NCBI GenBank assembly: GCA_014382695.1
Contig: JACNJF010000139.1
Location: forward strand, 1-34,588
Reading direction: 5' to 3'
DNA: 34,588 bases
DNA from: Gammaproteobacteria bacterium
GTDB taxonomy: Bacteria > Pseudomonadota > Gammaproteobacteria > GCA-001735895
The notes beneath the pieces are model-generated. The model saw only the letters and a list, made by a program, of their open reading frames with translations, did not search any database and was not told where the DNA came from. The translations under genes and the position numbers were made by a program. Shown piece by piece: positions 1 through 34,588 of the stretch. Numbering within the stretch: the first letter of the stretch is position 1; every line of letters begins with the position of its first letter.

Positions 1-3000
1 TTACTTATTAAACGGTCTCGAGTTCTTTTAGTTTCAGTTTCTTTATTGTTAATTACTTCCTGCGGTGGAGGTGCTCCTGGTGATGAAAAAGTCACTGAAG
101 TCACTCCGGTGCTACTGCAAGATTCTACAGGGTTGCTGGAAAGTGTTGGCGTCACTTCAATCGATGAATTAAAAGCTAAACTCTCAAGTAAAAGTGCACT
201 GTCTTTAACCCTCGAATTAACCGAAGCGGATCCTGCCATCAAAGCAGAGTCTGTGGTTCGGTTGCTGAAACAGAATAATCGCAATATTGAATACCAGAAG
301 CTGAAAACTAATGGTGTTAGTGACGAGGTGATTGCGAAAATAAAAGAGTTACCGCTATCTCCTGTCGCGCTTAAAAATCTGGTCCGACTGCCGGACCCTC
401 AACTATTTCCGATGCCAACTTTATCTCAGCAGGCCATTGATTTATTTAATGCTGAAAAATTAAAGGTACTCAACAGGAAGCTAAGATTAGCCGATCAGTT
501 AGCGCTTGACTCAAGCCAGTTTAAACAGATCCAGTCAGCCTTCGAGCGGGTAGAGATTGTCGATAACTTTGGCAACCTGAATCAACAGTTTCAGAATGTA
601 CTGGTTAAAGACGATACGAGTGCGCGCCCGGCGGGTTTTGTCTACCCATCTCAGGCTAACCGCGCTGCAGTCCTGGATCTACCGCCGGGTTACCATCTGG
701 GTAATTACGAAATGGAGCTGGATGAAGGTGTCAGTTCAGACTTTCCGTTTGCAGATAACTGCTATATCGTCGAACCTCAATTGCCAATGTTTGTTTCACA
801 AGCTGGCAATAGTATTAATTCCAGCCTGGTGACTTCAGATTCAGGCAATGCAACGATCAAACTACCGCAAACTGGTATCGCCATGTTTGCCGTATCATCG
901 GAAAATGTAGTAACGGTTAATCTTCAACGCAGCGATGGCTTTTCATTACTCAATCAACAGGTCGTCGGCACTTACTATATATATCTGCCGATCACTCAGG
1001 ATGATACCTGCCAACCCTTTACCTTTACTGGTGCCAGCAATAACTACAGCATCAGGTTAATCGATATCAAATCCACTGAACGACTGAATCATCACTTCTA
1101 TTTTGAAGGTAACGAATACCTTTCACCCGAAAGGCAAATTGAGCTGATTAATTCAAATCCTTTTTTCAACGCTCAGTCGTATAGCTTTAGTTCCATCAAC
1201 TCCTTACTCAACAGGGTTGATCTGTTATTCAAGATGAAAACCAGCTCAGCGGGCAATACCGGTTTTGATGTACTGATTTTTTCACCCTCAGGCAAAGCGT
1301 ATTCAGCCACCCAATATGGTATTACCGGGTTTCATACTGCGTGGGGATTTGACCAGGGCATTGCACGAGAGAACGGCGTATGGCGCGTTGACCTGCTGCC
1401 CCCTGGCAGTACTCAAACCACGCTGAATCAGCTAACCGGTATCACCGCCAGAGTGACTGACGAGAATGCTTCAGGTCGGTATTTGAATGTACTGGCTGCT
1501 GTGAATACCGATCCACAGGTTCAAACCAGAGAGTTTGTGCTGGGCCTGTTAAAGAATGTTTCGTTGAAAACGCAGGGTGATGACGGTGATTCAAATGAAG
1601 GCGAAATCAGCCTGACCCTGAACACCACGATGGCACCGAAACTGAATGCCCCCAGTTATCTGGAAGACCTGCTAGCCCGGGACGGTACGATGAATGATCA
1701 GATTGCATTATGGCAATGCTGGATTAAGTCTGAAAAAACGGGACATGAATTTGAAACGAATGCGGAATGTTATGAGTATAAAGATGAGTTTGATACTCAA
1801 CAGGGGTTGTATGAACATATACGTGAATATGATTCACAGCATGATCCTCAGTACTATCGATGCCGAGATGAAAACGGGGATGAGGCAGTCTGTATTCGAG
1901 GTGAAAATGGCTACTATGGAGATCTTAATATAACTGAGCCGGAAAAGGTCAAAATGGTTATGGAAGACTATGCCAACACCATGAACAGGGAGTATCAGGA
2001 TGTTGAGTATCTGAATATTTTATCCAATTATTATGACCTCTATCTGAACTGGAAAGACAGATCGGTGCAAATCGATACCGGCAAATTTCCGTATGATGGG
2101 CTGGCTTATAAAACCCGTGAGTCTTCGATTTGTGATATCACGGATGCGGGTTGTGTGGGGACAGAAAGTATACAGGCTATGCTGCCTTACTTTGATAGCC
2201 CGGTCATCATCGAAACCAACCGCCCCGTGTTTGGTGTACCCGCTGACAGGGTAAATCAAAGTACCTTACCCATTAATTTCGATTACCTGGCAATCGATCA
2301 GGATGAGTACGACACCGATGCTGAATTATTTACCGTGCTGGCTTATGCGGCCACTCAGGTTTACAACATTGCCACAGGAAATTTTGTCGGCCTGGTGTGT
2401 AACTCGGTGGGATTACTCGATGACCTTCATCAGCTGGAAAAAGATGCTGAAGATGAAGCGCTGGGCAGCGCAAGGGTGAGTATCAACCGCTATTCCAGTA
2501 GTGATCCTTTTTATGGATTGCATACGGCAAAGAACTTTAATTTCTTTATCTCCGGGGTTCCAGAGGGTAATACCCAGATCGATACCCACGGGCAAACGAT
2601 GAACTACGCGCAAATGGCCTGTGGTGTTGCCGGTCTGGCGACTTCAGGCTACAACTTTTTCCAGAGAGCCGATTTTCTACTAAGCCTGGATTATGCGCAG
2701 TTTGGTGAGCATGCCGATCTGGTGCAGGCGATTGCCGGGATTGCAGGAGCCATTAATAGTGCAGATCTGGCATTACAGGCTGATGCTATTGCGACCATGA
2801 TAGAAAACGGTCAGTTCGATCAAGCCCGTGAACGATTAAAGTTAAATACCAATATTAATAATTTAACTCAGGGAACCGATGTCTATGCCGATCTGGACGC
2901 GCTGTTAAATACCTTTTCCAACGAAGCCTCTGCCGCCAACGGCAATAACATCATTAAATCGAATGCGCACTATCTTCTGGATGAAGGCCGCAAAACACGC

Positions 3001-6000
3001 GCCCAGGTGGAGTTTCAACGGATTCACTCGGTACCGGTTTTAACCTTGTCGGTTACGCTGGATAGTTTGAAAATCATCTCAAACCAGGAGGACGACAACG
3101 ATGCAAGTGTTCAAATAAAGCCATTTGTGGGACTCATCAACGATCGACCTCGTGACGGCCTGAATACACATAGCCTGTTTTCAGATCAGGATGATGGCAG
3201 CAATGCGGCATCAGGCTATCTGCGCTTCTATGGTGTAGCGGATGGCGACATACTCACACCCCATGCCCAGCTACTTTCTGCGACCGGCAGTAATGTTGCG
3301 GCAATCTATGTCGAGCTGGCGATTATTGAAGACGATGGAATGAGTGTCGAAGATGACGACATGATCGGTGTATTCAGCCAGACCTTTAAGCTGGAAGAAA
3401 TTTTTAATTCAAACGCCGAGTTTAAATGGAATTACCTGGGTGGCAATGACTACCAGCTGGAGATTCGTGATTACCCCGTCTATAACTCACGCAATCAGCG
3501 CACACTTGAAAATCCTCTGAGTGCCGATTATGAACTGCAGAAAAAACATAACCGTAATCGTAGTCCAGGCGCATTGGTGAATTTGACTATCCGGTTACAG
3601 GTGGGAGATCTTACCGATCACTATCCACAACTCGATAGCGCAATAGCCGTGTCGGAAGTGAATGCAGGTAAAGACACTTACTCGATGAATATGAATGAAA
3701 TAAATAGCCTGGATATTGTCGATATAGCGAGTCCAGAGCTGTTTGATGTACTGGCAGGGCTGGCCATCGTCACACCCTCTGGTCACGCCGGCATTGACGG
3801 CGTCGTTTTTCGCTACGATGTAGAAACCTTTGCTCTTACAGAGCTGTTTCGCTACGACGCCACAAACTTCAGTGGTGAGCTGTTGCCGATAAAAAAGGCA
3901 CTCAGCGCGGCAAATACCATCAGCAGTTATGTCGCGGACGGCCTCAGCCAAAACCGTGCACCAGCGCTGATTAAACTGTTACCGAATAACCGAATCCTGT
4001 TCGCCATTTCGGGTGATGATGGCGCCAGGTTGATGATTGTCTCTTTCACCAACCAGGGCGTGATGACGCTGGAAAGCTCCCAAACACTGATTGAAGCCGA
4101 TGGCTCTCCGATTTATAGCTTGATGGATGCCACCCTGTCTCCTGACCGCAGCCGACTATTAGTTCCGTATATTCCGCAGAGCTATAAAAGCGGGGATAAG
4201 ACGCAGGCAGTGCATTCGAAAGTCATGTACTTCCAGTTACAGGGGAATGATTTTATCTATCGCGATACGATTGAAAATGTGGCAGCTACCATCGCCGGCG
4301 CTGAGTTTGTCGGCAATGATGCCATCAGTCTGACCTTGAAAAAACTGGCCTATGTCACCTCCAGTTCAACGGTATGGGACTGGTTAGACAGCTATCTCAA
4401 GGATCTTCATGCGGCCTGTAGCAGCAGCGCCATGAATTGTCTGTATGAAGTCCTGAGTCGAGACGTATTGATTTACCAGATTGATGAAAGCGAGATGGTG
4501 GAGTTGATCGAGTCATTTGATCACTATTCAGCGCCAGTAACTTATGCATCGGGCAAAACAGTTAACCACTATAGCGCGCTTCAAAATCATCTCATTGACG
4601 CAGCAGGAATCAGTCACGCTGAAACCATTTCAGCAACCGGGGCCAGCGCCGTGCTGAGATATAACCGCACTGTTTACCAGTTGGGTTTTGATATGAATGT
4701 TAACGGGTTTGTCAAAACAGGTTCGTCATCACTGACACCGAGAAAACAGATTCGGTATAACCCGGTTGGGCTGTATTACTGTGCCGAAGGGCTTTCCTGT
4801 TCGGGGTATTTGCAACCCGCAAATGCGGCAAACAGTAATGACGAGAATACCTATGTCAGTCCAGACAGAGTCATCGATTTTGATTTTGCCGATTACGTGC
4901 GGGATTTAATCCTGAGTATCGACACTCAGGCAGTCGATGCCACTGGCAATAGCTGTAACCTGTATACCTATGTCGATACCGTTGGCACAAACGGTCTTAT
5001 CGGTGGCACATCGTTCATTAGCAATCCGGATTGTCATCGCCAGAGCCAGTTAAAACTGACCAGTCTGTACGATGGCCCGGCCGCCTTTAAAGGCCCTCAG
5101 ATCAGTGGAGACATCTTCGATACCGAAGTCACTATGGATGGTGCTAACGATATTGCCGGTTTAGCCTTCTACTTCGATGTAACGGACCGGGATACCCGCA
5201 TCGACCAGTTAACGGTGACCGTTACCGCTCAGAATGACCCCTTTAATGAAACCATTAAAGCGCCTTTCAAGATCCATAGCCCACTCTATACCGCACGCTG
5301 TGAAACGACCCAGGAAGGCCACGGAAGCTGTAGCGGAAGCATTATCCCCGACTATGAAAATGCCAGCTTCAAACAAAATATAACGGTCTCGGTTTCTGAC
5401 GGCCTGTACACGTCTGAGCGCAATTTCAGCCTGTTTCTGGATAGAGAAGCGCCGCTACTAATCGATAGCGCACAAACGGTACCGCTGGTAACGCCAGAGG
5501 CTTATCAGCTGGTCGATATGACGTTTGATAGTGCCACATCAGCCTCATCGATGAACTGCACCAACACTAGCTATTGTTACCTGATCAATAACGGTTTTGT
5601 GGATGCATGGGACTGGGTCAACAAACCAGCATGGTTAAGCTGTGTCGAGCAGACGTCAGCGGCATATGGCAGCCAGCTGTTACGCTGTATCGGGCAACCG
5701 CCTGTTGGTCAGGCCGGCAGCTATATGATGCAAATCAATGCCTATCAGGCGAAAGGCAGCGCCTACCAGAAAGCCGCTTCAATGATGATGACGCTAAACG
5801 TAGCAGAGCCGGATGTGCAACCCGATGCATTCAGCTTCCCCACACAGAGTGATACCGCGCTGGATACCCTGCTCGAATCTGCACCCATTACGGTGTACGG
5901 TTTAACCGGTTATGCCACTCTGTCACTCGATCAGGGCGAATACTGGCGCAGCAGCAGCGGGCTATGGTCTAGCGCTGCGGCCAGCAATATCGTGAATGGT

Positions 6001-8937
6001 GAAATCATCAAACTACGGTTACAGTCGTCCACTGAATTCAGTACTGCAACAACGGCTAATCTGACGCTAGGTGGTATAGCAGGAAGTTTCACACTCAATA
6101 CAAAAGCCGACCCGAATGCGAATGACTCCACACCCGATGCATTCAGTTTCACTGCGCTGACCGGTCAGCCTCGTGCACAGTTAGTCGCAAGCAACACGGT
6201 GACCGTGAGCGGTATCTGGATCGCATCACCCGTGACAGTATCGAATGGAGAATATCAAATCGGAACTGGCGGCTGGACCAGTCAGCCAGCGCAGCTGGAA
6301 AATGGCCAGGCCGTTGCTGTTCGACATACCACGTCGGATAGTTTCGCGACCGAGGTTGTGACCCGCTTAACCATTGGCGGCGTGAGCGCAGAGTTTCGTT
6401 CCACCACCCTGGCGCTGTTAGCACCGGTACTGTCTACATCTACCGCGATTGTCGAGCCGGTGATCAATACGCTATTCGAGTTCACCCCCATCAATACGGG
6501 CGGGGATATCGCCAGCTGGAGTATCGTTAACAAACCAGCCTGGGCCAGTTTTGACAGTGCCACCGGACAGTTGACTGGCATAGTCGATAGTCTGAATAGC
6601 TTTAGTATAGAAATTACCGCCAGCAATGCCACGGGCTCTGACACCTTTATTGCAAGCGTTAATGTGCAATCGGATAACGCACCGATAATCAATGGTTATG
6701 CCAGCAGCTGCTCAATCGATAATGACTGGTGTGACTTCAGCTTTAGTGATAATCCCGGCTGGAGAGCCTCGGTTAACCGGCTCACCATCGGTGCGCCTTA
6801 TGGAATCGATGCGCCTGTCGTGTTGTTCAGCCCGAACGATTATGAATTAAGCGCGGGTAATCTACGCCTTAAAATTAACGCGATCAATAATATGGTCAAG
6901 CAGGGCGGTAACTATCAACTCCTGATATCCGCCACAGGCTATTCAGACAGTAGCGTTGACTTTATGCTGGACGGTGGTGCTGCCGTTGTTGGCACATTCT
7001 CGGTAACACCTGCATTTTCAGCGGGTCAGGTCTCTACCGTTAGCGCTCAGGTCACCAACCGGTTTGGAATCCCTTTCAGCTATGCAGAAGTGATAACCGA
7101 ACTGAATATTAAAAATCTGACACCTAATATCGACGAAGTTTATAAAGCCAGGGAAAGTCAACAGGCCGCCTGGCAAGCGCTCACCCTGACATCATTCTAT
7201 TCGGATTCTACGGGCAATGTTTCCTTTCAACTCGGCCTGCCCGGATGTATCAGTATCGATGATGGTTTTCAGTTAAATATGGGGGCGCAGTCTGTACAGT
7301 ATTTGAATAGTGCTAGTGACTGTATCGATGTCGACTGGATCAACCGGGAAGCCTATATAGACCTGGGTCATATCGCAGAAGACAGCCAGGGTAATAGCTA
7401 TATGGTCTATTCCAGTAACACAGACTTTGCCGGCATAATACATCTCGGTGCGTCAACCTTGAATGACCTGTATCTGGTCAAGCTGGATAGAAATGGTGAG
7501 CAAAGATGGGTCAGAGCAATCGCCACGAACAGCTTTGAAACAGTCGCTTCACTGGTCATAGTAAACGATGAAATCTATATCGCAGGTTCCACCGGCACGG
7601 ATGGCGATATCGATGGAGCAGGAGATCAGATTGCGTTGGGGATGAATGATCAATTTGTGGTCAAATACAATACCAGCGGAGATCGTCTGTGGACACGCCA
7701 GTTTGGAACAGCGCTGAATGATTCCGTGTATATAATGGCAACGTATAATAACCAGTTGTACCTGATCTCGAAGGTTGGTTTTACTAACGAGGCTCCGGCA
7801 CCAGCAAATACAGCGATGTATACCTTGTCGCTGGATGGTACCAGCCTGCAGATGGTGATGGATAACACGACCTCTACAGCATTGATCGACCGAGTAGCGG
7901 GGAGCTATTCCTTCATGCAAATCGATGCTGCCGGAAATTTTTATCTGGTCGAAGGAAACGATGTCTACAAATTTAATAATAACGGACTGCAGTTACAGCA
8001 AAGTAAAGCCCTGAGCAAAAATATCGATGCCATGGTACTGACGGATAATGCGCTGTGTGTTGCATCGGACGCTGCCGACATCAATGCTACCGCAGCCGTT
8101 AAAATAAGCTGCTTCAACACGTCTGACCTGGATTTACGCTGGGAAAAACTGATTGAATCCAATGCACCGTATTTACACGAAGCCAATAGCAATGCCCGTT
8201 TAGCCGTTCGGGATAACGTGGTGTATGCGCTGCTCAGTTCCAGTGCTGAAATTTATTATGATGCGACATTGAGTGAAACACCGAACCAGACGCTGAACTT
8301 AATAGCATTCAATGCCGATGATGGTAGTGAGCTAAATCACCAAAGCTGGATCACAGAAGTACGTAGCGATGCGCTCGTGATGGCTGATGAGGTATCAATC
8401 GGGTCAACTGGAAACATCTACCTGAAAGGCCGCGTGACTCATACCTTTAACTCAAGCCTCCAGATCGGTTATATTCAGGTGGCGGGAGCGATTCAGTATC
8501 CGCAGAATACCTTCCTGATCAAAACCTCGCTGGCAGCCACGGCCACTCCGCTACCTTTGACGGGATTAACTCGAAGCGGCTTCACAAACGTAGTGACGGA
8601 TCATGATCATGCATTGCAGTGGGATGATGATTTTTCCAGTGAAGATACAACAGCGACCTGGAGCCTGGCCAACAATGCCTGTCAGACAAAGGTTATGGCC
8701 GGATATACGGACTGGAGGCTTGCCACCGATGTAGAGCTGCAACGGGGTGCGGCATATACCCCACAGGAAGGCTCAAGGTTTGTAAACTATAACCCTGTTG
8801 ACTGGTGGTATTACTACTGGACAGGTCTTGAAAACAGTCCAGGCTGGCATGTAGCGATCAAACCCCAGGGACCATTGGCGGATGCTTTTGATGATAACGA
8901 CTGGTTAAACTTTCGCTGTGTCAGGGATAAGCTGTAG
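1..8937 (+). CDS. Giant modular lipoprotein (5'-truncated)
   Basis: The reading frame is open to the left edge, so the start codon lies just outside the window; internal TTG or ATG starts would cut the signal peptide. Visible residues 1-21 are a classic lipoprotein signal: basic KRSR, a leucine/valine-rich core, then lipobox ITS-Cys21. About 2978 residues are visible. Recognisable modules, by fold resemblance: a proprotein-like beta segment near 420-470; two tandem copies of a PDAFSF...NGQ...IGG domain at about 1941-2040 and 2045-2137; a putative Ig domain (He_PIG-like) at about 2142-2220; a DUF1533-like domain at about 2227-2329; SBBP-type beta-propeller repeats at about 2447-2847; and a C-terminal DUF1566 (Lcl_C-like) domain from about 2864, rich in Trp and Tyr. 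The middle (500-1900) is unassigned. Probably anchored in the outer membrane and surface-exposed, perhaps adhesive; that role is inference. The next gene is 370 bases downstream. Confidence 0.85.
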   Translation, partial: LLIKRSRVLLVSVSLLLITSCGGGAPGDEKVTEVTPVLLQDSTGLLESVGVTSIDELKAKLSSKSALSLTLELTEADPAIKAESVVRLLKQNNRNIEYQKLKTNGVSDEVIAKIKELPLSPVALKNLVRLPDPQLFPMPTLSQQAIDLFNAEKLKVLNRKLRLADQLALDSSQFKQIQSAFERVEIVDNFGNLNQQFQNVLVKDDTSARPAGFVYPSQANRAAVLDLPPGYHLGNYEMELDEGVSSDFPFADNCYIVEPQLPMFVSQAGNSINSSLVTSDSGNATIKLPQTGIAMFAVSSENVVTVNLQRSDGFSLLNQQVVGTYYIYLPITQDDTCQPFTFTGASNNYSIRLIDIKSTERLNHHFYFEGNEYLSPERQIELINSNPFFNAQSYSFSSINSLLNRVDLLFKMKTSSAGNTGFDVLIFSPSGKAYSATQYGITGFHTAWGFDQGIARENGVWRVDLLPPGSTQTTLNQLTGITARVTDENASGRYLNVLAAVNTDPQVQTREFVLGLLKNVSLKTQGDDGDSNEGEISLTLNTTMAPKLNAPSYLEDLLARDGTMNDQIALWQCWIKSEKTGHEFETNAECYEYKDEFDTQQGLYEHIREYDSQHDPQYYRCRDENGDEAVCIRGENGYYGDLNITEPEKVKMVMEDYANTMNREYQDVEYLNILSNYYDLYLNWKDRSVQIDTGKFPYDGLAYKTRESSICDITDAGCVGTESIQAMLPYFDSPVIIETNRPVFGVPADRVNQSTLPINFDYLAIDQDEYDTDAELFTVLAYAATQVYNIATGNFVGLVCNSVGLLDDLHQLEKDAEDEALGSARVSINRYSSSDPFYGLHTAKNFNFFISGVPEGNTQIDTHGQTMNYAQMACGVAGLATSGYNFFQRADFLLSLDYAQFGEHADLVQAIAGIAGAINSADLALQADAIATMIENGQFDQARERLKLNTNINNLTQGTDVYADLDALLNTFSNEASAANGNNIIKSNAHYLLDEGRKTRAQVEFQRIHSVPVLTLSVTLDSLKIISNQEDDNDASVQIKPFVGLINDRPRDGLNTHSLFSDQDDGSNAASGYLRFYGVADGDILTPHAQLLSATGSNVAAIYVELAIIEDDGMSVEDDDMIGVFSQTFKLEEIFNSNAEFKWNYLGGNDYQLEIRDYPVYNSRNQRTLENPLSADYELQKKHNRNRSPGALVNLTIRLQVGDLTDHYPQLDSAIAVSEVNAGKDTYSMNMNEINSLDIVDIASPELFDVLAGLAIVTPSGHAGIDGVVFRYDVETFALTELFRYDATNFSGELLPIKKALSAANTISSYVADGLSQNRAPALIKLLPNNRILFAISGDDGARLMIVSFTNQGVMTLESSQTLIEADGSPIYSLMDATLSPDRSRLLVPYIPQSYKSGDKTQAVHSKVMYFQLQGNDFIYRDTIENVAATIAGAEFVGNDAISLTLKKLAYVTSSSTVWDWLDSYLKDLHAACSSSAMNCLYEVLSRDVLIYQIDESEMVELIESFDHYSAPVTYASGKTVNHYSALQNHLIDAAGISHAETISATGASAVLRYNRTVYQLGFDMNVNGFVKTGSSSLTPRKQIRYNPVGLYYCAEGLSCSGYLQPANAANSNDENTYVSPDRVIDFDFADYVRDLILSIDTQAVDATGNSCNLYTYVDTVGTNGLIGGTSFISNPDCHRQSQLKLTSLYDGPAAFKGPQISGDIFDTEVTMDGANDIAGLAFYFDVTDRDTRIDQLTVTVTAQNDPFNETIKAPFKIHSPLYTARCETTQEGHGSCSGSIIPDYENASFKQNITVSVSDGLYTSERNFSLFLDREAPLLIDSAQTVPLVTPEAYQLVDMTFDSATSASSMNCTNTSYCYLINNGFVDAWDWVNKPAWLSCVEQTSAAYGSQLLRCIGQPPVGQAGSYMMQINAYQAKGSAYQKAASMMMTLNVAEPDVQPDAFSFPTQSDTALDTLLESAPITVYGLTGYATLSLDQGEYWRSSSGLWSSAAASNIVNGEIIKLRLQSSTEFSTATTANLTLGGIAGSFTLNTKADPNANDSTPDAFSFTALTGQPRAQLVASNTVTVSGIWIASPVTVSNGEYQIGTGGWTSQPAQLENGQAVAVRHTTSDSFATEVVTRLTIGGVSAEFRSTTLALLAPVLSTSTAIVEPVINTLFEFTPINTGGDIASWSIVNKPAWASFDSATGQLTGIVDSLNSFSIEITASNATGSDTFIASVNVQSDNAPIINGYASSCSIDNDWCDFSFSDNPGWRASVNRLTIGAPYGIDAPVVLFSPNDYELSAGNLRLKINAINNMVKQGGNYQLLISATGYSDSSVDFMLDGGAAVVGTFSVTPAFSAGQVSTVSAQVTNRFGIPFSYAEVITELNIKNLTPNIDEVYKARESQQAAWQALTLTSFYSDSTGNVSFQLGLPGCISIDDGFQLNMGAQSVQYLNSASDCIDVDWINREAYIDLGHIAEDSQGNSYMVYSSNTDFAGIIHLGASTLNDLYLVKLDRNGEQRWVRAIATNSFETVASLVIVNDEIYIAGSTGTDGDIDGAGDQIALGMNDQFVVKYNTSGDRLWTRQFGTALNDSVYIMATYNNQLYLISKVGFTNEAPAPANTAMYTLSLDGTSLQMVMDNTTSTALIDRVAGSYSFMQIDAAGNFYLVEGNDVYKFNNNGLQLQQSKALSKNIDAMVLTDNALCVASDAADINATAAVKISCFNTSDLDLRWEKLIESNAPYLHEANSNARLAVRDNVVYALLSSSAEIYYDATLSETPNQTLNLIAFNADDGSELNHQSWITEVRSDALVMADEVSIGSTGNIYLKGRVTHTFNSSLQIGYIQVAGAIQYPQNTFLIKTSLAATATPLPLTGLTRSGFTNVVTDHDHALQWDDDFSSEDTTATWSLANNACQTKVMAGYTDWRLATDVELQRGAAYTPQEGSRFVNYNPVDWWYYYWTGLENSPGWHVAIKPQGPLADAFDDNDWLNFRCVRDKL

Positions 8938-9307
8938 CGACCCAGGTCACATGAAGTTTTGCAGCGTGTTTAAGTCGAGTAATGAAGATGAACTTAACCG
9001 GACATTGCGCGATATTTGCGGGTTAGAGAAGTATATTTATTTTACTTCTCGCAACTTTACGACATACAACCTCACCGTTACGTTATCGACCTGAACGTGA
9101 TCTAGATGCTTGAAAGTGATCACAAAATATGTGAATCTGCTTCGCACAAATTTATTTCTCAGAAAGGAAATTATAGTCATGGACATCATTGATAATATTC
9201 GACACCTAAAACAGGGCATTGTTAGATTTGTTGACCCGTGAATAATCCCGGTCAAGACTCTGAATCAAAGCAAACCCTTATCCCTAATCTATTGCAGGAA
9301 ACAAACA
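8938..9307. other. Intergenic region with hairpin and possible leader peptide
   Basis: There is no full-size gene here. A hairpin with 8-bp arms (GAGAAGTA / TACTTCTC, 9026-9050) lacks a following T-run. It shares the string CGGGTTAGAGAA with the clear terminator at 11159, so it may be a degenerate terminator for the giant gene. A 20-codon reading frame with a Shine-Dalgarno lies at 9179-9241. Its end overlaps an inverted repeat TTGACC / GGTCAA (9231-9236 and 9250-9255), which could be an operator for the following gene. Confidence 0.5.
9179..9241 (+). CDS. Possible 20-residue small ORF or leader peptide
   Basis: An ATG at 9179 follows AAGGA (9164-9168) with 10 bases between, and the frame runs 20 codons to TGA. 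The peptide would begin MDIIDNIRHLKQ. It ends 66 bases before the 601-residue secreted-protein gene, so it could be a leader peptide or a small protein. Nothing beyond the ribosome-binding-site geometry supports it, and short frames like this occur often by chance. Confidence 0.2.
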   Translation: MDIIDNIRHLKQGIVRFVDP

Positions 9308-11113
9308 ATGCTGATAAAAAAAATAAAATGCTTCTCACTCGCAATAACGATAGCTTTTTCAATGGCCACCTTGTTAGCACCGACGGCGGCACAGGCAGCA
9401 AGCGGAAACGATCAGGTCAAGCAGGTTGAACGGAAAATTTCCAGCATAAAGCGAGGCATCGCAACCTCACCGTCGAAAGCCGAACAAGACTTGCTGCAGG
9501 CGCGTGAATTATTAGCCGAACTGGAGCAATCGGAGCCTGACAACAAAAAACTCCCACAGCTTCAAAAAAACATTGAAACCCTCGGTCAACAATTAGAGAA
9601 GCGTCTGGGTCGACCCATTGGCGGCTCAGCGCCAGAGCCTAAGAAGAGCAGCGCACCCGTTAAACAGGCGACCTTGCCTTCCAGTTTACCGAGCTCAGTT
9701 TCTTCAAGAATCAAAAAAATCGATGGCTATCTTGATGCAGTGGAAACTGCTCTGGCAAAGGATCAACTGCAGACCGCAACATCCAGGTTGAACTCAGCGC
9801 AGAAGGTCATGGATGAGATCCAGTCACGTTACAGCAGCAAGATTCCCGCAGGAAATGAAGAGATGAAAGTTGCCACCGAGCGCCTGTCTGCAGTGACTCA
9901 ACAACATAACCAGGCTGCAGCGGCCGCAGCCAGTGAATCCGCCAATCAAGCGGCAAATCAGCAGAAAAAAGAAGCGCAATCACAGGAGTGGATTGAGAAA
10001 TTCGCGCCATTTAACGATCGTAAAAGCGATTCATACCTGCTGATGGGCTCGTCGTTCAACAGCGCTAGCGAAGCAGAACAGAAGAAGAGTCGTGCGGCCT
10101 ACGCGAAGGCCAATTCTCTACTGGCAGAATATCAAACAACAGACTTCCCCTACGGCAAGACTCAGGAGCTTGAGTTTCTCCTCCCCGGGCTTATCGACAA
10201 GCTCAAATATTTCAACGCAGACGAATCCAGCGCCCAGCAGGCAGAAGCCAACAGTGAATGGGTTGAGAAGCTTAGAGCCTATAACGATGTTGGCGCAGGT
10301 AGCAGGAAGTATCTCGTGGCCGGTGTAACCAAAAACGGGGATCAGATTAAGCAACGGGAAGCACTTTTTAATGAAGCCCAGGCAGTCTGGGCCGATTATC
10401 AGAAAGCCGAGTTCCCTCTTGGCAAGACCACAGAGCTGATCAATCTGGAAAAGGAAATGCAGCAAAAGCTGGCGGAAATGCCCGATGTCTTGCGTAAAAG
10501 CCGTATCCTGGTGGCCGCAGAACTGGAAGGTGACATCGATCGGGTATTCGCCAACCTGAATAAGGATACCGACTGGAAGAGCGATACTTCAAAGAAACCG
10601 AGTATCGCTATGCAGCGGGATATCGAGCCTTTACGCAATGCACTGCAGAGCTATGCCGGATTAGTAGAGCCAACGGATGCCAGCTTGCTTAAAATGCAGA
10701 AAAAGATTGCGGATATAGAGCAGCTTGACCAGAAAAATCGGTCCATACGAGCCGAACGCACATTTATGGAAGCTGACCGTTTTAGCGGCAAAGGTGCGGA
10801 AGACATGAAGAATAAGGTCAGGGATATCGTCAAACAGAAAATTCCCGGCGCCAAACTACTGCGCGTAACATTGCGCGCCGAAGCCTGGCAGGAAGAGAGT
10901 GTTACGGAGTGGACGGACACCACCAAAACAGCATCGCGCTATCGCGTTACGCGGTTTATGACCGCCCATGCGGCTGCAAAATCTGGAGATGGCAAGGTAT
11001 ACCTGCACGGCGTTCATCTTGCCAGCGATCGAACAGGCGATGGGAGCTGGGGCCCTCTGTATGGCAATATTAAGTGGTCAGACTGGATGGCTGAAGAAAA
11101 CGTAAACAAATAA
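9308..11113 (+). CDS. Secreted coiled-coil protein with internal 90-residue duplication
   Basis: 601 residues. Start chosen at ATG 9308 because AGGAA (9296-9300) lies 7 bases upstream and the protein then opens with a type I signal peptide (KKIK, hydrophobic core, cleavage after AQA at about residue 30). Residues about 30-225 are Ala/Gln/Lys-rich and helical, probably coiled coil. Two related blocks follow at about 226-313 and 316-405. Each starts W(I/V)EK, has a conserved ND and YL..G, and contains FP(Y/L)GKT.EL, with a period of about 90 residues. The C-terminal 130 residues (RTFMEADRFSG..., then WTDTT, W-rich end) form a separate folded domain. The family is not recognised. Likely periplasmic or extracellular. 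It follows the giant lipoprotein on the same strand and ends at a terminator, so it could be a partner of that protein, but no motif proves this. Confidence 0.85.
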   Translation: MLIKKIKCFSLAITIAFSMATLLAPTAAQAASGNDQVKQVERKISSIKRGIATSPSKAEQDLLQARELLAELEQSEPDNKKLPQLQKNIETLGQQLEKRLGRPIGGSAPEPKKSSAPVKQATLPSSLPSSVSSRIKKIDGYLDAVETALAKDQLQTATSRLNSAQKVMDEIQSRYSSKIPAGNEEMKVATERLSAVTQQHNQAAAAAASESANQAANQQKKEAQSQEWIEKFAPFNDRKSDSYLLMGSSFNSASEAEQKKSRAAYAKANSLLAEYQTTDFPYGKTQELEFLLPGLIDKLKYFNADESSAQQAEANSEWVEKLRAYNDVGAGSRKYLVAGVTKNGDQIKQREALFNEAQAVWADYQKAEFPLGKTTELINLEKEMQQKLAEMPDVLRKSRILVAAELEGDIDRVFANLNKDTDWKSDTSKKPSIAMQRDIEPLRNALQSYAGLVEPTDASLLKMQKKIADIEQLDQKNRSIRAERTFMEADRFSGKGAEDMKNKVRDIVKQKIPGAKLLRVTLRAEAWQEESVTEWTDTTKTASRYRVTRFMTAHAAAKSGDGKVYLHGVHLASDRTGDGSWGPLYGNIKWSDWMAEENVNK

Positions 11114-11158
11114 TCCTCAGGACATACACCAAAGACATCTGACCTATCTCGGAGTTAT

Positions 11159-11192
11159 CGGGTTAGAGAATATTGTTCTCTGACCCGGTTTT
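11159..11192 (+). terminator. Rho-independent terminator after the secreted coiled-coil gene
   Basis: A near-perfect stem, CGGGTTAGAGAA / TTCTCTGACCCG, encloses a 5-base loop (TATTG) and is followed by GTTTT. It lies 45 bases after the stop codon of the 601-residue protein. Confidence 0.8.
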
Positions 11193-11203
11193 ACTCAGCG
11201 TCA

Positions 11204-11328
11204 TTCCGGCATGATCTTAGCCAGAATAACCGCCAGAAAACCCTATTTTTTCTGTTTTCCCCTCGTCATTCCAGCGCACGACTGAAGGGATTCAGGAGGT
11301 AGAGCGAAGCAGGATGCCAGAGCCGAGG
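11204..11328. repeat. Direct repeat unit, copy 1 (with copy 2 at 11391-11513)
   Basis: Copy 1 and copy 2 share TTCCGGCAT, ATCTTAGCC, the run TATTTTTTCTGTTTT, CTCGTCATTCC, AGGAGGTAGAGCGAAGCAGG and CCAGAGCCGAGG in the same order, with substitutions and a small indel. Between them lies an inverted match to the end of the unit: CCAGAGCCGAGGCTGG versus CCAGCCTCGACTCTGG. The style (CGTCATTCC...GGAATCCAG) is that of dispersed intergenic repeats common in proteobacterial genomes. No transposase is present. Confidence 0.75.
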
Positions 11329-11390
11329 CTGGAATCCAGAGAAACTGCGACAACTGGGAGTTCTTAACCCCAGCCTCGACTCTGGCTCCT

Positions 11391-11513
11391 TTCCGGCATT
11401 ATCTTAGCCGGAATAACCGTCAGAAAATCCTATTTTTTCTGTTTTTTCCTCGTCATTCCGGCGAACGACTGCAGGGAGCAGGAGGTAGAGCGAAGCAGGA
11501 GCCAGAGCCGAGG
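11391..11513. repeat. Direct repeat unit, copy 2
   Basis: Second copy of the unit at 11204-11328, about 187 bases downstream, in the same orientation. It is flanked upstream by an inverted fragment of the same unit (about 11370-11386). The pair probably arose by local duplication of a dispersed non-coding element. Confidence 0.75.
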
Positions 11514-11653
11514 ATGCCCGTAATAAAAAAAGTGACTCGCACACTAAAAAGGAATTTGCTACGTAGTCAGGACTGCTTTAGTGTGTAAAAATCAATCCGG
11601 TAAGATTCAGATTTAAAGTACCAGCCCTTAACCTCAAAATCATGCTTTTTCCA

Positions 11654-11769
11654 GCGATGGACAAAGGTTGTTCCCAACAACCCCTTGCATTTCTAACATC
11701 TCTGGCAGTCATACCATGTCGAGTCTGGCATGACGATTCCTCTGCTTTTAGTTTACGAACTTTCTGGTG
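11654..11769. repeat. Dispersed hairpin repeat, copy A (upstream of fic)
   Basis: It contains the perfect hairpin GGTTGTT-CCC-AACAACC followed by CCTTGCATTTC, then a diverging tail with ATGACGATT and ACTTTCTGG. Copies B (13469-13571) and C (13677-13766) lie downstream of the fic gene in the same orientation. No ribosome-binding site or coding pattern is shared by the copies. Confidence 0.7.
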
Positions 11770-11810
11770 GGCCAATTCTGGTTTTATTGATTAATGCCGT
11801 ATTAAAAAAA

Positions 11811-11906
11811 CACGATAAGCGAACACGATATCGACGTAATAAGCGAATTGTGGTACAACTCAATAAGCGAATTATCGTACGGCACAAAAAGCGAACAACA
11901 GACCAT
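11811..11906 (+). promoter_or_regulatory. Four iterated ATAAGCGAA repeats, 24-bp period (putative fic operator)
   Basis: ATAAGCGAA occurs at 11815, 11839 and 11863, and as AAAAGCGAA at 11887, so the spacing is exactly 24 bases three times. The intervening 15 bases are poorly conserved, so this is an iterated site and not a simple tandem duplication. The array ends against the ATG at 11905 of a gene whose N-terminus resembles a winged-helix AbiEi-type regulator. AbiEi antitoxins are known to repress their own promoters through repeated sites, which makes an autoregulatory operator the best reading. Because 24 is a multiple of 3, the array also reads as an ISE-x5 peptide repeat in the fic frame, but an in-frame TAA at 11803 and the lack of a good start argue against translation of most of it. 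Confidence 0.6.
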
Positions 11907-13431
11907 GGCAACTCCATCTGAAAAACTGGCAGTATCCCTTGAGGCTCTCCACCACCTGCAGGAGCGTGGCATCGTTGCCATACGCTCTGCCGACCTGACA
12001 CGAACCCATAGAGAGCGACTCAGCAAAAATGGTTTCCTTGAGGAGGTCATCAAGGGCTGGTACATCGCTGCTAATCCAGATCTACCGAATTCAGAAAGCA
12101 CCACATGGTATGCGTCGTTCTGGCAATTTTGTGCAGCCTACCTAAGGCAACTTAAAGGAACAGACTGGTGCCTTTCACCTGAGCAATCGCTATCTTTGCA
12201 TGCTGAGAACTGGACGGTTCCAAAACAGCTTTTGGTTCGCGCTGCCCGGGCGCGCAATAACATTACCGCTTTACCATATGGCACCTCATTACTGGATACA
12301 AAATCGACCCTGCCAGAGGAAAGTGATATTGCGCAGATAAATGGCCTACGCATTTTTTCACTACCCGCAGCATTAGTGGCCTGCACCCCCCGATATTTTG
12401 AGCAAAATCCGACCGATATTCGAGCCGCTCTATCCATAGTACGTGATGCATCCGAAGTACTTGAACCCTTACTTAAGGGCGGAAACAGCACTATTGCAGG
12501 AAGGCTTGCGGGCGCATTTAGAAATATTGGTCGCGGTCGTATTGCAGATAATATCGTGAGCACGATGCGCTCTGCCGGATATGATGTACGCGAAAATGAT
12601 CTCTTCCAGTCTAAGGCTCCAGTAACTTTTTCCACGCATGAAATATCTCCATATGCCAATCGTATTCGTTTAATGTGGCAGGAAATGCGTGAACCCGTTA
12701 TCGAGCGTTTTCCGGCAGCTCCCGGCCTGCCAAAAGAAACCAAAGCCTACCTCAAACATGTCGAAGATGTTTATGTCACGGATGCCTATCACTCGCTATC
12801 GATTGAAGGCTATAGAGTTAGCCCGTATTTGATCGAGAAAGTGCGAGACGGGGCCTGGAACCCGGATAGCAACAGGGATGATACAGAGCAGCGAAATGCA
12901 ATGGCTGCGCGTGGATACTGGCAAGCCTACCAGCAAGTAAGAAAAAGTATTCTAAAGGTTCTGAACCACGATAGTCCGGGCGAGGTAGCCTATGATGACC
13001 ACAGCATCTGGTATCGAGAGATGTTTGCACCAGGGGTAGTCGCGGGCATTCTAAAGCCTTATGATCTTGCTGGTTATCGTAATGCACGGGTATATATACG
13101 AGCATCAAAACACACTCCACCGGGAGCAGAGGCAGTGCGTGATGCCATGCCAGTCCTGTTTGAATTGTTGCAATCAGAAACCGAAGCTTGTGTGCGGGTT
13201 GTACTCGGGCACTTTATTTTCGTGTACATCCATCCTTACATGGATGGCAATGGTCGCATGGGCAGATTTTTAATGAATGTGATGTTAGCAAGTGGCGGTT
13301 ATCCCTGGACGATTATTCCAGTTGAGAAACGTAACTCCTATATGTCGGCGTTAGAAGACGCGAGTGTAAATCAGAATATCGTTCCTTTTACGGACTTTCT
13401 GGCGTGGCTGGTAAGTGATGGATTAGAGTGA
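11905..13431 (+). CDS. Fic-domain protein with AbiEi-like N-terminal regulator/antitoxin region
   Basis: 508 residues from ATG 11905, chosen over TTG 11848 because the earlier start lies inside the 24-bp repeat array; neither has a strong Shine-Dalgarno. Residues about 1-58 look like a winged helix (LSKNGFLEEVIKGWYIA pattern), and about 60-235 resemble the rest of an AbiEi-type antitoxin (LSPEQSLSLH..., then a G..IFSLPAALVA segment). The Fic core has a complete active-site motif HPYMDGNGRMGR at 443-454. An inhibitory motif SLSIEG (297-302, Glu301) lies N-terminal to the core, as in class II Fic proteins. Fic enzymes usually transfer AMP from ATP to a hydroxyl of a target protein; the Glu normally blocks ATP until relieved. 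The gene stands alone, flanked by repeats, as is typical of acquired toxin-antitoxin-like genes. Fic assignment is firm; the AbiEi resemblance is from pattern only. Confidence 0.88.
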   Translation: MATPSEKLAVSLEALHHLQERGIVAIRSADLTRTHRERLSKNGFLEEVIKGWYIAANPDLPNSESTTWYASFWQFCAAYLRQLKGTDWCLSPEQSLSLHAENWTVPKQLLVRAARARNNITALPYGTSLLDTKSTLPEESDIAQINGLRIFSLPAALVACTPRYFEQNPTDIRAALSIVRDASEVLEPLLKGGNSTIAGRLAGAFRNIGRGRIADNIVSTMRSAGYDVRENDLFQSKAPVTFSTHEISPYANRIRLMWQEMREPVIERFPAAPGLPKETKAYLKHVEDVYVTDAYHSLSIEGYRVSPYLIEKVRDGAWNPDSNRDDTEQRNAMAARGYWQAYQQVRKSILKVLNHDSPGEVAYDDHSIWYREMFAPGVVAGILKPYDLAGYRNARVYIRASKHTPPGAEAVRDAMPVLFELLQSETEACVRVVLGHFIFVYIHPYMDGNGRMGRFLMNVMLASGGYPWTIIPVEKRNSYMSALEDASVNQNIVPFTDFLAWLVSDGLE

Positions 13432-13468
13432 ACGACAGGAGTTATCAGCCATAGACAGTGCTTGCTGT

Positions 13469-13571
13469 GCGATAGAAAAAGGTTGCTCCCAACAACCCTT
13501 TGCATTTCCACCATAATCGATGTTCGGTATGACGATTTCCCCCTCTCCTTCTATTTATCTACTTTCTGGCG
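13469..13571. repeat. Dispersed hairpin repeat, copy B
   Basis: It begins GCGATAGAAAAAGGTTG, has the hairpin GGTTG-CTCCCAA-CAACC, CTTTGCATTTCC, then a shorter tail with ATGACGATTTCC and ACTTTCTGG that lines up with the end of copy A. It starts 37 bases after the fic stop codon. Confidence 0.7.
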
Positions 13572-13676
13572 AGACCGGTTTGACCTGACAATAGAACGGG
13601 GTGAGAGCGCTGGGACTTTTATGCTGTGGTATTTGTTTTAATTCTGGAGACGTTGATCCTACTCAGTGCCCGCAGT

Positions 13677-13766
13677 GCAATGGACAAAGGCTTCTCCCAA
13701 CAACACCTTTGCATTTCCACCATCACTGGCAGTCATAGCCGATCAAGTCCGGTATAACGACACTCC
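13677..13766. repeat. Dispersed hairpin repeat, copy C
   Basis: It shares GCAATGGACAAAGG, TCTCCCAACAA, CCTTTGCATTTCCACCAT and CTGGCAGTCATA with copy A and part of copy B. The hairpin is altered: AAAGG now pairs with CCTTT instead of GGTTGTT with AACAACC, so pairing is kept while sequence changes. Confidence 0.65.
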
Positions 13767-14090
13767 CGGTGCTGTTCGCTGGATGCACTTCCATAGCCGC
13801 AAACCATTGGCAAATGCCGAGTAAAAAGGTAAAGAAGGGTGAAACCACCACTAATCCAGCATGCTTTTCGGGTGTTTAGCCAGTCTTTATAGTGTAAAAA
13901 AAATATATATTCCCTGCCTTTTTGCTGTCAGGAATTTTTACAGCATCCGTCAAAAACCACTCATTACACATAGACAGGCCACTGCCCACCTCAAGCCCAG
14001 CATATAGGCACATTAATTGCTTCTAATAAATATAGAGTGAATAGTCAGCTATAGCTTTTCCATTTTTTGACTTATCCGAGGTACTCGCAA

Positions 14091-14864
14091 ATGAATAGCA
14101 ACAAAATTTCCAACAAACAAACTCCCGTTTATCTGATTACAGCGGCTAAAGGGATCTTCCTGTCCGCACTTTTGGCATCCACCTCCGCGTTTGGTGGCAT
14201 TATTTCTACCCCTGTCACCCCGGTTGCTACCAATGTTGGTGGTTATTCCATGACGGCATTCCACCTGCCGACCGGCGACAACAATACTGCAAATTCGGCA
14301 ACTTCCTTAAACGGGGACATTGTAAACTTCACCAACATGAACGGAGCTAGCGCTCAAAGCATGACAGTCGGTGATCAAAACGATTCTACCAATACCAACG
14401 ATGCCTGGTGGAGTGGGTCAAGCGATTCTTTCTATTACGCTGATTTAACTGTTCACTGGCTGGAACTAATAATGCCAGCTAACACTCTGGCTTTTTCCCT
14501 GACCATTGACGCCAATTTCAGTGCAAGTGCCTGGATTCTTGGTGTGGCAGATGATGGTAGTGCCGTTGATACGGCTAATAGAAACTTCGCCATGAATGCG
14601 AATGGTTCATTTACCCCGACACCCTCCTATACGATACCGCTTAGTGGCCCATCCAAGTCATTTGGCTTTTATGCAGACAACTCCGGCGGCAGCTGTAATA
14701 CCATATCTAAGGTAGTGATAGATCCTACCTATTGGGGAATGGGAGATTTCTCCATCCACGTTGATGATAATGCCTGTGCTGTTCCAGAGCCCAACACAAT
14801 ATTGCTGATGTTGATGGGTCTTATGAGCACTTTTACAGCCGTATTTATTAGACGTAAGGCTTAA
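14091..14864 (+). CDS. PEP-CTERM sorted surface protein
   Basis: 257 residues. Start set at ATG 14091, with GAGG (14078-14081) 9 bases upstream, in preference to TTG 14067. An N-terminal signal segment (KGIFLSALLASTSAFG) precedes a Thr/Asn/Ser-rich beta-type body with a single CNTIS and a late NAC cysteine. The last 28 residues are a textbook PEP-CTERM signal: VPEP, a hydrophobic stretch (LLMLMGLMSTFTAVF) and a basic end RRKA. Such proteins are recognised by exosortase (EpsH/XrtA family), cleaved at the PEP motif and exported, often together with exopolysaccharide; the exosortase must be encoded elsewhere. The function of the body is unknown. The gene stands alone and ends in a strong terminator. 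Confidence 0.88.
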   Translation: MNSNKISNKQTPVYLITAAKGIFLSALLASTSAFGGIISTPVTPVATNVGGYSMTAFHLPTGDNNTANSATSLNGDIVNFTNMNGASAQSMTVGDQNDSTNTNDAWWSGSSDSFYYADLTVHWLELIMPANTLAFSLTIDANFSASAWILGVADDGSAVDTANRNFAMNANGSFTPTPSYTIPLSGPSKSFGFYADNSGGSCNTISKVVIDPTYWGMGDFSIHVDDNACAVPEPNTILLMLMGLMSTFTAVFIRRKA

Positions 14865-14890
14865 TAAAACTGCATAAGGCTTTTAAATTA

Positions 14891-14930
14891 AAACCGTCTC
14901 AACCTTTTCATGGTTGAGACGGTTTTTTTT
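14891..14930 (+). terminator. Strong Rho-independent terminator after the PEP-CTERM gene
   Basis: A perfect 14-bp stem, AAACCGTCTCAACC / GGTTGAGACGGTTT, with a 7-base loop, runs into a T-tract at 14922-14930. On the opposite strand the stem is followed by TTTTAATTT, so it could also stop transcription coming from lipA, whose stop codon is about 170 bases away. Confidence 0.93.
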
Positions 14931-15097
14931 ATTCATCACCATTTAAAGATCATTAACGGCCTGTTCAGGAACAAGTGACTCCTATTTACTCAAGCCAGAT
15001 TTATTCACTCGTCCTCCACAGTTTGTCCTGAAGCCGTTCATTCCGCCAATCGATACAGATATACAGATTAATGGAATGAATTGCCGTATTTAAACCC

Positions 15098-16054
15098 TTA
15101 TACCAGCCCCGAAGCCTGCACATCGGCATGGTAGGAAGATCTTACCAGCGGCCCGCTCGCGACATGCTTGAACCCGATCGATTCACCATACACCTTCAGC
15201 TCGTCGAACTGCTGCGGGGTGTAGTAGGCTTCTATCGGCAGATGTGAATCGGAGGGTGCCAGGTACTGGCCGATGGTGAGCATGCTGCAGCCATGTGCAC
15301 GCAGGTCGCGCATCACTGACATGATCTCATCGACCTCTTCTCCCAGACCGACCATCAGGCCGGACTTGGTCGGTACCTGCGGGTGACGCTCGCCGAAGCG
15401 CCGGATTAGATCCAGCGACCATTGATAATCCGCCCCCGGTCGTGCCTTTTTATACAACCTTGGCACCGTTTCCATGTTGTGATTGAACACATCGGGTGGT
15501 GCTAGAGACAGGGCGTCGAGCGCGATATCCATGCGCCCACGGAAATCGGGAGTCAGTGTTTCCACCCGGATGCCGGGTTGAGCGGCACGCACGGCCGCCA
15601 CACAATCGGCAAAGTGTTGCGCTCCACCATCGCGCAGGTCATCTCGATCGACTGAAGTGATGACGACGTATTTCAGGCGCATGCTGGCGACCGCATCGGC
15701 CAGCTGCGCCGGCTCTGCAGTATCCACCGGTAACGGCCGTCCATGTCCGACTTCACAGAATGGACAACGCCGCGTACACACCTGACCCAGGATCATAAAA
15801 GTAGCAGTGCCATGCCCGAAACATTCGGGCAGGTTGGGACAGGCCGCTTCTTCACACACGGTGTTGAGTTTATTCGCGCGTAACAGCTCGCGTACCTTTT
15901 CCGCCTGACGGCCGGTGGGCAGCTTGACCTTCAGCCATTTCGGCTTGGGTAAATGGTTTGCCTTCGGCACCACCTTGATCGGGATGCGCGCGAGCTTGTC
16001 GGCCCCGCGTAACAGTACCCCGGGCTCAGGACTCTTGTAGGTTTCATTACTCAT
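15098..16054 (-). CDS. lipA: Lipoyl synthase
   Basis: 318 residues, normal length. Radical-SAM enzyme that inserts two sulfur atoms into octanoyl groups bound to lipoyl domains. The auxiliary cluster cysteines are C67, C72 and C78 ([12 protein letters not shown]), the radical-SAM cluster is C93, C97 and C100 (CTRRCPFC), and the C-terminal RSSYHAD supplies the conserved RSSY serine. Its ATG overlaps the lpd stop codon by one base, so it is the last gene of the aceE-aceF-lpd-lipA operon. The operon thus makes three lipoylated domains (two in E2, one in E3) and the enzyme that matures them. The octanoyl donor enzyme (LipB or LplA) is not in the window. Confidence 0.97.
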
Positions 16055-17808
16055 CAGCGCTTCTTCGGCATGTACAGATCGGTGATGGTGCCTTCGAACG
16101 CTTCCGCCGCCATCGCGACCGTTTCCGACAGGGTTGGGTGTGGATGTACGGTGAGACCGATATCGGCCGCATTCGAGCCCATTTCGATCGCATGTGCCAT
16201 TTCCGCAATCAGTTCACCGGCATTTACACCGACGATACCAGCACCGATCAGACGATCGTTTTCTTCATCGAAAATCAGCTTGGTCATGCCTTCTTCTCGC
16301 GCGATAGATAGCGCGCGTCCACTGGCTGCCCACGGGAACACTCCCTTGCCGTATTTGATGCCCTGCGCCTTGGCTTCGATCTCGGTGACTCCGACCCACG
16401 CCACTTCAGGATCGGTATAGGCAACCGACGGAATCACCCGCGCATCGAAGTGACTCGGTAAGCCACTCGCGGCTTCGGCCGCCGTCTTGCCTTCGTGCAC
16501 CGCCTTATGCGCCAGCATCGGCTGCCCGATGATATCGCCAATAGCAAAGATATGCGGCTGCGTGGTGCGCATCTGGGTATCCACTACCTGCACAAAGCCA
16601 CGATCATCCACCGCTACGCCGGCTTTTTCGGCGGCGATGGTTTTGCCGTTCGGGATACGCCCAACGGCAACCAGAATTCGGTCATAGGTCTGTGGTTTAT
16701 CCGGTGCGTTCTTACCATCGAAGCTGACGGTAAGGCCTTTCTTGTTGGCTTCTACGCCGGTCACGCGGGTTTCCAGCCAGATATTGTCGTAGCGTTTTTT
16801 GATCCGCGTCAGCAGCGGCTTCACGATGTCTTTATCCGCACCGGCCACGATATTGTCGAGCATTTCGACTACGGTAATCCTGGTGCCGAGTGAAGCGTAC
16901 ACGGTAGCCATTTCCAGACCGATGATGCCGCCACCGATGACCAGCATGGTTTTCGGCACATCCTGCAGTGCCAGTGCACCAGTAGAATCGATTACGCGTG
17001 GGTCATCTGGAATAAACGGCAGATGCACTGCTTCCGAACCAGCCGCAATCACCGCATTGTCGAATTTGATCACGGTCTTTTTGCCATCGGCAGCAATCAC
17101 TTGTACATGGTGCGGATCAAGAAAGGTTCCAGTGCCTTTGACGACTTCGACCTTACGCTGTTTGGCCAGCCCGCTCAGGCCGCCGGTCAGGCGTTTGACC
17201 ACGCTATCTTTCCAGCCGCGCAGTTTATCCAGATCAATCTTTGGCTTGCTGAAGGTAATCCCGTGTGCGGCCATATCTTCCGCTTCATCCACTACTTTAG
17301 CTGCATGCAACAGCGCCTTGGAAGGAATACAACCGACATTCAGGCATACCCCGCCGAGCGTATCCCAACGTTCAATCAGTACCGTTTTCAGACCCAGATC
17401 GGACGCTCTGAACGCGGCTGTGTAACCACCGGGGCCGGCACCCAGCACCAGCATCTGACAGCTGATATCGGCACTGCCGCCATGACTGGCCGAGGCCGGT
17501 GCTGCCGCAGGTGCCGCAACCGGTGCAGATTTAGCGGCGGCAGGTGGTGCTGCAGCTGCGGCGGCACCCTCGACTTCCATCAGGCAGATAACCGTGCCCT
17601 GCGAGGCCTGATCACCGACCGCAATCTTCATTTCCTTAATGGTGCCAGCATCAGAGGATGGAATATCCATCGACGCCTTATCCGATTCCAGCGTAATCAA
17701 CGCATCTTCGGCAGCGACCTTATCGCCCACCGCCACCAGCACTTCGATTACATCCACGTCACTGAAGTCCCCGATATCAGGAACCTTGATTTCAATTATT
17801 TTACTCAT
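16054..17808 (-). CDS. lpd: Dihydrolipoyl dehydrogenase (E3) with N-terminal lipoyl domain
   Basis: 584 residues, about 110 longer than E. coli Lpd because of an N-terminal lipoyl domain (residues 1-80, lipoyl-lysine K44 in ESDKAS) joined by an Ala/Pro linker (about 81-108). The flavoprotein part has the FAD-binding GAGPGGY motif (about 123-129), the redox-active disulfide C155/C160 (GGVCLNVGC), a second dinucleotide motif GGGIIGLE for NAD, and the C-terminal HPHPTLSE (about 555-562) holding the catalytic histidine. It reoxidises dihydrolipoamide of E2 and passes electrons to NAD+. Lipoyl-E3 proteins are known from Neisseria, Cupriavidus and other proteobacterial pyruvate dehydrogenase operons. 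It lies 24 bases after aceF. Confidence 0.96.
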
Positions 17809-17832
17809 GTATATCTCCAGGTTCGTTCAGGG

Positions 17833-19461
17833 TTACAGGATCAGGTTACGCACATCCGACAGGATGAAGGCGAGATAACTGACAAAGCGTGCCGCGTAGG
17901 CACCATCGATGACGCGATGATCGTAAGACACCGCCAATGGCTGAATCAGACGATCGACGATTTCACCATTCATGCGCTTGAGCTGAATCTGCGAACGGGT
18001 CAGCCCCAGAATACCAACTTCTGGCGCATTCACGATCGGGGTAAAGTTGGTTCCACCGATGCCACCCAGGCTGGAGATAGTAAAACAACCACCCTGCATG
18101 TCGGCCGCTTTCAACTGACCGTCTCTGGCCTTTTTTGAAATTTCTCCCAGCTCACGGCCGAGATCGAAAATACCCTTACGGTCCACATCTCTGATCACCG
18201 GAACCACCAGACCATCCGGTGTATCTACCGCGATACCGATATTATAAAACTTACGCTGAATCAGGTTTTCACCGGCATCATCCATTGCGCTATTGAACTT
18301 CGGATATTCCTTTAATCCAGCCACCACGGCTTTAAGCATAAAAACCAGCGGGGTCAGGCCAAAGCCCATCTGCTTGGCGCGATCTTTCAGCTGCTGGCGA
18401 TACTGTTCCAGCTCGGTGATATCGGTTTCATCAAAGTGTGTGACCTGCGGTACATTCAGCCAGCACTTGTGCAGATGTTTGGCCGAGAGCTTGCCGATGC
18501 GACTCATCGGAACGGTTTCGATGGTACCAAACTTGGCCCAGTCCGGTTGAGTGATGAGCGGTATGCCCATGCCGGTTGCCGGCGCGGCAGGCGCTACTTT
18601 GCTGGCAGCAGCAGCTGGTGCGGCGGCGGCTACAGCCGTTTGACCACCACTATTATGAAAGTTTTTCACATCGTTTTCGGTAATGCGATTATTACGCCCG
18701 CTACCGACCACTCTGGCCAGATCAACACCCAGTTCACGTGCGATACGACGGATCGATGGACTGGCGTGTGCACGCCGGAATGCAGCTGCGTCGGTACTGG
18801 AGGCTGCCGCAGGGACACGTGCAGGAGATTTAGCTGAACCACCCTGCTGAGCAGCGGCTGGAGCTGCCACCGCAGCCACTGACGCTTTGCCTTCCAGCAC
18901 CAGAATCAGACTACCCTGCGACACCTGATCACCAACCTTCACCTTAACTTCTTTGACTATGCCACCTTTCGGTGCCGGTATATCCATCGAAGCCTTATCC
19001 GATTCCAGTGTAATCAGTGCATCATCTTCTTTAATGGTGTCGCCGGCATGCACCAGCACTTCGATCACATCAACGCTGGAAAAATCACCGATGTCGGGTA
19101 CACAGATATCTTCCAGCGCAGCCCCACCGTAGCCACCACCGGAACCGCTAGGGGCCGGAGTGGCCGCTGCCGTACCGGATACGCGCGGTTGTGAATTATC
19201 GCTCGCGACATTCACGCTTGCTTCTGCGCCGCTTTCCAGCAACAGGATCAGGCTACCCTGCGACACTTGATCACCGACCTTAACCTTCACTTCTTTAACG
19301 ACCCCGCCTTCAGAGGCAGGGATATCCATCGAGGCCTTATCGGACTCAAGGGTTATCAGTGCATCATCTATAGAGATGGTATCGCCGGCTTTCACCAGCA
19401 CTTCGATGACATCGACATCGGAAAAATCACCGATATCGGGTACATAAATTTGTTTAGCCAT
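17833..19461 (-). CDS. aceF: Pyruvate dehydrogenase E2, dihydrolipoyl acetyltransferase
   Basis: 542 residues. It carries two lipoyl domains with near-identical modification sites (K42 and K156, both ESDKASMD) separated by Ala/Pro/Gly linkers, a peripheral-subunit-binding domain at about 231-268 (ASPSIRRIARELGVDL), a second linker, and a catalytic acetyltransferase domain from about 315. The active-site motif is DHRVIDG with H515 and D519. It transfers acetyl groups to CoA and forms the core of the complex. E. coli AceF has three lipoyl domains, so this two-domain form is shorter. The ATG is 21 bases after the aceE stop codon. Confidence 0.96.
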   Translation of the reverse strand: MAKQIYVPDIGDFSDVDVIEVLVKAGDTISIDDALITLESDKASMDIPASEGGVVKEVKVKVGDQVSQGSLILLLESGAEASVNVASDNSQPRVSGTAAATPAPSGSGGGYGGAALEDICVPDIGDFSSVDVIEVLVHAGDTIKEDDALITLESDKASMDIPAPKGGIVKEVKVKVGDQVSQGSLILVLEGKASVAAVAAPAAAQQGGSAKSPARVPAAASSTDAAAFRRAHASPSIRRIARELGVDLARVVGSGRNNRITENDVKNFHNSGGQTAVAAAAPAAAASKVAPAAPATGMGIPLITQPDWAKFGTIETVPMSRIGKLSAKHLHKCWLNVPQVTHFDETDITELEQYRQQLKDRAKQMGFGLTPLVFMLKAVVAGLKEYPKFNSAMDDAGENLIQRKFYNIGIAVDTPDGLVVPVIRDVDRKGIFDLGRELGEISKKARDGQLKAADMQGGCFTISSLGGIGGTNFTPIVNAPEVGILGLTRSQIQLKRMNGEIVDRLIQPLAVSYDHRVIDGAYAARFVSYLAFILSDVRNLIL

Positions 19462-19482
19462 GATTGACTCCTGTTCGGTGAA

Positions 19483-22185
19483 TTAAGCGTACAAAGGATT
19501 GGGTTTATCAGCATCGATGCCATACTTTTCCATCGCCTTAAGCACGGTTTGATAGCTGATCCTGTCTTTCGCTTTACTCGATTTCTGCTGGTCGGCGAGT
19601 GCCTTGAGTGCGGCAATGGTGACGTAATGTCGATCCACCTCGAAATGTCTACGCAACGCTTCACGGCTGTCTGAACGACCGAAACCATCGGTGCCCAATA
19701 CCTGGTATTCACCGGGTACGAAGGCACGAATCTGTTCCGCGTAGTTCTTCATGTAATCGGTCGCAGCGATCACTGGACCTTCACACCCCAGCAGGCACTG
19801 CTCAACCCAGCTCTGTTTAGGAGTCTGATCGGCATGCAGCAGATTCCAGCGCGCACAGGCCTGACCATCACGTGCCAGCTCGTTAAAACTTGGCGCAGAC
19901 CAGATATCGGCAGTCACACCCCAGTCATCACGCAACAGATCAGCGGCGGCAATCACTTCACGTAAAATGGCGCCACAGCCCATCAATTGCACCCGATGCT
20001 TCGCTTTTGGCGGACCCTGCTGGAACTTATACAGCCCATTGATGATGCCCTGCTCAGAGCCTTTCGGCATCTCTGGGTGATGATAGTTTTCATTCAGGGT
20101 AGTCAGATAGTAGTAAACGTTTTCACCCTTTTGATACATCCGCTTCAGGCCATCATGGAAGATAACCGCCAGTTCGTAGGCAAAGGTCGGATCGTAGGCA
20201 ATACAGTTGGGGATAAACGACGCGAACAGCTGGCTATGCCCATCCTGATGCTGCAGCCCTTCACCATTCAGTGTTGTACGCCCGGAAGTACCACCGATCA
20301 GGAATCCACGTGCCAGCATGTCGCCAGCCGCCCACGCCAGATCGCCCACGCGCTGAAATCCAAACATCGAATAAAAGATATACACCGGAATCATCATCAC
20401 GCCGTTATTCGCATACGAAGTCGATGCGGCAATCCAGGACGACATTGCACCATCTTCGTTGATGCCTTCTTCCAGCAATTGACCGGATTCAGATTCCTTG
20501 TAAGGCATGATGTCTTCGGCATCCATCGGCTTGTACTTCTGCCCTTCCGGCGCATAGATACCGACCTGACGGAACATGCCTTCCATACCGAAGGTACGCG
20601 CTTCATCCGGCACGATCGGCACCAGGCGCGGACCGATTTCCTTGTTACGCGCAATCGCGACCATTAAACGTACCATAGCCATCGTGGTCGACATGGTGCG
20701 CTGACCGGTGTCCTTCAGCAATGCATCGAAGATCGACAGATCGGGAATATTCAGGGTTTCAAACTCAGTCGCACGACTGGGTAGATAACCGCCCAGCGCC
20801 TGACGATGTTCGTGCAGATACTTCATCTCGGGCGAATCGATCGCCGGACGATAGAAACCGGCCGCTTCCACCGTGGCATCATCCACCGGGATATGGAAAC
20901 GTTCACGAATCTTCTTTAACTGATCGGCGCTCAACTTCTTTTGCGAGTGACTGATGTTCTGCCCTTCACCGGCTTCACCCATGCCATATCCCTTGATGGT
21001 ATGGGATAGGATGACGGTCGGGCGATCCACCGACTCGGAAGCAGCGGTGTAGGCAGCAAACAGTTTTTCCTGGTCATGCCCGCCACGTACCAGATCATAA
21101 TAGATCTCATCGTCGGTCATGTCAGAGACCATTTCTTTCAGCTCAGGGTACTTGCCAAAGAAATTTTCTCGCACATAGGCACCGCCTTTACTTTTGAAGT
21201 TCTGGTATTCTCCATCCACGCACTCCATCATGCGCTTGTGCAACAGGCCAGTGGTATCGCGTTTCAGCAGGCGATCCCAGCCAGTACCCCACAGCACCTT
21301 GATCACTTTCCAGCCGGCACCCTTGAAGTTACCTTCCAGTTCCTGCACGATCTTGCCGTTACCGCGTACCGGGCCATCCAGTCGTTGTAAATTACAGTTC
21401 ACCACGAACACCAGGTTGTCCAGATTCTCGCGTGCGGCCAGCGAGATAGCACCCTGAGATTCCGGCTCATCCATTTCACCATCACCGAGGAAGGCCCAGA
21501 CCTTGCGCCCTTCGGCATGATTTTCGGCTTTTTTCGACAGCCCGCGATTTTCCAGATACTTCAGAAAACGCGCCTGATAGATCGCCATGATCGGCCCCAA
21601 ACCCATCGATACGGTAGAAAACTGCCAGAAATCGGGCATCAGGTAGGGATGCGGATAGGAGGATAACCCTTTGCCAGCCGCTTCTACACGGAAATTCTCC
21701 AGCTGGGTTTCATCGATACGACCTTCCAGGTAGGCGCGCGCGTAGGTTCCGGGTGCGGTATGGCCCTGAATAAACACCATGTCGGCACCGTTTGGATGAT
21801 TCGGGCCTTTCCAGAAATGGTTGTAACCGACTTCGTACATGATCGCAGAAGACTGAAAACTGGCGATATGGCCGCCCGGTTCGGCCGGTTTACGGTTTGC
21901 ACCCACCACCATCGCGGTTGCATTCCAGCGCAGTGCACGTAGAATTTTACGTTCGGTTTCCAGGTTACCCGGATAGGGTGGCTGTTTATGTGCGGGAATG
22001 CTATTCACATACGGGGTATGCGAGGTATCCGGTGGCTCGACACCCGCTTCGTAGGCTTTATCCAGGGTTTTGCGCAACAGGAAATGTGCACGTTCAGCAC
22101 CATCGCGCTCGACCACAACATCGATGGAGTCTTCCCATTCACTGGTTTCCTGCGGATCCAGGTCGGGTGTTAATACTTTGTTCAT
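19483..22185 (-). CDS. aceE: Pyruvate dehydrogenase E1 component (homodimeric type)
   Basis: 900 residues, close to the 887 of E. coli AceE. It decarboxylates pyruvate with thiamine diphosphate and acetylates the lipoyl groups of E2. The thiamine-diphosphate motif is visible as GDGEMDEPESQ followed by NLVFVVNCN. Other family hallmarks include the N-terminal ANRKPAEPGGHIASFQSSA block, SHTIKGYGMG, and the C-terminal VLGTDGFGRSDSR segment. It is the first gene of the operon. AGGAGAG sits just upstream of the ATG on the minus strand. No regulator gene such as pdhR is adjacent. Confidence 0.97.
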   Translation of the reverse strand: MNKVLTPDLDPQETSEWEDSIDVVVERDGAERAHFLLRKTLDKAYEAGVEPPDTSHTPYVNSIPAHKQPPYPGNLETERKILRALRWNATAMVVGANRKPAEPGGHIASFQSSAIMYEVGYNHFWKGPNHPNGADMVFIQGHTAPGTYARAYLEGRIDETQLENFRVEAAGKGLSSYPHPYLMPDFWQFSTVSMGLGPIMAIYQARFLKYLENRGLSKKAENHAEGRKVWAFLGDGEMDEPESQGAISLAARENLDNLVFVVNCNLQRLDGPVRGNGKIVQELEGNFKGAGWKVIKVLWGTGWDRLLKRDTTGLLHKRMMECVDGEYQNFKSKGGAYVRENFFGKYPELKEMVSDMTDDEIYYDLVRGGHDQEKLFAAYTAASESVDRPTVILSHTIKGYGMGEAGEGQNISHSQKKLSADQLKKIRERFHIPVDDATVEAAGFYRPAIDSPEMKYLHEHRQALGGYLPSRATEFETLNIPDLSIFDALLKDTGQRTMSTTMAMVRLMVAIARNKEIGPRLVPIVPDEARTFGMEGMFRQVGIYAPEGQKYKPMDAEDIMPYKESESGQLLEEGINEDGAMSSWIAASTSYANNGVMMIPVYIFYSMFGFQRVGDLAWAAGDMLARGFLIGGTSGRTTLNGEGLQHQDGHSQLFASFIPNCIAYDPTFAYELAVIFHDGLKRMYQKGENVYYYLTTLNENYHHPEMPKGSEQGIINGLYKFQQGPPKAKHRVQLMGCGAILREVIAAADLLRDDWGVTADIWSAPSFNELARDGQACARWNLLHADQTPKQSWVEQCLLGCEGPVIAATDYMKNYAEQIRAFVPGEYQVLGTDGFGRSDSREALRRHFEVDRHYVTIAALKALADQQKSSKAKDRISYQTVLKAMEKYGIDADKPNPLYA

Positions 22186-22975
22186 GTTCTCTCCTAATTT
22201 GGGTGGCTTGGCAGAACAGCAACTCCCGTATCAGGTGCAAACATCATTAGCGCTTACTCCAGCATATTGTAGGGTTTATGCCTCTGCCGAAAATGGAAGT
22301 TCCATCAGCGGCCGGTTATTCAGGTTTTTTTACAGACTTCAATTTAACCTGTTATCAAAGAATACTCTCACCGGAGTTGTTTTTTTATGTTGCAAATATC
22401 CGTCCCTGAAGTGACCTAAAACAATGATCAATGTAGAGATCACTGATATTTTCCTTATAAGTTGCCGAATATACTATCAATTAAATGATATATACATATC
22501 AATTTAATTGATCAAGGCACCTGAGACGGCTTTCCTTTGCCCGGGTACTCTGGAAATTCAAGCTCCAGCTCGTGATAAAAGAGAGCAATCGCCTGCAAAC
22601 CGTTCACTCAGACCTGTTAAAATCACAACAGCCATCTTGCATTACCTGCTGGCGGCAGCTGCTGCTAGCCAACCTCATCGAAGCAAACACCACCCAATAC
22701 CCTGTGCACAAGGAACCTGATGCTACACCCAGCCCACACTGTTGAACTTGAATATTTTATCGGCTCTGCGCTGCATGCCTTCGTCATCGTCTGTCTTCAC
22801 TGGGTTTGCCGAGTGCGAGCTACTGAAAAAACTTAGCGCGTCAAAGATTGATCTATGGCATGGGATACGGCTTTATATCGGCGCAAAAGGAATGTGCTGT
22901 GTAGTTCGCAGTAGCGGGTTTTGATAGAATATCTGTTATTAATTCTTCATGGAAAACTCATCAGGAGAACATCTT
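22186..22975. other. Divergent intergenic region between aceE and hemerythrin
   Basis: About 790 bases. The half next to aceE is AT-rich and should hold its promoter; on the minus strand a TTGATA (-35-like) and a TATAAG 15 bases further are candidates, though the spacing is poor. Two related palindromes lie at 22476-22512. The rest, 22520-22940, contains only short frames lacking ribosome-binding sites. The final stretch TTTTGATAGAATATCTG (about 22918-22934) may form the hemerythrin promoter. Confidence 0.5.
22476..22512. promoter_or_regulatory. Paired AT-rich palindromes upstream of aceE (putative operator)
   Basis: ATCAATTAAATGAT (22476-22489, imperfect) and ATCAATTTAATTGAT (22498-22512, perfect) are two versions of one palindrome, with centres about 22 bases apart, roughly two helical turns. 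Together they also form a larger inverted repeat with 11-bp arms. The shape fits two dimers of a repressor. The site does not match the PdhR consensus. It loosely resembles MarR/OhrR-type boxes. About 290 bases separate it from the aceE start. Confidence 0.4.
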
Positions 22976-23377
22976 GTGAAAAATTTAGTTTGGGACGAAT
23001 CCCTGTCTGTCGAGGTCGATGAAATCGATGAAGATCACCGTAGACTGGTCGATCTGTTTAATATTCTCAGCCATTCTGTAACGGATGGTGATGCGGATGA
23101 TTATATCGATGCGGTACTGGAAGAGTTGATCAGCTGTACCATCTGGCACTTCAGGCACGAAGAACGTCTGATGATAAAGCATCAATACGCCGGCCTGGGG
23201 GAGCATAAAGCTGAGCATCAAGCCTTAATCGATAGCGTGAGGGATTTACAGAAAACATTTCATCAGGTGAATAAACTGCTCACCAGTGATGACATCGAGT
23301 TTCTGGCCAACTGGTTAACCGAGCATATCCTCGGGCAGGACATGAAGCTGGGGTTTTATCTTATGCGGGCGATGTAG
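22976..23377 (+). CDS. Bacteriohemerythrin
   Basis: 133 residues from GTG 22976, chosen because AGGAG (22963-22967) lies 8 bases upstream; the in-frame ATG at 22949 has no ribosome-binding site. The protein is a single hemerythrin domain with all expected di-iron ligands in order: H21, H58, E62 (HFRHEE), H77, H81 (HKAEH), H117 and D122 (HILGQD), plus the early Trp6. Hemerythrins bind O2 reversibly at a non-haem di-iron centre and serve in oxygen storage, delivery or sensing in microaerobic bacteria. No signal peptide or second domain is present, so it is cytoplasmic. It stands alone, convergent with the SCO1-fusion gene. The link to the nearby nos genes is only by location. Confidence 0.93.
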   Translation: MKNLVWDESLSVEVDEIDEDHRRLVDLFNILSHSVTDGDADDYIDAVLEELISCTIWHFRHEERLMIKHQYAGLGEHKAEHQALIDSVRDLQKTFHQVNKLLTSDDIEFLANWLTEHILGQDMKLGFYLMRAM

Positions 23378-23443
23378 AAATATTCGTCACGTTCAACAAT
23401 CACAAATTGTAAACTTGAGCGTACAGGTAATCGGGCCTGGTGC

Positions 23444-24880
23444 CTAATTCATAATCTGCGCAAGTTCCTGCATCAGTGTCTGCGCTGAAATACCATGTGC
23501 AAATTTGGTAACAAAGCGACCATCCGGAGCCATCAGGTAAAGACTTGCACTATGATCCATCGCATACTGATCAGGCTCGGACCCCTTATCATAAATCTTT
23601 TCATAGCGAACCTTAAACTGATCCGCTACACGCCGGATCATCTGCTCAGAACCGGTTAATCCCATCAATCGTGGATCAAAATAATTCACATATTGATTCA
23701 GCCTTTTTATCGTATCGCGCTCGGGATCGACCGAAATGAAATAGGGTTGAATCTCCAGCGCGCGCGCTCCCAGTAAGCCGAGCGCCTGAGTGAGTAACGC
23801 CAGCTCTGTCGGACAGATATCCGGACACGAGGTATAACCAAAAAATATGATCGAGTAATGCCCCTGCATATCCTGCTCGGTAAAATTCTGACCCAGATGA
23901 TTGGTTAAAATATAGCGCCCACCAAGTCCGTCGATAATGGGCACATCGTCGCTTAGGGCGGTTGAACGGGCCTGTGCCGCCACATCCATATCCGCATTCA
24001 GGCAGCGCTTGATGACATCCGTGTTGTACGCCATTAACTGCAGGTATAGATCAGGCCCTGCCTGCAGATGTCGGCCTAGCGTATCCAGCTCTCCTACATT
24101 GATGGACTGCCCCTGCCTTAATAACTCAAGATGTTCGGCGGGCATGCTCTTATCGATAAACAGACACACTGCCTCCTTATTCTGAATGCGACTTCTAACC
24201 TTCAGCAGATTAATCGCATCGGTGCTATCCCACGGAGAATCGGTGACACGATCCAGCGTCTTTAACGCATAGGCCTGTTCAAAATAATTCAGATTATCGA
24301 AATACATCACGCCCAGGCCGGCTTTCAGGCCTCTATAACCATACTCGTATTCCTTATCGATACGCTGCAGTGGAATCAGCAACTCCATCCGATTGCGCAC
24401 ATAGATATGCGCACGCGCTGGATCGAGCTGAATAAATAATTCGGTTAACTGATCGAGCAGAATGATGACGTTGCGGTCATCCATCCAGAAAAATGGATCT
24501 CTGGCATCCGGATTCTGGCGCGATGGCAGAATCTTCATATCGGTGCTGGACAGCAGTTCAACCACTTTCACCGACGCGGGTAATTTTTCGATCACCGGCT
24601 GCAGCGTTTTTTCCAGTTCCGACCCGACCCAGAGTAGTAACTGTGCACTGTCCAGTTGCTGCTGATGTGCAGCCGTCAACCTGAAATTATAAGGCGTTTG
24701 TTGTTGATCGATTAATAACACGGGCTGCCCGATGTCTTTCATCAAACCCGCCACAATCGAGTGCACCGGTTTAATACTGACAATCACCCTGAAGTCATCT
24801 GCAGCCTGTAGATGAACACTGCCGAGCAGTGTCAGTAACGCGAGCAGGCTTCTAGCTATGAAGTTGAAGGAACGGATCAT
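23444..24880 (-). CDS. Substrate-binding-protein-like (ZnuA family) / SCO1 fusion
   Basis: 478 residues with a signal peptide (cleavage at about 26), so exported. Residues about 28-295 match the fold pattern of zinc/manganese ABC transporter binding proteins (VIVSIKPVHSIVAGL, LLLWVGSELEKTL, a late YLQLMAYNTDVI). The three usual histidine sites are changed: the PHD position reads PYN (63-65), DPHxW reads DPFFW (128-132), and the HDA..YF position reads FDNLNYF (194-200). Residues about 305-478 are an SCO1/SenC thioredoxin-like domain with an intact copper site: C352 and C356 (CPDIC) and H443 (DHSASLYL). SCO proteins deliver copper to or reduce CuA-type centres, present in NosZ and cytochrome oxidase. 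It overlaps the preceding gene by 4 bases. SCO identity is sure; the binding-protein half has probably lost canonical metal binding. Confidence 0.9.
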   Translation of the reverse strand: MIRSFNFIARSLLALLTLLGSVHLQAADDFRVIVSIKPVHSIVAGLMKDIGQPVLLIDQQQTPYNFRLTAAHQQQLDSAQLLLWVGSELEKTLQPVIEKLPASVKVVELLSSTDMKILPSRQNPDARDPFFWMDDRNVIILLDQLTELFIQLDPARAHIYVRNRMELLIPLQRIDKEYEYGYRGLKAGLGVMYFDNLNYFEQAYALKTLDRVTDSPWDSTDAINLLKVRSRIQNKEAVCLFIDKSMPAEHLELLRQGQSINVGELDTLGRHLQAGPDLYLQLMAYNTDVIKRCLNADMDVAAQARSTALSDDVPIIDGLGGRYILTNHLGQNFTEQDMQGHYSIIFFGYTSCPDICPTELALLTQALGLLGARALEIQPYFISVDPERDTIKRLNQYVNYFDPRLMGLTGSEQMIRRVADQFKVRYEKIYDKGSEPDQYAMDHSASLYLMAPDGRFVTKFAHGISAQTLMQELAQIMN

Positions 24881-25212
24881 GGAAAGGCTTTTTCGATATT
24901 GCCAATCGCAGCCTCCAGCTGCTGCTCAAACATTTCCAGTGAAGGGCAACTGCTGTCTGAAGTCATAAATTCCATAAACGACTCATTCGTGCTGCGCTCA
25001 AAGCGGTCGCCCAGTTCACGTTGCTTGGGTAGATGTAACACCAGCACCATCTTGATTTTCTGCATTTTTTCGACGTAACGGCATTGCAGCGCGACGCCAT
25101 TCAGGCGACCCATCTCTGCAATCGATTCCAGCTCGGTCGGGGTGGCACTGATGACAGGCGATGACCCCAGCAGGGTAAACATAAGGGTTAAAGCAGAGAG
25201 GGATTTTCGCAT
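24877..25212 (-). CDS. Small exported protein of unknown function
   Basis: 111 residues with a signal peptide (MRKSL, hydrophobic core, cleavage after about residue 23). The mature part of about 88 residues has two cysteines (C44, C89) that could pair in the periplasm, and a helical, charged body (LHLPKQRELGDRFERSTNESF). No family recognised. It sits between the pentapeptide-repeat gene and the SBP-SCO1 fusion and overlaps the latter by 4 bases (ATGA), so translation of the two is probably coupled and the products may work together in the periplasm. Confidence 0.8.
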   Translation of the reverse strand: MRKSLSALTLMFTLLGSSPVISATPTELESIAEMGRLNGVALQCRYVEKMQKIKMVLVLHLPKQRELGDRFERSTNESFMEFMTSDSSCPSLEMFEQQLEAAIGNIEKAFP

Positions 25213-25237
25213 GTTATATCTCGTTCAAAAAGCATCA

Positions 25238-25999
25238 TTAATGAATGGATCCGGTTTGCTCTATCATGAGTAACAGATGGGCAGGGATATCCTGTGCATT
25301 GGAAAAATTAGTATCCTTTAAAACCGCGTTGGTAAATCTTGCATGACTCAACTTTGCTTCTATGAACTGGGCGTAATCCAGACTTGCACCATTCAACAGG
25401 GCATTGCTCATATTAGCACGGGTAAAATCAGCCTGCTCCAGTGCGCCACCGGTCAATACCGCATTATAGAAATTGGTATCACGTAACTGACTCGATATCA
25501 GTACCGCGCGTTGCATAAAGCAGCCCACAAATTTACTCCGGTTCAGGTTACTTTCTTCGAGTGAAATATCTTTCATGTAGGCCTCGGTGAAATCGGCTTC
25601 CTGAGCGATTACTTCATTCATATTCGAGCCGAACATATTGGCACCAGTAAACTGGCTATTACTCAATATCGAGCCATTAAACGTAGTATGAAACAAATCT
25701 GCAGCGGTTAAATCGGCATGGGTGATCACGCAGTCCGTCATAAACGCCCATTTCATATCGGCCTTACGAAAACTGGCATCGGCCAGATTACAGCCCTGCA
25801 TTTTCGCGTTGGTAAAATCAACACCATCCATTAATGCTCCCTGCAAATTAATGGACCCAAGATTCCTGCCATTAAACGAACAATGGCGTAGATCGGTTCT
25901 GGCGACTGGTGTTGCGCAATCACCTTTCGGAAGCTCATCGGCACACACCTGTTGATATAGCAAAACGGTTACGCAAAGTGCTGAGACTAGCCGGTACAA
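25238..25999 (-). CDS. Exported pentapeptide-repeat protein
   Basis: 253 residues. A signal peptide (cleavage after about A20, QQVCA-DE) is followed by about 40 tandem pentapeptides of the A(D/N)(L/F/M)xx type from about residue 35 to 235 (for example ADLTAADLF, ANMFGSNM, ANMSNALLNGASL). These form a right-handed square beta helix, so the protein should be a rod in the periplasm. Some repeats carry cysteines. Cytoplasmic members such as MfpA/Qnr protect gyrase, but an exported copy must do something else. First gene of the set that ends with the SBP-SCO1 fusion, 25 bases before the small exported protein, and 51 bases from the FNR-type box. Confidence 0.88.
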   Translation of the reverse strand: MYRLVSALCVTVLLYQQVCADELPKGDCATPVARTDLRHCSFNGRNLGSINLQGALMDGVDFTNAKMQGCNLADASFRKADMKWAFMTDCVITHADLTAADLFHTTFNGSILSNSQFTGANMFGSNMNEVIAQEADFTEAYMKDISLEESNLNRSKFVGCFMQRAVLISSQLRDTNFYNAVLTGGALEQADFTRANMSNALLNGASLDYAQFIEAKLSHARFTNAVLKDTNFSNAQDIPAHLLLMIEQTGSIH

Positions 26000-26049
26000 T
26001 TTGAACCTCCCTAAAAGTCATATTAAACCGGAATCAGGATGAATTCACT

Positions 26050-26063
26050 TTGATATGTATCAA
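26050..26063. promoter_or_regulatory. FNR/DNR-type binding site in a divergent promoter region
   Basis: TTGATATGTATCAA is a perfect match to the FNR consensus TTGAT-N4-ATCAA, also recognised by DNR/NNR relatives that respond to NO. It is centred in the 120-base gap between the divergent pentapeptide-repeat gene (start 25999) and the cytochrome c gene (start 26120), about 50-57 bases from each start codon, so it could activate either or both when oxygen is low. Confidence 0.72.
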
Positions 26064-26119
26064 GCATTTTTCACTACCAACTGGTTATACTAAATCATGT
26101 TCAATTTTCCGATCATCCC

Positions 26120-26791
26120 ATGCACTTAAAACTTCCTTTTTTGATTTTGTTTAGCCTTATTTCAACGCACGCCCTCGGGGTTGAGTATGACCCGGGTATC
26201 GGTGAAGAAATCAATGAAGTCTGTGCTGGCTGTCATGGTGAGTTTGGACAGGGCGGAAAAGAAGGTGAGTACCCACGTCTGGCCGGTATGCCTGCGCTGT
26301 TTATCGCTCAGCAGCTGGAACTTTTCCGTGACCGTAAACGGCCCAATCTTGCGATGATCGAGTATATCGATGAAAGACAGATGCCGGCAGAGGATATATT
26401 GCACATCTCTCATTATCTGGCCGGCCTGAAATTGAATACACGCCTGCCTGCTGTGGATGAAACAGCGGATGATTTCGATGCCTATGCACGCCTGCTGGAA
26501 TCCAAAAAACTGATGCAGATTCCGCGCGCCGAAGGCGATATAGAGACCGGTGAAAAGCTTTACAAAAAAGAATGTGCCAGCTGCCATGGCAGTGACGGTT
26601 ACGGTGATGAGAAAAAGGTAGTGCCAATGCTGGCAGGGCAATACACCGACTACCTGTGGCGCCAGGTTGAAAAATTACGCAACCGTATTCGTATTCATGA
26701 TGTGGATGATCCGAAGGATGAATTACTGGATGCGTTTACCGATGCCGAGCTTGCCGATATGTTCGCCTGGTTATCAACCGCAGATGATTAA
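26120..26791 (+). CDS. Dihaem cytochrome c (c4-like)
   Basis: 223 residues. A signal peptide (cleavage at about 20, ALG-VE) precedes two cytochrome c domains with haem motifs CAGCH (35-39) and CASCH (152-156). Each is followed by a glycine-rich turn and a YPRLAGM or VPMLAGQ segment, then a (Y/F)-rich helix with Q(L/V)E, the layout of cytochrome c4. Met in QMPAED is a likely axial ligand of the first haem; the second half lacks an obvious MP motif. A periplasmic electron carrier. It is transcribed away from the SCO1-fusion operon from a region with an FNR-type box and ends 9 bases before the convergent nos operon, so it may feed NosZ or another terminal reductase. Confidence 0.9.
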   Translation: MHLKLPFLILFSLISTHALGVEYDPGIGEEINEVCAGCHGEFGQGGKEGEYPRLAGMPALFIAQQLELFRDRKRPNLAMIEYIDERQMPAEDILHISHYLAGLKLNTRLPAVDETADDFDAYARLLESKKLMQIPRAEGDIETGEKLYKKECASCHGSDGYGDEKKVVPMLAGQYTDYLWRQVEKLRNRIRIHDVDDPKDELLDAFTDAELADMFAWLSTADD

Positions 26792-26800
26792 ACGAAAATA

Positions 26801-27283
26801 TCAGCCCGCATGACTGACGGTGATAAACCGATACGGCACCTTTATCCGTTTATTGCCTGACCTCAGCTCCACCAGTGCTTCCCATTCCATCGCGTTTTGA
26901 CTGCAGAAAGACAGTGTCGCCTTAGCGCTAAATTCACCTTTCACCATATTCTTCAGTTCTATCTGATTGAGCGGCATTTTCATATCCACCCCGTTCAGCT
27001 CGACGCTGACGCCATCCACCCTGAAACCTTCGACGAATACCTTTAGCTGTAACGGTTTGGCCAGTGGTATTTCTCGTGGCTCAATCGAAAAACTGACGCT
27101 GGCACCATCCTTCAATGCGGTCACACAGGGGCCAGCACGTAAATCACATTGCTGATCATAGGGAATAACGATGAGTTGCACCTGCTGACTCTGTAATTTT
27201 TGTTGATAAGCGGTCCAGCCGACAAGCAGGATAAATAGAACAACAATGACCCCGCCCTGAAATTTACTGATACCTTTAAACAT
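26801..27283 (-). CDS. Membrane-anchored periplasmic protein at the end of the nos operon
   Basis: 160 residues. One N-terminal transmembrane helix (about 11-27, GVIVVLFILLVGW), then a beta-rich periplasmic domain. It has cysteines C46 and C53 (CDLRAGPC) and C127 (SFCSQ), and a VDMKMPLN motif at 99-106 whose two methionines are reminiscent of copper-binding sites. No family recognised with confidence; FixH-like proteins share the anchor-plus-beta layout, but the match is weak. It starts 20 bases after nosY and is likely co-transcribed, so a role in NosZ maturation or copper handling is a reasonable inference. Confidence 0.8.
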   Translation of the reverse strand: MFKGISKFQGGVIVVLFILLVGWTAYQQKLQSQQVQLIVIPYDQQCDLRAGPCVTALKDGASVSFSIEPREIPLAKPLQLKVFVEGFRVDGVSVELNGVDMKMPLNQIELKNMVKGEFSAKATLSFCSQNAMEWEALVELRSGNKRIKVPYRFITVSHAG

Positions 27284-27303
27284 GGACGTCTCGCAAGCCG
27301 GTT

Positions 27304-28131
27304 CTAGGGAAGATCACTACGCCGGAAAACCAGATAACCTATAGCGGCACACAGGCTTCCAAATAGCACCGGATAGATAACCGCATAGGCGATATAACCA
27401 GCCTGTGAAAAGTTATCCAGAATGACGTATGCCGTGGGACCGAGTAAAACCAGCTGCGGATCGAACAACATCATGGTCGCGGTTCTGAACACCTGCATCG
27501 GATTGGCCAGCGCTATCGCGACCGCTGTTTCGGGCGGCAGGTTTTCCTGAATCATGATACCGAGCAATATTAAATCGAGAAAAAGCAGTAACACCAGCCA
27601 GGTCAGAAACGCCGCACCCTGCGCCACATCCGATGAGCGTGCCAGTGTGGAGATCAGCATGCCGATGCCGAGAAAGCACCAGGCCAGCGCCATCAGCAGC
27701 GCGCTATAAAAAATGAAAAGGTTCCAGGGTATCGCCGATCCTTTGATCACACCCCATACCAGTGCAGCCAGCATGGCCATAAACACCGGCAAAAACACGA
27801 CGAAGAAGCGCCCCAGAAAACGCCCCCAGAACCAGGCTGCCAGCGAGACTGGTAATGACAGCATATATTCAAAAATTCCCGCTTCTCGATCCCCTGCCAC
27901 CGAGCGCACCGTGGTAATCAATACAAAGATCGGTAGTATCGCCATCGACAGCTGAATATAGGTGACCAGCAGGCGCGACAGGCCGGTAAAGCCCATCACT
28001 CTGGATTCGGACAGGCCGAATACAAACAGAATCACCACGATGCCACCGAATACCAGCGAATACACCATAAACCAGCGTGCACGCAGGGACTCGATAATAT
28101 CGTTGTAGGCAGTTAGCCAGAGATGCTTCAT
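27304..28131 (-). CDS. nosY: NosY, ABC transporter permease for NosZ maturation
   Basis: 275 residues with six predicted membrane segments and the typical opening of the family (a short cytoplasmic helix with DIIESLRARWF, then the first membrane span). GDREAGIFEYMLSLPVS matches the conserved coupling segment of ABC-2 permeases. NosY partners NosF and the periplasmic NosD; together they are needed to assemble the CuZ centre of nitrous oxide reductase, probably by exporting a sulfur species or passing copper via NosL. Its ATG overlaps the nosL stop by 4 bases. Confidence 0.92.
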   Translation of the reverse strand: MKHLWLTAYNDIIESLRARWFMVYSLVFGGIVVILFVFGLSESRVMGFTGLSRLLVTYIQLSMAILPIFVLITTVRSVAGDREAGIFEYMLSLPVSLAAWFWGRFLGRFFVVFLPVFMAMLAALVWGVIKGSAIPWNLFIFYSALLMALAWCFLGIGMLISTLARSSDVAQGAAFLTWLVLLLFLDLILLGIMIQENLPPETAVAIALANPMQVFRTATMMLFDPQLVLLGPTAYVILDNFSQAGYIAYAVIYPVLFGSLCAAIGYLVFRRSDLP

Positions 28132-28631
28132 CTTGAATTCTCGCGCTCAAGCGCCTGTTGTTGCAGTCGCAGCTGCAGTTGCTGGCCATGCAGATTGTAC
28201 TTCGCTTCCACTTCGGCGATACGCAACTTCGCCTGCTCAAAATTCAGACCGCCTTCAGCCGGCTCTGACTGTGCGCCCAGACCGTATTCCATCGGTGTTG
28301 TGTTCCTGCTCACATAGGTCGCGCTTGTCGCATCAATCCATTCTTTGGTTCGATGATCAGCAACCCATAGCTCCGATTTAATTTCATCTTTCCAAGGTTG
28401 TTCCTGTAGCCATAGCGCGGCACAGCCGATATCATCAAACTTGGCCACTTTAGAACGCTTACCCTCAGGAAAATAGCGTACCTCTGCGGCGAAGTGCGGA
28501 TCACTCAATACCATGCGACAGCGCTCACAGTTGTCTCTGTCCCATTTAACCTCGGCCGGCCCTGTATCAGGCTCAGACGAGCAACCCGCCAGCAGCAACA
28601 GTAGCGTGAGCACAGTCAATTTACGCAACAT
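28128..28631 (-). CDS. nosL: NosL, copper chaperone lipoprotein
   Basis: 167 residues from ATG 28631, chosen because it gives a clean lipoprotein signal peptide (MLRKL, leucine run, lipobox LAG-C17); an upstream in-frame ATG at 28688 would bury it. The mature part has CERCRM (C35, C38, M40), fitting the copper-binding site of NosL, then FDDIGCAALWL and a conserved DATSATYV segment. The last 45 residues are a charged Gln/Arg/Leu-rich helix, longer than in most NosL. NosL binds Cu(I) in the periplasm and delivers it for NosZ assembly. The start overlaps the end of nosF by about 11 bases. Confidence 0.92.
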   Translation of the reverse strand: MLRKLTVLTLLLLLAGCSSEPDTGPAEVKWDRDNCERCRMVLSDPHFAAEVRYFPEGKRSKVAKFDDIGCAALWLQEQPWKDEIKSELWVADHRTKEWIDATSATYVSRNTTPMEYGLGAQSEPAEGGLNFEQAKLRIAEVEAKYNLHGQQLQLRLQQQALERENSR

Positions 28632-29499
28632 GTTCTTTCCTCGACTGCACCACTTCATCCATCGCGATACCTGATAGCAACGCGGCATAGCGCGATAACA
28701 TCCCCAGAAAGCGCAACCGATCCGGCCCGGCTATAATACCGGTCCATATGGTATTGACAGATGACGAACTGAAGCCCCATTCGCCGAGTGCTTTGGCAAA
28801 TGCAGGCTCAAACTGAACCATGCTGATCTGACAGGCCAGCTGGCTCGACATATCCACAAGATCGGCGACCACATCATCCAGCACAATCTCGCCCTGATCC
28901 ATTTCCACCACCCGGTTTACCAGCGATGCAACTTCATCCAGACGATGACTCGAAATCAACATGGCCGAACTCTGCTGTTTTTCTGCCAGCAATTTAAACA
29001 GTGTGTGCCGGGCTTCAGGGTCGAGATTGGCTGCAGGCTCATCCATCACCAGTAATTCACTATCGCGCCCCAGTGCAATCGCAATCAACAGCTTCTGTTT
29101 CTGTCCACCGGAGAGTTTGACGAAGGGTTGATGTCGGTACTGCACGGCGTCAAACCCTAGCAACCCGGCCACATGCTGCATGCGTTCCGCCTCTGCTCCG
29201 CACAGGCTGGCGGCAAAGTGAATCAGTTGACCGACCGGCATCCGTAGCGGCGGTGGTAACTGTGGGACAAAACCGACTTTGGCTAATACCTGCTGACGAA
29301 ACTCACGTGGATTCAGCTCGTCTACCGTCACTAGCCCGCTGCAGTTATATTCGCCCAGTAGACAGCGGATCAGCGTCGTTTTACCGGCACCATTGGAGCC
29401 TACCAGCGCAACGCGCTGGCCGCGTGTGATCGCAAGGTTAATACCTTTGAGTACCTGATTGCGCCGGAAGCGTTTACTGACATTACTAAACTGAATCAT
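28621..29499 (-). CDS. nosF: NosF, ABC transporter ATPase
   Basis: 292 residues. Walker A is GSNGAGKT (34-41), the Q-loop region is FVPQLPP (77-83), the signature is LSGGQKQK (129-136), Walker B is ELLVMDEP (148-155), and the H-loop follows at SSHRLDE. The C-terminal 80 residues form an accessory region. It powers the NosDFY transporter used for CuZ assembly in nitrous oxide reductase. It starts 19 bases after the nosH stop and overlaps nosL at its end. Confidence 0.93.
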   Translation of the reverse strand: MIQFSNVSKRFRRNQVLKGINLAITRGQRVALVGSNGAGKTTLIRCLLGEYNCSGLVTVDELNPREFRQQVLAKVGFVPQLPPPLRMPVGQLIHFAASLCGAEAERMQHVAGLLGFDAVQYRHQPFVKLSGGQKQKLLIAIALGRDSELLVMDEPAANLDPEARHTLFKLLAEKQQSSAMLISSHRLDEVASLVNRVVEMDQGEIVLDDVVADLVDMSSQLACQISMVQFEPAFAKALGEWGFSSSSVNTIWTGIIAGPDRLRFLGMLSRYAALLSGIAMDEVVQSRKEHVA

Positions 29500-29518
29500 G
29501 ACTTCTATTTCATCTGAA

Positions 29519-30493
29519 CTAGAGGAACTTATCCAGGCCTTTAAACCGGTAGTTCAATGAATCGGTTGGACAGACATCCACACACATACCACAGCGGGTA
29601 CAGTCCGCACTGACATCCTGATCGATATCATGTGCCCTGCCACGAATGGTTAGATCCAGTACATGCGGCACCAGACAGACCTTGCGGCAGTCGCCTTCAT
29701 GATGACAGGCTTCGGCATTATAAACCACCCGTAACGGCGACAGCGTACCGACTGCAGCATAGGTCACTCCGATCGGACACACGTAGCGACACCACGCGCG
29801 ACGCGAATAAAACACTTCAAACAATAGCAGCACACCGACCCAGATGAGTGCCACACCGGGGCCATAGATGATGGCGCGGCTGAGAATACCGGTGGGAGAA
29901 ATGGTTTCAAACACGGTATAACCTGTCACAATCGCCAGCAAGGCAAAGATGACATAAAAAACACTGCGGGTTTTACGATGAAAGGTATGATTCCTGATGA
30001 CTTTTTTATCCACCAGCCACAGATGCAGATACTCGGCCCATTCCGATAACAGGTGATAGGGACAGGCCCAGGAACAGAAGGTTCTGCCACCCAGCAGCAG
30101 CCACATCACAAAAACGGTAGTGGTACCGATAACCAGATTTAACACCACATGTTTATACGCCAGCATCACCTGCAGGGCCGAGTTTAAATCGGCGAAATGG
30201 AAGCCGACAAAACGCGATGCGGTCATCGCCCCTTCCAGTAGCTGTACATCAAATTTATAGGAAACCAGGAAAAGCACGTTAACCAGTATCAGGGTTATCC
30301 AGCGGCGTCGTTGCCACTTTCTAAAAAAGGTACCATGGTGCTCAAGATGAGCGGCTTCCAGGTCGGCCTTACTCAGCGCCCCTCGCTTCGCCTGATAGAT
30401 AGCGAGTAACTCTTCAGACTGCTGACCTTTTTGCGGACGAGTCGGAGGATTACCAAAAACCTGCGAAAAGGATTCTTTTATATAGTTCAACAC
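29519..30493 (-). CDS. nosH: NosH, NapH-like membrane polyferredoxin
   Basis: 324 residues. About four or five membrane helices (about 64-82, 112-135, 177-193, 212-228) carry two cytoplasmic-edge cysteine pairs, CSWACP (C140, C144) and CRYVCP (C235, C239), as in NapH/NosR/RdxA-type proteins. The C-terminal region has C263/C269/C273 and a [4Fe-4S] motif CTRCGMCVDVCP (C298, C301, C304, C308). In clade II nos systems NosH with NosG is thought to accept electrons from menaquinol or quinol and move them toward periplasmic cytochromes and NosZ. There are 3 bases between the nosG stop and this start. Confidence 0.9.
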   Translation of the reverse strand: MLNYIKESFSQVFGNPPTRPQKGQQSEELLAIYQAKRGALSKADLEAAHLEHHGTFFRKWQRRRWITLILVNVLFLVSYKFDVQLLEGAMTASRFVGFHFADLNSALQVMLAYKHVVLNLVIGTTTVFVMWLLLGGRTFCSWACPYHLLSEWAEYLHLWLVDKKVIRNHTFHRKTRSVFYVIFALLAIVTGYTVFETISPTGILSRAIIYGPGVALIWVGVLLLFEVFYSRRAWCRYVCPIGVTYAAVGTLSPLRVVYNAEACHHEGDCRKVCLVPHVLDLTIRGRAHDIDQDVSADCTRCGMCVDVCPTDSLNYRFKGLDKFL

Positions 30494-30496
30494 GAT

Positions 30497-31384
30497 CTAT
30501 CCCCAGTTCGTGGTTTTGTCGATATCAACAACGATCGCGGGTGCTGCTTCCACCGGGCAGATCATTTCACACACACCGCAACCCACACAGCCATCCAGTA
30601 CCACCGGCAGCATACGGGTAATGCCATCTGCTGATTCTATTGGCTGCAGCTCTATCGCATGTTTCGGCGGGCACTCATTACCGTGCTGTTCAGCCACTCT
30701 GGCCAGAGTACCTTCTCTTTTTGCTTCTTCGCGCTGCCGGTCTTTCTCCACACACTGGGTGATTCGAATCTCGATCGGACACTGGCGCACACACAGGTCG
30801 CACAGCTCAAGATCATAAGGATGATCCGCCACCGCAATTGGATTCCAGCGGTCGATCTCATCGTAACGTAACAGGCCTTTATAATCCGGCCCTCGCACCT
30901 GCCCTTTGAATCCCCGGCCCTGAACCGCGAGGCAAGTCTTCGGCTGATCGAGTCGGGCAAACCCCATCCGCGTATCGGCCGGATAATTCAGCTCATGGGT
31001 TAAAGCACCGGTCGGACAGGCCAGCACACATTGCAGGCCATCACAGGAAAAATCACAGGCCTGTTCGCGTGCATCGATATACGGAATACCGATACCGACG
31101 CCTTCATCCAGCTCGGCCAGTTTGATCGCGTTTACCGGACATACCTGCACACACTGACCGCACTTGATACAGGCTGCAAAAAACTCCTGCTCCTCAAATA
31201 CCGTTTTAAGCGCACCGGGTGGACGCAGACGTGCAGAGGAACCCTGCACAACCGGAAGTAGTCCTGCCAGCGAAAAAGTAACCACACCAGCCGTTAACAC
31301 AGCAGAGCGAATAAACTCTCTGCGGTTTGTCTCTATTCGGCTTTTGCTCAGCACCCTTTTTACTTTTTTAGTCTCTTCACTCAT
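30497..31384 (-). CDS. nosG: NosG, NapG-like periplasmic ferredoxin (Tat exported)
   Basis: 295 residues. The N-terminus has a twin-arginine type signal (NRREFIRS at 20-27, then AVLTAGVVTFSLAGLLP). Four [4Fe-4S] sites are visible: CIKCGQCVQVCP (C72-C82), CDFSC...CVLACP, CDLCVRQCP with later Cys, and CVGCGVCEMICP. This layout is that of NapG and its nos-cluster relative NosG. It should sit in the periplasm and work with NosH as a quinol-to-cytochrome electron route. Its ATG overlaps the nosD stop by 4 bases, so the two are translationally coupled. Confidence 0.9.
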   Translation of the reverse strand: MSEETKKVKRVLSKSRIETNRREFIRSAVLTAGVVTFSLAGLLPVVQGSSARLRPPGALKTVFEEQEFFAACIKCGQCVQVCPVNAIKLAELDEGVGIGIPYIDAREQACDFSCDGLQCVLACPTGALTHELNYPADTRMGFARLDQPKTCLAVQGRGFKGQVRGPDYKGLLRYDEIDRWNPIAVADHPYDLELCDLCVRQCPIEIRITQCVEKDRQREEAKREGTLARVAEQHGNECPPKHAIELQPIESADGITRMLPVVLDGCVGCGVCEMICPVEAAPAIVVDIDKTTNWG

Positions 31385-32625
31385 TGTTTTGAATCACTAA
31401 TTTCAACCCGAGCCGACATCAATGGGCTATCATCTCTGACCAGCATATCCGGTGTACTGAATGGGGCCAGTCGCTCCAGAAAGTCGAGCACCGCCATCAC
31501 CGGAGTACCCTGAAAAAAACGAGCGGCAGGTACATCCATCCAGATGCGATCGGCATAACCGTAAAGCTCATAAGGCTTGTCACCGATACCGTCATGATCC
31601 AGATCAAAGCCTTCGTAATCATCCCAGTAGTTATCCTTCCATACATTACGGTTTGCGGTTTTTCCACCGGCTACAGAAATCTGTGTCTGATTACCCTTGA
31701 AAGAATTTCTCTCGAATATATTACCGGTCCAGTCGTTTAGAAAGTTAATCGCAACATTGGTAAACGCAATCACGTTATCATGAATCCGGTTGGTCTTTTC
31801 CGGATCATACGGAGAAACGTCGATATACAGACCGGTGGCACAGTATAGAATCTGATTGCTGGAGATCTCAACATCCGAGGTTTCCTTAAACCCTATACCC
31901 ATCCCGGTAGGACCGTTGGCATAGGCGATATAATTGTTATGCACGCGCACACCATCGCTATACATCAGGAAAATGCCGACCGAATTATTTTCATAATGAT
32001 TCGAGTCAACTTCGTTGAAGCGTGAGTACATAAAGTGCAGGGAGTAGCGGCCACCACGCGAATCGTTGCGCGCTATCGTATTATCGGCAGAATACCAGAC
32101 CACCATATCGCGACTATCACGAATGATGTTGTCTTCAATCTTGTTATTAAAACTGTACCAGAGTCGAACCGAATCACCGCGCACGCCCAGATCGACGGGC
32201 TTGGAAGAGATACGATTACGCCGAATGATATTCGAATCGGCCTGCTGTAAGTCGATGCCAAACAGGGTGTTGTCGATCACATTATCCTTGATCACATTGA
32301 ACTTGCCCCTGACCTGAATCGCGGCATCGATATCGTTATGCGAATTGCCACTGTTGGTCAGATGCATATTTCTGATTACCGCGCCATCGGTATCCAGATA
32401 GATCACGGAACCCTTACCACCGGCATCGATGGTTACCTGACCCTGACCATCGATAGTAAGCGGAAAATCCAGCGTGACCGGCCCGGCATAGATACCGGGT
32501 GGGGGAACCAGCGTCGATTTTGGTTCAGCAGCATTGATCAGGTCCTGGAAAGGCGGGTAGTCAGCCGCCATACCAGACAGGGTAAAGCCCAGTAGAAACA
32601 GCGTGCTGGCGAAACCCCTTAGCAT
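31381..32625 (-). CDS. nosD: NosD, periplasmic right-handed beta-helix protein
   Basis: 414 residues with a signal peptide (cleavage at about 20, SGMA-AD). From about residue 60 to 340 it is a series of Asn/Ile-rich beta-helix turns (for example NVIKDNVIDN, NIIRRNRISS, NKIEDNIIRDS), the CASH/NosD repeat pattern, ending in the conserved NYWDDYEGFDLDHDGIGD segment. NosD binds the NosFY transporter on the periplasmic side and is needed for CuZ assembly in NosZ. It starts 4 bases after the upstream nosB-like gene. Confidence 0.94.
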   Translation of the reverse strand: MLRGFASTLFLLGFTLSGMAADYPPFQDLINAAEPKSTLVPPPGIYAGPVTLDFPLTIDGQGQVTIDAGGKGSVIYLDTDGAVIRNMHLTNSGNSHNDIDAAIQVRGKFNVIKDNVIDNTLFGIDLQQADSNIIRRNRISSKPVDLGVRGDSVRLWYSFNNKIEDNIIRDSRDMVVWYSADNTIARNDSRGGRYSLHFMYSRFNEVDSNHYENNSVGIFLMYSDGVRVHNNYIAYANGPTGMGIGFKETSDVEISSNQILYCATGLYIDVSPYDPEKTNRIHDNVIAFTNVAINFLNDWTGNIFERNSFKGNQTQISVAGGKTANRNVWKDNYWDDYEGFDLDHDGIGDKPYELYGYADRIWMDVPAARFFQGTPVMAVLDFLERLAPFSTPDMLVRDDSPLMSARVEISDSKQ

Positions 32626-32629
32626 CGAC

Positions 32630-33832
32630 CTAGTCCGCAGATGAAGAAAACTGCTTACGCCGAATCAGAGCTGCAAATGCGAGTACCACAGACACCACCA
32701 ACATCAGGAAAAAACCTGTATCAGGATAGGAGTGGGTAGCAAACTGCGCCACCTTACCATCACCGAAAACGGTCGGCATGAAGGGTTTCACCGAAAACGC
32801 GCCCATGTCGTTCAGGGTATGTCCATACCACCATAACCAGGCCGAGTAATCGATCAGAAAAAACAGCGGTAACGCCATCGGCACCAGTACCAGCAACCAG
32901 TAGAAAATACCGCCATTTTTGCGCGCACCAAAAATCAGCACCAGCATCGCCGCCAGCAATCCCCAGAATACCACCTGCAACGCCAGCTCCAGGGTTTTAA
33001 CCATCGGTACGATTTCAGCCTGATTATTAAAATAGCGCCCCAGACTTTTAGCATAATGCCAGGACATCACCTGAAAAGAACTACCATCCCAGTCCTGCAT
33101 ATCCGAGCTTTTAGCACGATCAATGTCATAGGTTTGTTTCAACTGCTCAATCAGGCGTGTTTTATCACTATCCCTGCCTGCAGCACGTTCTTTCTTTTTT
33201 TCAATCTCTGAGGGCAGGATAACTTCCACTCCAGAGTCTTCCAGCGACTTTTTAAGTACACCGGTTATTCCGCCAATCACAAACTCCGGTTCTTCATCCG
33301 CCGAGGTCGCGCTTGCATCCTGATCCAGCGAAGTCACCAGCGCTTCCACAAATCCTGCATTCTGCAGCTGGAAACCATCTTCTGAATACATCGCCAGACT
33401 CATCCAGAGCGCAATCGCGCCAAAACCTACTGTCATTATGCTCATGCGAATGTTAGGCCGGGTACACATGAAACCAACCAGCATAACGCCCATGAAGACC
33501 ACCAGAAACTGACCAAAACCTCTTTCCACCGGGCCGCCTGCCGCAATAGGGTACATCCCGACATAGTGATTGATGGTGTCCATTTCATGTACACAGTCGA
33601 GTGCTTCGTCTTCGGTAATTTCGGCTTTATCGAGCTTTTTACAGCCATTGAACACACCATTGATATGAAACTCAATGCGCACACCATCGGGAAAGGATTC
33701 TGCCGGATAGTTGGGGGCGGTCAACGATACCCACCAGATCGACGTGTAAAAAATTGCCCCCAGTAAACCAATAGCGATGACCGAGAGAATACCGACTTTT
33801 AAGGTTTGCTTATTGAAGGATTCTTTACTCAT
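32630..33832 (-). CDS. nosB: NosB-like integral membrane protein
   Basis: 400 residues from ATG 33832; a start at 33886 is open but adds a segment without a ribosome-binding site. Membrane helices lie at about 11-33, 105-123, 130-150, two or three between 285 and 335, and one near the C-terminus (GFFLMLVVSVVLAFAALI). Between helices 1 and 2 is a periplasmic loop with CKKLDKAEI, CVHEMDTINHYVGMYPI and a second His/Met-rich stretch; the later YGHTLND and FATHSYPD segments also carry histidines. Position directly before nosD, with no nosR, matches nosB of clade II nos clusters such as Wolinella succinogenes. NosB is needed in those systems but its job is unknown. Symbol given from context and general resemblance. 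Confidence 0.72.
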   Translation of the reverse strand: MSKESFNKQTLKVGILSVIAIGLLGAIFYTSIWWVSLTAPNYPAESFPDGVRIEFHINGVFNGCKKLDKAEITEDEALDCVHEMDTINHYVGMYPIAAGGPVERGFGQFLVVFMGVMLVGFMCTRPNIRMSIMTVGFGAIALWMSLAMYSEDGFQLQNAGFVEALVTSLDQDASATSADEEPEFVIGGITGVLKKSLEDSGVEVILPSEIEKKKERAAGRDSDKTRLIEQLKQTYDIDRAKSSDMQDWDGSSFQVMSWHYAKSLGRYFNNQAEIVPMVKTLELALQVVFWGLLAAMLVLIFGARKNGGIFYWLLVLVPMALPLFFLIDYSAWLWWYGHTLNDMGAFSVKPFMPTVFGDGKVAQFATHSYPDTGFFLMLVVSVVLAFAALIRRKQFSSSAD

Positions 33833-33897
33833 ATAATGTGATCCGATATTAAAAACTGTTAACCAATGATTCCTGAAGGCAACCATTGTGATGGAAA

Positions 33898-33925
33898 GCT
33901 AACTCCCACTAGTGCGGGAGTTAGC
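33898..33925. other. Strong hairpin between cytochrome c and nosB-like gene
   Basis: A perfect 10-bp stem, GCTAACTCCC / GGGAGTTAGC, with an 8-base loop lies in the 126-base gap. On the minus strand it is followed by TTTCC, a poor T-tract, so it may be a leaky terminator, attenuator or mRNA-stabilising structure that sets different levels of the upstream cytochrome (and presumed nosZ) and the accessory genes. A second short hairpin CCGGA-TAAA-TCCGG lies next to it at 33935-33948. Confidence 0.6.
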
Positions 33926-33958
33926 CGTGCTACACCGGATAAATCCGGTTAAACCCGA

Positions 33959-34588
33959 TTATTTGTAATCCGGGTTTCTATAGTTGACCGATGGCGCCAG
34001 ATCCTTCGGGTCAACCGGACTACGTGATATCCAGTTGATAACCATCTTCATATCCTTATCGGTAAAGCGCTTGATCTGATCGACCATGTCAGGATTGGCG
34101 TTACGACGCTTGCCATCTCTGATCCATTCAAACTGACGCAGCATATAGGCGTAATGCTGACCTTCGATACGTGGATAAAACTTGTCCGGATTACCCTGAC
34201 CATGATCACCATGGCATGTCACACAGTTGTCCGCGTAAAGTTTGGCACCCTGCTCATACTCTGGTGTACCTTTTTCCCATTCACCCTTTCCGTTATCCGG
34301 GTTCATCGGCAGCGATGCGATATAGGCGGTAACATCCGCCATTGCCTGCTCATCACCGATCGACTCCGGTAATGCAAATGGATACATGGTCGGGTTATCA
34401 CGGTTTAATGCACGAATATCGGCCAGCTGCTTGATCAGCACTTCACGCGACTGTCCGGCAAGCTGAGGGAAAGTGCCGTTGGTCATGCCCCAGCCTTCCA
34501 GCAGGTGACAGGCCGAGCACACTTCATACACCTCGATGCCATTCTGCCGATTCGGCGTTAGCGTCATCGCCACATCCTTTTCACCGCC
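33959..34588 (-). CDS. Dihaem cytochrome c, N-terminus cut by the right edge
   Basis: At least 209 codons are visible and the frame stays open to the window edge. A start at GTG 34573 or ATG 34567 would leave no signal peptide, yet haem attachment occurs in the periplasm, so the real start lies beyond the edge. Two c-type haem motifs, CSACH and CVTCH, each head a cytochrome c domain followed by FPQLAGQ or YPRIEGQ and a Tyr/Gln-rich helix, the c4-like plan; MYPF and NPDM supply candidate Met ligands. It leads the nos accessory genes, so it probably follows nosZ and gives electrons to it. It resembles the dihaem protein at 26120 in layout but is clearly divergent. Confidence 0.88.
   Translation of the reverse strand, partial: GGEKDVAMTLTPNRQNGIEVYEVCSACHLLEGWGMTNGTFPQLAGQSREVLIKQLADIRALNRDNPTMYPFALPESIGDEQAMADVTAYIASLPMNPDNGKGEWEKGTPEYEQGAKLYADNCVTCHGDHGQGNPDKFYPRIEGQHYAYMLRQFEWIRDGKRRNANPDMVDQIKRFTDKDMKMVINWISRSPVDPKDLAPSVNYRNPDYK

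Follow-up and report, generated by a model that had tools for sequence, protein, structure and literature searches.

What does a binding protein of the metal-uptake type do when it is fused to a copper chaperone and encoded at the end of an operon for nitrous oxide reduction? The window (the whole stretch of 34,588 nucleotides analysed here) raises this question with a gene that joins a ZnuA-like binding protein (SBP) to a SCO1 protein. Among the known biological sinks of the greenhouse gas N2O, NosZ is the main one, and to our knowledge the copper route to the CuA site of its clade II form is poorly known. The gene belongs to the N2O-reductase gene cluster of uncultured marine bacteria, and the fusion is otherwise found nearly exclusively in bacteria with clade II NosZ. 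On balance, the evidence favours a SCO chaperone dedicated to clade II NosZ, probably to CuA, in which the former SBP would act as a docking or ligand-reading domain.

The fusion is encoded at 23444..24880 (-) as an open reading frame of 478 amino acids with no internal stop. Pfam places a ZnuA domain at residues 32-293 (24002..24787 (-); E 1.3e-30, 107 bits, far above the cut-off), in agreement with alignment and structure match, and a SCO1-SenC domain at residues 320-456 (23513..23923 (-); E 3e-46, 157 bits against a curated cut-off of 22.8), in agreement with alignment to solved SCO proteins and a motif check. In the AlphaFold model of the fusion (mean pLDDT 86.6, pTM 0.61), the SBP half superposes on the ZnuA proteins of E. 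coli and Citrobacter with a Z of about 29 and an rmsd of 2.2-2.3 over 261-262 residues, and structure search also matches the model to SCO1 proteins at 35-38% identity. A helix at residues 2-25 of the model may represent a cleaved signal peptide or a membrane anchor. The same fusion is present as a single frame in 15 other genomes, and therefore it is not a product of chance or of assembly. A ZnuA-family protein fused to SCO1 had been proposed in a preliminary description of this gene, and that reading is confirmed by the two domains in one frame and by recurrence of the architecture.

Metal-binding residues of the ZnuA family are missing from the first half. Alignment to ordinary ZnuA-type proteins places Y64 (TPYNF, 24689-24691 (-)), F130 (DPFFW, 24491-24493 (-)) and F194 (YFDNL, 24299-24301 (-)) at the first, second and third zinc His positions. 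All three ligand His are present in 15/15 ordinary proteins, which were taken from the window genome and 14 related genomes. The loss of the metal His had been noticed beforehand, and the alignment extends it from the window protein to its subfamily, where the first and second His are found in none of the 19 SBPs, the window protein counted. Because the third is still kept in four members (G060, G485, G049 and G503), the alignment suggests stepwise loss of His from a zinc-binding ancestor.

Subfamily SBPs form a single clade against ordinary SBPs (support 100/100), with 28 positions that are conserved among them and mostly different in ordinary SBPs. Sixteen of these positions fall within residues 116-137 and 179-205, two segments that contain two of the old ligand sites; the p of 1e-6 for this clustering is descriptive only, as the segments were picked after the list was seen, and the cleft was judged by alignment positions, not by distances. 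Mean pair identity is 50% for the SBP half and 55% for the SCO half, and among close relatives the SBP half is the more conserved. Since conservation is close to that of the SCO half and the region at the old ligand positions is altered yet conserved, the SBP domain looks repurposed, not decaying. No ZnuB/ZnuC-type permease and ATPase genes were found beside the fusion. Its neighbours are nos genes and genes for a pentapeptide protein, a hemerythrin and aceEF, and the sole adjoining ABC genes are nosF and nosY. Docking of the SBP half on NosFY, in the manner of ZnuA on ZnuB, was set aside, NosY being an ABC-2 type permease and not of the ZnuB type.

A rebuilt cleft could still be a metal site. 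The SBP half might bind metal, perhaps copper, through new ligands other than His (e.g. D134, D195, E201, D266 or Tyr) and hand it over to the SCO half. Asp, Glu and Tyr residues near the old ligand positions show high conservation, an Asp occurs at the D266 position in most members, and fusion to a copper chaperone would suit a chain of metal hand-over. However, F130 and F194 put hydrophobic aromatic residues at two of the old ligand positions, with Tyr at the third, and the usual metal ligands are scarce elsewhere: the subfamily has no conserved Met, its only conserved Cys are C239 and C293, a pair common to ordinary SBPs, and H40, its sole invariant His, is not a ZnuA ligand. Metal hand-over from the SBP half is accordingly considered unlikely.

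The second half has an intact copper site, as had been read from the sequence. Alignment and a motif check locate C352 and C356 of the C-x3-C motif at 23813-23827 (-) and the distal H443 at 23552-23554 (-). CPD[IV]C is kept in 16/16 aligned fusions, and the distal His in 15/15 of those that reach far enough.

Upstream of the fusion and on the same strand lies a clade II-type nos operon (26801..34573 (-)), comprising nosC, nosB, nosD, nosG, nosH, nosF, nosL, nosY and a FixH-like gene. It was identified from open reading frames and Pfam/NCBIfam matches, NosD scoring above the curated cut-off, and its order is kept in relatives. The fusion sits at the operon end behind a small partner gene, sm111, and this pair is separated from the operon by a pentapeptide-repeat gene and a divergently oriented cytochrome c gene. 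The window contig stops before nosZ, and clade II NosZ is encoded on another small contig of the same genome. A position in or at the nos operon is also found in G001, G004, G008, G032, G289, G388 and Candidatus Thioglobus perditus. In G007, a single contig holds fusion and operon at a distance of 58 kb, the fusion lies outside the operon with nosZ about 18 kb off in G258 and G142, and the fusion or SBP gene is away from the operon in G124, G485 and G357, where clade II NosZ is present. Plasmid records gave no match.

Several other genes accompany this locus. The FixH-like gene (26801-27283 (-)), downstream of nosY, encodes a single-helix protein that also occurs within or close to the nos clusters of G001, G004, G007, G124 and G137. 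The pentapeptide-repeat protein (25238-25999 (-)), which is secreted, is encoded beside sm111 and the fusion, and G007 (L069) and G388 (L074) have its homologues next to these two genes as well. A UbiA/MenA-type prenyltransferase and other quinone-biosynthesis-type genes are found beside the fusion in several genomes (L065:3102-4016, L075:11484-14906, L076 and L007:11448-13881), perhaps because clade II NosZ receives its electrons by a menaquinol-linked route.

Distribution was assessed in 369 Gammaproteobacteria genomes, 20 of which carry clade II NosZ as defined by a score above the cut-off of TIGR04246. The SBP subfamily occurs in 8/20 of these genomes compared to 1/349 of the others (Fisher p 1.4e-10, in a test that ignores shared ancestry; the nine positives represent six families). 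Among the eight, the SBP is fused in six and separate in G049 and G357. The lone positive among the 349 is G247, a fragmented assembly in which the start of a fusion is seen at a contig end. Twelve of the 20 clade II NosZ genomes are without the SBP subfamily, and it is therefore not essential for clade II NosZ. Outside Gammaproteobacteria, G485 and G503 carry the subfamily and both have clade II NosZ. Within the window's own family, G060 has the two together, and G028 has the subfamily on a 3.7 kb contig of a fragmented assembly in which no NosZ was found. The link between the SBP subfamily and clade II NosZ is strong, not absolute; the association with nosZ that the preliminary description had raised is seen in operon position as well as across genomes, and is held mainly to genomes with clade II NosZ.

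The partner gene sm111 (24877..25212 (-)) encodes a small secreted helical protein and shares 4 bases (ATGA) with the start of the fusion gene. Its model is compact and helical (pLDDT 88.6), and every one of 11 sequences carries C44, C89 and a G-x-LNG-x-AL-x-C motif. Foldseek against the PDB gave nothing significant for it, and Pfam/NCBIfam nothing convincing. An sm111 homologue stands before the fusion at every locus assembled on that side, and in a search of the 369 genomes all credible matches adjoin an SBP-SCO fusion or a SCO; one match, in G215, was discarded for its nine stops. In G357, sm111 is fused straight to a SCO (L079:9377-10270), with the SBP gene at another place. G750 has nosY, then sm111 and a SCO, with no SBP, inside a full nos operon, and G165 likewise has an sm111-SCO arrangement without the SBP domain. 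The arrangements in G357 and G750 indicate that sm111-SCO is a nos-associated unit, to which the SBP is an addition that is also encoded separately. Translationally coupled to the fusion, sm111 belongs to the same module, and any function given to it here is one that we infer.

A tree of SCO domains bears on the client of the chaperone. Fused SCOs group (support 99/96) with the unfused sm111-linked SCOs of G165, G049, G750 and G357, and the four other SCOs of the window genome fall outside this clade. Three of these four adjoin PCuAC genes and one adjoins a gene for SBP56 (methanethiol oxidase type). At L072:112-4190 (G000:C8), a SCO gene of the window genome stands in a row with a SCO-MauG fusion gene and a gene for SBP56 (methanethiol oxidase type).

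It could be argued that the fusion is a general SCO for cytochrome oxidase or another copper enzyme and merely travels with nos genes. Cytochrome oxidase is the classical SCO client, and some genomes have the fusion outside the nos operon. Nevertheless, the tight restriction of the SBP subfamily to clade II NosZ genomes speaks against an oxidase SCO, as do the supply of other SCOs in the window genome, most of them beside PCuAC, and the distinct clade of the fused one. A general SCO is therefore judged quite improbable.

SCO function needs reduced thiols, and the SBP half might instead serve their redox control, for instance as a docking site for a reductase of the CcdA/DsbD type or a thioredoxin-like one. 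The stand-alone His-poor SBP of G049 directly follows DsbA-like and DsbD_TM (CcdA-like) genes, possibly in one operon (L062:7964-10442), which hints weakly that thiol chemistry is involved, and the TlpA-ScoI complex (4txo) is among the structure matches of the fusion. Dsb-type neighbours are nevertheless confined to that one genome, since the fusion of the window has none and neither has G357, and such a role is regarded as very unlikely. That the SBP half is the decaying passenger of an accidental fusion, as its lost His ligands and the SBP-free sm111-SCO of G165 and G750 might suggest, is hardly credible given its near-SCO conservation, its many subfamily-specific invariant residues and its retention as a separate protein in both G049 and G357.

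The dedicated NosZ chaperone remains the preferred reading. Its NosZ link is well supported by genomics, and the proposal in the preliminary description that the fusion is a copper-delivery factor is well founded in the intact SCO ligands, the position at the nos operon and the co-occurrence with clade II NosZ. In Paracoccus denitrificans, mutants without senC2 or pcuC reduce less N2O at low copper (reviewed in PMC7558416), and SCO/SenC and PCuAC have been assigned to CuA of NosZ and NosL to CuZ (reviewed in PMC7558416; NosL in PMC6530538). Another P. denitrificans protein with a part in N2O reduction but no assigned function, Pden_4445 (PMC7558416), was weighed as a possible relative of sm111 or of the SBP. 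A plain SCO gene upstream of a nosC is reported in Bacillus azotoformans (PMC3475470). By analogy with the Paracoccus SCO/PCuAC proteins, the SCO half would hold copper by its two Cys and distal His and pass it, most likely, to the CuA of clade II NosZ, whose motif is intact in fusion-carrying genomes according to a motif check. The SBP half would not bind metal in the ZnuA manner; its old ligand region, rebuilt with conserved aromatic and charged residues, probably serves to read a ligand or to attach the chaperone to NosZ, sm111 or another Nos factor, in line with the docking or sensing domain of the preliminary description, although this role is inferred. Against a dedicated role, other SCO/PCuAC proteins of the same genomes could serve NosZ.

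A more tentative possibility is that copper insertion into clade II NosZ is the work of a three-part module of sm111, the former ZnuA domain and the SCO, in place of the PCuAC/SenC pair, and that the old zinc cleft has been remodelled to hold a protein segment or a copper chelate. The nos-linked SCO, the repurposed binding protein and the familyless partner offer concrete genes for the copper supply of clade II NosZ. They also suggest how a metal-uptake binding protein can be turned to other use with its fold and a conserved cleft region retained.

The fusion is probably an undescribed copper-delivery factor for clade II NosZ: a search of open-access full text, a scope that leaves out most subscription journals, found no description of a ZnuA-SCO1 fusion. 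Clade II nos clusters of the Wolinella type (NosZ-B-D-G-C-H-F-Y-L) have the same core genes as the window operon, but sm111 and the SBP-SCO fusion at its end have no mention in the open-access literature searched. ZnuA/cluster A-I proteins (PDB 2osv, 7rcj) share with the SBP half the whole fold and the C-terminal disulfide cysteines, while the SBP half differs in lacking all three zinc His and adjacent znuB/znuC and in being fused to SCO. PCuAC-SCO gene pairs, like the fusion locus, set a SCO beside a second periplasmic factor, although here sm111 and/or the SBP domain takes that place, and neither of them matches the PCuAC family. The fusion also resembles the SCO1/SenC chaperones (Bradyrhizobium ScoI, PDB 4wbj; Paracoccus SenC2), which are periplasmic, have the SCO fold with CxxxC and a distal His, and are implicated in CuA assembly, including that of NosZ (PMC7558416), as proposed for the fusion. 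The fusion differs from them in the ZnuA-fold domain ahead in the same chain and in its linkage to nos and sm111 rather than to PCuAC. It is a genuine and conserved protein with a link to clade II nos genes, and it is a variant of the SCO-type copper chaperones, not a new kind of system.
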